Part shown: piece by piece, positions 1-40,482 of the stretch
Layout: every line of letters begins with the position of its first letter
Position numbering within the stretch: position 1 is the first letter of the stretch
IMG/VR virus record: IMGVR_UViG_3300010396_000069
Location: 1-40,482 of that record
Direction: 5' to 3' (one strand)
DNA length: 40,482 nt
DNA from: a virus
Translations under genes and position numbers: made by a program
Notes under the pieces: model-generated
What the model saw: the letters and a program-made list of their open reading frames with translations, nothing else
What the model was told of the DNA's origin: nothing
Database searches by the model: none

Positions 1-2
1 CG

Positions 3-326
3 GCAGCTTCCTCCGGCAGCTACAGCAAGGCAGCTTCCTCCGGCAGCTACAGCACGGCAGCTTCCTCCGGCAGCTACAGCAAGGCAGCTTCCTCCGGCGA
101 CTCCAGCACGGCAGCTTCCTCCGGCAACTACAGCACGGCAGCTTCCTCCGGCTACTCCAGCACGGCAGCTTCCTCCGGCAACTACAGCACGGCAGCTTCC
201 TCCGGCAACTCCAGCACGGCAGCTTCCTCCGGCGACTCCAGCACGGCAGCTTCCTCCGGCGACTCCAGCACGGCAGCTTCCTCCGGCAGCTACAGCAAGG
301 CAGCTTCCTCCGGCGACTCCAGCACG
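3..326 (+). repeat. Twelve in-frame 27-bp tandem repeats
   Basis: Twelve perfect-length 27-bp units each encode nine residues. GCAGCTTCCTCCGGC is constant in every unit. Codon 6 varies among AGC, GAC, AAC and TAC; codon 7 is TAC or TCC; codon 9 is AAG or ACG. More units may lie beyond the left edge. Such an array can expand or contract by slippage or recombination without a frameshift. Confidence 0.97.
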
Positions 327-545
327 GCAATTGCGATCGGAAAAGACACCATGGCGATGGCTGCTGGCGTTGGATGTGTTGTCCAGGCTGGAGAGAATGG
401 ATGTTTTTCGACGGCCTACTTTGACGAAAAGAGGAAGCGAAATCGCATCTTTGTTGGATACGTCGGCGAAGACGGCATCAAGGCTGACACTCCTTACCGC
501 GTGAAGGTTATGAAGACGAAGGCTGTTTGGGAGGAGGCGAAATGA
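3..545 (+). CDS. DUF7666-type repeat protein, 5' end beyond window
   Basis: The frame is open from the left edge. It reads twelve 9-residue repeats (AASSG-xx-S-K/T) and then a unique C-terminal part of about 70 residues with TAIAIGKDTMAM, an aromatic strand, and GIKADTPYRVK. Phage proteins assigned to DUF7666 have this layout: an N-terminal domain, a run of ATSGD/ATSGN-like repeats, and a tail ending in a KIKADTxY-like motif. The role of the family is unknown. The N-terminal domain is missing here because the window starts inside the repeats. An internal ATG at 351 is probably not the start, since the reading frame is continuous upstream. The stop overlaps the next small ORF (ATGA). Family assignment is from pattern recall, not a search. 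Confidence 0.75.
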   Translation, partial: AASSGSYSKAASSGSYSTAASSGSYSKAASSGDSSTAASSGNYSTAASSGYSSTAASSGNYSTAASSGNSSTAASSGDSSTAASSGDSSTAASSGSYSKAASSGDSSTAIAIGKDTMAMAAGVGCVVQAGENGCFSTAYFDEKRKRNRIFVGYVGEDGIKADTPYRVKVMKTKAVWEEAK

Positions 546-613
546 AGACCTCAGAAGCCTTTGATGCCCTTACCTTGTTTGTGATTTTGATTGCTATGGC
601 GGTGGTGCTATGA
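542..613 (+). CDS. 23-residue hydrophobic peptide
   Basis: This short ORF overlaps the stop of the repeat-protein gene and the start of the ERF gene (ATGA at both ends), as expected for translational coupling. After MKTSEAFDA the peptide is almost entirely hydrophobic (LTLFVILIAMAVVL), so one membrane segment is likely. A ribosome-binding site is present upstream (GAGGAGG). No function can be assigned. It could be a chance ORF, but the double overlap and RBS favour a real gene. Confidence 0.5.
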   Translation: MKTSEAFDALTLFVILIAMAVVL

Positions 614-1398
614 ACGAAATACAAGGAAAGCTCGCTACCAAGATGGTCGCGGCGATGAAGTCTATCGATGCCGTTGCGAAGACTGGCAAGAACACTAAGC
701 AGGGCTATGACTATGTGACGGCGGCAGACGTTGCCGATGAAGTTCGTTCGGCCCTAGTTGAACACGGTATTGCTTTCGATTACAGCATCGTGGATACCGA
801 TCGATGGGAGAGACCTACTTCTAGCGGCGGTTCTATGATGTGCATCCAGATCACGGCGGATTGCAGATTCACTGACACAGAAAGCGGCGAGTCTCTGACG
901 GTTCGCGGTCTCGGATGGGGCATGGACTCGCTAGACAAGGCCCCATACAAGGCTATGACTGGCCTATTGAAGTATGTGCTTCGCATGAACTTCATTATCC
1001 CGGATAACGCCGATCCCGAGAACGACAATGGCGATAAACTTCATCAGCCGCAGACACAGAGGGCCGCTAAGCCATTCACTCCGAGTGGCGCAGAGGTTGA
1101 TTACCACACGCAGATGCAACGCGACAGTAGGCCCCGCCCTGATGCCCCAGACCCTAGCGATGCCGATGAAGACTTCGACACTCACATGGAAAAGGCGCAA
1201 CAGGTTCGCCAGCCGCAAGTCCGCACCGGCCCTGTTATCACTGAACCCCAGGCTAAGAGGTTCTTCGGAATTGCGATGGGAAGCGGTAAGTCTAAGGCGC
1301 AGATCAATGACTACCTTGCAGGAAAAGGATATGGCCATACCAGTGAGATAGCCAAGTCCGACTACGAGACCTGCTGCGAATGGGCTGCCTCAAAATGA
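610..1398 (+). CDS. ERF-family single-strand annealing protein
   Basis: The 262-residue product resembles the ERF superfamily of phage recombinases. These bind single-stranded DNA and anneal complementary strands, and in P22 ERF circularises the infecting genome. The N-terminal half has the family look: an amphipathic start, then KTGKNTKQGYDYVTAADV, a long polar helix and a stretch ending MTGLLKYVLRM. The middle (about 140-205) is Pro/Asp/Gln-rich linker. A small C-terminal helical domain follows from ITEPQAKRFF. The next gene is a PD-(D/E)XK nuclease, the usual exonuclease partner of annealing proteins, and the two overlap by ATGA. Family call from sequence look; confidence good. Confidence 0.8.
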   Translation: MNEIQGKLATKMVAAMKSIDAVAKTGKNTKQGYDYVTAADVADEVRSALVEHGIAFDYSIVDTDRWERPTSSGGSMMCIQITADCRFTDTESGESLTVRGLGWGMDSLDKAPYKAMTGLLKYVLRMNFIIPDNADPENDNGDKLHQPQTQRAAKPFTPSGAEVDYHTQMQRDSRPRPDAPDPSDADEDFDTHMEKAQQVRQPQVRTGPVITEPQAKRFFGIAMGSGKSKAQINDYLAGKGYGHTSEIAKSDYETCCEWAASK

Positions 1399-2063
1399 TA
1401 ATTCCGCACACATTCGACGAGGAAAGTCATGTCTATAAGGTGCCAGGACGGTTTGTTCTTGCTACCTCGGACATTATCTCTCTCAACGGACTCTCAAACT
1501 ACAACGGGATTCCGACAGCCGTTCTTGAACACGCAAGTTGGCGCGGCACGCAGCTCCACAGAGCTATCCAGTTCTTCGAGGAAGATTCCTGTGTACCTGA
1601 TATGCCGGACGAAGTAGTTCCCTATTTCCAAGGTTATTGCAAGTTCCGCACCGACTATGATTTTGAACCTGTTGGCGAGATGGAGAAGCAGATCGTTTAT
1701 GAGCATGACGGCACGGAGCAGGCTGTAGGTTGCACGATCGACCTTCGTGGTTATGTCAAGGGCAAGCCTTATATTTGCGATGCCAAGACGAGCGCAAAGC
1801 AGTACGGGAAGGCCAAGGCTCAGAAGTTACTGGCGTGGAGGATGCAGACACAGAGTTATTTCTGCGCTACCAGCTTCGATGAGAAATGGTGGGAACTTTG
1901 TGATTCAAACGATACCTGCGGTCGAGGAATTATTCAGGTCAACAAAGAAGGCGGGTATGAGTTCCACGATTTTGGAGCTTTGGATGATACCCACCTTTGG
2001 GACTCTTGCGTACGAATGGCAGTAGCAAAACTAGCATCAGGATTTCAAATGGAGCGCCGCTAA
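1395..2063 (+). CDS. PD-(D/E)XK (RecB/Cas4-like) nuclease
   Basis: The start at 1395 overlaps the ERF stop (ATGA); an in-frame ATG at 1380 would add five residues but lies inside the upstream gene. The 222-residue product carries a PD-(D/E)XK core: H55 in an early helix, GCTID with D116, then D129-A-K131 after a hairpin, followed by a helix with Q and Y (QTQSY). This is the pattern of RecB/Cas4-like phage exonucleases that resect ends for an annealing partner. It is likely to work with the ERF protein in DNA recombination or replication. It overlaps the next gene by one base (TAATG). Confidence 0.75.
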   Translation: MIIPHTFDEESHVYKVPGRFVLATSDIISLNGLSNYNGIPTAVLEHASWRGTQLHRAIQFFEEDSCVPDMPDEVVPYFQGYCKFRTDYDFEPVGEMEKQIVYEHDGTEQAVGCTIDLRGYVKGKPYICDAKTSAKQYGKAKAQKLLAWRMQTQSYFCATSFDEKWWELCDSNDTCGRGIIQVNKEGGYEFHDFGALDDTHLWDSCVRMAVAKLASGFQMERR

Positions 2064-2440
2064 TGCGACCACACAAATACTTCACCGCAGAGCCCGAAGC
2101 AGTTACTACCTTCCCAGACGGACGGGAACGGTGCAACACGAACGCTGCCGGCAAACGTGAGTACCTTGCCCGCACGGTTGAGATGTGGGAGCGCCAGAAC
2201 GGCTTGTGCGCGATCTGCGGACATCCTATTGAGCTTCGATACGCCCAATTCGACCATCAGGCAGGAAGAGGCCATGGCGGCGGCCATAGAACGGACGCTG
2301 TTCTTGATGTAGAAGGCAACTGGATCAATGCCGCTGTGCACGGAATTTGCAATATCCGCAAAGGTTCAAAGCGCTATCACTGGCTAGAAGAAAAGTACGT
2401 TCCTGTAAGCAAATCACATGATGTTAAGGAGGTTGCATGA
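2063..2440 (+). CDS. HNH endonuclease-like protein
   Basis: The start at 2063 (TAATG) abuts the nuclease gene; a longer reading from 1997 would run deep into it. The 125-residue product has an HNH-type zinc nuclease core: C49-x2-C52, D64-H65 in FDHQ, N89, H93 and C96-N97 followed by KGS. The first Cys pair is kept, and a second zinc ligand pair is partly present. Small HNH proteins of this kind sit among phage recombination genes and may act as nicking or junction enzymes; packaging-type HNH proteins usually lie next to terminase. Which role applies here is not shown. Confidence 0.7.
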   Translation: MRPHKYFTAEPEAVTTFPDGRERCNTNAAGKREYLARTVEMWERQNGLCAICGHPIELRYAQFDHQAGRGHGGGHRTDAVLDVEGNWINAAVHGICNIRKGSKRYHWLEEKYVPVSKSHDVKEVA

Positions 2441-2601
2441 AGAAGTGGGCTTGGGTTGCATTGAACACGATTGGATTTTTGGCTGCCGTATTTCTAAGTG
2501 CAAGTTCTTGGCACACCAACCGGGAAGCAGCATGGGGGTGGGGATGTACCGCACTCTACGCTTGTGGCGAAACTCTTACCTCGTTTTCGGAGGCTCTGTG
2601 A
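2437..2601 (+). CDS. Small protein with N-terminal membrane segment or signal
   Basis: The 54-residue product begins MKKWAWVALNTIGFLAAVFLSASSW, a signal-peptide-like or single-pass hydrophobic stretch. A Trp- and Cys-containing tail follows. A strong Shine-Dalgarno sequence (AAGGAGG, 2426-2432) precedes the ATG, and the stop overlaps the next start (TGATG). No family recognised. The same RBS-to-start string (AAGGAGGTTGCATGA) precedes the last gene in the window at 40435. Confidence 0.65.
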   Translation: MKKWAWVALNTIGFLAAVFLSASSWHTNREAAWGWGCTALYACGETLTSFSEAL

Positions 2602-2867
2602 TGCCAGAACCTAACGACAGCGCCAAGACCCGCGAGGTAATACGAGACCTGTTATCTCGCGGGCACCACTACTCAAATTATGAGATCCAAGGCTATTTGC
2701 AGATAACGCTAGGCCGGTTGATCTCTGAGTCGGCAGTAAGTGCTCGCGTTCGTGACTTATGCAAGCCTCAGTTCGGGGGCTATACCGTGATTTCCCGTAA
2801 GCGGCATGGGGTAACAGCTTGGGAGTACATGATTCCAACGGCTAACAAGGATCAGAAGGCGGCGTAG
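2601..2867 (+). CDS. Winged-helix-like small phage protein
   Basis: The start at 2601 follows the upstream stop (TGATG). A longer frame from 2418 is a shadow of the small membrane gene. The 88-residue product has a helix, NYEIQGYLQ, then ISESAVSARVRDLCK and FGGYTVISRKRHG. This looks like a winged helix-turn-helix with its recognition helix at SAVSARVRDL and a wing at GYTV. Phage proteins of this type sit near replication genes and probably bind DNA. It lies two bases before the replication-organiser gene. Target unknown. Confidence 0.55.
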   Translation: MPEPNDSAKTREVIRDLLSRGHHYSNYEIQGYLQITLGRLISESAVSARVRDLCKPQFGGYTVISRKRHGVTAWEYMIPTANKDQKAA

Positions 2868-2869
2868 AT

Positions 2870-3823
2870 ATGGCATTACGAGCGGTTCCAGAGCATCCGA
2901 AGTTCTTCGCGCTGAAGGATGCATTACATATCCGCAAGTATCACGCTCTGGGCATTCTGGAGGCGTTATGGCACTTCGCAGGGAAGTTCGCACCTCGTGG
3001 CAACGTAGGAAAGTTCAAAGACTCCGAAATAGAAGGTTGGCTCGAATGGGATGGGGAGCGCGGAGCATTGGTCGCCGCTCTCACAGATGTTGGATGGCTT
3101 GATAAGTCCGAAGAGCATCGCTTGGTTATTCATGATTGGCATGAGCATGCTGACCAGACTACTCGGAAGCAACTTGGCCGGACAAAGACTGCATTTGTCT
3201 CAGACATGTCTGGACAAGTCTCGGACGTGTCGGGACAAAACGGGAAAGTTTCAGGACCCCCAGAGCCTGTGCCTGTGCCTGTGCCTGTGCCTGACCCAGA
3301 GCCAGTACCAGCGCCAAAGACTCTTGCGTCCACCGCTATCGCGGTTCCCGCAGCACGCGGCAAGCTGGTTTGCACTTTGCCATTGAACACCGGAGATCAC
3401 GAAGTCTTCGAAGCGAGCGTTCAGGAGTGGATTGCTTTGTACCCCGCAGTGGACATTCGGCAGGAACTCCGCACGATGAAGGGCTGGCTGCTGGGAAGCC
3501 CACAGAGGCGCAAGACGAAGAGCGGGATCGGGAAGTTTATCAACGCATGGTTTGCACGAGCACAGAACGAATCTAGACCGGGAGTAGGAAATGGAACAAT
3601 CAATCGCAATCACGGAAAAACGGGCGGGAACCTTGATGCAGCAGCACAAGCCATCGCCTTCCTCGAAGCGCGAGATCGTACTGGCGCTGACGAAGTTCGC
3701 GGAGCGCAGACAGGCGCAGGTGAATGGATCGACCCTGGCGACGTTCGCGGAGGACCTGGAGCACTTCTCATTGATGGACATCGAAGCGGGATTGAAGGCG
3801 ATATCCTCTCGCCGCCGCGCTGA
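2870..3823 (+). CDS. Replication organiser/initiator-like protein
   Basis: The N-terminal ~100 residues (HPKFFALKDAL, ILEALWHFAG, then EIEGWLEWDGERGALVAAL and LVIHDWHEH) match the N-terminal domain common in phage replisome organisers and helicase-loader partners. A Pro-rich linker (PEPVPVPVPVP) and a second domain (about 165-235, with IALYPAVDIRQEL and GKFINAWFAR) follow. This is the layout of two-domain phage initiation proteins that bind an origin and recruit helicase. Residues after about 241 are read from DNA that also codes for the next gene, in another frame. That 233-bp overlap is unusual and suggests either dual coding or a lost stop. Confidence 0.65.
   Translation: MALRAVPEHPKFFALKDALHIRKYHALGILEALWHFAGKFAPRGNVGKFKDSEIEGWLEWDGERGALVAALTDVGWLDKSEEHRLVIHDWHEHADQTTRKQLGRTKTAFVSDMSGQVSDVSGQNGKVSGPPEPVPVPVPVPDPEPVPAPKTLASTAIAVPAARGKLVCTLPLNTGDHEVFEASVQEWIALYPAVDIRQELRTMKGWLLGSPQRRKTKSGIGKFINAWFARAQNESRPGVGNGTINRNHGKTGGNLDAAAQAIAFLEARDRTGADEVRGAQTGAGEWIDPGDVRGGPGALLIDGHRSGIEGDILSPPR
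3197..3238 (+). repeat. Two diverged 21-bp tandem copies in linker
   Basis: Two adjacent 21-bp units (3197-3217 and 3218-3238) are closely similar. They encode VSDMSGQ and VSDVSGQ in the linker of the replication protein. They look like an old in-frame tandem duplication. Confidence 0.75.
3266..3289 (+). repeat. CCTGTG x4 microsatellite
   Basis: Four perfect CCTGTG hexamers encode PVPVPVPV in the linker between the two domains of the replication protein. Length changes here would keep the frame and alter only linker length. Confidence 0.95.
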
Positions 3824-4205
3824 AGGGGAGACGGCCTTCCCTGAGATTCAGGCGATTGTGGAAGAGTGCCAAGCAGCCTCGCGCAGTCGCCGCATCGCCG
3901 CTGAGCGCGAGCGACGTATGGCAGATGAGGCCGCAGAACGCCGGCGCCGGGAGACGCACCCTGAAGACTACATCGCGGACGACGAAATCAAGGCAATGGC
4001 GGAAAAGCTATCGGCAAAGATTGGATTCGAGCAGCCGAAGGAGATAGAAATTCGCGAGCCTGCGATGCTTGCCTGCCCACACTGCTCGAAGGCTTTACCT
4101 GTATCCCCAAACATCCGCTTCTGGACCGCAGAAGAACTCAGAACCCACGCCGACACTTTAGACGAGTTGCAGCGTATGGCAGATAAGAACAGGGTGAGCC
4201 AGTGA
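3591..4205 (+). CDS. Uncharacterised replication-region protein
   Basis: The 204-residue product begins inside the upstream gene; the ATG has an RBS-like GTAGGA just before it. The N-terminal half is helical (ALTKFAERRQAQ, TLATFAEDLEHFS, AGLKAISSRRRAEGETAFPEI). The centre is a highly charged Arg/Glu helix. The C-terminus has a CPHC pair in ACPHCSKALP and a final helix. The helical half resembles loader or primosome accessory proteins next to phage initiators, but I do not recognise a family. An alternative ATG at 3636 would shorten it by 15 residues and still leave a long overlap. It overlaps the methyltransferase start by four bases. Confidence 0.7.
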   Translation: MEQSIAITEKRAGTLMQQHKPSPSSKREIVLALTKFAERRQAQVNGSTLATFAEDLEHFSLMDIEAGLKAISSRRRAEGETAFPEIQAIVEECQAASRSRRIAAERERRMADEAAERRRRETHPEDYIADDEIKAMAEKLSAKIGFEQPKEIEIREPAMLACPHCSKALPVSPNIRFWTAEELRTHADTLDELQRMADKNRVSQ

Positions 4206-4852
4206 AACCTTACTACGAAGAAGCGGGGATAACGATTTATCACGGGGACTGCAGGGAGATTCTGCCCGCCGCAATCGCTTCTCTGGATTTACCTTCTTGC
4301 ATCATCGCTGACCCTCCTTACGGCGTCGGTAAGGACTATGGAGAAGGATCGAAAGACGATCTGGCAACATTTCAATGGGCTGTAGAACTGGTGGCGGATG
4401 CAGGCCTCCCTGCAAGCGTCCATATGTCGGTAAGTCGCCTTTATGACCTTCCACGTCGGCCCCAGTGGACCGCAGTCTGGAATAAACCGCTGGGAATGTC
4501 GGGACTGATAGCTTATCCAATTTATCCGCACTGGGAGCCAATAGCTTTTTACAACATCAAGGGCGACTATGCGGGAAACAATGGCCACCGATCGGATGTT
4601 TATGAGTTCATGCCCATACGTGCGGACAAAGAAGGCCACCCTACACCTAAGCCCGAAGGACTAGCTGCAGAACTGATCCGGTTCTTCAACACCTATGTAG
4701 TTATCGACCCATTTTCGGGAAGCGGAACTACTCTCGTGGCTGCGAAAAACTTGAGATATTCCGCGGTAGGTATAGAGATCGAGGAAAAATATTGCGAGAT
4801 AGCAGCTAACCGTCTACGGCAGTCAGTGTTGAACTTCGAAGGTGTTGCATGA
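4202..4852 (+). CDS. Orphan DNA methyltransferase, beta-class (DPPY)
   Basis: The gene starts with GTG overlapping the upstream stop (GTGA). The 216-residue product has DPPY at 37-40 (motif IV) and FSGSGTT at 171-177 (motif I). Motif IV before motif I marks the beta class of adenine-N6 or cytosine-N4 methyltransferases. HPTPKPE before motif I is also typical. It is short for the class and has little room for a separate target-recognition domain; the stretch between motifs (about 55-150) must hold it. No restriction enzyme lies nearby, so it probably protects phage DNA or marks it for regulation. Substrate base and site are not predictable here. Confidence 0.85.
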   Translation: MKPYYEEAGITIYHGDCREILPAAIASLDLPSCIIADPPYGVGKDYGEGSKDDLATFQWAVELVADAGLPASVHMSVSRLYDLPRRPQWTAVWNKPLGMSGLIAYPIYPHWEPIAFYNIKGDYAGNNGHRSDVYEFMPIRADKEGHPTPKPEGLAAELIRFFNTYVVIDPFSGSGTTLVAAKNLRYSAVGIEIEEKYCEIAANRLRQSVLNFEGVA

Positions 4853-5190
4853 GACCACGAAAGCAAATCCTCCTAGTCTGCTGCGATGAGTTCCGCTCTT
4901 CCGAACTGCGGCTGGTCATGGAAACAAGAATGCCTGCGAAAGTAACTATCGCATCCGGCATTGGCATAGTGACAGCAGTAAAGGCTCAAGACTTCCACTG
5001 TGCAGTACTAACTCACTCCGACAAAGAGGTAATTGATTTCCTACGCAGAAAGGAAGTACCTACTTTGGAGATTGGATCTGGAGTTAGCTATGCGGATCGT
5101 ATGGTGAGCGGAAGCATGATGGAGATTTTAGAGGCGGTAAAGATCATGTGTACAAGAAAGCGCGGGCCGAAAGTGAGGAAAGCGGCATGA
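4849..5190 (+). CDS. Degenerate receiver-like small protein
   Basis: The 113-residue product starts RKQILLVCCDEFRSSELRLVMETR, then KVTIASGIGIVTAVKAQDFHCAVLTHSD. This resembles the first half of a response-regulator receiver domain: hydrophobic strand, acidic pair, helix, strand, helix, strand. The phosphoacceptor Asp expected at the end of the third strand is replaced (AVLTH). A basic C-terminus follows. If the resemblance is real, it is a non-phosphorylatable receiver-like fold, but the similarity is weak. It overlaps neighbours by ATGA at both ends. Confidence 0.6.
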   Translation: MRPRKQILLVCCDEFRSSELRLVMETRMPAKVTIASGIGIVTAVKAQDFHCAVLTHSDKEVIDFLRRKEVPTLEIGSGVSYADRMVSGSMMEILEAVKIMCTRKRGPKVRKAA

Positions 5191-5417
5191 GTGAAAAGGA
5201 TATGGATGTGTGCATTGAATCGCGTGGATTACCGGACGGACGTGGTGGGCTGTACCTAAACGGAGAACTGATACGAATCTTCGATACCGAGGCTGAGAGT
5301 GATAGTGCCGGACTCGCTGCGATTAGACACATGATCGTGGATGGTGTGGCCGAACAAACAGGGCAAGCCTACAAAGATGACAAGCCGATAGACCTTTTTG
5401 ATATGAGGGTGCGATGA
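5187..5417 (+). CDS. Hypothetical early phage protein
   Basis: The start at 5187 overlaps the upstream stop (ATGA) and has a GAGGAA RBS; a longer reading from 5148 would lie inside the upstream gene. The 76-residue product is acidic, with GLYLNGELIRIFDTEAESDS and AAIRHMIVDGVAEQTG. No family recognised. It overlaps the DUF1064 gene by four bases, so the two are probably translated together. Confidence 0.65.
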   Translation: MSEKDMDVCIESRGLPDGRGGLYLNGELIRIFDTEAESDSAGLAAIRHMIVDGVAEQTGQAYKDDKPIDLFDMRVR

Positions 5418-5743
5418 ATAATAACTACGCACTCGGCAGACTACCCGCAGGCCACATGAATAAAACCGAGGCCGCTTATGCTTCTCAACTCGAACTACGT
5501 AAAAGGGTCGGTGAATTGCAGTGGTATTTGTTCGAGGGAATCAAATTGAGGCTCGCCGATCTTACTTTCTACAGCCCTGATTTTATCGTCATGAATTCTG
5601 AGGGCTTGATTGAATGCCATGAGGTAAAAGGCTTCTGGCAAGATGATGCACGAGTGAAGATCAAAATGGCCGCGAGCCTGTTCCCTTTCAAGTTCATTGC
5701 GATCAAAAAGGTCAAAGGTGGATGGGAAGAGGAGGCATTTTAG
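5414..5743 (+). CDS. DUF1064-family, putative junction-resolving nuclease
   Basis: The 109-residue product fits DUF1064: MNKTEAAYA, then FEGIKLRLADLTFYSPDF, ECHEVKGFW-DDARVKIK-AA and a GGWEEEAF ending. The family has a PD-(D/E)XK-like core, seen here as E19, D56 (SPDF) and E-V-K in HEVKG. It is often placed functionally with phage Holliday-junction resolvases or structure-specific nucleases, though activity is inferred. It sits among recombination and replication genes. The full family length seems to be present. Confidence 0.8.
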   Translation: MNNNYALGRLPAGHMNKTEAAYASQLELRKRVGELQWYLFEGIKLRLADLTFYSPDFIVMNSEGLIECHEVKGFWQDDARVKIKMAASLFPFKFIAIKKVKGGWEEEAF

Positions 5744-6073
5744 ATGAGCGAACAGAAGGACTACGAACGCTACCTAAAGGGTGAGTATTATCCTGGTGCA
5801 CCGAAAACACAATGGCGGCTCGACTTCGAGGCCTACATGGCGGCCAAGGCCGTAGCCCCCGCGAAGATTAGCAAAGTAGTTGCGAAGCCTGCCCGCAAGC
5901 GTTCAGTAGTGAAAGAATCTACGCGCAGGAAGTGCACAGAGCCCGGATGCAAAGCACTTCTTTACTCGAACAGCACTTATGACAAGTGCCGAAAACATGC
6001 AACGAAGTTACGGATGGCGAAGCAGAACGAACGACGAAGGCGGCAGCGGATGGAAGCGAAGGTGGCCGCATGA
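5744..6073 (+). CDS. Basic zinc-motif protein
   Basis: The gene follows the upstream stop directly and has a GAGGAGG RBS. The 109-residue product has a charged N-terminal helix, an Ala/Lys/Pro-rich linker and a C-terminal motif C64-x4-C69-x12-C82-x2-H85, followed by a very basic tail (KQNERRRRQRME). This looks like a small zinc finger that could bind nucleic acid. Family not recognised. Confidence 0.7.
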   Translation: MSEQKDYERYLKGEYYPGAPKTQWRLDFEAYMAAKAVAPAKISKVVAKPARKRSVVKESTRRKCTEPGCKALLYSNSTYDKCRKHATKLRMAKQNERRRRQRMEAKVAA

Positions 6074-6237
6074 TTGCAGGTAAATATCAACAGTTGCTGG
6101 ACCGGTGCACAGGTAAAGTTCCGAGGCCTCATTTGAAGCCCAAGCCCCTCACTAGAATTGAGAAACAGCACCTAGAAGCATTGGATTCAATTCAAGATCA
6201 GTATCACAACTTCTTTGAGAAGCAAGAGAGGAACTGA
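6070..6237 (+). CDS. Hypothetical 55-residue protein
   Basis: The ATG at 6070 overlaps the upstream stop (ATGA); an upstream ATG at 5986 reads through the previous gene and is rejected. The product MIAGKYQQLLDRCTGKVPRP continues into a charged helix ending FFEKQERN. No family recognised. Confidence 0.55.
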   Translation: MIAGKYQQLLDRCTGKVPRPHLKPKPLTRIEKQHLEALDSIQDQYHNFFEKQERN

Positions 6238-6238
6238 G

Positions 6239-6415
6239 ATGGCCCCACGATATACCAAAGAACATAAAGACATGGCATTAGAACAAGAACAACCGCTGTT
6301 TACGCTTGACCTCTGGTACAGCAAGACAGGCCGCAGAACCACCATACAAGGGGTTTCCGAAGCTGCACTGGAAGAAGCTATTAGGGCCGCACTTTGTGCC
6401 GCTCGCAAGCAGTAA
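6239..6415 (+). CDS. Hypothetical 58-residue protein
   Basis: The ATG at 6239 has AGAGAGGAA upstream and follows the previous stop by one base. The product contains LFTLDLWYSKTGRRTTIQG, two likely strands, and a helix, ALEEAIRAALCAARKQ. This beta-beta-alpha look is common in small phage proteins. No function is known. Confidence 0.6.
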   Translation: MAPRYTKEHKDMALEQEQPLFTLDLWYSKTGRRTTIQGVSEAALEEAIRAALCAARKQ

Positions 6416-6453
6416 TTCATTTTCTATCTAACGACCAAGAGAGGTGAAGGGGA

Positions 6454-6738
6454 ATGAGCGAACAGAAAATACTTGAGGATGCCGTAGAGGAAACAAAGAA
6501 GGCTTATGATCTGGCTTCTGAAAACCTTCGGCTATACATGATCACAAATAGTGGATTCTCGATGGGTGACAAGGTTGAGTATGGATATCCTAGACGCCGA
6601 AAGATGGGGATAGTAGTGGGTTTTAGGAGCAGTTGGGAAGGATTCAAACAAATTCCTATCATCGCTAAGTTAAATAAAGATGGATCTACCCACGCTACCC
6701 AAAGGGATAGATACCCTGAAAACCCTGTCAAAGTTTAG
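6454..6738 (+). CDS. Hypothetical protein with KOW-like strand region
   Basis: The start has an AGGGGA RBS (AGGTGAAGGGGAATG). The 94-residue product has an N-terminal helix (to about 30). After it comes a beta-rich part, MGDKVEYGYPRRRKMGIVVGF, that resembles the short SH3-like or KOW-like fold seen in many small proteins (GDxVxY...GxVxG). The resemblance is weak and the function unknown. Confidence 0.65.
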   Translation: MSEQKILEDAVEETKKAYDLASENLRLYMITNSGFSMGDKVEYGYPRRRKMGIVVGFRSSWEGFKQIPIIAKLNKDGSTHATQRDRYPENPVKV

Positions 6739-6771
6739 TTTGATCTCTCACCACCACAGAAAGGAAGAGAC

Positions 6772-6936
6772 ATGGACAATTGGGATAAGAAAGTAAATGA
6801 GATTCTCAACCGAACTCGCCATGGCGTACAGCTCTGCGATCTGATGGGTGAAGATGCTGACACGATGGAAACACTGAAGGCCAATGGTTTCCCGCCGGAT
6901 GTTATCGAAGACATGTTAGCTGGAGGTGCCGAGTGA
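6772..6936 (+). CDS. Hypothetical 54-residue protein
   Basis: This short gene has a good AAAGGAAGAG RBS and MDNWDKKVNEILNRTRHG at its start. The product is acidic and helical, ending PPDVIEDMLAGGAE. Its stop overlaps the GTG of the following frame. No family recognised. Confidence 0.6.
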   Translation: MDNWDKKVNEILNRTRHGVQLCDLMGEDADTMETLKANGFPPDVIEDMLAGGAE

Positions 6937-6962
6937 ATAGCGCAGAAGGAACGGAGAGAGTT

Positions 6963-7238
6963 ATGGAACCCACGAAAGGCCCGTGGCATTACCAGGAAGA
7001 TAGTGATGCCTACACGCACATCATTCGTGGGTCGAAGGGTGAATTCATCGGTTCAGCACCTCAAGGGACAAACGGTGAATGTGAGGCCAATGCACGCATT
7101 ATGGCGGCATCTCCTGAACTACTGGAGGCGTTGAAGAAAATAATGGAGATGCGTGACAGGTGTTACATCCCAAACGACGGTGACTGGTGGGACAAAATGG
7201 CTAATTCGGCCATCGCCAAAGCTGAGGCTAAATCATGA
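6963..7238 (+). CDS. Small phage protein of 'ANARIMAASPELLEALK' type
   Basis: I chose ATG 6963 because GGAGAGAG lies just before it and the family starts close to a TKGPWHY-like motif; GTG 6933 would add ten residues and overlap the previous stop. The product has GPWHYQEDSD, a strand pair, then CEANARIMAASPELLEALKK. Small proteins with an N-terminal PGPW motif and a C-terminal ANAxLIAAAPELL helix are widespread in phages. Their function is unknown. A ten-codon ORF follows at 7235 and is not called. Confidence 0.75.
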   Translation: MEPTKGPWHYQEDSDAYTHIIRGSKGEFIGSAPQGTNGECEANARIMAASPELLEALKKIMEMRDRCYIPNDGDWWDKMANSAIAKAEAKS

Positions 7239-7266
7239 CTAAAGAGCAGGCAGAGGGAGTGGAACA

Positions 7267-7446
7267 GTGAGCACAATCGTGACGTTCGAAGAGGTTGAAG
7301 GCATCAGGTGCCCTAAGTGTGCAAGTGGCCCCGGTTGCAAGTGTTGGGTGATGTCCGGAAGAGTAATCACCAGCAAAACGAAACTGTACCCGCACATTGA
7401 ACGAGCAATCTCCTACTTAGACAGCACGGAACAGAGGCAGGCGTGA
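7267..7446 (+). CDS. Small CxxC zinc-knuckle-like protein
   Basis: The GTG start has GAGGGAG upstream. The 59-residue product carries CPKCASGPGCKCW, a tight group of four Cys that may bind zinc, and a helical C-terminus (HIERAISYLDS). Many phages encode a small protein with CPxCxA...GxxC near other early accessory genes. Its stop overlaps the GTG of the next gene (GTGA). Confidence 0.6.
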   Translation: MSTIVTFEEVEGIRCPKCASGPGCKCWVMSGRVITSKTKLYPHIERAISYLDSTEQRQA

Positions 7447-8399
7447 CGAAATCGAGTGAGGGACCTATGAGAACAACTGATGGATTGAGGAAGTCTGCAA
7501 AGGATCGTACTGGCATGGGCGGTCGATGGCCTAAACCTACTAGAGAACAACTTGGCTACGCTGCCGAATCTATCCCAGCCCCACAGGAGCGCAATTCAGA
7601 TTACGACGTTCTGATGGCAGCGTATCCCGATGCTCGTATTTGGGAACATGCTCCTGGTGATTGGCAGGTTGCCGCTGGATCTCCGGGAGAAATCAAGACC
7701 TATGGCCACAAAACAGCCAGCGATGCCATATCAACAGCAGCAAAGAGAATTAGGGCCATGCAGTCAGTTGCTCCTCTCCCAGCCGTAGAGGGGAAAGAGA
7801 AGTGTGAGTGCGGGCATGATAGGAACGCCCACTATAACGGACGCCTTTCATGTGTTCATGGGTCAAAAGAATGGTGCGATTGCGAAAACTTTCGCGCCGA
7901 GCCGAAGCCCACTCCATCTACTCCATCACCAAAGGAGCAGGAAGCGCCAATTGCCGGAGTTTTAAGCCATGAGGAGCATCGCCGCGCTTGTATGTTCAAC
8001 TTGCCAGCCCATGTGTTTGGTTCATCCCCCAAGCCCGTTGCCGAGCACACACCATCTACCGATGAAAATAGTGCTAGTTGGATTGTTTCAGTCACTGCCT
8101 CTCATCCTGATTACCTGAAGCAATTCGAGGCTGACCTTCCCGGGGAGAGAAGCTACGGAGCGAATCGCATTTCGGTGTGTAGGTTGCCCCAGCCTGACTC
8201 ATCCTCTATCAGCACTGAACAGACGTTTTCTAGCCTAGAAATCGATGAGCTTTGCTGTGAGTGGGGATCGCCTGAATACGTGATGACTGATGACGGCGAG
8301 GCTTGGTACTGGAGGTTTTCTGGACATGACTTGCCTGTTGCCGACAACCTTTCCGAGTTATTCAAGGCTGCGCAGCAATTAGCGAAAGGAAAATTATGA
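7443..8399 (+). CDS. Hypothetical 318-residue early protein with Cys/His motif
   Basis: The GTG at 7443 overlaps the upstream stop; ATG 7467, with GAGGGA before it, is a fair alternative that removes eight residues. The product seems built of parts. Residues about 45-100 form a short alpha/beta domain (MAAYPDARIWEH, DWQVAAG). Around 118-150 is a CECGHDRNAHYNG...CVHGSKEWCDC motif that may bind zinc. Pro/Ser/Thr linkers follow, and the C-terminal domain is acidic. No family recognised. It is the longest gene in the accessory run. Confidence 0.65.
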   Translation: MTKSSEGPMRTTDGLRKSAKDRTGMGGRWPKPTREQLGYAAESIPAPQERNSDYDVLMAAYPDARIWEHAPGDWQVAAGSPGEIKTYGHKTASDAISTAAKRIRAMQSVAPLPAVEGKEKCECGHDRNAHYNGRLSCVHGSKEWCDCENFRAEPKPTPSTPSPKEQEAPIAGVLSHEEHRRACMFNLPAHVFGSSPKPVAEHTPSTDENSASWIVSVTASHPDYLKQFEADLPGERSYGANRISVCRLPQPDSSSISTEQTFSSLEIDELCCEWGSPEYVMTDDGEAWYWRFSGHDLPVADNLSELFKAAQQLAKGKL

Positions 8400-8683
8400 G
8401 CCACGAATTCAGGCCATATGGACCGCAACCTAAATGGTGCCGAATGTGCGGAGAGTTACAGGAAAACCTCATACACGGTGAGAGAGAAGCGGTGGAAGAG
8501 AAAGCGCAGAGACCAAAGTCCCACGTTTTACAAGGACTGGATTGGGGTAAAAGTTTCTATTACGTCCACGAGGCGAACGCCTTCATTGAATCACTCGAAA
8601 CCGAACTTCGCGAGACAAAAAGGGCCTTAGAACTGTTGAATGCAGCTAAAGCCTCTGAACTGAAGAAAGAGATGGAGGGGTGA
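8396..8683 (+). CDS. Small zinc-motif/coiled-coil protein
   Basis: The ATG overlaps the upstream stop (ATGA). The 95-residue product has an N-terminal CRMCGELQENLIHG motif, which recalls small phage proteins with CxxCG...H. The C-terminal half is a coiled coil (FIESLETELRETKRALELL). Function unknown. Confidence 0.65.
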   Translation: MSHEFRPYGPQPKWCRMCGELQENLIHGEREAVEEKAQRPKSHVLQGLDWGKSFYYVHEANAFIESLETELRETKRALELLNAAKASELKKEMEG

Positions 8684-8684
8684 G

Positions 8685-8966
8685 ATGGGAAATGATTACG
8701 TCAGGGAGATAGGGAAACTGAAACTTGAACTTCGGATTGCACAATTGTCAAGCAAGAAATTGTGGTTCACGTATTCAGTACCCGAAGAATTTATCCGCAA
8801 CCGCACACGTTCTGCATACGACGCCGGTTATGAAGCAGGTTGGCGGGGTTGGGAATACATGAATGGGTATTCTAGACCACACTTTCAGCAAGCATATCGC
8901 TACGGATATTCAGATGCAAAGAGCGCCGTTCACGAAGCTGCACAAAAGGTTGGAGGCAAAGGATGA
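8685..8966 (+). CDS. Hypothetical protein with aromatic repeat look
   Basis: The start follows the upstream stop by one base and has GGAGGGG upstream. The 93-residue product has a helical start (EIGKLKLELRIAQL). Then comes an aromatic segment with repeated A/G-Y-D/E-A-G patterns (AYDAGYEAGWRGWEY, AYRYGYSDAKSA). It overlaps the next gene by four bases. No family recognised. Confidence 0.65.
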   Translation: MGNDYVREIGKLKLELRIAQLSSKKLWFTYSVPEEFIRNRTRSAYDAGYEAGWRGWEYMNGYSRPHFQQAYRYGYSDAKSAVHEAAQKVGGKG

Positions 8967-9424
8967 GCGAACTACCCGAGGTTGAACTGCCAGAACTTCC
9001 ACAAAGCGTGATTATGCGGATGCGGAACAATAACAAGAGCGGTCACTATCTGGAGGCTACGCAGGAAGCCCTATATGGTCGCGAACGCCAACTCAAGGCC
9101 GCACTAGCAGAGTTGGAGCGGTTGAAGGCTGAATTGAACGCGATGACTATCGATCGCGATCTCTGGCAGAGTGACCACAATGAGGATTGCCCGAATGCGG
9201 CTATGGTGACCTCCCTCCGTGCATCAGTAGGTGGGGAGAAGCTAGAAGATGCTTGGAAGCGTGGCGTTCAGCATGGTATCGATATGGCTATTGGCGATAT
9301 AGAGGATGAAAGCAACGCCGATTTACTTGAATTTGTGGTTTCTGTGCGAGCCAATCTAGCGTTTCTGTCACACTATATCCCACCCTACGTTGCCCCACCC
9401 TCACTACCTAATGAGAAGGAGTAA
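8963..9424 (+). CDS. Coiled-coil early protein
   Basis: The 153-residue product contains a long coiled coil (RERQLKAALAELERLKAELNAM) followed by DLWQSDHNEDCPN. That arrangement, coiled coil plus a short Cys/His end, is common in small phage early proteins. The C-terminal part (GEKLEDAWKRGVQHG onward) is helical. Function unknown. Confidence 0.65.
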   Translation: MSELPEVELPELPQSVIMRMRNNNKSGHYLEATQEALYGRERQLKAALAELERLKAELNAMTIDRDLWQSDHNEDCPNAAMVTSLRASVGGEKLEDAWKRGVQHGIDMAIGDIEDESNADLLEFVVSVRANLAFLSHYIPPYVAPPSLPNEKE

Positions 9425-9428
9425 GACG

Positions 9429-9614
9429 ATGCCCCTAGAAATTGAATGCACTGTTACCAATGTTGACGGCACGAGGTGCGGCCTGACCGAACCTCACAAA
9501 CTGCACAAATTCACGATTGCGCCGCCGGACGAATTCTTTGAAGAAGAAGAGAACGATCATATGGGCGAAGTGCAGTTTGACGAGTATGCAGTGGATACCG
9601 AGGCCCAGCCATGA
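9429..9614 (+). CDS. Small CxxC/H protein
   Basis: The start at 9429 has a GAAGGAG RBS; the longer frame from 9390 runs into the previous gene and is rejected. The 61-residue product begins with IECTVTNVDGTRCGLTEPHKLHKF, a C-x9-C-x5-H-x2-H arrangement that may bind zinc. The tail is acidic. It overlaps the next start by four bases. Confidence 0.6.
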   Translation: MPLEIECTVTNVDGTRCGLTEPHKLHKFTIAPPDEFFEEEENDHMGEVQFDEYAVDTEAQP

Positions 9615-9880
9615 CCCCACAAACGCGAGCACTGATTGAAGCAGCAGAAGAGGCGAAGCAGATCCTCAATGACGCCGGAAACTCCAACTATTCCGAATCC
9701 ATCATGGAGGCGATGAATGTCCTCGCGGCTGCTATTGCCTCCGCTAAAGCAGCAGAAGAGGAAGCAGAGGATGAGGTAACAACACTGAAGGTTGAGAATG
9801 ACCGCTTGCAAACATCGAATGCGGCACTACGTCGAAGGCTGGAAGGTATTGCTGATCAATATGCGGTGGACTGCTTATGA
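9611..9880 (+). CDS. Coiled-coil early protein
   Basis: The 89-residue product is helical throughout. It has an acidic Ala-rich part (ASAKAAEEEAEDEV) and a heptad-like C-terminus (LKVENDRLQTSNAALRRRLEG). It may form a dimeric coiled coil. It overlaps both neighbours by ATGA. Function unknown. Confidence 0.6.
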   Translation: MTPQTRALIEAAEEAKQILNDAGNSNYSESIMEAMNVLAAAIASAKAAEEEAEDEVTTLKVENDRLQTSNAALRRRLEGIADQYAVDCL

Positions 9881-10203
9881 GAATCCTCCTTCTTTTATTC
9901 GCTGGACACGCGCTCTGTGATTACCCGCTCCAAGGAGATTTTCTAGCCAAGGGAAAGAACATCAACACGCCAATACCTGGCATGGCGTGGCAACAGTTGA
10001 TGCTCGCGCACTGTCTGATTCACTGCGGAATGGTTCTACTCATCACCGGCAGCGTATGGATGGCTCTTGCGGAACTTGTCGTTCACTACATCACGGACGT
10101 TGCCAAGTGTGACGGTTATATCGATTTCAACACGGATCAAGGGATTCATTACGGCTGCAAGGTTCTCTGGGCTGTACTTGCAGCATTTCCGTTATCGAGG
10201 TAA
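9877..10203 (+). CDS. DUF3307-family membrane protein
   Basis: The 108-residue product begins LLLLFAGHALCDYPLQGDFLAKGKN, the DUF3307 signature (a hydrophobic stretch, then HxxxDYxLQ..K). Another hydrophobic helix (HCLIHCGMVLLITGSVWMALAELVVHYITD) and a final one follow. It is probably an inner-membrane protein with three to four helices and conserved His/Asp residues. The function of DUF3307 is unknown, and it is seen in phages and bacterial genomes. A strong GGAGAAGGAGGGGG sequence follows it as the RBS of the next gene. Confidence 0.8.
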   Translation: MRILLLLFAGHALCDYPLQGDFLAKGKNINTPIPGMAWQQLMLAHCLIHCGMVLLITGSVWMALAELVVHYITDVAKCDGYIDFNTDQGIHYGCKVLWAVLAAFPLSR

Positions 10204-10219
10204 GGGAGAAGGAGGGGGT

Positions 10220-10402
10220 ATGAACCAAGCACAAAAACTGAATCGTGCGCTTGATCTATTGGGAGAGATCATGAGTCAGCCATTTTTCAGCGATGCCCTT
10301 TGGGACTATAAGGAACTCCGCCGATGGAAGAGAAAAGCGGAGAGGCTTCTTGAATCTGAGGGAAGAATTAGCAGTGAATCGGGGGATATAGATGGAAACT
10401 GA
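10220..10402 (+). CDS. Hypothetical 60-residue protein
   Basis: The ATG at 10220 follows a very strong purine-rich RBS. The frame upstream to 10067 is a shadow of the DUF3307 gene. The product MNQAQKLNRALDLLGEIMSQ continues helical and charged. Its end overlaps the next small gene by 11 bases. Confidence 0.6.
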   Translation: MNQAQKLNRALDLLGEIMSQPFFSDALWDYKELRRWKRKAERLLESEGRISSESGDIDGN

Positions 10403-10571
10403 ACTCAACCCGGGAATACGAGTCTTTCTGATTACAGGCATGAAGAAGAAGCCTACATACATCCAGCAGGTCTGCACCACATACTGCATAGATGGCCGCT
10501 GGTACTGGGCTGACGGCACTGCACTCGATGGGAGTGCTATGAGGTGGGAGGCGCGTGGTGAGAAGCAGTAG
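10392..10571 (+). CDS. Hypothetical 59-residue protein
   Basis: The product has strands around GIRVFLITGMKKKPTYIQQ and CIDGRWYWADGTALDG and looks like a small beta-barrel. Upstream GGGGGAT serves as a possible RBS. It overlaps the next gene by 17 bases. No family recognised. Confidence 0.5.
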   Translation: METELNPGIRVFLITGMKKKPTYIQQVCTTYCIDGRWYWADGTALDGSAMRWEARGEKQ

Positions 10572-10761
10572 AAGGCGGGATCTGACCGGCAAGAGAATGA
10601 AGCCTCTCCTGGTGACAATAGAAGAGAGTGTGCACGAGGATCTGAAGAAGATCGCCGGCCCCTATTCCTATGGTTACACGGTCGAGCAGCTCATTGAACG
10701 GGAAGTCAGGCGCCGAAAAAAGCGTGAGGAAAAGGCTAACGCTATAACTAAGCCGAATTAG
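10555..10761 (+). CDS. Ribbon-helix-helix-like small protein
   Basis: The GTG at 10555 has GGGAGG upstream; ATG 10597 would leave only the core domain. The core reads KPLLVTIEESVHEDLKKIAG...TVEQLIEREVRRRKKR. A strand, a helix and a second helix in this spacing suggest a ribbon-helix-helix DNA-binding protein. It is the last gene of the early run and could regulate it. A gap of 113 bases follows in which I see only a small GATGC/GCATC inverted repeat (10814-10830). Confidence 0.5.
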   Translation: MVRSSRRRDLTGKRMKPLLVTIEESVHEDLKKIAGPYSYGYTVEQLIEREVRRRKKREEKANAITKPN

Positions 10762-10874
10762 CTTTAATTTTCAGGCAACACGTGGGATAGTCTAGGTGGC
10801 CCTCCCCGAACTGCTGATGCCGACACAGCATCCTGTCTGGCTCCCATATCACCAATAGCTTCGCATTCCCAAAA

Positions 10875-11186
10875 ATGACAACTAATCGCCGCATATGGCA
10901 TGAAACCTATCAATGTTGGTGGAAGCGTAGCCGCGCCGAGCGTGCTATGTATAACTGCGCTGCGACTTGGGTTGATGAGGGCGTTAGCATTCGCAATCTG
11001 ACCCTCCCAGAGTCAATTGCGGCCCGCAATGAGCAGGCGAGACTTCGCGAACCGCTGGAATTTGCTGAAATCCACGGTTTGAGGTTCGATCCTCCGGCCT
11101 CTGGTGTGTCAGCAACCCGGCGCGAAGGAAAGCTTCTGTGGGCAGCCCATGATTTCGTAATGAATGGCGCATCAGTAGCAGCGTGA
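10875..11186 (+). CDS. Hypothetical protein at early/late boundary
   Basis: The 103-residue product is rich in Arg and Trp at the N-terminus (RRIWHETYQCWWKRSRAERAMYN) and has no visible family. The ATG lacks a clear RBS (preceded by CCCAAAA), so the start is uncertain. It overlaps the next peptide by four bases (GTGA). Confidence 0.5.
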   Translation: MTTNRRIWHETYQCWWKRSRAERAMYNCAATWVDEGVSIRNLTLPESIAARNEQARLREPLEFAEIHGLRFDPPASGVSATRREGKLLWAAHDFVMNGASVAA

Positions 11187-11257
11187 GAACCCTGGCATGG
11201 TTCATTTTGGTCATTGCTGTGCTGCTGGTAGCTAGTTGGTGGATGGATAGACCTTAG
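11183..11257 (+). CDS. 24-residue membrane peptide
   Basis: The GTG overlaps the upstream stop. The product VRTLAWFILVIAVLLVASWWMDRP is a single hydrophobic helix with Arg at the N-terminus and a polar end. It could be a real tiny membrane peptide, as short single-pass ORFs recur in this genome. There is no other evidence. Confidence 0.4.
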   Translation: MRTLAWFILVIAVLLVASWWMDRP

Positions 11258-11552
11258 ATTTCGAAGGGCGTAGCTCAAGTAGAGCAGCGATCCGAGTAGA
11301 AGGATGTTGTGGTGCCAGCATCCGGGAGAGCAGGTTGTCGGTGTCGAACCCGACCGCGCTTCGGGAAGCACCAGTTAGCCGAAATAGCTAAGTGGATGGA
11401 TAGGTAGGCGAGAGGTCGATGTAAAACGCAGTAAACGCTAGATCGGAGGTGATCCCATCTCTTCGAATCAAAGACATTCATTTGGGTGCTGAGCGCCGCC
11501 CCTGATCATAGCCTCGGCTGATCTCAACCCCGCGCTCAAACTTTGGAGGCTT
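11258..11552 (+). other. Non-coding, structured early/late junction
   Basis: No supportable ORF is present in these 295 bases. The stretch contains a tRNA-like folded element (11261-11364), a second loosely tRNA-like stretch (about 11384-11475, with TTCGAATC), and a TGAGCGC/GCGCTCA inverted repeat (11490-11496 and 11532-11538). The inverted repeat lies just before the RBS (GGAGG) of the next gene and could be a leader hairpin affecting it. Confidence 0.6.
11261..11364 (+). ncRNA. tRNA-like folded element, not a canonical tRNA
   Basis: The element shares the 13-mer AGGGCGTAGCTCA with the tRNA-Arg at 39203. By eye it folds as follows. A closing helix (11261-11270 with 11355-11364) has one G-G mismatch. 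A GCTC/GAGC arm has a 5-base loop. GGATGTTG pairs with CAGCATCC (8 bp). GTCGG pairs with CCGAC around TGTCGAAC, which resembles a T-arm. No normal 7-base anticodon loop is visible and the D-loop lacks GG. It may be a decayed or divergent tRNA or a tRNA-derived RNA. Confidence 0.35.
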
Positions 11553-11804
11553 ATGGCCGATACTCAGACATTTAAGGACGTCGATGCAGCTAAGTGGGTC
11601 CGCATCAAGAGCCAGATTAAGGACAAGGCTGGCATTGAGATCGCCGCTGATTCAGGGATTGCCTCAGAAAAGGGTGTGAAGCTGGCGTGGGGATATAACG
11701 CGGCTGACTCAACGCTTTCTGTGACGCTGGTTTCGCGGGCTTTCTATGACCCCAAGGCCGAAGTAATTGACGCTGACATTGCCCAATGGATTGCAAGCGC
11801 ATGA
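11553..11804 (+). CDS. Hypothetical 83-residue protein
   Basis: The start has a TTTGGAGGCTT RBS. The product (FKDVDAAKWVRIKSQIKDKAGI...GVKLAWGYNAADSTLSVTLVSRAFYDP) has a helix followed by strands. No family recognised. It heads a run of small genes leading to terminase and overlaps the next gene by ATGA. Confidence 0.65.
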   Translation: MADTQTFKDVDAAKWVRIKSQIKDKAGIEIAADSGIASEKGVKLAWGYNAADSTLSVTLVSRAFYDPKAEVIDADIAQWIASA

Positions 11805-11917
11805 GAACGGCTAAGGTCTCAGCACCGCCGCCCCCGCCGAAGGTTCCCTGGTATTCAAAGCTTGTGGCTGCGGTCGGGAATGCGATTGGGCAGGCTAAGT
11901 TTGGAGGCCAATCGTGA
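11801..11917 (+). CDS. 38-residue Pro-rich peptide
   Basis: This short gene overlaps both neighbours by four bases. The product has APPPPPKVPWYSKLVAAVGN, a Pro stretch followed by a short amphipathic helix and Gly-rich end. Small phage structural-region peptides like this occur, but no function can be given. Confidence 0.45.
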   Translation: MRTAKVSAPPPPPKVPWYSKLVAAVGNAIGQAKFGGQS

Positions 11918-12120
11918 ACGATCATAAACAGCTCATTGCCTTCTCTCTTGTCGTGGTTGGTCTCATCTTTACCTTCGTGGCAGGCTGGTATCACTTCTCT
12001 GAACTATCGACGTGCGCTGTAGGTGTAACCGGCGCCGGATGTGGCATGCTCAAAGGCTCTGATTCTAACACTGTGACCAATGGCGGTACGGTAGCCGTCA
12101 ACGCCGACCCTACGGTATGA
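11914..12120 (+). CDS. Single-pass membrane protein
   Basis: The GTG overlaps the upstream stop and has a GGAGG a few bases before it. The 68-residue product has one membrane helix (LIAFSLVVVGLIFTFVAGWYHF, about 7-28) and a Thr/Gly/Asn-rich outer part with two Cys. A holin or accessory role is possible given the small-membrane-gene cluster, but nothing proves it. Confidence 0.6.
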   Translation: MNDHKQLIAFSLVVVGLIFTFVAGWYHFSELSTCAVGVTGAGCGMLKGSDSNTVTNGGTVAVNADPTV

Positions 12121-12614
12121 AGTGGCCATGGAGTAAGCACTATGACCACGACGCAGAGCGTGAGAAGTTCCTGAATTCAATCCCCAAGATCGTATCCTCT
12201 ACGGAGAAACCAATGGCAAACATTTTCACGACAATCATGAGTTGGATCGGCAAAGAAGAGAAAGTCATCTACGCCGATATCGTCAAGTACGCTCCCCCGG
12301 CCGCAAAACTGGCTGAACTCCTGTTCCCTTCTGAAGCCGCTGCGATCGCTGCCGGCGAGTCTGCAGCTTTGGATGTGACCAATCTGATTCAGAATGCAGT
12401 GCTGATGGTTGAGCAGAAGTACGCCGCTTCCGGCGTAGCAAAGGGAACCGGCGTGCAGAAAGCCGCAGAAGTCCTCACCCTGGCTGGGCAAGCGGTAACG
12501 GCTCTCCTCGCAAAGCTTAACATCACGGCCACCTCTGAATACATCAGCGGCCTCATCTCAGCGGTGGTTGGGGTCCTCAATGTCCAGCAAGTCACCGTTC
12601 CTGCGGCGGCCTAA
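12117..12614 (+). CDS. Helical late protein, possible holin-region protein
   Basis: The 165-residue product has a basic start (KWPWSKHYDHD), a short hydrophobic segment near 34-45 (ANIFTTIMSWIG), and long Ala-rich helices. A repeated pattern, VQKAAEVLTLAGQAVTALLAKL, near the C-terminus recalls small phage proteins of the LL-H holin neighbourhood, though this resemblance is weak. It lies between single-pass membrane genes. ATG 12213 (MANIFTTIMSW) is a possible alternative start. Function unassigned. Confidence 0.6.
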   Translation: MKWPWSKHYDHDAEREKFLNSIPKIVSSTEKPMANIFTTIMSWIGKEEKVIYADIVKYAPPAAKLAELLFPSEAAAIAAGESAALDVTNLIQNAVLMVEQKYAASGVAKGTGVQKAAEVLTLAGQAVTALLAKLNITATSEYISGLISAVVGVLNVQQVTVPAAA

Positions 12615-12908
12615 GTGGTAGTCCAAGACCCTAACCCAATCGCCCAAGCTTGGAACGCTGTCAGCCCTCACATAACCGGTGGCAGCCTCGGCATTATGGG
12701 AACCATCATTCTCTGCACCCGATGGATTATCCGAGTTGCTAAGCCTTTGGTGCAGTGGGCCTCAGTCTTCCGCATCGAGCACGACATTCTTTGGGAAGAC
12801 TTCAATGAGCGCACCGGTGGGCCATTTCGAAGACCGGTTACAGCAGGTCGCGGTGGCTACACTGGGCGCGAGCATCCAGTTGCTGAAGTTAGGAAAGAAG
12901 CGAAGTAA
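12615..12908 (+). CDS. Single-pass membrane protein
   Basis: The GTG directly follows the upstream stop; no strong RBS is seen, so the start is uncertain. The 97-residue product has a hydrophobic helix around 24-45 (GGSLGIMGTIILCTRWIIRVA) and a polar Arg/Gly-rich C-terminus. It belongs to the small membrane gene cluster before the terminase genes. Confidence 0.55.
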   Translation: MVVQDPNPIAQAWNAVSPHITGGSLGIMGTIILCTRWIIRVAKPLVQWASVFRIEHDILWEDFNERTGGPFRRPVTAGRGGYTGREHPVAEVRKEAK

Positions 12909-12918
12909 GGGAGATCTC

Positions 12919-13074
12919 ATGTTCCACCACCATCACCATTTATTCATCGCTGCGCTCATCACGATTGCTCTGGTATCCACTGTCATCGTTACCAGATCGG
13001 GAAAGCACCAATCGACTGGCTACCCTGCATTCTCGAGCCAAGGCAACGGGCCTGTAGTGTTTACGGTGAAGTAG
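12919..13074 (+). CDS. Single-pass membrane peptide with His run
   Basis: The ATG at 12919 has AAGGGAGAT upstream; a longer frame from 12679 is out of phase with the previous gene and is a shadow. The 51-residue product starts MFHHHHHLFIAALITIALVS: five His in a row just before a membrane helix. The rest is polar. The natural His run might bind metal, or it may be chance. Confidence 0.6.
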   Translation: MFHHHHHLFIAALITIALVSTVIVTRSGKHQSTGYPAFSSQGNGPVVFTVK

Positions 13075-13084
13075 GAGGCATTTC

Positions 13085-13270
13085 ATGTTCACCATAGCCG
13101 ACATGTACTGGGCTGAATTACTCGCTTTCATTATTGGCTGGTGCGGGGCTGGAATACCGCTCTTTATATTGCTGGCTCGAAGCAAGAGGCATTCCGCATG
13201 GCAAGGTTCCCAGATCGCTCTCTTGCTGGAAGGGCCTAAGCGTGACTCGCGTGGAAGGTTTGTGGAGTAA
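13085..13270 (+). CDS. Single-pass membrane protein
   Basis: A strong TAGGAGGCA RBS precedes the ATG. The 61-residue product has one membrane helix (ELLAFIIGWCGAGIPLFILLA, about 10-30) and a basic cytosolic-type tail ending DSRGRFVE. It sits directly before the small terminase candidate. Function unknown. Confidence 0.6.
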   Translation: MFTIADMYWAELLAFIIGWCGAGIPLFILLARSKRHSAWQGSQIALLLEGPKRDSRGRFVE

Positions 13271-13612
13271 ATGGCAGAACCTGCTATCAAGAAAGAAAAC
13301 AGGAAAAAGTCCCTCCCCAAAGAGGCTGAGCCTTATAAGTTCAAGCCTGGGCAGTCCGGAAACCCTTCAGGTAGGCCGAAAAAGAAGCCAATTACTGAGT
13401 TATTTGAGCGGATCATGAGCAATCCTGAGCTTGTGGCCAAGTTCGAGGCATCGATTGCCAACTCGATTATGAAGGGTGGCATGGCTGGCGTGATGTACGT
13501 GAAAGAGGCTGCCGACCGCATTGAGGGCAAGGTAACGCAGCCGATTGAGGCTGATATCTCTGTGAATCTGGCCGATGCGATTGCAGAGGCTAGGAAGAGG
13601 GCTGGACGATGA
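13271..13612 (+). CDS. Small terminase candidate (DUF5681-like)
   Basis: The 113-residue product has FKPGQSGNPSGRPKKKP near residues 25-41, the hallmark of DUF5681, which is often found as the N-terminal arm of terminase small subunits and related DNA-binding phage proteins. The rest is helical. It lies two small genes before the large terminase, where the P22 small subunit gp3 would be. A small subunit would recognise the packaging start and feed DNA to the motor. P22 gp3 is 162 residues, so this is short. The role is inferred from motif and position. Confidence 0.65.
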   Translation: MAEPAIKKENRKKSLPKEAEPYKFKPGQSGNPSGRPKKKPITELFERIMSNPELVAKFEASIANSIMKGGMAGVMYVKEAADRIEGKVTQPIEADISVNLADAIAEARKRAGR

Positions 13613-13743
13613 TGGATATGGAAGAGGTTGAACTGTTAAGCATGATTCTAAAGGCTGATACGCGGGAAGATTTGGACAAGGCTAAGGAAGCTATAGCCAC
13701 ATGGCGCGAAAAGAATGGAATCCCTAAAGTATTGGTGAATTAG
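13609..13743 (+). CDS. 44-residue helical peptide
   Basis: The ATGATG start overlaps the upstream stop. The product has an acidic first helix (MDMEEVELLSMILK) and a second one ending ATWREKNGIPK. It could be a packaging accessory peptide. No family recognised. Confidence 0.45.
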   Translation: MMDMEEVELLSMILKADTREDLDKAKEAIATWREKNGIPKVLVN

Positions 13744-13763
13744 CGGTGAAGGGGGGCTGGACG

Positions 13764-13904
13764 ATGAATTGGATTCGATGCAGACTCCGCCGTTGGCTTG
13801 GAATTGACAATCATGCAGTAGCCATTGATGCGATTTCGGCGCGGCTGTGTGATGTTCAGCAGCATCCAGCATTGAGCATTCCTTCATTGCCAGGCTTCGA
13901 GTAA
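13764..13904 (+). CDS. 46-residue peptide upstream of terminase
   Basis: The start at 13764 follows GGGGGGCTGG; GTG 13746 is an alternative. The product has an Arg-rich start (NWIRCRLRRWLGI) and ends LPGFE, immediately before the terminase ATG (TAAATG). Possible DNA-binding or linking peptide; function not visible. Confidence 0.45.
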   Translation: MNWIRCRLRRWLGIDNHAVAIDAISARLCDVQQHPALSIPSLPGFE

Positions 13905-15398
13905 ATGAAGGGTGGTCTAGCCGCTGAAGAGTTAGAACTAGCTCAGGATATTGGAAGCTACAGCCTCGATCCTGTTGGGTTCATGCGGTATGCCTTCCCT
14001 TGGGAGAGTGAGAAGCTTCCGGCACCGGGTCCGCGTACTTGGCAGAACAATATCAATGAGTTGGTAAGATCTCATTTCTCTAACCCGGACACTCGGTTTC
14101 AGCCGCTTCAGATTGCCGTAGCCTCTGGGCATGGTATTGGCAAGAGCGCAGAGATTGGGATGCTCATTGATTGGGCCATGAGCACCTGTGAAGACTGCAA
14201 AGTTGTAGTCACAGCAGGCACAGGTACGCAGCTTGCAACAAAGACTGCCCCAGAAGTTCAGAAGTGGTTTCGGCTTGGCCTGAATACGCATTGGTGGGAT
14301 ATCAATGCCACCTCAATACGGGTCAAAGATCCTAACCATCAAGCGGGATGGCGGGCAGACTTTATTACCTGGTCAGTGCAGAAGACGGAAGGATTTGCTG
14401 GTCTTCACAATCAAGGTAAACGCATCGTCATTATCTTTGACGAAGCCAGCTCGATTGACGACATTATCTGGGAAGTCGCTGAAGGCGTTCTGAGCGACGA
14501 GAATACAGAAATTATCTGGATAGCCTTTGGAAACCCTACAAGGAACACTGGTGAGTTTTACAAGGCAATTACCGGCGCAAACCGCTGGCATAAGTTCCAG
14601 ATTGACTCGCGGACGGTAGAGGGAACGAATAAAAATCTACTTGATGCGCAGATAAAAGAATGGGGCGAGGACAGTGACCGAGCAAGAGTTCGTATACGGG
14701 GAGAGTTTCCGCGTGGTGGCAGTACGCAATTCATCGGGGGAGATATTGTGGCCGCCGCCCGCAAACGAGTTGTCGAAGGCTATAAGACCATGCCCATCAT
14801 CCTCGGCATTGACGTTGCCCGCTTCGGAGACAACCGCTCAGTAATCTTCAAGCGGCAAGGGCGCAAGGCTGAATTCTGCGGAAGCAAGTCGCAAGCAGTG
14901 TTCTATGGCATGGATACGCAGGTTCTTGGTGGGCGCGTACAGGAAGCCATTGACCGCGAGCAGCCCGATGCAGTTGTGATTGATGGCGATGGGATTGGCG
15001 GAGCGGTAGTAGATTTCTTAGTGGCTCGTGGTTATGGAAAGCGTACATGGCCTGACGGTCGCAAGATGGTGCTGGTGGAGTTTCATGGCGGCGCGGCATC
15101 AAGTGATCCGCACAAGTATTTCAATAAGCGGGCTGAGGTATGGGGTGACGGACGAGATTGGCTAGAGGGTGGCCAAATACCCGATGACCCTGAGATGGAT
15201 ACGGATCTAACAAACCCAGATTATGGATACCACCCGAAAACGGGAGCCATGATGCTGGAGACAAAAGATGAGATGCGGTCTCGCGGCGTAGACTCGCCCG
15301 ACCTTGGAGACGCATGGGCGATGACATTCGGAGTCAAAGTTGCACCACCTAAGCCTAAACCGCAAGGGCCACCACAAAGAGGAAGCGCATGGAGCTGA
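13905..15398 (+). CDS. terL: Terminase large subunit
   Basis: The 497-residue product is the packaging ATPase and nuclease. ASGHGIGKS (73-81) is the Walker A loop. IVIIFDEAS with D179-E180 is Walker B. The C-terminal RNase-H-like nuclease has its acidic residues at D303 (GIDVARFGDN), D360 (VIDGDGIGG) and D466/D469 (SPDLGDAWAM). The motor drives DNA into the prohead through the portal and cuts the concatemer. Length matches P22 gp2 (499 residues). The portal gene follows after eight small genes, further away than in P22. Confidence 0.97.
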   Translation: MKGGLAAEELELAQDIGSYSLDPVGFMRYAFPWESEKLPAPGPRTWQNNINELVRSHFSNPDTRFQPLQIAVASGHGIGKSAEIGMLIDWAMSTCEDCKVVVTAGTGTQLATKTAPEVQKWFRLGLNTHWWDINATSIRVKDPNHQAGWRADFITWSVQKTEGFAGLHNQGKRIVIIFDEASSIDDIIWEVAEGVLSDENTEIIWIAFGNPTRNTGEFYKAITGANRWHKFQIDSRTVEGTNKNLLDAQIKEWGEDSDRARVRIRGEFPRGGSTQFIGGDIVAAARKRVVEGYKTMPIILGIDVARFGDNRSVIFKRQGRKAEFCGSKSQAVFYGMDTQVLGGRVQEAIDREQPDAVVIDGDGIGGAVVDFLVARGYGKRTWPDGRKMVLVEFHGGAASSDPHKYFNKRAEVWGDGRDWLEGGQIPDDPEMDTDLTNPDYGYHPKTGAMMLETKDEMRSRGVDSPDLGDAWAMTFGVKVAPPKPKPQGPPQRGSAWS

Positions 15399-15399
15399 T

Positions 15400-15561
15400 A
15401 TGAAAAAGCCTTACTTATTCATGAGAAACGGAAAATGGATGGCTGAATACTGCTACACGATCACTTCCGGAGAAAGTTTGGTTCCAACTCGCTTCAGTCT
15501 TGTCGGTCTTATTGAGTGCCTTCAAATTCTTTTCAAGTATGGAAAGTTGGAGTGGTTATGA
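15400..15561 (+). CDS. Hypothetical 53-residue protein
   Basis: The ATG at 15400 lies one base after the terminase stop with GGAGC upstream; the frame back to 15340 is a shadow. The product KKPYLFMRNGKWMAEYCYT is beta-rich and ends with a hydrophobic helix. No family recognised. It overlaps the next start by four bases. Confidence 0.5.
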   Translation: MKKPYLFMRNGKWMAEYCYTITSGESLVPTRFSLVGLIECLQILFKYGKLEWL

Positions 15562-15761
15562 AGCTAAACGCAGCAGCACGCAAGAAGATACCGGCAAGCA
15601 AGTTCGGCGAGCCTGGACAGCGCAAATATCCGATGCCGGATAAGAGCCATGCGGCCAATGCAAAGGCTCGCGCAACGCAGCAGGTCAAGGCTGGCAAGCT
15701 CAGTTCGTCGGCGGCCTCTCGTATTCGAGCCAAAGCAAACCGCATTTTGGGGGAGAAATGA
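15558..15761 (+). CDS. Small basic phage protein (KLNAAxR...SHA type)
   Basis: The start at 15558 overlaps the previous stop; a longer frame to 15516 is rejected. The 67-residue basic product has KLNAAARKKIPASKFGEPG followed by PMPDKSHAANAKARATQ. This resembles a short motif (LPxxxFAxPxxRxYPIxDxxHAxNALAR) widely seen in phage structural-region proteins. Its role is unknown, but it is close to portal and head genes. Confidence 0.75.
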   Translation: MKLNAAARKKIPASKFGEPGQRKYPMPDKSHAANAKARATQQVKAGKLSSSAASRIRAKANRILGEK

Positions 15762-16024
15762 ACCTTCACGAAGTGATGGATGTAAATTCGAAGACCCTGC
15801 CAAAGAGCAAGTCAATGCCAGCCAAGATGGTGTCGATGGAATACAAGCCTGCCGAGAATGGCGGCCATGTATTGACGCATCGCATGGAGAGCGAAGATGG
15901 GCGCTACCACGAGCCGGAAGTGCATGTGTTTGGTAAAGGTGAGGGGAAGAAGCTGCTGGCCCACTTCGCGGAGCATGCTGGCGTTAATCCTGATCCTGAT
16001 TCTGCGGCTGGAACGGCGACCTAA
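15758..16024 (+). CDS. Hypothetical 88-residue protein
   Basis: The product has MVSMEYKPAENGGHVLTHRM and HEPEVHVFGKGEGKKLLAHFAEHAG, a beta region followed by a helix. Similar small proteins occur between terminase and portal in phages, but I know no function. It overlaps neighbours by four bases upstream and one base downstream. Confidence 0.65.
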   Translation: MNLHEVMDVNSKTLPKSKSMPAKMVSMEYKPAENGGHVLTHRMESEDGRYHEPEVHVFGKGEGKKLLAHFAEHAGVNPDPDSAAGTAT

Positions 16025-16212
16025 TGAGCGAATTCAGCGAGCGATGGAGCAATTTGAGTAAGTCTCAGCGGCGCAAGGTAGTCAACGATATGCGCGAGAA
16101 AGCAGCCGAGGGCTTGAGTTTAGGACTCCGCTTGCGTCTGACTTCGGGCCAACTCAAGGCCGCAGCTAAGACACGCGTGGACATGGCAATTAGGCAGGCT
16201 AAAACCGCATGA
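16024..16212 (+). CDS. Hypothetical basic 62-residue protein
   Basis: The TAATG overlap joins it to the previous gene. The product is a basic helical protein (WSNLSKSQRRKVVNDMREKAAEG). No family recognised. Its stop overlaps the next ATG. Confidence 0.55.
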   Translation: MSEFSERWSNLSKSQRRKVVNDMREKAAEGLSLGLRLRLTSGQLKAAAKTRVDMAIRQAKTA

Positions 16213-16547
16213 TTCTGGATGAGCGCCGCCAAGTAGAGAACTTCGCCATAGTCTGCCCATTGGCGCACATCGAAGATGCCGATATGTTGGCCTTCCTTGC
16301 CTCGCTGATCCAGGACCATGACCATCTCCGCGAGAAGCTTCTTACTGAGCCAGACAAGCGCAAGCGGTCGGAGAAGCTTGAGGCCATGCGACCTCACCTG
16401 AAGTTCAAGGCGAGCCCACTGCATGTTTACGAGATGGCCGAAGTCGCTCGTTCATGCGGGGCACAACCGATTTACGAAGAGCAGGCGCAGGCAGAGCGCA
16501 ATCGCGTTTGGATGCCTGAGAGCCGCATACATGAGGTTAGAGAATGA
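16209..16547 (+). CDS. Hypothetical 112-residue protein
   Basis: The helical product has ADMLAFLASLIQDHDHLREKLL and HVYEMAEVARSCGAQPIYEEQ. I recognise no family. It lies in the translationally coupled run between terminase and portal (ATGA overlaps on both sides). Confidence 0.6.
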   Translation: MILDERRQVENFAIVCPLAHIEDADMLAFLASLIQDHDHLREKLLTEPDKRKRSEKLEAMRPHLKFKASPLHVYEMAEVARSCGAQPIYEEQAQAERNRVWMPESRIHEVRE

Positions 16548-16732
16548 ACTTGAATCTGCCTATCTACGATGTGAGCAAAGCAGAGGGAAAGCAACTATCA
16601 AACTGCCATGATTGCCCTCATCGGGAGGAGATTAAGCTTCCCGCCTATATCTCCGACGGCAGGGAATATCCAGAACATCTTTGCCACAACAACCGATCCA
16701 GAATTTGCCGAGGTATCGTAGATGCCCTATAA
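16544..16732 (+). CDS. Small Cys/His protein
   Basis: The 62-residue product has LSNCHDCPHREEIKLP and later HLCHNNRSRICRG. These Cys/His pairs could bind zinc or a cluster. It overlaps the next gene by 11 bases. Function unknown. Confidence 0.6.
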   Translation: MNLNLPIYDVSKAEGKQLSNCHDCPHREEIKLPAYISDGREYPEHLCHNNRSRICRGIVDAL

Positions 16733-16916
16733 GTCGAAGGCTCAAGAAAGATTCTTCAATGCCAATAAGCCGGAACTTGAGGCCAAAGGTGTTGATGTAG
16801 ACGAGTTCAATGCTGCGTCGAAGGGCAAGAAACTGCCCCACAAGCTGAAGGGCGAGGCGCACAGCTATGACCATTCCCGTCCGAAGAAGCCAGTGGTTTC
16901 GAGGTACAGCAAGTGA
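16722..16916 (+). CDS. Small conserved phage protein (PYKSKAQERFF type)
   Basis: The product starts MPYKSKAQERFFNANKPELEA and continues GVDVDEFNAASKGKKLP. This short protein type is common in head regions of phages near portal or capsid genes. Its role is not established. It may be a head accessory or DNA-associated protein. Confidence 0.8.
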   Translation: MPYKSKAQERFFNANKPELEAKGVDVDEFNAASKGKKLPHKLKGEAHSYDHSRPKKPVVSRYSK

Positions 16917-17050
16917 GGATTCGCCGGATTTACGATCTATCGCATAATCGCCACTATTGGATGCTGGTATGGGGATTCATGGGGCGTGCTGGCCATTCTG
17001 ATTGTTTCACTAAGTTTCTGCGGCTGATGCCAGCAAGGGTGAAAGCTTAG
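16913..17050 (+). CDS. 45-residue basic peptide
   Basis: The GTG overlaps the upstream stop, and the stop overlaps the portal GTG (TAGTG). The product is Arg-rich with an aromatic centre (YWMLVWGFMGRAGHSD). It could be a small structural peptide or only a coupling ORF. Confidence 0.5.
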   Translation: MRIRRIYDLSHNRHYWMLVWGFMGRAGHSDCFTKFLRLMPARVKA

Positions 17051-19167
17051 TGGATTCTCAGCCGGTTCGTGATGATGAATCGAGAGGCAGCGGGAATAAT
17101 GACGAGCTCTTGCGGGAAATCCGCGAGGACTTCACCTATTTTCGCGATTTCTGGTCCGATAACCATGATGAGTGGAAGACTGACCTAAGATATGTCTCTG
17201 GCGATCCGTGGGATGCTGATGCTCGGATGGAGCGTGAAGACAACAACCGTCCTGTCCTGTCGCCGGATGAGTTAGGGCAGTATCTCAATGCCACGATCAA
17301 TAATCTGCGGCAGAACAAACGAGCTATCAAGGTCAATCCCACCGGTTCGGGCGCAAGCGATGCAGATGCCGAGAAGCGTTCTGCCATTATCAAGGGGATT
17401 GAATATAAGTCGAACGCTCAGAGCGCTTATACGAATGCCTTTGAGAATGCAATCAACTGTGGCATGGGGTTCTTTCGGGTAACTACCAAGATTATCTCGA
17501 AGGAAAACGAAGTTACTCCTTGGATCAAGATCATCGAGAACCCGCTATCAGTTCTTCTAGATCCGAACGCTAAAGAAGCTGATTTCTGTGATCAGAAGCG
17601 CTGCTTTGTAATGGATGTAATGCGCAAGCGGGATTTCGCGAAGAAATATCCGAATGCCGAGAAGCGGAGTTTTGAGGCTGAGGATGTAAAAGCGGCACCG
17701 GATTGGTTCCAGGCAGAAAATATCCTGGTGGCCGAGTATTGGCGCATCGATGATTACGATGAGAACGGTGAAGGCGGAAAGGTTACGCAGTACGTGACCA
17801 ACGGACTGGAGATTTTAGAGACAAACGAGTGGCCCGGGTCTTGGATACCAATCATCCCTGTCACCGGTAAAAAGATGCTGGTTCCTCGCGGCAGCGAGAT
17901 CAAGATCATGTACGCCTCAATGATTCGGTTGGCGCGTGGGCCGCAGAAGATGCTTGCCTATATCGCTTCGCAAGAGGCTGAAGAGTTCGGTATGTCTCCC
18001 CGAGCTCCGTTTGTGGGTTATGTCGGTCAGTTTGAGACGGACGCGGATGCGTGGGCTACTGCGAATAAGGTTCCAAGGTCATTTCTTCAAATTGATCCGA
18101 TGGTGGACGGCGCGACGAATCAGGTTCTACCGCTGCCAAGCCGCCCGCAGTTCACGCCGAATGCTCAGGCGTATGAGATCAGTAAGGAGAGCTGGCGCAG
18201 ATCAATTCAGGCGTCTATGGGGATTACCCCTCTTCCCACTGCAGCGCAGCGGCAGAATGAGAAGTCTGGGGTAGCTCTGGATAAGATTCAGTCGCAACAG
18301 GCGATTGGCTCATTCCATTTCACGGATAACTTTGACCGCGCTATTGAGAATGCCGGTCGTCAGATCAATGAGTTGATTACCAAAGTTATGGATACTCCGC
18401 GTCAGGTTGGCGTGAGGAATCCCGACGACTCGCATAGTTTGATGCCGATTGCCCCTAAGGGACAGATGCCTCCGCAGCAACAGGGCGATCAGCCTGTTGC
18501 GGCAGATGCAGCCTTTGACCCAACCAAGGGCGATTTCGATGTGACCATTTCAACGGGCATGTCGTATCAGTCACAGCGGGCAGAGGCAAGCGACTTTGTT
18601 GACACCTTGTTGGGAGAATTGCCGAATCTGCCGATTCCCCCGCAGGCAAAAGCTACTTTGCTGGCCAAGGCGATCACCCTGAAAGATATTGGCCCGATTG
18701 GCGATGAAATGGCCAAGATTATCGATCCGCAAGGCGATGGGGATCCAGTTCCTCCACAGGCGAAGCAGATGATCGCCCATCTTCAACAGCAGTTGCAGGA
18801 GACGGGGCAGGCTGCGCAGCAATTGGCGCAGGAGAAGCAGGGCAAGATGTGGGAGACGCAAGGCAAGCTTCAGCAGATTGCCGCGCAGTCTCAGGCTGAT
18901 ATGGCGTTGGAAGATAAGAAGCTTCTGGCTCAGATCACCATCGCTGAGATCAACACCAAGGCGCAGAACGCAGCCGACCGCGAAGCAGACCGCCGTGAGC
19001 TTGAAGCACAGTTCCACGATCAGGCGCACGATGTTGCCTTGCAGGTACAAGGCGCTCAACAGGCGCAACAAGCTCAGGAGCAGGCTGCACAGAACCAGTC
19101 GGCCCAGAGTGCTCAAGATGCCTCTCAGCAGCAAGCGCAGCCATCCGCTCCTGCACAAGTTTCGTAA
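17050..19167 (+). CDS. Portal protein, P22 gp1-like
   Basis: The GTG start overlaps the upstream stop. The 705-residue product matches P22-type portals in length (725 in P22) and layout. The N-terminus has DFTYFRDFWSDNHDEWKTD, then a body with NATINNLRQNKRAIKVNP and NPLSVLLDPNA. The C-terminus (about 560-705) is a Gln/Ala-rich helical barrel-like region (QQQLQETGQAAQQLAQEKQG). Portals form the dodecameric ring at one vertex through which terminase packs DNA and on which the gp4-like adaptor assembles. The flanking terminase and scaffold genes fit this role. Confidence 0.92.
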   Translation: MDSQPVRDDESRGSGNNDELLREIREDFTYFRDFWSDNHDEWKTDLRYVSGDPWDADARMEREDNNRPVLSPDELGQYLNATINNLRQNKRAIKVNPTGSGASDADAEKRSAIIKGIEYKSNAQSAYTNAFENAINCGMGFFRVTTKIISKENEVTPWIKIIENPLSVLLDPNAKEADFCDQKRCFVMDVMRKRDFAKKYPNAEKRSFEAEDVKAAPDWFQAENILVAEYWRIDDYDENGEGGKVTQYVTNGLEILETNEWPGSWIPIIPVTGKKMLVPRGSEIKIMYASMIRLARGPQKMLAYIASQEAEEFGMSPRAPFVGYVGQFETDADAWATANKVPRSFLQIDPMVDGATNQVLPLPSRPQFTPNAQAYEISKESWRRSIQASMGITPLPTAAQRQNEKSGVALDKIQSQQAIGSFHFTDNFDRAIENAGRQINELITKVMDTPRQVGVRNPDDSHSLMPIAPKGQMPPQQQGDQPVAADAAFDPTKGDFDVTISTGMSYQSQRAEASDFVDTLLGELPNLPIPPQAKATLLAKAITLKDIGPIGDEMAKIIDPQGDGDPVPPQAKQMIAHLQQQLQETGQAAQQLAQEKQGKMWETQGKLQQIAAQSQADMALEDKKLLAQITIAEINTKAQNAADREADRRELEAQFHDQAHDVALQVQGAQQAQQAQEQAAQNQSAQSAQDASQQQAQPSAPAQVS

Positions 19168-19206
19168 TATCTCGCTGGCCCAGCGTAAGGGCACAAAGGA
19201 AAACCC

Positions 19207-20214
19207 ATGAGTGAAGCAGCAGCGGTCGTAGCGGAGTCGCAACCCGCAGTGGAAGTGCCGGCAATGGATGTTAGCCGCGGGCCTTTGGTGGATATCACCG
19301 CCGAACAACGCGCAGAGTTTCGCAAGACGGGCGAACTGCCCAAGCCGAAAACCGAGGAAGCGGCAGCCTCATCCGAGCCAAAGCCTGAAGAGGGCGAGGC
19401 GAAACCCGCAGGCGACTCGGAACCGCCAAAGAAGACGCAGGAGAATACCGACCGCAAGTCCAAAGCGAAGACCGCAGAAGATCGCATCGCTGAGCTTGAG
19501 GCCACCATTGAGAAGATCCGCAAGGGTGCTGGAAAAGAGACGCCAAAGGTGGAATCGTCGCCCACCAAGCCAGAACCTAAACCAGCTCAGCAAAGCCCTG
19601 AGAAAGAACCTACTCCAGAAGACCAAAATGCAGACGGGACTCCGAAATTCAAGACTTATGAGGAGTTTACGAAAGCTTTGGCTCGGTATGAAGCTCGGCA
19701 AGAACGAGCGGAGTGGCAGCAGCGGCAAGCTGAACAGGAAATGGTTGCGAGATCCCGATCAAAGGTGGAAGAGGCAAAGTCTCGGTATGGAAACTTCGAT
19801 GAAGCAGTAGGACCGTTTGTTGATGCAATCGTCAACGATGCAGATGTTTCTCCAATCGTGAAACAGATGATCGACGACTCGGATATATTTGCCGATTTGG
19901 CTTATACCATTGGGAGCAATAAAGAAGACCTCGCGGCCTTCTCGAAGATGGCAAAAGAAAATCCTGGCAAAGCTATCCGCTATATTGCACTGACAGAAAG
20001 CCTTATTGCGGATGAACTCGGCAAGAAAACCGAATCGTCTAAGACCGAAGAACCTCCTGTGAAACCAAAAACTCAGGCTCCGAAACCACCCTCAGAGGCA
20101 GGTGGCCGCGCTGCGGCTCCTCCCGATAGTTTGGAAGCGGCTGCCAAGGCGAATGATTTCCGCTCATTCAAAGCGGAAGCCAATCGCAGAGCGATCGCAA
20201 AGCTGAAGAGCTAG
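19207..20214 (+). CDS. Scaffold-type protein
   Basis: The 335-residue product lies between portal and coat, where P22 has its scaffold gp8 (303 residues). It is Glu/Lys/Pro-rich and mostly without hydrophobic core. It has a coiled coil (ARQERAEWQQRQAEQEMVAR, about 160-200) and a C-terminal helix ending RRAIAKLKS, similar in kind to the basic coat-binding end of scaffolds. An AAAGGAAAACCC leader precedes the ATG. It probably guides coat assembly and leaves the head before packaging. Confidence 0.8.
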   Translation: MSEAAAVVAESQPAVEVPAMDVSRGPLVDITAEQRAEFRKTGELPKPKTEEAAASSEPKPEEGEAKPAGDSEPPKKTQENTDRKSKAKTAEDRIAELEATIEKIRKGAGKETPKVESSPTKPEPKPAQQSPEKEPTPEDQNADGTPKFKTYEEFTKALARYEARQERAEWQQRQAEQEMVARSRSKVEEAKSRYGNFDEAVGPFVDAIVNDADVSPIVKQMIDDSDIFADLAYTIGSNKEDLAAFSKMAKENPGKAIRYIALTESLIADELGKKTESSKTEEPPVKPKTQAPKPPSEAGGRAAAPPDSLEAAAKANDFRSFKAEANRRAIAKLKS

Positions 20215-20229
20215 CGATGAAAGGTTCTC

Positions 20230-21459
20230 ATGGCAAATCAATTTCTCGACGCAAACTGGGTCTCGATGAAGATTCTGTGGATTTTGCAGAATGCTCTCGA
20301 AGTCGCCAGTTGCTTCAACACGGAATGGGAGTCGGAGTTCGGTAAGAACTTCCCTGTGGGCTCTTCTGTACAGGTCAAGCTTCCTCAGCGCTGGCTCGTG
20401 ACCAATGGCCTGGGATATCAGCCTCAGGGCATCAATCGCCTGGCCACCACCATTAACCTCGATCAGGTCTTCGGCATCCACTTTGAATGGGACTCTTATG
20501 AGCGTCTCGTCAAGATGGAGCGTTCGCAGGAAGATCTTGAGGAAAACTACCTGAAGCCCGCCGCAGTCCAGTTGGCTCAGGAAGTGGACTCTCGCGCTGC
20601 CAAGTTCGCCTACCAGAATGCCTCGGGCGTAGTGGGTACTCTTGGCACCAACTCAACTACGGTCGATTTCGCTGCTGCTGCGGATGAATACCTGTACGAG
20701 AAGGCTTGCCCGAAAGGGACGCGTCATCTCATCGTGTCTGCTTCGCAGATGCGCAGCTATGTCGTTCCCAACGTCACGCAGTTCAATCCGGCACCGGAGA
20801 TTTCCCGGATGTTTCGTTCGGGCGTTCTTGGTACGGCTGTGGGCTGGGAGTGGTATCGGTCGAACTCGCTCTATCGCCACACCATCGGGACCGCTGCCAC
20901 TGGCGGCGTAACAGTGACGGGAGCGAATCAGTCCGGAAACATCCTCAGCGTGACGGGCACCAACGGGCAGACGTTCAAGCAGGGGGATAAGTTCTCCATC
21001 CTGAATGTGAACGGCGTCAATCCCAGCACGCGGCGAGTGATTTCATCTACCCAGACCTTCACGGTTCTGGCGGATGTGACGCTCACCGGTGGGACGGACA
21101 CCATCAACATCTCTCCGGCAATCTATGGCCCCGGTTCGCAGTATCAGAATGTGGATGCTCTGCCAGCAGATGGCGCAGCTTTCACGATCTGGCCTGGCAC
21201 TGCAAACCCCTCTGGAGTCTCGGGCACTGTTGGGCTCGGTCTCTCCAAGTTCGCTTTCGCGATGAGCGGCGGCAAGCTGGAAGTTCCCAAGGCTGTGGAG
21301 CGTGCAGAGCAGACTGAAGACCCGGATACGGGTATGGCGGTCCGCTTCGTACGTGCATGGGATCAGCGTGAGTCGAAGATGACGAATCGCTTCGATATGT
21401 GCCTCGGCTTTGGCAACCTCTACAACGATCAGGGCGCTGTCGCTCTGGCAGGAAAGTAG
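20230..21459 (+). CDS. Major capsid protein, P22 gp5-like
   Basis: The 409-residue product looks like the P22 coat family (430 residues in P22). The N-terminus has ALEVASCFNTEWESEFGK and GSSVQVKLPQRW. After this comes FEWDSYERLVKMERSQEDLEENYLKPAAVQLA, the long spine-type region of the HK97 fold. The centre (about 220-300) is Thr/Gly-rich beta structure, which fits an inserted domain. The C-terminus has VRAWDQRESKMTNRFDMCLGFGN. It forms the icosahedral head with the scaffold encoded just upstream. Confidence 0.92.
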   Translation: MANQFLDANWVSMKILWILQNALEVASCFNTEWESEFGKNFPVGSSVQVKLPQRWLVTNGLGYQPQGINRLATTINLDQVFGIHFEWDSYERLVKMERSQEDLEENYLKPAAVQLAQEVDSRAAKFAYQNASGVVGTLGTNSTTVDFAAAADEYLYEKACPKGTRHLIVSASQMRSYVVPNVTQFNPAPEISRMFRSGVLGTAVGWEWYRSNSLYRHTIGTAATGGVTVTGANQSGNILSVTGTNGQTFKQGDKFSILNVNGVNPSTRRVISSTQTFTVLADVTLTGGTDTINISPAIYGPGSQYQNVDALPADGAAFTIWPGTANPSGVSGTVGLGLSKFAFAMSGGKLEVPKAVERAEQTEDPDTGMAVRFVRAWDQRESKMTNRFDMCLGFGNLYNDQGAVALAGK

Positions 21460-21465
21460 GCAATC

Positions 21466-21951
21466 ATGGCATTCGGCGGACCGAATCAAACAGCAACTCC
21501 CTCTCCGGTGGTTGATTTCACTCCCCAAAAGAATTACTTGTCTTTTTCGGGGCTTATCAATCAATACATCGACCCCGTCACTTACTCCAACGCTGCTGGC
21601 AATACTTTGCTGGTATCGGATGTATTGGGTGGATTCATCACTCATACGGCAGCAGGCGGGGAGACGGACACCCTTCCTTCGGCAGCTTTGCTTGTTCCCC
21701 AGATTGAAGGGGCACAAGGCCCACTGCCTGGAATTGCACCTCCAACGACCGGAGCCGGAAGCAGCATTAAGTTCTTCCTGAAGGCTGGTGGAGCTGGCAC
21801 AATCACCTTGGCTGTGGGCGCTGGCGGAACTCTCGTAGGATCAGGAGCAGTGGCGACGGGAAACATCAAGGAGTTTCTCTTGATTGTCACATCTACTGAT
21901 CCAAGCAATCCGACCTATACCGTTTACAGTCTCGGAACTTCAACCTTCTAA
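21466..21951 (+). CDS. Beta-rich capsid-associated protein, possible decoration
   Basis: The 161-residue product follows the coat gene by six bases. After residue 60 it is nearly all Gly/Ala/Thr/Val strands (GAGTITLAVGAGGTLVGSGA), as in small trimeric decoration or fibre domains. Phages often place a head-stabilising protein here. The role is inferred from position and composition. A hairpin follows the gene. Confidence 0.65.
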   Translation: MAFGGPNQTATPSPVVDFTPQKNYLSFSGLINQYIDPVTYSNAAGNTLLVSDVLGGFITHTAAGGETDTLPSAALLVPQIEGAQGPLPGIAPPTTGAGSSIKFFLKAGGAGTITLAVGAGGTLVGSGAVATGNIKEFLLIVTSTDPSNPTYTVYSLGTSTF

Positions 21952-21956
21952 CCCCA

Positions 21957-21980
21957 AGGGGCGGTCAATATGACGCCCCT
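21957..21980 (+). terminator. Hairpin after head genes
   Basis: AGGGGCG (21957-21963) pairs perfectly with CGCCCCT (21974-21980) around a 10-base loop. No T-run follows (GATTTGC), so it is not a strong intrinsic terminator. It may attenuate or process late mRNA between the coat-module genes and the tail genes. Confidence 0.5.
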
Positions 21981-21997
21981 GATTTGCAGGAGAATCT

Positions 21998-22306
21998 ATG
22001 CCGTTTGAAATCGACCAAGAGGCCCTCGAAAGCCCGAACATGAAGATTCTTGACATCAACCATCCGCCGGTGAAGTCTATCGCGTATCAGGCTTTCCCGA
22101 AGATGGTCTATCTCCATCCGAAAGACAAGACCAAAGAGCACCGTTACAAGGCAGTGAGCACGCCTGAAGAGTTTGAGGCTGCCGAGAAGCAGGGATGGAA
22201 GACGAAGCCGCATATCCCCGAAGCTGCGCCTGAAGACTTGAGCGATTTCGAGTCTGAAACTGCAGAAGAGAAGCGCGGCCCTGGTCGGCCAAAGAATGCC
22301 GCCTAA
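21998..22306 (+). CDS. Hypothetical 102-residue head-region protein
   Basis: A GCAGGAGAAT RBS precedes the ATG. The product has YLHPKDKTKEHRYKAVSTPE...EAAEKQGWKTKP, then an acidic tail and RGPGRPKNAA, an AT-hook-like end. The motif pairing a Y-x-P with a following E-helix and GWK is shared with the next small protein. Similar short motifs occur in phage head proteins. Function unknown. Confidence 0.65.
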   Translation: MPFEIDQEALESPNMKILDINHPPVKSIAYQAFPKMVYLHPKDKTKEHRYKAVSTPEEFEAAEKQGWKTKPHIPEAAPEDLSDFESETAEEKRGPGRPKNAA

Positions 22307-22418
22307 GTTTCCGGTGAAGGTTTACTACCCACAAGAGAAGGGCGAGCCGAAGGTTCTGTTTGCGAAGAATCAGGCAGAACTCGACGCACTTCTGCGTATT
22401 GGCTGGAAAGAGGAATAG
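22296..22418 (+). CDS. 40-residue YxP...GWK peptide
   Basis: The gene overlaps the upstream gene by 11 bases and ends immediately before the next ATG (TAGATG). The product reads VKVYYPQEKGEPKVLF, then AELDALLRIGWKEE. It looks like an isolated copy of the strand-helix-GWK motif in the previous protein. No function known. Confidence 0.55.
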   Translation: MPPKFPVKVYYPQEKGEPKVLFAKNQAELDALLRIGWKEE

Positions 22419-23180
22419 ATGCCCACTGCACCCAACTCGATTACAGTTCAGTCACTCGATATCATCACTGCGGCCATGCAGGAGATTGGAGCACTGGCCG
22501 CTGGGGAATCTCCGTCGAATGACGATCAGGCTTGGGTATTGCAGAAATTGCAGCGGCTAATCGACCGCTACAATGCTCGGGAAACGATGATCTACAACGT
22601 GAACTTTACGCTGTTCACATTGAATCCTCCGGCTGATCCGCTCGACCCGACAACCATCGGGCCCGGTGGAGATTTCGATACGAATCAACGCCCTGTCACT
22701 ATTGAAAGCATTGGTTTGATTCTCGACAGTGGAACTCCGGGAGTTGAATTACCGCTGAACCGCCGAGACGATGACTGGTGGGCAAATAATCGGATCAAAG
22801 GCCTTACTTCGACCCTCCCCACCGATTATTACTACTCCCCGAACTGGCCTTTAGGCAGCATCTACTTTTGGCCGGTGCCTACAGCTTCGCATCAGGTTCG
22901 GCTTCAGACGAGGCAGGTACTGGGAGAATTTACCGCCTACAATGCAGCTTTTACAATGCCTCCAGCCTATTGGGACCTGATTGTCTATGAATTGGCGATC
23001 AGCATCGGTCCTGGATTCCAGCGTGAGGCTTCATCCTCCCTGATTGGATTGTGGAAGGCTGCAAACAAGGCAGTTCAGGTGAATAATATCTCTTCGCCCC
23101 GGCTCGCGAGCGATTCCCCAACGCAATCGAATGGCGGCGGACGGCCTGACTTCAACTTTCTGGACGGCCTGACTCGATGA
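22419..23180 (+). CDS. Head-tail adaptor, P22 gp4-like
   Basis: The 253-residue product has the helical start of P22-type gp4 adaptors (ITAAMQEIGALAAGESPSNDDQAWVLQKLQRLID). The middle is beta-rich (FDTNQRPVTIESIGLILD, YYSPNWPLGSIYFWPVP). A helix ending AYWDLIVYELAISIGP follows. P22 gp4 has 166 residues, so this form is longer, like other podoviral adaptors. It binds under the portal ring after packaging. It overlaps the gp10-like gene, its structural partner, by ATGA. Confidence 0.8.
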   Translation: MPTAPNSITVQSLDIITAAMQEIGALAAGESPSNDDQAWVLQKLQRLIDRYNARETMIYNVNFTLFTLNPPADPLDPTTIGPGGDFDTNQRPVTIESIGLILDSGTPGVELPLNRRDDDWWANNRIKGLTSTLPTDYYYSPNWPLGSIYFWPVPTASHQVRLQTRQVLGEFTAYNAAFTMPPAYWDLIVYELAISIGPGFQREASSSLIGLWKAANKAVQVNNISSPRLASDSPTQSNGGGRPDFNFLDGLTR

Positions 23181-24610
23181 AGTTCGGGTTTGTCGGCCCT
23201 TCGTATACGGCGAAGTCGAACAATGTCGCTGATGAGGAGTGTATTAACTGGTTTGCTGAAACCAATGAGACGCAAGGTGCTCAAACGCGGCGCTCTTACT
23301 TTGGGACGCCAGGTCTTGTGCTGTTCTCTGCTTCAGATGATGGCCCAGCGCGTGGGAGCTACGAGAATGGCGATCAGATGTATTCGGTCATTGCAGATAC
23401 CCTTTATTCGGTGGCTGCAGATGGAACTAAGACGGCACTCGGTTCGATCGATAACGATGGATTTTCCGTTTCCATTGCATCCAGCAACATCCAACTGCTG
23501 ATTGTTGGTGCTGGAAAGGCTTACTGCTTTACCTTTGCGACGAGTGCGTTAGTCGAAGTCACTTCGCAACTGGCAGGAAACCCCATTCAGTGCGGTTATT
23601 CTGATGGCTATTTCATCGTCATCTTTGAAGACAGCAATAAATTCCAGATATCGGCCATCCTCAATGGAACGACTTGGCCGGGAATCCAAGTCAATGCTGT
23701 TTCTGTCTTCCCAGAGAACATCGTCGCCATGGCTATTAGCCACCGCGAGCTTTGGATATTCGGCAGCCAGCACTCTCAGCCTTACCAGGATACGGGAACG
23801 CTGGAGATATTCGATGTGATCCCCGGGGCTTTGATTGATACCGGATGCGCTGCGACCTTCAGCCCTTGCCTAGTGGACAATACGATCTTCTGGATTAGCG
23901 AGGATGAGCGCGGCGCGCGGCAGGCGTGGAGAGCAAACGGGTATACGCCTCTCAGGATTTCGACTCATGCAGTGGAAACTTCCCTGTCATCCTATTCCAC
24001 TGCTCAGATATCGCAGATTGTCAGCTATTCCTATCAGGATGGAGGGCATTTGTTTTGGGTGCTTTACATCCCCGGCACGGATTGCACATGGGTCTATGAC
24101 GTTGCAGAAAGCCTTTGGCATAAGCGTGCCGAATGGTTCCCGCAGTCGGCAAAGTATGGCCCTCACCCGAGTTGGAACCATGTTTATGCCTTTGGGAAAC
24201 ATATTGTTGGCGATTGGGGTTCGGGCAATCTCTATGAGATGAACCTGAACTACTTCACCGACAATGGATCTTTGATTCGTCGGCTTCGACGCTCGCCCAC
24301 GATCAATAATGAGCTTGAGCGAACCTTTCATGCTGAGTTGAAGGTTGATTTCAATGTCGGCAATGGGCCGCAGCCACCTTTGACTGACGGAGAAGGCAAC
24401 CCGCGGCCTCCGCAGGCGATGCTTCGCTGGAGCAATAATTCAGGAAGTACCTGGTCGAATGAGCATGTTCGCGGCTGCGGGATGGCTGGAGAATACGACA
24501 CGTTTGTGAGATGGCAGCGCCTCGGCTATGGACGGCGCCGAGTTTATGAGCTGGTCGTTTCTGATCCCATCCCTTGGGCAATTACTGATGCTTATTTGAG
24601 GCTTTCCTAA
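23177..24610 (+). CDS. Packaged-DNA stabilisation protein, P22 gp10-like
   Basis: The 477-residue product matches P22 gp10 in length (472) and in the N-terminus: FGFVGPSYTAKSNNVADEECINWF and TPGLVLFS. Repeating strand blades follow, with WIFGSQHSQPYQDTGT, GARQAWRANGYTPLRIST and a D-x-W-x-x-Y type pattern. The C-terminus has FVRWQRLGYGRRRVYELVVSDP. In P22, gp10 continues the tail tube from gp4 and helps plug the filled head. It lies between the gp4-like and tail-needle candidate genes, as in P22. Confidence 0.88.
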   Translation: MKFGFVGPSYTAKSNNVADEECINWFAETNETQGAQTRRSYFGTPGLVLFSASDDGPARGSYENGDQMYSVIADTLYSVAADGTKTALGSIDNDGFSVSIASSNIQLLIVGAGKAYCFTFATSALVEVTSQLAGNPIQCGYSDGYFIVIFEDSNKFQISAILNGTTWPGIQVNAVSVFPENIVAMAISHRELWIFGSQHSQPYQDTGTLEIFDVIPGALIDTGCAATFSPCLVDNTIFWISEDERGARQAWRANGYTPLRISTHAVETSLSSYSTAQISQIVSYSYQDGGHLFWVLYIPGTDCTWVYDVAESLWHKRAEWFPQSAKYGPHPSWNHVYAFGKHIVGDWGSGNLYEMNLNYFTDNGSLIRRLRRSPTINNELERTFHAELKVDFNVGNGPQPPLTDGEGNPRPPQAMLRWSNNSGSTWSNEHVRGCGMAGEYDTFVRWQRLGYGRRRVYELVVSDPIPWAITDAYLRLS

Positions 24611-25260
24611 TGGCCGGTCAACTCAAGCCAGCATCAACATTTATCCCTAGTCGCTCACCGATCGTAGATCCGAATGGGATGGCTACATGGTCCTTCATCC
24701 AGATTCTCATAGGGTGGGATACTAAACTCAATAACGGTCTAAATTCCACAGGCCAATTGATCGGCAACATCGACCCTGCTACTCGAGTCCTTCCAAGAAC
24801 TGAAGGGCTTGGGATCACATTACAGAACATCAGCGATACGGGCGTCATGGAATCGGCTGGGCTCTTCTCTGCTACGACACTAGCTCAGGGCGCGGTCTTT
24901 ATGCCAGCGGGGGCAGCAGACAATCACCTTGGCACGGCGGCGATAGAGCCAACCACAGCCTTTGATTCAGCCGGATCAGCGGCGGCGGCACAGGCCAATG
25001 CGGAAGCTTATGCGGATACGGTAGCAGGATCTGCGCAGTCGAATGCAGAAGCACACGCGGACGCAGTAGCGGCCACGGCACAGAGCAATGCAGAAGCGTT
25101 CGCGAGTAATGCTTCAAACATCGCATCAGGAACTTTGGCCACAGCTAGACTTGCTGGCTTGACTGCAACGGTTACTACCGCGGCGCTTACTGTAGGCGGC
25201 ACACAGGGCTCGATGACCTTCACCAATGGCTTGCTCACAGCGCAGACACCAGCGACCTAG
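24610..25260 (+). CDS. Tail-needle or fibre candidate with Ala-rich repeats
   Basis: The gene overlaps the gp10-like stop by one base. The 216-residue product takes the place of P22 gp26 (233 residues), the trimeric needle that plugs the tail. Its N-terminus (SPIVDPNGMATWSFIQILIGWDTKLN) is a common attachment start in tail proteins. Around 117-172 are three near-repeats of about 15 residues (AQxNAEAYAD-type), a trimeric coiled-coil pattern. The C-terminus is beta-rich. Needle and fibre roles are both possible. Confidence 0.65.
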   Translation: MAGQLKPASTFIPSRSPIVDPNGMATWSFIQILIGWDTKLNNGLNSTGQLIGNIDPATRVLPRTEGLGITLQNISDTGVMESAGLFSATTLAQGAVFMPAGAADNHLGTAAIEPTTAFDSAGSAAAAQANAEAYADTVAGSAQSNAEAHADAVAATAQSNAEAFASNASNIASGTLATARLAGLTATVTTAALTVGGTQGSMTFTNGLLTAQTPAT

Positions 25261-25269
25261 AAAGGGATT

Positions 25270-25467
25270 ATGACGATTGAGGATGTAATCGAACGCGAGA
25301 CGGGACAGCCTGTTGATGCAGCTACTTTGTTGCAGGATTTGCCAGTGGATTCCCTCGAATACCTTGACCTCATTCTGGCTGTAGAGCGCGAGACGGGAAA
25401 GAATCTTCCTGATGGAAGATTGGCAACGCTTACGACTGTAGGCGAGTTGATCCAGGAGCTTTCTTAA
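25270..25467 (+). CDS. Acyl-carrier-protein-like
   Basis: The 65-residue acidic product looks like an acyl carrier protein. It has a helix (TIEDVIERETG), then LPVDSLEYLDLILAVERETG. D27-S28-L29 matches the DSL site where ACPs carry 4'-phosphopantetheine on Ser. A third region, LATLTTVGELIQELS, matches the final helix. It is about ten residues shorter than typical ACPs at the N-terminus. It is coupled to a GNAT-type acetyltransferase gene (RBS AGGAG lies in its last codons). Such a carrier in a phage tail module is unusual; function unknown. Confidence 0.7.
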   Translation: MTIEDVIERETGQPVDAATLLQDLPVDSLEYLDLILAVERETGKNLPDGRLATLTTVGELIQELS

Positions 25468-25920
25468 TTGGTCACATTTCAGCAGGAAAAGTGGGCTGAT
25501 TGCGTCGATGAAATGCGTCCAATCTGGCCTGAACATTGGGCATCCTTAGCGCTCAATCAAGATGAAATTTCGCTTGGAGTTGATGAGGCCAAATACGAAC
25601 AAGGTGAAGCGTTGGGTTGCCTTCACGTTGTCACTGCTCGCGCTGATGGCTTGCTAGTGGGATATCACTACGGGATGCTTCTTAACCACTTGCATTACAA
25701 GGATGCGGGATTGATGTGCTACACGGACGTTTATTACCTAAAACCGGAATATCGCAAGGGTCCGATAGGGATCAAGTTTCTAGCCGCAGTCATGGCGAGC
25801 CTGAAAGCAGCCGGTGTCGTCAAGTTTTATATGAGCACGAAGATTCATAGCGATAACAGTCGTGTGCTTGAGTCATTAGGGATGAAGCCTTCAGACATAA
25901 TTCTAACGAAGATGCTATGA
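25468..25920 (+). CDS. GNAT-family acetyltransferase
   Basis: The TTG start directly follows the ACP-like stop and uses an AGGAG inside that gene. The 150-residue product has a GNAT core: strand DGLLVGYHYGMLL, strand CYTDVYYLKPEYRKG, then PIGIKFLAAVMASLKAAGV (the acetyl-CoA-binding turn and helix), and FYMSTKIHSDNSRVLESLGM. The Q/RxxGxG loop is seen as RKGPIG. Podoviruses of this type often have a GNAT gene near the tail tube genes. Its substrate is unknown. The partner ACP raises the option of an acyl-ACP donor. Confidence 0.85.
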   Translation: MVTFQQEKWADCVDEMRPIWPEHWASLALNQDEISLGVDEAKYEQGEALGCLHVVTARADGLLVGYHYGMLLNHLHYKDAGLMCYTDVYYLKPEYRKGPIGIKFLAAVMASLKAAGVVKFYMSTKIHSDNSRVLESLGMKPSDIILTKML

Positions 25921-25929
25921 GGAGAATCA

Positions 25930-26835
25930 ATGGGAATTGGTAGCGGGACCGCAGCTTTAATCGGAGGCATTGCATCCGCAGGCGGCAGTGTCGCTTCTGG
26001 GCTTATTGGCGCCAATGGTGCCGAGAATGCTGCCGCTACCCAGGCTGCGGCTTCTCAAAAGGCATCGGATCTCGCTGGACAAGCGGGAGACAAAGCGCTT
26101 GGCATCCAGCAGGCAGCGGGAACTGCGGAACAATCTGAAATCGCTCCCTATACGGCCGCTGGAGCCGGTGGGCTCAATGCTCTGCAATATGGCCTCGGTA
26201 CCGGAGGCACAGCGAATGGTTCAGGCGTGGGCCAAGGGTCATTGCTTACGCCCTATGGACAGACGTTTACCGCTCCTACTGGACTAACCGAACAAAACGA
26301 CCCTGGCTATCAGGCGCGGCTTCAACTCGGGCAGGATGCGATTCAGCGATCGGCTGCGGCGGCGGGGGGAGTTGTAACAGGCGGTACGGCGCAGGCGCTC
26401 AACAACGAGGCGCAGGACTATGCTTCGAATGAATACGGAAATGTCTACAATCGCGCCCTGAACACCTACAACACAAACTACAACGCCTACAACACCAACC
26501 AGACGAACCAGTACAACAAGCTGGCGCAGTTGGCTGGGGCTGGACAGAATGCCGCTACCACAGCAGGTACGCTGGGTCTCAATGCTGCTAACAGTCAGGC
26601 TGGAACCGTTACGGGAACCGCAGCGCAGCAGGGACAGGATCTGACCAACGCTGCCGCTGCTACGGCGTCCGGCCAGGTAGGAGCGGCGAATGCCTATAGC
26701 AGTGGAATCAATGGAGCCACAAGTAGCCTCTCAAATCTTGCGCTTCTCGGTTCAATGAGCGGATATGGCGGTGGCAGTGGAGCTAGCGGAGCCACCAACC
26801 CACTCAATTTCACAAATTCACCGGATATGGGATAG
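25930..26835 (+). CDS. Injection (ejection) protein 1, gp7-position
   Basis: The 301-residue product is Ala/Gly/Gln-rich with an N-terminal amphipathic or hydrophobic stretch (GSGTAALIGGIASAGGSVASGLIGANGAENA). It then has Tyr/Asn repeats (YNRALNTYNTNYNAYNTNQ) and GQNAATTAGTLGLNAANSQAGT. Podoviral injection proteins have this low-complexity, membrane-active composition. Its position after the tail-tube genes corresponds to P22 gp7. These proteins leave the head first and form a channel across the host envelope. Identified by position and composition, not by a clear family motif. Confidence 0.75.
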   Translation: MGIGSGTAALIGGIASAGGSVASGLIGANGAENAAATQAAASQKASDLAGQAGDKALGIQQAAGTAEQSEIAPYTAAGAGGLNALQYGLGTGGTANGSGVGQGSLLTPYGQTFTAPTGLTEQNDPGYQARLQLGQDAIQRSAAAAGGVVTGGTAQALNNEAQDYASNEYGNVYNRALNTYNTNYNAYNTNQTNQYNKLAQLAGAGQNAATTAGTLGLNAANSQAGTVTGTAAQQGQDLTNAAAATASGQVGAANAYSSGINGATSSLSNLALLGSMSGYGGGSGASGATNPLNFTNSPDMG

Positions 26836-26844
26836 GAGACTAAC

Positions 26845-28434
26845 TTGGGATCAATACCGCTTCCGGCCCTCAATATCAAAACACCGCAACAGCCTGACTT
26901 ATTGGAGAAGTACAGCCAGCTCCAGCAGCTACGCGCTTCTCAGCAGCAGTTGGCCATGCAGCAACAGGAAGCGCCTCTGCGGATGCAGGCTTTGCAACAG
27001 CAGACCCAGCTTGGCGCGGGTCAGGTTCAGCAGCAGCAAATACAGTTAAACGACCAAAAGGCCATGACTGCGGCAATGCAAGATTGGGACGGCAAGGATT
27101 ATACCGCTCTCCCTTCCCTTGTTATTAAACATGGCGGTTCTGCGACCGCCGTGATGGGTCTAAAGAAGAATATCCTTGATCAACAAACACAAATTGCTAC
27201 AGCGGCAATGGATAACGGGAAAGCGGCCCAAGCTAATGCTGCTGCCACAAAAGCCCATAATGATCTGGTAACTGGCGCTCTTTCGCCGCTTACTGATCCA
27301 TCTCAAGTGCCGGATGCCCAGCTTCCTCAAGCACTCCAAACTACCGTTGCTAGTCTTGTCCAGCAGGGCGCTCTGGATCAGCAACACGCAGCGGCAGCGC
27401 AAAAACTTTTGCAATCAGGTGATCCAACCCAGATTCGCCAAGGTGTAAATATGTTCCGTAAAACACTTATGGCGCAGTCACAGATTCAAGATGATGCATT
27501 GAAGACGGCCCAGACTGCAAAGGCTGCTGCCGATGCTAAGAACGCAGCCGGGAAGATCGATCCCACCAGCCCTCTTTATGATCCTTCGCAATCCTCCATC
27601 GCTCTAGGGACTGCTCCCGGAGCGGCGCAGATACAGACAAACCAAGTGCAACAGGCTGGTAGAAAAGCAGCCGCCGAAGAGTCAGCACGCATGCCCGGAG
27701 AAATGGCATTGGCCGCACAGAGGCAGGCATTGTCTCAAGGCGATCCTAAGACGGCGGCGCAGCTATTGGTAAACGGCGATGCCACTTTGTCAGAACTAAA
27801 GGCTCGGGGGGCAACTCCTGATTTCATCGCGAGAACCTTGTTTTCTGCAAAGCAGTTGAGTGGCGGAAAATACAATGCGCAGGCCGCGGATGCTCAATAC
27901 AACGTTGCAAGGTCTGAGGACAATGTTAAGTTCTTCGGCTCTGCCAATTCTCTTATTGATCCGGGAGGCACTCTGGATCAATTGCAGCAGGCAGGAAAGA
28001 ACATTCCTCACGGCCAACTTCCAGCCCTCAACACACTTGCAGATTGGCAAAAACTCGCGACCGGGAACGGCCCGCTCGCCCACTATGCAGCCACGGCTCT
28101 TGGTGTGGCTGATGACTACTCAAAAGTCATGGGTGGTGGCCAAGGCAGTGACACCTCCAGGCTGCAAGCGCTTAACCTCATCAAGGCCAATGCCAGCGAT
28201 GAAGGGCGCGGTGGTGCTGTTACAGGTATTCGTGATGCGGTGGTATCGCAAACGAAATCGCGCATCGGCAACAATCCGGTATTGGGGAGAATGTACGGAT
28301 CGCCTGCATTATCTGGTGGTGTCCATCCCTCGGCTGGCGGTGGCATCTCAGTGACAGCCCCCAACGGTAAGGTCTACACCTTCAAAGACCAGCAGTCAGC
28401 CGATGCCTTCAAGAAGAATGCGGGGATTCAATAA
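26845..28434 (+). CDS. Injection protein 2, gp20-position
   Basis: The TTG start has a good RBS (ATAGGAGACT). The 529-residue product is Gln/Ala-rich and helical, with a very Gln-rich part (LQQLRASQQQLAMQQQE, about 30-75), as in P22 gp20-type proteins. A later part has PPDFIARTLF-like helices and a C-terminus with ISVTAPNGKVYTFKDQQSADAFKK, a motif often at the end of phage virion proteins. It overlaps the next gene by one base. Injection role inferred from context. Confidence 0.72.
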   Translation: MGSIPLPALNIKTPQQPDLLEKYSQLQQLRASQQQLAMQQQEAPLRMQALQQQTQLGAGQVQQQQIQLNDQKAMTAAMQDWDGKDYTALPSLVIKHGGSATAVMGLKKNILDQQTQIATAAMDNGKAAQANAAATKAHNDLVTGALSPLTDPSQVPDAQLPQALQTTVASLVQQGALDQQHAAAAQKLLQSGDPTQIRQGVNMFRKTLMAQSQIQDDALKTAQTAKAAADAKNAAGKIDPTSPLYDPSQSSIALGTAPGAAQIQTNQVQQAGRKAAAEESARMPGEMALAAQRQALSQGDPKTAAQLLVNGDATLSELKARGATPDFIARTLFSAKQLSGGKYNAQAADAQYNVARSEDNVKFFGSANSLIDPGGTLDQLQQAGKNIPHGQLPALNTLADWQKLATGNGPLAHYAATALGVADDYSKVMGGGQGSDTSRLQALNLIKANASDEGRGGAVTGIRDAVVSQTKSRIGNNPVLGRMYGSPALSGGVHPSAGGGISVTAPNGKVYTFKDQQSADAFKKNAGIQ

Positions 28435-30107
28435 TGGCCGCATCGACCATCGATTACGATAAGCTGGCGCAACAGCATGGCGGAACGGTGGCCGTCGATT
28501 ATGACGCGCTTGCTGCGCAGCATGGGGGATCTATACAGACAGCAACAACCGCGCAACCGACTGATACCCGCAATAGCCTCCAGAAATCATTTGATGAAAA
28601 TACAAAGACTTCGCCAAATGAACCACTGCTTGAAACGGGATTAAAGAGCGTAGTACACGCGATTGGATCACCTTTTGTCCATCCAGAAGATACTGTTGCC
28701 GGAATGGTCAAATCTATTCCTCATATGTCAGCCTCAGACCCAGAAAATCCCATATCTCAGATGGTTGGGGCAACCGCGCAAGATTATAAAGACGCTGGTG
28801 GAGGGGCGCATGGTGCGGCATATGCTGGAACTAAGCTGGCAGGAAGCACTTTCGGGAACGTAGCACTCGGTGAGGCCACAGGTGGAGCATTTCGCACTGC
28901 TTCCGACGCAGCCCCAGCGCTAACCGATGCAGCAACTTCTGCGATCACGAAGGCGAAAACCGTAGGCAATAAATTGGTTCCATCCTTAGTTGATGGTCCT
29001 CCTGAGTCACTCATTACCCGAGCTGTCAAGCCAGGCAAGAACAATATCAACTGGAATAAAGATGTCGGAACAGCTTTGCCGCTTATGAAGTCAGCAGAGC
29101 AGCAACTTGGGCATCCGGTTACAGGAATTGATGATGCGATCGATGCAACGCAATTGGCCAAGAAAGGTATATGGCAGCAATATCAATCGCGCCTTGGGGC
29201 TGCGGGCCAGATGGGCGCTACAGTTGATGGGAACCAGATTGCCGATGCAATGGTGAACAGTATCGACAAACGCACGGCCCTTCAGAATCCTGGCCTTGTC
29301 GATAAGGTAAAGGCTATTGCAGATACCTATCGCCGTCCACTCCCCCTCAATGATGCAGAGGATTTCCTGCAATCGGCGAACAAGGATTTGAATACCTACT
29401 ATACGAAGAACAAAGTAGGTCAACAGGTCGCAATGAACGATCCTGAAATATCCTCCACTGTTGCCGAAGCGAACGCCCTGAGAAACGCCCTCTATAGCAA
29501 ACTAGAACAAGTTTCAGGACCAGGAGCCGCGCAATTGAAGCAGGCTTATGGATCTTTGACAAATATGGAAAAAGAACTTTATGGAAGGCAGTTGGTCGCA
29601 GCGCGGCAAGCCCCTGAGAGCTTGAGTGAGCAGCTATCGACGGTCGCGGGCGCTGGAAAGATTGCCAAAGGAGTCCTCACGGCAAGCCCCGGCGATGTAT
29701 TTGAAGGAGCCCAGAATATTGCCGTTTCGCGTGCCCTCAAAGCCAGAAACAGTTCGGATGCGATGATTTCTCGCGCATTCCAGAAAGTTCAGCCTGCAAC
29801 CCCTTTTCCGGTTCCTGCTTCGCCTCGCTTTGCAGGCTTATTGGAACGTGGGCCGATTCAAATGCCGTCACCAGAGGCCATACCTTCGGCTCCATCCGCG
29901 CCTGCAATTGGAATTGACGCGACCACCCGAGCGCAACGGCTGGGGCTTCTGTTGCCTGAACAGGCTGGCGGCAAGATACCGTTGCCATATTATCCAGAGA
30001 TGAGCGGAGGAGAGAGGCTTGCGGCTCTAATGCAGGCATTGCGCAAGAATCGACCGATTGCCCTTCCTGAGAAGGCAGGAGCAATTCGATTAGGGAGCGG
30101 GAAATAA
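28434..30107 (+). CDS. Injection protein 3, gp16-position
   Basis: The 557-residue product begins with two short repeats, IDYDKLAQQHGGTVAVDYDALAAQHGG. The middle (about 60-160) is Ala/Gly-rich with weakly hydrophobic helices (LTDAATSAITKAKTVG). The rest is long helices with polar spacers and a Pro-rich end. Order and size match P22 gp16 (609 residues), which helps DNA cross the inner membrane. The 3' end overlaps a convergent reverse-strand gene by 18 bases. Confidence 0.72.
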   Translation: MAASTIDYDKLAQQHGGTVAVDYDALAAQHGGSIQTATTAQPTDTRNSLQKSFDENTKTSPNEPLLETGLKSVVHAIGSPFVHPEDTVAGMVKSIPHMSASDPENPISQMVGATAQDYKDAGGGAHGAAYAGTKLAGSTFGNVALGEATGGAFRTASDAAPALTDAATSAITKAKTVGNKLVPSLVDGPPESLITRAVKPGKNNINWNKDVGTALPLMKSAEQQLGHPVTGIDDAIDATQLAKKGIWQQYQSRLGAAGQMGATVDGNQIADAMVNSIDKRTALQNPGLVDKVKAIADTYRRPLPLNDAEDFLQSANKDLNTYYTKNKVGQQVAMNDPEISSTVAEANALRNALYSKLEQVSGPGAAQLKQAYGSLTNMEKELYGRQLVAARQAPESLSEQLSTVAGAGKIAKGVLTASPGDVFEGAQNIAVSRALKARNSSDAMISRAFQKVQPATPFPVPASPRFAGLLERGPIQMPSPEAIPSAPSAPAIGIDATTRAQRLGLLLPEQAGGKIPLPYYPEMSGGERLAALMQALRKNRPIALPEKAGAIRLGSGK

Positions 30108-30314
30108 TTTACTTTTTCGTGGGAAGAGCATAAAGCGGATCAGTCGATAAAGTGCCCATGGAATGGGCGAGCAAAATAATCCCAACAGCAATCCATTGAA
30201 AATGGAATAAGTGCCATCGTTCGCATCTTTACCGTTTGCGAATACCAAAATGATGCCGAGGAAAATCCCGATAAAGAACATCTCGCGCAGGATTTTCCTG
30301 AGTCCTTCAAGCAT
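30090..30314 (-). CDS. Reverse-strand two-helix membrane protein
   Basis: The 74-residue product has two membrane helices (FFIGIFLGIILVFA, about 13-26; FNGLLLGLFCSPIPWALYRLI, about 39-59), basic ends and a Pro-ended tail (RKSKLFPAP). The ATG has GAGG six bases before it, and an extended -10 promoter lies just upstream. It is opposed to all flanking late genes and so is probably expressed on its own, like a moron. It may act in the lysogen envelope, for example in exclusion, but that is inference. The last six codons overlap the injection gene. Confidence 0.65.
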   Translation of the reverse strand: MLEGLRKILREMFFIGIFLGIILVFANGKDANDGTYSIFNGLLLGLFCSPIPWALYRLIRFMLFPRKSKLFPAP

Positions 30315-30331
30315 GGCAACCTCGGACTAAA

Positions 30332-30340
30332 AGTATAGCA
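30332..30340 (-). promoter_or_regulatory. Extended -10 promoter for reverse membrane gene
   Basis: On the reverse strand the bases read TGCTATACT, an extended -10 (TGn plus TATACT). It lies about 17 bases before the ATG of the membrane gene. No good -35 is visible, as is common for extended -10 promoters. Confidence 0.5.
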
Positions 30341-30365
30341 TTTGACCCCCACTGAAAGAGGAATA

Positions 30366-31079
30366 ATGGCCGACAACCGCACTCTTTTGCAGAAGGCTAA
30401 AGATAAGTTCGCCCTGCAACAGATGACCGCGGCGGCCCAACCGAGTTGGATCGGCGGCCAGATACAAACTCAACAGGGACAAGAGTTACCAGAGTTGCAG
30501 GGAAGAAACGACATTGGAACCGTGGCGTATGTCCCTAACGCTGGAACGGCGATCAGTGTTACCCGGCCAAGCCTGTACGACAAGCCCACCGCAGCGCACG
30601 AAGCAACGCACGTCTTCCAGAACACGCGGAACGATCAGTTCCAGAACCTCCTTCAGTTGATGATGCCGCAGACCTCATCGGTTTCGAATTATGACTACGG
30701 CGGGATTCAAGGGCTCCAGGCAAATCCGCAGAAGTCAGTTGCGGCCTATAACCCAGAGCAGCAGGCGCAGATGGTCGAAGACCTGACCGCGGCGCAGAGC
30801 AAACTCACACCAAATATGACACCGGCGCAGTTGGCGGCATGGGACCAAACAAAGAATGCGCTCGAGCGACCGATTAGCCAACTAGCGGCAGTACCAGCGC
30901 AGGACACTTCAGTAAGTGGCAGGATTGACCATTATTTGAATCAGAGAGGCTTTGGCGATCCCCTAGCTCGGCTTGCGGGCATGATCTCGCCGCCGACGAT
31001 GAGCACGGCACCTCAGCCAATGCCGGGAGCGCCTTCCGTGGCGCTTGGATACGCGAACAAATCAAAGCTCGTCCGCTAA
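30366..31079 (+). CDS. HExxH protein, putative virion-associated metallopeptidase
   Basis: I chose ATG 30366 because AAGAGGAAT lies before it; ATG 30342 lacks an RBS. The 237-residue product has KPTAAHEATHVFQNTRND with H78-E79-x-x-H82, a zinc-metallopeptidase motif much like that of DUF4157-type domains (AHELTHVVQ). A third zinc ligand is not certain. The N-terminus is amphipathic, the C-terminus Pro-rich. It directly follows the injection genes and could be injected or help pass the cell wall. Activity is unproven. Confidence 0.65.
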   Translation: MADNRTLLQKAKDKFALQQMTAAAQPSWIGGQIQTQQGQELPELQGRNDIGTVAYVPNAGTAISVTRPSLYDKPTAAHEATHVFQNTRNDQFQNLLQLMMPQTSSVSNYDYGGIQGLQANPQKSVAAYNPEQQAQMVEDLTAAQSKLTPNMTPAQLAAWDQTKNALERPISQLAAVPAQDTSVSGRIDHYLNQRGFGDPLARLAGMISPPTMSTAPQPMPGAPSVALGYANKSKLVR

Positions 31080-31150
31080 ACGAATACCCCTGAAGCGAAA
31101 AGGACCATCAGGAGGCCGAGGATAGCCCCCAGAAAGATGAGCTTTTTCAT
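31076..31150 (-). CDS. Tiny reverse-strand hydrophobic peptide
   Basis: The 24-residue peptide MKKLIFLGAILGLLMVLFAS is followed by GVFV. It has the Lys-plus-hydrophobic form of a small membrane peptide. TAGGATAA, eight bases before the ATG, is a fair RBS, and TATAAA (31175-31180, reverse strand) could be a -10. It overlaps the forward gene stop by three bases. Coding status is uncertain. Confidence 0.45.
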   Translation of the reverse strand: MKKLIFLGAILGLLMVLFASGVFV

Positions 31151-31197
31151 AGGGACTTATCCTAACACCCAACCTTTATACCGACCTCACACCACAT

Positions 31198-31217
31198 ACC
31201 GCCTTCGGGCGGTTTTT
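31198..31217 (+). terminator. Rho-independent terminator
   Basis: ACCGCC-TTCG-GGCGGT forms a perfect 6-bp stem with a stable TTCG loop, followed directly by TTTTT. It ends the head and injection operon immediately before the fibre gene, whose transcription then needs read-through or its own promoter (TTTATACC near 31175 is a weak -10 candidate). Confidence 0.85.
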
Positions 31218-31236
31218 CATGCGGAAAGGACACTCT

Positions 31237-32442
31237 GTGAAACGAGTTTCTAAGTTACTGATTTTAATTTCGTTAGCTCTCCCGTTGGCGGCGCAGGTTC
31301 CTGTTGCTCCAGCTACGATTCCGCACATTACGTTCGTGAACGGCAGTGGTGGCCCGTGCGCTACATGCTCGCTTTACACCTATATTGCTGGAACGACCAC
31401 CCCCCAGGCAACGTATACGGACTCGACGGGAACGAGTCAGAACACGAATCCCATCATTCTTGATGCCGCTGGCGGCGCGAATATCTGGCTGGGCTCGAAC
31501 TCCTACAAATTCATCCTCAAAGACTCCACTGGTGCAACGATCTGGAGCGTCGATAACGTCAACGCCGGATCGCTCTTCCCTTGCTCGACTGCAGGCGCAA
31601 TCCAGATAGCGAACAGCACAAGCACCGGACTTACCTGCGATCCTTCGATCACGATCAACACTACAACTCACACCATCATCGTTGGAACGCTGCCGACCAA
31701 TCACGTAACGATCGGTGCGCTCGGAACTCCTACCAGTTGGACATTCGACACCACAAGCCCGGCTACGGCTCTTGCCTCCCTCGGAGCGGGATCTATCGGA
31801 TCAGGAACATCGAATCAGATCGCCATCTATCCGGTCAATGGAAATAACGTGCAGGGCTCAAGCACGATTCCTAACGGGATCTCGGTTCTAAACCGAAGCC
31901 CTAGCGATAACGGAGATAACCCGGCTAATACCCGCTATGTGGCTAACCCAGGAGCCATCAATCCTACAAGTGTTCAGATAGCCGCTGGCGCCGCAATGAT
32001 GGACAACCAAGGCAACGGTGCGAAGGTACAGCATTCCACTGGGGCTACGACCGCGAATGATGCGGCAGTGTTTGATGCGTCCGGAAATGTCATTGATTCC
32101 GGCTCTCCGTTGCCTATCGGAACTTCGCGGGTCTGCAATTCAAACGGTTGTTATCGCATCGATCCAGACGGAACCATCGAAGAGTGGGGCATCACTGCGG
32201 TCATCCCTTCTTCAGGGCTCGGGTCGGTTCCAGTGACATTCCCCTATCCGTTTTCGAGCGGAGCCGTCTCTGCAAGCCAAGTTTCGGTTACAACCACATT
32301 CAATTTTCGATGCACAACCGGTTCGGATTCCGGGTGTGGTGGATTCGTATTCAACCTTGCGACCACAGGATTCACTTTCTTGACTGACATTGATTTAGGA
32401 GCGGGAACGATTCGCGCCTATTGGCATGCGGTGGGCTGGTAA
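31237..32442 (+). CDS. Tail-fibre-type protein with signal peptide
   Basis: The GTG at 31237 follows GGAAAGGACAC, a good RBS; ATG 31219 lies in the terminator tail. The N-terminus (KRVSKLLILISLALPLAAQ) is a typical Sec signal with a cleavage-like LAA-Q. Then comes a domain common at the start of phage tail fibres: LYTYIAGTTTPQATYTDSTG, NTNPIILDAAGGANIWL, YKFILKDSTGATIWSVDN. Residues about 190-215 hold GTSNQIAIYPVNGNNVQG. The C-terminus has DGTIEEWG and VTFPYPF, as in fibre tip domains. A signal peptide on a fibre is unexpected, as fibres assemble in the cytosol. Confidence 0.78.
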   Translation: MKRVSKLLILISLALPLAAQVPVAPATIPHITFVNGSGGPCATCSLYTYIAGTTTPQATYTDSTGTSQNTNPIILDAAGGANIWLGSNSYKFILKDSTGATIWSVDNVNAGSLFPCSTAGAIQIANSTSTGLTCDPSITINTTTHTIIVGTLPTNHVTIGALGTPTSWTFDTTSPATALASLGAGSIGSGTSNQIAIYPVNGNNVQGSSTIPNGISVLNRSPSDNGDNPANTRYVANPGAINPTSVQIAAGAAMMDNQGNGAKVQHSTGATTANDAAVFDASGNVIDSGSPLPIGTSRVCNSNGCYRIDPDGTIEEWGITAVIPSSGLGSVPVTFPYPFSSGAVSASQVSVTTTFNFRCTTGSDSGCGGFVFNLATTGFTFLTDIDLGAGTIRAYWHAVGW

Positions 32443-32462
32443 TGACTAATCTCGGAGCGAAA

Positions 32463-35400
32463 ATGAAAACAGTACTAATCGTGGCCCTTTTTTCCGCATC
32501 ATCCCTCTTTGCTCAAGTCCAGCTTGGGAAGAACGTGCAAATTGGCGGCGGGAGTGGGCAAGGTGCCGGAACGGTAGGCGCTGGGACGTCAGGGCAGCTT
32601 GCACAGTACCCCTCTAATGGAAATACCGTCCAAGGCGTGACTATGACGGGCGACGGCTCAGTAAGTTTGGGAGGGGCGTTTACCCTTTCGACAGTCAACG
32701 GGTCTCCTGGTACATGCGGAGATTCATCGCACTACGCCACCTTCGCGGTGAACATGAAAGGCTTGACTACTTCATGCACCCCGATGTCATTTCCTGCTCC
32801 AGCGCTCTTCCCTGGCACGAATGGCATTGTCTTCAACACCTCTACAACAGCCTCAAGAAACGCTACTTTCTCAGATATCGTGCCGCTTTGGGGAGGAGGT
32901 ACGTGCTCTGGATATTTGAAGAGTGATGGGACTTGCGATGCTGCGGGTGGATCGGCAATTACGGCACTGACGGGTGCCGTGACAGCGAGTGGACCGGGTT
33001 CTGTGCCGGCAACGATAACTCCTACCGGAGTCACTGCTGGAACCTATGGCGGTGCAGCGCAGTCGGCTACGGTGCATGTGAATGTAGCAGGTCAAGTCAC
33101 TTCCGCATCGAATACCCCCATCACCCCAGCGGGGATCGGCGCTGCTGTAGCTCCGACTTATTCGATTGCTCCGGTAGTCGATTATCACTTTCAGGAGGGC
33201 AGCGGAACCGTCCTGCACGACTTTAGCTCAAACGCCTATAACGCAACGTTGGGCAGCGGCGGGCGTGCCCCAACCTGGGTTCCGAACGGACTGACCTTGC
33301 CCAACGCGACTGGCGTTGACATGCCCACCGAAAGCGTGATCAACACGGCAATGACTTGGTGTTGGTCTGGGAACTTCAACCCAATCGGGCAATCGGTCTT
33401 TAACACGCAAGGGTATCCAACGATTCTCGCGTCCAATGACGGAACCAACTTGGGCGTTACCTATACCCTTCCTTACGTCGGCAGTCTCGTGTCCGGTACT
33501 TATGGACAGCTTGGAGGAACGCTTAGCCCGAATACCTATGTCAACACGGGCGGCGTCACCAATTCCAATTCAACCTTCACCGGCGTAGCGAGAGTCTGTA
33601 TCGTGCGCGGACTGACTTCTAATTCCACGCTCGACACGGCCTATATCAATGGGGTTGCGGTTGCCAGCTATCAGAAACAAGGCCATTCGGGAGATACAAC
33701 GAATTCAACTTTCTACAGCATTGGAGCTACTCCCAGTGGGAGTTGGGCGACTGGTCTGTTTGGCTCGACGCTCTATCGGCTGACTGGCTGGGCAGGTCAA
33801 CTTACGGCGAGTCAGATCCAGCAGGCTGATCAGGTGATGCAATATGACCTGCTTACACGAGGCATCAGTACCACGCCGACCTATCTCTATAACCAGACTC
33901 CCCAGATAGTTTATGTCGGTGATTCAATTACGGCTTGCTATCTGGTTACGCCTTCCAGTGCTTGCTGGAATGCTGGCACTAATTTGCAGACGTTGCTGAC
34001 AAATCAGCCTACCTACACTGCATCCAATTACGGAATTCCAACCATTACCGCCTTCACGATTGGAGCGAACGAGCCAGGACGGGGAACGAACTTCTGTCAG
34101 TCTTCCGCAGGGCCCGGAATATTAACGCTGTGGGAAGGAACGAATGACATCGCTCTTTTCGCCGGGATAAGTCCTCAGACGTTGGTAGGAAATATAGCGG
34201 GTGCGATTCAAAAGTATAAGCTTGCCGGATGCCGGGTTTTTGTCGCTACAACGATCTCTCGGTGCGGTAACGCTGGGTCGAACGGATGCAATGCCACTGG
34301 AACTTTTGAGGCTGCGCGTGCAACCTTCAATCAGTTACTGCTCAAGCAGGCGAAGAGTCTGGGTGCAGACGGCGTAGTCGATATAGCTTCGCTTCCCTAT
34401 CTCGGATCAACAAATGCCTATAATGCGGGTGCGGGAGGGGGAACCTGTCCTGGAGCTACTACTTACTTCAATAGTGATTGCACCCATCCAACTGCGGCCG
34501 CGCAGCCCTATATCTCCCAAATCTTCGCCAACTCACTCAACTACTACACCGGAAGCACCTTTGCGAACCCGTATGTAGTTACGGCAACGGCTACTCTCCC
34601 ATCGGCGGCGCGTGTGACCGACGCCTCTGGTTGTACCGCAGCATGCACCCTGACGCTGCCTGATGGTACCGGCCCGAGCGGTGAGACTTATACGATCATC
34701 ACCGGGCCTACGAACGTTGTATCAGTGCAGGGCCAAACGCTTTACGGACTGACGCAGACAGTAGCGGGATCAAGTTCGACTGTAGCGCTGCCACCGAACT
34801 CTACTGTTCAATTGCAGATCGTACCGAATGCGCAAGCGACTGCAGGCGTTCATTGGGTGATCACTCAAATTGCACTGACCAACGTGCCGCTGCTGAATGC
34901 AAGCAACACCTTCACAGGAACAAATAATACCTTTTCATGGGGCGCGGGCGCGCTATCCATAAATGGCGGATTTTCATTGGGAAGTTCCCAGTTAGCAACT
35001 TCATCGAATAATTACAACGCGCCATCGATGGTTTACACCAGTAATTTTTGGAATGGGACAGCATCTGCCTTAGATCAATGGTTTCAAACTGAAGTTCTGG
35101 GCACAGGCGCTAATCCATCAAGCACACTTACCTTCTCCCATTTCGGTTCTTCGGGAGCAGTTTCGGTTTCATTTCCAGGCCCCGTAACAGCGCCCGCAAC
35201 GCCACAGGCATACATCAACAATTCCTCTACCCAAGCCAGCGGCCTTAAGTTCATCTCAGGATCGGGTTCGCTAGCATCTGGATCACTGACAGTTACCTTT
35301 CCAGCCAGTACATATGCGAATACCCCGGCGTGTACGGTGTCGCTTGTTGACGGCGGCGCGTCTGCGGGGGCCACCCTCCCCTCGCTTGCATTCAGTTCAA

Positions 35401-35480
35401 AGACTGCCTCTGGATTTGTCACTATCGCGAGCGATGCCAGTTCGACATTGGGTGTCAATTGGATTTGTATGGGCAATTAG
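32463..35480 (+). CDS. Large fibre with LamG-like and SGNH esterase domains
   Basis: ATG 32463 has GGAGCG upstream; ATG 32442, coupled to the previous stop, adds seven residues. The N-terminus KTVLIVALFSASSLFAQ is signal-like. A shared motif (TSGQLAQYPSNGNTVQG) follows. Next comes a concanavalin/LamG-like domain (about 240-450, VVDYHFQEGSGTVLHDFSSN). Then an SGNH hydrolase: S488 in VGDSITA, N561 in WEGTNDI, D672 and H675 in DCTHPT. SGNH enzymes remove acyl groups, often acetyl, from polysaccharides. A beta-rich C-terminus ends the 1006-residue protein. It probably binds and deacylates a host surface glycan. Confidence 0.85.
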   Translation: MKTVLIVALFSASSLFAQVQLGKNVQIGGGSGQGAGTVGAGTSGQLAQYPSNGNTVQGVTMTGDGSVSLGGAFTLSTVNGSPGTCGDSSHYATFAVNMKGLTTSCTPMSFPAPALFPGTNGIVFNTSTTASRNATFSDIVPLWGGGTCSGYLKSDGTCDAAGGSAITALTGAVTASGPGSVPATITPTGVTAGTYGGAAQSATVHVNVAGQVTSASNTPITPAGIGAAVAPTYSIAPVVDYHFQEGSGTVLHDFSSNAYNATLGSGGRAPTWVPNGLTLPNATGVDMPTESVINTAMTWCWSGNFNPIGQSVFNTQGYPTILASNDGTNLGVTYTLPYVGSLVSGTYGQLGGTLSPNTYVNTGGVTNSNSTFTGVARVCIVRGLTSNSTLDTAYINGVAVASYQKQGHSGDTTNSTFYSIGATPSGSWATGLFGSTLYRLTGWAGQLTASQIQQADQVMQYDLLTRGISTTPTYLYNQTPQIVYVGDSITACYLVTPSSACWNAGTNLQTLLTNQPTYTASNYGIPTITAFTIGANEPGRGTNFCQSSAGPGILTLWEGTNDIALFAGISPQTLVGNIAGAIQKYKLAGCRVFVATTISRCGNAGSNGCNATGTFEAARATFNQLLLKQAKSLGADGVVDIASLPYLGSTNAYNAGAGGGTCPGATTYFNSDCTHPTAAAQPYISQIFANSLNYYTGSTFANPYVVTATATLPSAARVTDASGCTAACTLTLPDGTGPSGETYTIITGPTNVVSVQGQTLYGLTQTVAGSSSTVALPPNSTVQLQIVPNAQATAGVHWVITQIALTNVPLLNASNTFTGTNNTFSWGAGALSINGGFSLGSSQLATSSNNYNAPSMVYTSNFWNGTASALDQWFQTEVLGTGANPSSTLTFSHFGSSGAVSVSFPGPVTAPATPQAYINNSSTQASGLKFISGSGSLASGSLTVTFPASTYANTPACTVSLVDGGASAGATLPSLAFSSKTASGFVTIASDASSTLGVNWICMGN

Positions 35481-35533
35481 TTCAGAAAGCTTGCACCGTC
35501 CTTCTCTGCACAGAGTGGACTCAAAGGAGTCTT

Positions 35534-36277
35534 ATGCATCGATTTCTAGCGCTTCTACTGCTTTCCCTCACTCTTATCTTCGCCGGGGCGCTTGCACAGG
35601 CCCAGACGATCACTGCAACGACTGCCCCCGTCGCCCGGATGGCGAATGCCTATCCGATCTGCAATGAGGGCTGCACGATCACCGCGATGCCGGTGGGCAC
35701 GGTGTGGCAGTTTGGCAAGGACGAGACGAAGTACGGGCAAACGAATACCTGGCTGCCCGCGCAGACTTCGACCGCGACGACTCCGAAGTTGCCGTTCTTC
35801 GTGTACTACACGGATTTTCCAGTCAACCCGACGCCGGAGACGAAAGAGCTGGACGTGCAGCAGACCAGCGCGCCGCAGACGATTGTCTACACCAATCCAT
35901 GCAGTCCGAGCCCATGCACGAACGCTCCGATCACGGTGATTGTGCCGGCGCTGGCTGCGACGCCGCCGCCTACGAATGCCTGCTCTGCCGACAATACGAG
36001 CTGCACGGTGGCGACGAACTCCGATGCGGCGCATATCATCACCACGGCGGGCGATGCGGCGCTGAACCCCTCCGAGACGGCGACGCTGAAGGCCGCGATC
36101 GGGGAGCTGCAGCACGCCCAGAGCGAGGTTGCGGCCGCGCAGGCGAACTTGCAGACGGTGCAGAAGGCGATTGCAGCCAATCATGGCGCAACCGCGGGGG
36201 GGCCTTATCAGATCTCGACTGACTTCGATACGACGATCGAGCAGGTTCCTCCTGTTCCGGTGACATCAGCGCAATGA
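35534..36277 (+). CDS. Secreted coiled-coil protein
   Basis: ATG 35534 has AAAGGAG upstream. The 247-residue product has a signal peptide (HRFLALLLLSLTLIFAGALAQAQ) and then a beta-rich part with GTVWQFGKDE and PKLPFFVYYTDFPV. Two Cys pairs follow, then a coiled coil (ETATLKAAIGELQHAQSEVAAAQANLQTV, about 180-215) and a polar end. It sits just before the LuxR-like and lysozyme genes, so a periplasmic lysis (spanin-like) role is possible, as is a tail-associated one. By eye the gene is clearly GC-richer than its neighbours, which suggests a different origin. Confidence 0.7.
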   Translation: MHRFLALLLLSLTLIFAGALAQAQTITATTAPVARMANAYPICNEGCTITAMPVGTVWQFGKDETKYGQTNTWLPAQTSTATTPKLPFFVYYTDFPVNPTPETKELDVQQTSAPQTIVYTNPCSPSPCTNAPITVIVPALAATPPPTNACSADNTSCTVATNSDAAHIITTAGDAALNPSETATLKAAIGELQHAQSEVAAAQANLQTVQKAIAANHGATAGGPYQISTDFDTTIEQVPPVPVTSAQ

Positions 36278-36519
36278 AGCTGACACGGCGTGAGCGCGAG
36301 GTCTCGAGGCTGGTGGCTGAGGGGCATACCAATGAATCAATTGGTCATCAACTCAGCATCGGCATAGCGACGGTCAAAAAGCATGTACAGGCCGCAACCT
36401 CAAAGCTAGGGTGCAAAAACCGCGTCGAACTTGCCGTCATGGTCGTAACGGAAAAGTACGAGGCACAACTGCAAAAACTGAGGCTCGAGTACTCGATGTT
36501 CGACCTCAACAGCCATTAG
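36274..36519 (+). CDS. Stand-alone LuxR/GerE-type HTH regulator
   Basis: The 81-residue product consists of a GerE helix-turn-helix plus a short tail: LTRREREVSRLVAEGHTNESIGHQLSIGIATVKKHVQAATSKLGCKNRVELAV (residues 3-55). The recognition helix is at ATVKKHVQ. No receiver or ligand domain is present. Such short forms can bind promoters directly or interfere with host LuxR-type regulators. It overlaps the secreted protein stop by ATGA and precedes lysozyme by seven bases, so it is expressed late and could influence lysis timing or host genes. Confidence 0.88.
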   Translation: MKLTRREREVSRLVAEGHTNESIGHQLSIGIATVKKHVQAATSKLGCKNRVELAVMVVTEKYEAQLQKLRLEYSMFDLNSH

Positions 36520-36526
36520 GGGGATT

Positions 36527-36988
36527 ATGCTGACAGCATCTCTAATTAGACGGCACGAAGGACTGCGCCTGACGGCCTACAAGGACACCGCTGGCAAACT
36601 GACGGTGGGTTATGGCTTCAACCTAGATGCAAGCGAAGCCAAGGCCATCTGTGCGCATTTCAAGCTGGATTACGAGGCCATCAGAAACGGCGCACCGATC
36701 ACAGAAGAGCAGGCCGACGCTATCCTTGACCTTCAATTAGGCATGGTGAATGCACAGGCTAAAACACTGTTTCCAAACTTCAGCCAGATGCCGTGCGATG
36801 TTCAGGCGGTTGTGCAGGATGTAATTTTCAACCTCGGCCTTGGGAGTTTCATGAAGTTCCACGACACCATCGCTTCACTCAAGGCCGGTGACTGGCAGGG
36901 CGCGGCGGATAATCTGGAGGATTCGCTGTGGTTCCACCAAACGGGTTCGCGGGCTGTGGAGGATGTTGCTCTGCTTCGAGGCGTATAA
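36527..36988 (+). CDS. Endolysin, T4-type lysozyme (GH24)
   Basis: The 153-residue product has the phage lysozyme catalytic pattern with E11 (RRHEGLRL), D20 (YKDTAG) and T26 (LTVGYG), the same numbering as in T4 lysozyme. The C-terminal lobe (AVVQDVIFNLGLGSFMKFHDT, about 100-120) matches the family. It cuts peptidoglycan glycan strands at the end of infection. There is no signal peptide, so a holin is needed; none is adjacent, and the membrane genes at 11.9-13.3 kb are candidates. RBS AGGGGGAT. Confidence 0.95.
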   Translation: MLTASLIRRHEGLRLTAYKDTAGKLTVGYGFNLDASEAKAICAHFKLDYEAIRNGAPITEEQADAILDLQLGMVNAQAKTLFPNFSQMPCDVQAVVQDVIFNLGLGSFMKFHDTIASLKAGDWQGAADNLEDSLWFHQTGSRAVEDVALLRGV

Positions 36989-37021
36989 TCACTGTGGATA
37001 GTCTTCAAGGCAGCTACGAGG

Positions 37022-37045
37022 CTGAACTGAGTGCGCACTCTTCAG
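37022..37045. terminator. Hairpin between convergent operons
   Basis: CTGAA and TTCAG flank the self-complementary GAGTGCGCACTC (37029-37040), giving a long imperfect hairpin between lysozyme and the convergent reverse genes. No T-run follows on either strand, so it may be an RNA processing or pause site rather than a true terminator. The surrounding gap (36989-37113) holds only a 30-codon GTG frame that I do not call. Confidence 0.45.
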
Positions 37046-37113
37046 TTACCGTGGACAAGGTGATATTCAGGCATCCGTATGGTTGACCTGTATTGCACCG
37101 AAAGGCTGCTTTC

Positions 37114-37293
37114 TTATTCATCATTGATAGCTATCGAATCCAACGCGTGTCTAGCATTCTCATCCAAAGACTTACGGTAAAGCTCTAGCAGGCGGTCGTA
37201 GTCGGTGGCCTTGACTGCCATCTCAGGCGCAAAGCTCATAACGCCTTCTCGCGTGATGCAGAATCTATTTACCTTTTCCGGATCAAAACTCAT
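37114..37293 (-). CDS. Small conserved-looking protein, reverse operon
   Basis: The 59-residue product starts MSFDPEKVNRFCITREGVM and continues with MAVKATDYDRLLELYRKSLDE, a strand pair followed by a helix. An ideal RBS (AGGAGGAAGAG) precedes it. It lies nine bases after the neighbouring reverse gene, third in a reverse-strand operon. Small phage proteins of this helical type are common. No function known. Confidence 0.7.
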   Translation of the reverse strand: MSFDPEKVNRFCITREGVMSFAPEMAVKATDYDRLLELYRKSLDENARHALDSIAINDE

Positions 37294-37458
37294 CTCTTCC
37301 TCCTACTTCGGCTCTGCGTGCGGGTGAAAGTCAACAGCCTGCTGCACTGAACACGCCCAGATGCGGGGCTCTTTGTGAATCCATCCCTTGCCGATTGGTC
37401 TGAATATCTGTGAGTTGCAATTTACACATTCAGCTATCCGCTTCATCTCTTCCTCCTA
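37290..37458 (-). repeat. Duplicated 16-bp RBS-start element
   Basis: The identical 16-mer TAGGAGGAAGAGATGA (reverse strand) occurs at 37290-37305 and 37443-37458, each covering the RBS and start of a reverse gene. In both, the TAG lies in the upstream gene. It may be the remains of a duplication or a shared efficient start. Confidence 0.85.
37303..37446 (-). CDS. Small Cys/His protein, reverse operon
   Basis: The 47-residue product has AECVNCNSQIFRPIGKGWIH and later WACSVQQ-type residues with a C-x2-C...H...C pattern. Small phage proteins with CxxC, a GWxH turn and a final Cys are frequent and probably bind zinc. The ATG overlaps the stop of the ribbon-helix-helix gene (ATGA), and an ideal RBS precedes it. 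Confidence 0.7.
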   Translation of the reverse strand: MKRIAECVNCNSQIFRPIGKGWIHKEPRIWACSVQQAVDFHPHAEPK

Positions 37459-37649
37459 GCCACGCCTTCGGGTGTGGCTTTTTCTTTTTGTGGCGGCTTT
37501 ATTCCTCGGAGCTTCGCCAGATCAATCATGCCCTGCCTCATCACCGAATTGCCGTCGCCGCCAGTGTCAATCTCGAGCGCTTCTCTGATTGCTAATTCAT
37601 CATCGCTCAACCGGACGGTCATCTTGTGAGGTCTGCTTATCTCGGCCAT
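37443..37649 (-). CDS. Ribbon-helix-helix regulator, candidate repressor
   Basis: I chose ATG 37649 (68 residues, MAEISRPHKMTVRLSDDE); ATG 37676 would lie upstream of the predicted transcription start. KMTVRL is a strand, SDDELAIREALEI the first helix and NSVMRQGMIDLAKLRG the second, as in Arc/MetJ/CopG proteins, where dimer strands sit in the major groove. There is no RBS, and a -10 ends seven bases before the ATG, so the mRNA is probably leaderless, like lambda cI from PRM. Three bipartite 11-bp-spaced repeats lie upstream, fitting tandem binding of such dimers. Best candidate for a lysogeny regulator. Confidence 0.75.
   Translation of the reverse strand: MAEISRPHKMTVRLSDDELAIREALEIDTGGDGNSVMRQGMIDLAKLRGIKPPQKEKATPEGVARRKR
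37459..37483 (+). terminator. Forward terminator inside reverse coding DNA
   Basis: GCCACGCC-TTCG-GGTGTGGC forms an 8-bp stem (one G-T pair) with a TTCG loop and is followed by TTTTTC on the forward strand. It lies within the last codons of the reverse ribbon-helix-helix gene. It would stop forward late transcription before it opposes the repressor operon. Confidence 0.8.
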
Positions 37650-37656
37650 GTATTTG

Positions 37657-37683
37657 ATTATGCATATGCTTACCAAATGACAA
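37657..37683 (-). promoter_or_regulatory. Reverse promoter for ribbon-helix-helix gene
   Basis: On the reverse strand TTGTCA (37678-37683) is a good -35 and CATAAT (37657-37662) a good -10; the 15-base spacer is short. Transcription would begin at or next to the ATG at 37649, giving a leaderless message. GGTAAGCAT (37666-37674), close to the integrase-region operator half-site, lies in the spacer. Confidence 0.55.
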
Positions 37684-37803
37684 TGACCGTCTTCCAGACC
37701 CTCTTCAGACCTTTATTGCAGGTCTTTTGGTGGTCTTATAGACCCATTTTAGACCTACTCTGAGGCAATACTACGTTAGTGCTATGGATCGAATATGCAT
37801 ATG
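37660..37803. repeat. ATGCATATG 9-mers flanking the AGACC array
   Basis: ATGCATATG occurs at 37660-37668 and 37795-37803, one on each side of the AGACC array. The second sits in AATATGCATATG next to another ATAT-containing half (GCGCATATT). They may be extra protein-binding sites, but short AT-rich words recur by chance. Confidence 0.4.
37696..37756. promoter_or_regulatory. Three bipartite AGACC repeats, probable operators
   Basis: Three 17-bp elements follow AGACCm-N5-AGACCT: 37696-37712 forward, 37720-37736 reverse and 37740-37756 forward. Within each, the AGACC boxes are exactly 11 bp apart, about one helical turn, so both face the same side of DNA. The cluster lies about 50-110 bases upstream of the ribbon-helix-helix gene, after the end of the next reverse gene. 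Likely a protein-binding array. Confidence 0.8.
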
Positions 37804-37837
37804 AAGCGCATATTGAGAGTCCTTGAACGCCATGAAA

Positions 37838-37999
37838 CTATTTGTCTTTGTTCTCTGCCTTTTTCCTATCCCACAGCGTTTTCGCTGCCTTCCTCGCCCT
37901 CTCTGTTCTTTCGTCCGGGGTCATCTTAGAAGACGACTTTTTGCCCATTTTTGAAAAATATGCCGAGACTTCCTTTGAGACCGATGCTTTTTTCACCAT
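37838..37999 (-). CDS. Small basic protein divergent from integrase
   Basis: The 53-residue product MVKKASVSKEVSAYFSKMGKK continues with SKMTPDERTERARKAAKTLWDRKK. This form (a short strand or helix, Lys-rich turn, then TPEERxExARKAAxxRW) is common in small basic bacterial and phage proteins. Its function is unknown; DNA binding is plausible. The ATG starts two or three bases from the predicted transcription start, so the message is nearly leaderless. It diverges from the integrase and shares its regulatory region. Confidence 0.65.
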   Translation of the reverse strand: MVKKASVSKEVSAYFSKMGKKSSSKMTPDERTERARKAAKTLWDRKKAENKDK

Positions 38000-38008
38000 A
38001 TGAACGTT

Positions 38009-38037
38009 AAGCTAACGGTAAGCAACAAAAGTGTCAA
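38009..38037 (-). promoter_or_regulatory. Reverse promoter of the divergent pair
   Basis: On the reverse strand TTGACA (38032-38037, perfect -35) is followed after 17 bases by TAGCTT (38009-38014). The -10 overlaps the operator at 38011-38023. It drives the small basic gene ending at 37838. The -35 directly abuts the forward -35 of the integrase promoter. Confidence 0.6.
38011..38023. promoter_or_regulatory. Operator copy 1
   Basis: GCTAACGGTAAGC is an inverted repeat with one mismatch and closely matches the palindrome at 38066-38082. It overlaps the -10 of the reverse promoter. Confidence 0.6.
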
Positions 38038-38066
38038 TTGGCAAATGTTTACTAAATTAATACTTA
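38038..38066 (+). promoter_or_regulatory. Forward integrase promoter
   Basis: TTGGCA (38038-38043, five of six matches) is followed after 17 bases by the weak -10 TACTTA (38061-38066). The operator palindrome 38066-38082 covers the -10 edge and start point. A 42-base leader with an AGGAGA RBS leads to the integrase ATG at 38115. Confidence 0.5.
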
Positions 38067-38082
38067 TGCTAACCGTTAGCAT
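38066..38082. promoter_or_regulatory. Operator copy 2, 17-bp palindrome
   Basis: ATGCTAAC-C-GTTAGCAT is a perfect inverted repeat around one central base. It overlaps the end of the integrase promoter -10. A half-site (ATGCTTACC) also lies at 37666-37674 in the ribbon-helix-helix gene promoter. One regulator could thus control all three promoters. Confidence 0.7.
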
Positions 38083-38114
38083 CATGGTACGTTTTCCACA
38101 TAGGAGAACTAGCC

Positions 38115-39212
38115 ATGACGATCCCCCACGAACTGCGTGCTCATGACGGGCATGTTCACTCACCACCTTTACAGCACACGTTTGCGCATGAAAACTGCCC
38201 AGCGTGCGAAGCAACAAGGACAGATACATTGGGCTCCGATCCTGATTTCCTGCTTAAGTTGGACTTTTCTACTGCCGCCGCAAAATGGTTAGCAACGCGT
38301 AAACCTTACCTGAGAGAGCGCTCGTTCTATATGATCGAGCAGCACGTTCACCAGCTCAATCGCTTTTTTGCCGACACGAAGAGTTCAGACATTCACATCG
38401 GGCATCTGCGCCGGTATCAGCGTGAGCGCGCTGCGAATGAGAACAGGCTTTGGGCTAGGCGCGCCGGTCCTTCCATCATCAACCATGAAATGTCGGTGAT
38501 GCAGCAGTTTCTAAAGCGTTGCGGGCGCTGGAAGGACTTCGCCGACCACTACGAGCCCCTACCCCTTCCGCCGTCGAAGAAGCCTAAGGTGATGACATCT
38601 GAAGAGGAATACCGGCTATTTCAGATCGCGAAGAGTTCGCCAGACTTCGAGCTGGCTTATCTGGTCGCGAGCATCTCTGTGAACACCACGGCGTGTGGGT
38701 CTGAGCTTCGCTATCTGCGCCTGGAACACATCTCGCTAGAAGGCAGTCCGAAGTTCACCGTTAACCCTGATCACACAAAAAACGAGTTCCGTTCCCGCAC
38801 GATTCCATTGAATGCGACGGCAGCGGCCCAGATGCGGCAGTGCATTCTGCGCGCACATTCTCTCGGATCTTTCCTCCCCGAGCATTATCTGTTTCCTAAG
38901 CGAGTCACCCGCAACCTCTGGGACCCATATAAGCCAGCTTCAACTTCATGGCTTAGAACCTCATTTGCAGCGCTCAGGGAGGCCGCGGACCTGCCTTGGC
39001 TCACTCCGCATTGCCTGAGGCATCAAAGCGTCACAAAACTCTTGGAACTCGGCATAGCGCCTGAAGTCGTGAAGAGCATAAGCGGCCATATATCGGACCA
39101 AATGATGCGACATTATTGTCACACTCGATTCTCTGCATCGCTCGAGGCTTTGAGCAAAATCGACTCTGGAAGCGTCCGGCCCAATGGTAGAATCCAACGT
39201 GCGAGGGCGTAG
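38115..39212 (+). CDS. int: Tyrosine recombinase integrase, Arg I replaced
   Basis: The start has AGGAGA upstream. The 365-residue product has a SAM-like core-binding domain (about 50-155) and a catalytic domain with K222 (HTKN), H299-x-x-R302 (TPHCLRH), H325 (SGH) and Tyr334 (RHYCH). At the usual first Arg (box I, TG-x-R-x-SEL) the protein reads TTACGSEL, with Cys194 where Arg is expected; the codon is TGT, one transition from CGT. It should insert and excise the phage genome. The stop codon is bases 8-10 of the tRNA-Arg, so the likely attachment site is the tRNA. A CPAC motif lies near the N-terminus. Confidence 0.92.
   Translation: MTIPHELRAHDGHVHSPPLQHTFAHENCPACEATRTDTLGSDPDFLLKLDFSTAAAKWLATRKPYLRERSFYMIEQHVHQLNRFFADTKSSDIHIGHLRRYQRERAANENRLWARRAGPSIINHEMSVMQQFLKRCGRWKDFADHYEPLPLPPSKKPKVMTSEEEYRLFQIAKSSPDFELAYLVASISVNTTACGSELRYLRLEHISLEGSPKFTVNPDHTKNEFRSRTIPLNATAAAQMRQCILRAHSLGSFLPEHYLFPKRVTRNLWDPYKPASTSWLRTSFAALREAADLPWLTPHCLRHQSVTKLLELGIAPEVVKSISGHISDQMMRHYCHTRFSASLEALSKIDSGSVRPNGRIQRARA
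39188..39193 (+). promoter_or_regulatory. -10 box before tRNA, inside integrase gene
   Basis: TAGAAT, one base from consensus, lies about ten bases before the tRNA 5' end, within the last integrase codons. No clear -35 is seen. It could allow tRNA expression apart from the integrase promoter. Confidence 0.4.
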
Positions 39213-39279
39213 CTCAGTCGGATAGAGCAACGGTTTTCTAAACCGTTGGTCGCAGGTTCGAGTCCTGCCGCCCTCACCA
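39203..39279 (+). tRNA. tRNA-Arg: tRNA-Arg(TCT)
   Basis: GAGGGCG pairs with CGCCCTC in the acceptor stem; D-arm GCTC/GAGC; anticodon stem ACGGT/ACCGT with loop TTTCTAA, anticodon TCT (reads AGA); T-arm GCAGG/CCTGC with TTCGAGT; CCA is encoded. All bases needed for a working tRNA are present. Bases 8-10 (TAG) form the integrase stop. It is probably the att site and may also supply a codon that is rare in GC-rich hosts. Confidence 0.97.
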
Positions 39280-39283
39280 TCGA

Positions 39284-39305
39284 GGCTCCAGAAATGGGGC
39301 CTTTT
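39284..39305 (+). terminator. Rho-independent terminator after tRNA
   Basis: GGCTCC pairs with GGGGCC (one G-T) around AGAAAT and is followed by TTTT. It ends the integrase and tRNA transcript before the early promoter. Confidence 0.7.
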
Positions 39306-39316
39306 CTCTTGTGCAA

Positions 39317-39343
39317 AAATAATCAAACATCAGCCGATTATTT
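39317..39343. promoter_or_regulatory. Inverted repeat upstream of early promoter
   Basis: AAATAATC (39317-39324) and GATTATTT (39336-39343) form a perfect 8-bp inverted repeat with an 11-base spacer, ending just before the -35. Probable binding site of an early regulator. Confidence 0.55.
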
Positions 39344-39345
39344 TC

Positions 39346-39373
39346 TTGACAACATGCTGAAGGAGATTATTAT
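39346..39373 (+). promoter_or_regulatory. Strong early promoter
   Basis: TTGACA (perfect -35, 39346-39351), a 16-base spacer and TATTAT (39368-39373) give one of the best consensus promoters in the window. It faces the early genes that begin at 39553. The leader of about 170 bases holds no gene but has repeats (CATCAGCC at 39328-39335 and 39465-39472). Confidence 0.75.
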
Positions 39374-39383
39374 TGGTTTCAGC

Positions 39384-39394
39384 GATTACTAATC
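39384..39394. promoter_or_regulatory. GATTA-C-TAATC palindrome at early start site
   Basis: GATTACTAATC is an 11-bp palindrome just after the early transcription start, with the same GATTA half as the upstream inverted repeat. A repressor bound to both could close the promoter. Confidence 0.55.
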
Positions 39395-39552
39395 CAGTGG
39401 TTCATAGGATCAGTCTTCCGGCTTGGATGTGTTGTCTTACTATCATCAGCACGAGAAAGTAAGTCATCAGCCTTCTAATCTGATGGTAATGGTTAGAGCG
39501 TAAGCACGGACGGCTAATTCGACATGAACCACAACCAGCCGAGGTTGTGACG

Positions 39553-40131
39553 ATGCCGATACCCCACCAGAAGTACCCCACCGCTGACAGCAGTCAGCAT
39601 AACGGGCAAGGAATCTATTCCGAGCCTACCCCAAACAAAAAACCTCTATCTCTCTACGATCAGGCTGCGCTTGAATACCGCGCCGTGCTGATGTCCAAAG
39701 GAACCAACTATGACCCAAGTGGGAATCGTGGATCGAATCCATGCCCGAAGGACCTTCTGCTTCCTGAAGACGCCGGACGGGACCGATGTCTTCGCCCCCG
39801 CCAAGTTTTTCCCGACTCCTCAGTCGATGCAGGTGGGCCAGCGAGTGAACTTCACGATGACTCCACCCCCTCTGCCTGGACGGCTTCCAGAGGCAATCAA
39901 CATAACAATCGCGGCCTAAGCTACCCCGCAGTTGTCTACCTAGCAGCTATCGGGATTGCGATCCTTGTTTCCGGTGTCAGCTACTTCCTTCCTGTTCTTA
40001 TCGGGGCAATCTGCCATCTTGGACGCATCTGGTGGGTTATCGGAGGCGTAGCTGCTGTTCTCGTTGCTGGCGTGGTTCTGTTTTCGCTGCTGCGCATATC
40101 GGCTGTTTCCGATGAGATCGGGGGCCGGTAA
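39553..40131 (+). CDS. Early protein with two membrane helices, overlapping frame inside
   Basis: ATG 39553 follows GAGG; GTG 39547 is an alternative. The 192-residue frame has a polar N-terminus (PIPHQKYPTADSSQHNGQG, SLYDQAALEYRAVLM). Its middle stretch (about 55-120) reads as low-complexity sequence over another gene in a different frame. Two membrane helices follow (AVVYLAAIGIAILVSGVSYF and WWVIGGVAAVLVAGVVLFSL). The middle may be only a linker, or the ORF may really be two genes, the second starting within. It is the first gene of the early transcript. Confidence 0.5.
   Translation: MPIPHQKYPTADSSQHNGQGIYSEPTPNKKPLSLYDQAALEYRAVLMSKGTNYDPSGNRGSNPCPKDLLLPEDAGRDRCLRPRQVFPDSSVDAGGPASELHDDSTPSAWTASRGNQHNNRGLSYPAVVYLAAIGIAILVSGVSYFLPVLIGAICHLGRIWWVIGGVAAVLVAGVVLFSLLRISAVSDEIGGR
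39710..39919 (+). CDS. Cold-shock-like OB-fold protein nested in other frame
   Basis: The 69-residue product has the cold-shock pattern: VGIVDRIHARRTFCFLKTPDG, TDVFAPAKFF, VGQRVNFTM and RLPEAINITIA, matching G-x-V, the RNP-like F-x-F strand, the DVFxH-type strand and the final strand. An AAAGGA RBS lies eight bases before the ATG. It is read in a different frame within the 39553 gene. It may bind single-stranded RNA or DNA early in infection. Cold-shock-like look is good; the RNP aromatic set is incomplete. Confidence 0.7.
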   Translation: MTQVGIVDRIHARRTFCFLKTPDGTDVFAPAKFFPTPQSMQVGQRVNFTMTPPPLPGRLPEAINITIAA

Positions 40132-40241
40132 TGAAAACTCCTTACGTCTCTCTTTCTTACTCAATTACTGAAAGCCCTAAGAAGGTTTCCTTCACGATCT
40201 GGGTGCCGTGTGGACTCAGGAAGAACTGGGGGATCAAATGA
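40131..40241 (+). CDS. 36-residue early peptide
   Basis: The TAATG overlap links it to the membrane gene, and its stop overlaps the next ATG. The product KTPYVSLSYSITESPKKVSF then TIWVPCGLRKNWGIK is beta-rich. No family recognised. Confidence 0.45.
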   Translation: MKTPYVSLSYSITESPKKVSFTIWVPCGLRKNWGIK

Positions 40242-40438
40242 CCGCTAATCGTTGGCAGACCTTCCGCTCCTCAGATGATTCGATTCCTACGACACCATAC
40301 GAGGCTGGAGTTTTCGTGCAGAATGCGCAGATCTACCTGATGACGTTTGGCTACTCGGAAATTGATGCCCGGTTGATATTGTGTGCTGCCCACGACCGCA
40401 TTAATGCTTCGTGGTTCGACGTGAAGGAGGTTGCATGA
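40238..40438 (+). CDS. Hypothetical 66-residue early protein
   Basis: The start at 40238 overlaps the upstream stop (ATGA) and has GGGGGATC before it; the frame back to 40208 is rejected. The product has YEAGVFVQNAQIYLMTFGYSE and DARLILCAAHDRINASW, mostly helical. No function recognised. Confidence 0.6.
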   Translation: MTANRWQTFRSSDDSIPTTPYEAGVFVQNAQIYLMTFGYSEIDARLILCAAHDRINASWFDVKEVA

Positions 40439-40482
40439 GCCTCTACTCCACCAACCTACCCGCTGGCGCACAGTTCGATGAC
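40435..40482 (+). CDS. Partial early gene running off right edge
   Basis: A strong RBS (GAAGGAGG) precedes the ATG, which overlaps the upstream stop. Only 16 residues are visible (MSLYSTNLPAGAQFDD). This is too short to assign. Confidence 0.6.
   Translation, partial: MSLYSTNLPAGAQFDD

Follow-up and report, generated by a model that had tools for sequence, protein, structure and literature searches.

Genomic organization of the locus

The DNA analyzed here, referred to as the window, is a virus record of 40,482 nucleotides (IMG/VR record IMGVR_UViG_3300010396_000069, positions 1 to 40,482). It encodes P22-type portal and coat proteins and belongs to a P22-like temperate podophage. The region of interest comprises, in minus-strand order, a 53-aa ORF, an array of AGACC boxes and a gene whose 68-aa product is predicted to fold as a ribbon-helix-helix (RHH) protein, with the integrase gene on the plus strand. 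The main features are as follows.

37443-37649, minus strand: gene for the 68-aa RHH protein (predicted fold), downstream of the array
37838-37999, minus strand: 53-aa basic ORF upstream of the array, on the same strand as the RHH gene, of no family
38115-39212, plus strand: tyrosine integrase (Pfam PF00589, E 3e-18; phrog_1)
39203-39279, plus strand: complete tRNA-Arg(TCT) overlapping the integrase stop codon; probable attP core region
39346-39373, plus strand: early promoter candidate TTGACA-N16-TATTAT, the TTGAC of which is kept in the related phage L004

The early genes stand after this promoter candidate, past the integrase and tRNA-Arg, and a gene for a GerE-type protein (domain E 4e-16) is located at 36274-36519. 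The sequence AATAATC-N11-GATTATT at 39318-39342 was considered as an RHH operator at the early promoter and was rejected, since its frequency is that of chance (2 seen, 2.5 expected).

The overlap of tRNA-Arg(TCT) with the integrase end was also found in L004 (5044-5120). The anticodon stems of the two tRNA-Arg genes differ yet stay paired, so both genes look functional; the attachment site thus seems, from these sequences, to carry a whole tRNA gene. Because the integrase gene overlaps the tRNA gene in both phages, attP most likely lies at the tRNA-Arg (39203-39279), about 1.45 kb from the array. The ATCATCAGC repeats downstream of the tRNA are partly kept in the window and L004. A search for the host by the tRNA-Arg sequence found no genome with a matching sequence. 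The integrases of the window and of the phages L004, L006 and L077 have in common an H-x3-H-x2/3-C-x2-C motif near the N-terminus, for example HTFAHENCPAC, encoded in the region of 38115-38250 in the window. It resembles a small zinc-binding knuckle at the place where the arm-binding domain would be expected.

Sequence and geometry of the AGACC array

Six AGACC boxes in three pairs of 11-bp spacing, one of them inverted, had been noted upstream of the RHH gene in a preliminary description made from the sequence, and both the boxes and their coordinates proved correct. The pairs, together with one degenerate box, are listed below.

37684-37688, plus strand: degenerate box TGACC, a possible seventh (one mismatch, weak)
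37696-37712, plus strand: pair A, AGACCCTCTTCAGACCT, boxes at 37696-37700 and 37707-37711, exact pattern match
37720-37736, minus strand: pair B, AGACCACCAAAAGACCT, inverted, boxes at 37732-37736 and 37721-37725, exact pattern match
37740-37756, plus strand: pair C, AGACCCATTTTAGACCT, boxes at 37740-37744 and 37751-37755, exact pattern match

Both direct reading and pattern search gave exactly three matches to AGACC-N6-AGACC in the 40,482-base window, all of them at 37696-37756, so that no further such pair is present, as had been claimed. The exact 16-bp spans are 37696-37711 (plus), 37721-37736 (minus) and 37740-37755 (plus); the pairs run forward, reverse, forward, and the array extends over 37696-37756 when the trailing T is included. 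The AGACC core of the originally proposed AGACCm/AGACCT boxes was retained, but the flanking base is not fixed, the consensus being AGACC followed by C, T or A. The TGACC candidate lies one lattice step further toward the promoter, at 12 bp instead of 11.

The pentamer AGACC occurs 69 times in the whole window. Outside the array, just two sets of same-strand boxes less than 32 bp apart were found, 2626/2645 at 19 bp and 33364/33395 at 31 bp. In a shuffle test over every 5-mer at spacings of 6-25 bp, none of 60 dinucleotide-preserving shuffles contained three equally spaced same-strand pairs of any 5-mer within 80 bp, and a chance origin of the array was accordingly rejected. When two mismatches were allowed, AGACC-N6-AGACC gave 34 matches against 29 expected, indicating that the signal is confined to the three exact pairs.

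The real window holds one other cluster of equally spaced 5-mer pairs, a 27-bp coding tandem repeat at 1-329. This stretch comprises 12 copies at the very start of the record and could be an assembly break point; other repeat-coding stretches are present in related phages.

Beyond the pairing, the three elements turned out to be in register with one another, a regularity absent from the preliminary description. Taken on AGAC|C, the box centers fall at 37699.5, 37710.5, 37721.5, 37732.5, 37743.5 and 37754.5, all 11.0 bp apart, and the box orientations read F F R R F F. Since all six centers share one lattice, the array forms a single row of six slots and not three independent elements. Such an exact register would be expected in about 2.5% of cases if three 11-bp pairs were separated by random gaps of 0-20 bp; this counts as moderate evidence, as the axis was chosen after looking. 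The array is unusually regular, and its general kind is familiar.

The RHH gene and its promoter

Two structure models of the 68-aa protein (mean pLDDT 76 and 78) matched Arc, CopG, ParG and other RHH proteins. Arc was the top PDB match with a probability of 0.95, and nearly all other top matches were RHH proteins; none had an E-value below 0.001, which is unsurprising for so short a chain. No RHH family was reached in the Pfam comparison, and relatives of the protein gave weak matches to DUF6290/NikA-like families. The gene product is therefore predicted, from these models, to be an RHH protein. The claim that the array stands upstream of an RHH gene was borne out in this form, with the array directly upstream of the promoter. 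The control motifs in and around that promoter are the following.

37657-37662, minus strand: CATAAT, the predicted -10 hexamer for RHH, separated from the ATG by exactly 7 nt
37668-37674, minus strand: GGTAAGC, in the RHH promoter spacer, one of 2 copies in the window
37769-37784, minus strand: TAGCACTAACGTAGTA, an 11-bp direct-repeat-like element common to the relative L004
38011-38080: candidate palindromic operators between the 53-aa ORF and the integrase gene, GCTAACGGTAAGC at 38011-38023 and GCTAACCGTTAGC at 38068-38080

A NATAAT hexamer exactly 7 nt before the ATG was found in five of five RHH homologues (those of the window, L060, L077, L004 and L079), and in the window the RHH gene is the only one of 128 ATG ORFs to have it. 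This fixed distance suggests that the RHH transcript is leaderless, as is that of lambda cI from PRM. From the conserved place of the -10 hexamer, the array sits at about -46 to -106 of the RHH promoter, its end being about 46 bp upstream of the predicted transcription start. The promoter is regarded as weak and has no convincing -35 hexamer at normal spacing.

The second copy of GGTAAGC (38017-38023) lies inside the integrase-side operator GCTAACGGTAAGC, of which the motif is one half; this operator and GCTAACCGTTAGC are the only exact matches to the palindrome motif in the window. GGTAAGC is a second candidate control motif and may be a repressor site at the RHH promoter. If the RHH protein binds GGTAAGC, the AGACC array belongs to another protein. 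The sequence TAGCACwAACGTAGTA upstream of the RHH gene is kept in the window (37769-37784) and in L004 (about 3815-3830).

Distribution of the array among relatives

The phage L004 shares the tRNA overlap and has an integrase 68% identical to that of the window; its RHH gene stands at the corresponding place and encodes a protein 24-29% identical, and no AGACC pair was found in the region upstream of that gene. In L077, the gene order (integrase, small ORF, RHH, lysozyme, GerE) is that of the window and the RHH homologue is 44% identical, and neither AGACC pairs nor an array were found upstream of the RHH gene. The close relative L060 (portal 95% identical) encodes an RHH homologue of 41% identity, and its contig breaks off about 32 bp before the position of the array. 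A further RHH homologue is encoded by L079. The array is therefore absent from both relatives with a readable region, L004 and L077, and has been found in one genome so far. Among 35 records of portal relatives, L004's included and many of them partial, one stray pair and no array were detected, and searches by integrase, RHH protein or DNA found no known phage relative.

The exact two-pair layout gave no match in IMG/VR. A gapped search returned a single record, that of a Mu-like phage (L059; IMGVR_UViG_2901954164_000005), in which five AGACC boxes occupy about 40 bp (2260-2302) between a head-morphogenesis-like gene and the one that follows it, an unrelated place between structural genes. 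Since about one such match is expected by chance on our own estimate, it is taken as coincidence in spite of its five boxes.

Proposed binding of the array by the RHH protein

The array is very probably a protein-binding regulatory site of the RHH promoter region. The geometry alone does not settle which protein binds: one-turn repeats serve OmpR-family regulators and excisionases, and RHH proteins recognize repeated boxes at other spacings. The reading we tentatively prefer, although we hold it at somewhat less than an even chance, is that the RHH protein itself binds the array as an operator array for its own promoter. In such a complex, RHH dimers would bind one per box, side by side on the same DNA face and one helical turn apart, and the complex at about -46 to -106 would set RHH output, either by touching RNA polymerase or by extending into the promoter. 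The RHH regulator might in this way control its own level during lysogeny; the binder, the autoregulation and the lysogeny role are all inferred.

Two features favor the RHH protein as binder. The first is the adjacency of the array to its gene. The second is the mixed orientation on one lattice, which favors a symmetric dimer such as RHH, since a two-fold symmetric dimer takes a box in either orientation and would thereby account for the F F R R F F pattern. On the other side, the array lies upstream of the promoter and not over it, and GGTAAGC occupies the promoter spacer. The array was likewise not found in L077, whose homologue has near-identical predicted DNA-contact residues (K-S-R against K-T-R in the window protein, at positions taken from Arc). 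This result, from a single homologue with a T/S difference, makes an RHH operator less probable. The upstream regions of L077 and the window have three 8-mers with a GTC core in common, GACGGTCA, GTCTGGAA and GGTCTATA (shuffle p ~0.02-0.04), which hint weakly at RHH binding. Of the autoregulatory array originally proposed, then, the predicted RHH fold, the upstream position and the suitability of mixed orientation for dimers stood; the absence from L077 and the placement off the promoter spoke against it, and RHH autoregulation through the array is possible.

The arc operator, a single one with inverted half-sites inside the promoter, takes up two Arc dimers at a distance of about 11 bp. The present locus resembles the Arc/Mnt system of P22 in that a P22-like phage encodes an RHH regulator, with Arc as its best structural match, and adjacent dimers would be about 11 bp apart; it differs in that the boxes number six, run mostly in direct order and precede the promoter, and in the unrelated box sequence. 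Dimers of dimers of the RHH protein omega/ParB of pSM19035 bind boxes in direct or inverted order (PMC9499535). A small RHH regulator and short asymmetric boxes, direct and inverted, near promoters are common to that system and the present one (PMC9499535); however, the boxes there are contiguous 7-bp heptads, unlike the 11-bp lattice of 5-bp boxes in the putative operator here, and no ParA partner was found in the window phage.

Alternative readings of the array

The alternative that survives best, though we consider it rather unlikely, is that a host OmpR/PhoB-type response regulator, or another head-to-tail activator, activates the weak RHH promoter and lets lysogeny control respond to a host signal. 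Hexamer-N5-hexamer direct repeats with 11-bp centers are the standard site of this family, several per site (PMC3798270), and the array matches them. ArcA, for example, recognizes 18-bp boxes of repeats 11 bp apart from center to center, often with extra repeats (PMC3798270), and PhoP of M. tuberculosis uses 7-bp repeats with a 4-bp spacer (PMC4832192). The position at -46 to -106 suits an activator, as does a promoter with no convincing -35 at normal spacing. However, these phages encode no OmpR-type DNA-binding domain, so the regulator would be the host's; the inverted central pair breaks head-to-tail packing, the phage contains no other exact AGACC pair, and the sequence is not known to match any named box. 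The more specific proposal, in which a lineage-specific row of six slots with exact 11-bp spacing has been placed before a leaderless promoter and couples lysogeny to a host two-component regulator, is distinctly unlikely.

Equally doubtful is binding by another small phage regulator, either the 53-aa basic protein or the GerE-type protein, both of which are encoded within 1.5 kb. The GerE-type protein, with its well-matched domain, is also encoded by the L077 phage, beside the lysozyme gene, but that phage has the protein without the array. The 53-aa protein was assigned to no family and has no recognized DNA-binding domain.

An excisionase or recombination directionality factor (RDF) of the Xis/Cox/Apl kind, forming a filament on helical-turn repeats and repressing the promoter, is very unlikely. 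Such proteins do bind direct repeats one turn apart, and the Apl protein of phage 186, with seven sites between pR and pL and five at att, provides a likeness in that helical-turn repeats control a phage lysogeny region (PMC7498355). The Apl sites, however, are all direct and lie also at att, whereas here the central pair is inverted and the array is not copied near the predicted attP; no RDF was identified in the window phage and no HTH_17 (Xis-like) domain in these phages, although, RDFs being diverse, one of another type may be encoded.

It is also highly improbable that the inverted repeats act as an RNA hairpin in a transcript running from the 53-aa ORF into the RHH gene. Minus-strand RNA of 37640-37850 folds better than shuffled sequences (z -2.7), and pairs C and B give an imperfect 35-nt hairpin; yet a hairpin needs neither exact 11-bp direct repeats nor a lattice, the plus-strand fold is ordinary (z -1.3) and no terminator-like site was found here.

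Arm-type sites of integrases can consist of direct repeats in pairs, spaced by roughly one helical turn, and the neighboring integrase gene lies some 360 bp from the array. This role, offered earlier as an alternative, is extremely unlikely: the integrase gene reads away from the array and ends, as in L004, in a complete tRNA-Arg, which places the inferred attP ~1.45 kb off rather than within a few hundred bp, and the L004 phage with its 68%-identical integrase lacks the array, while both phages partly retain the ATCATCAGC repeats next to the tRNA.

Significance

If the RHH protein binds, the array would represent an RHH operator array that combines one-turn (11-bp) spacing with mixed orientation, and would be useful for testing how asymmetric boxes are recognized by symmetric RHH dimers. 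Were the binder a host regulator, the locus would instead provide a phage lysogeny promoter reading host signaling. The locus also offers an initial view of the control region in a P22-like phage group known here only from metagenomes.
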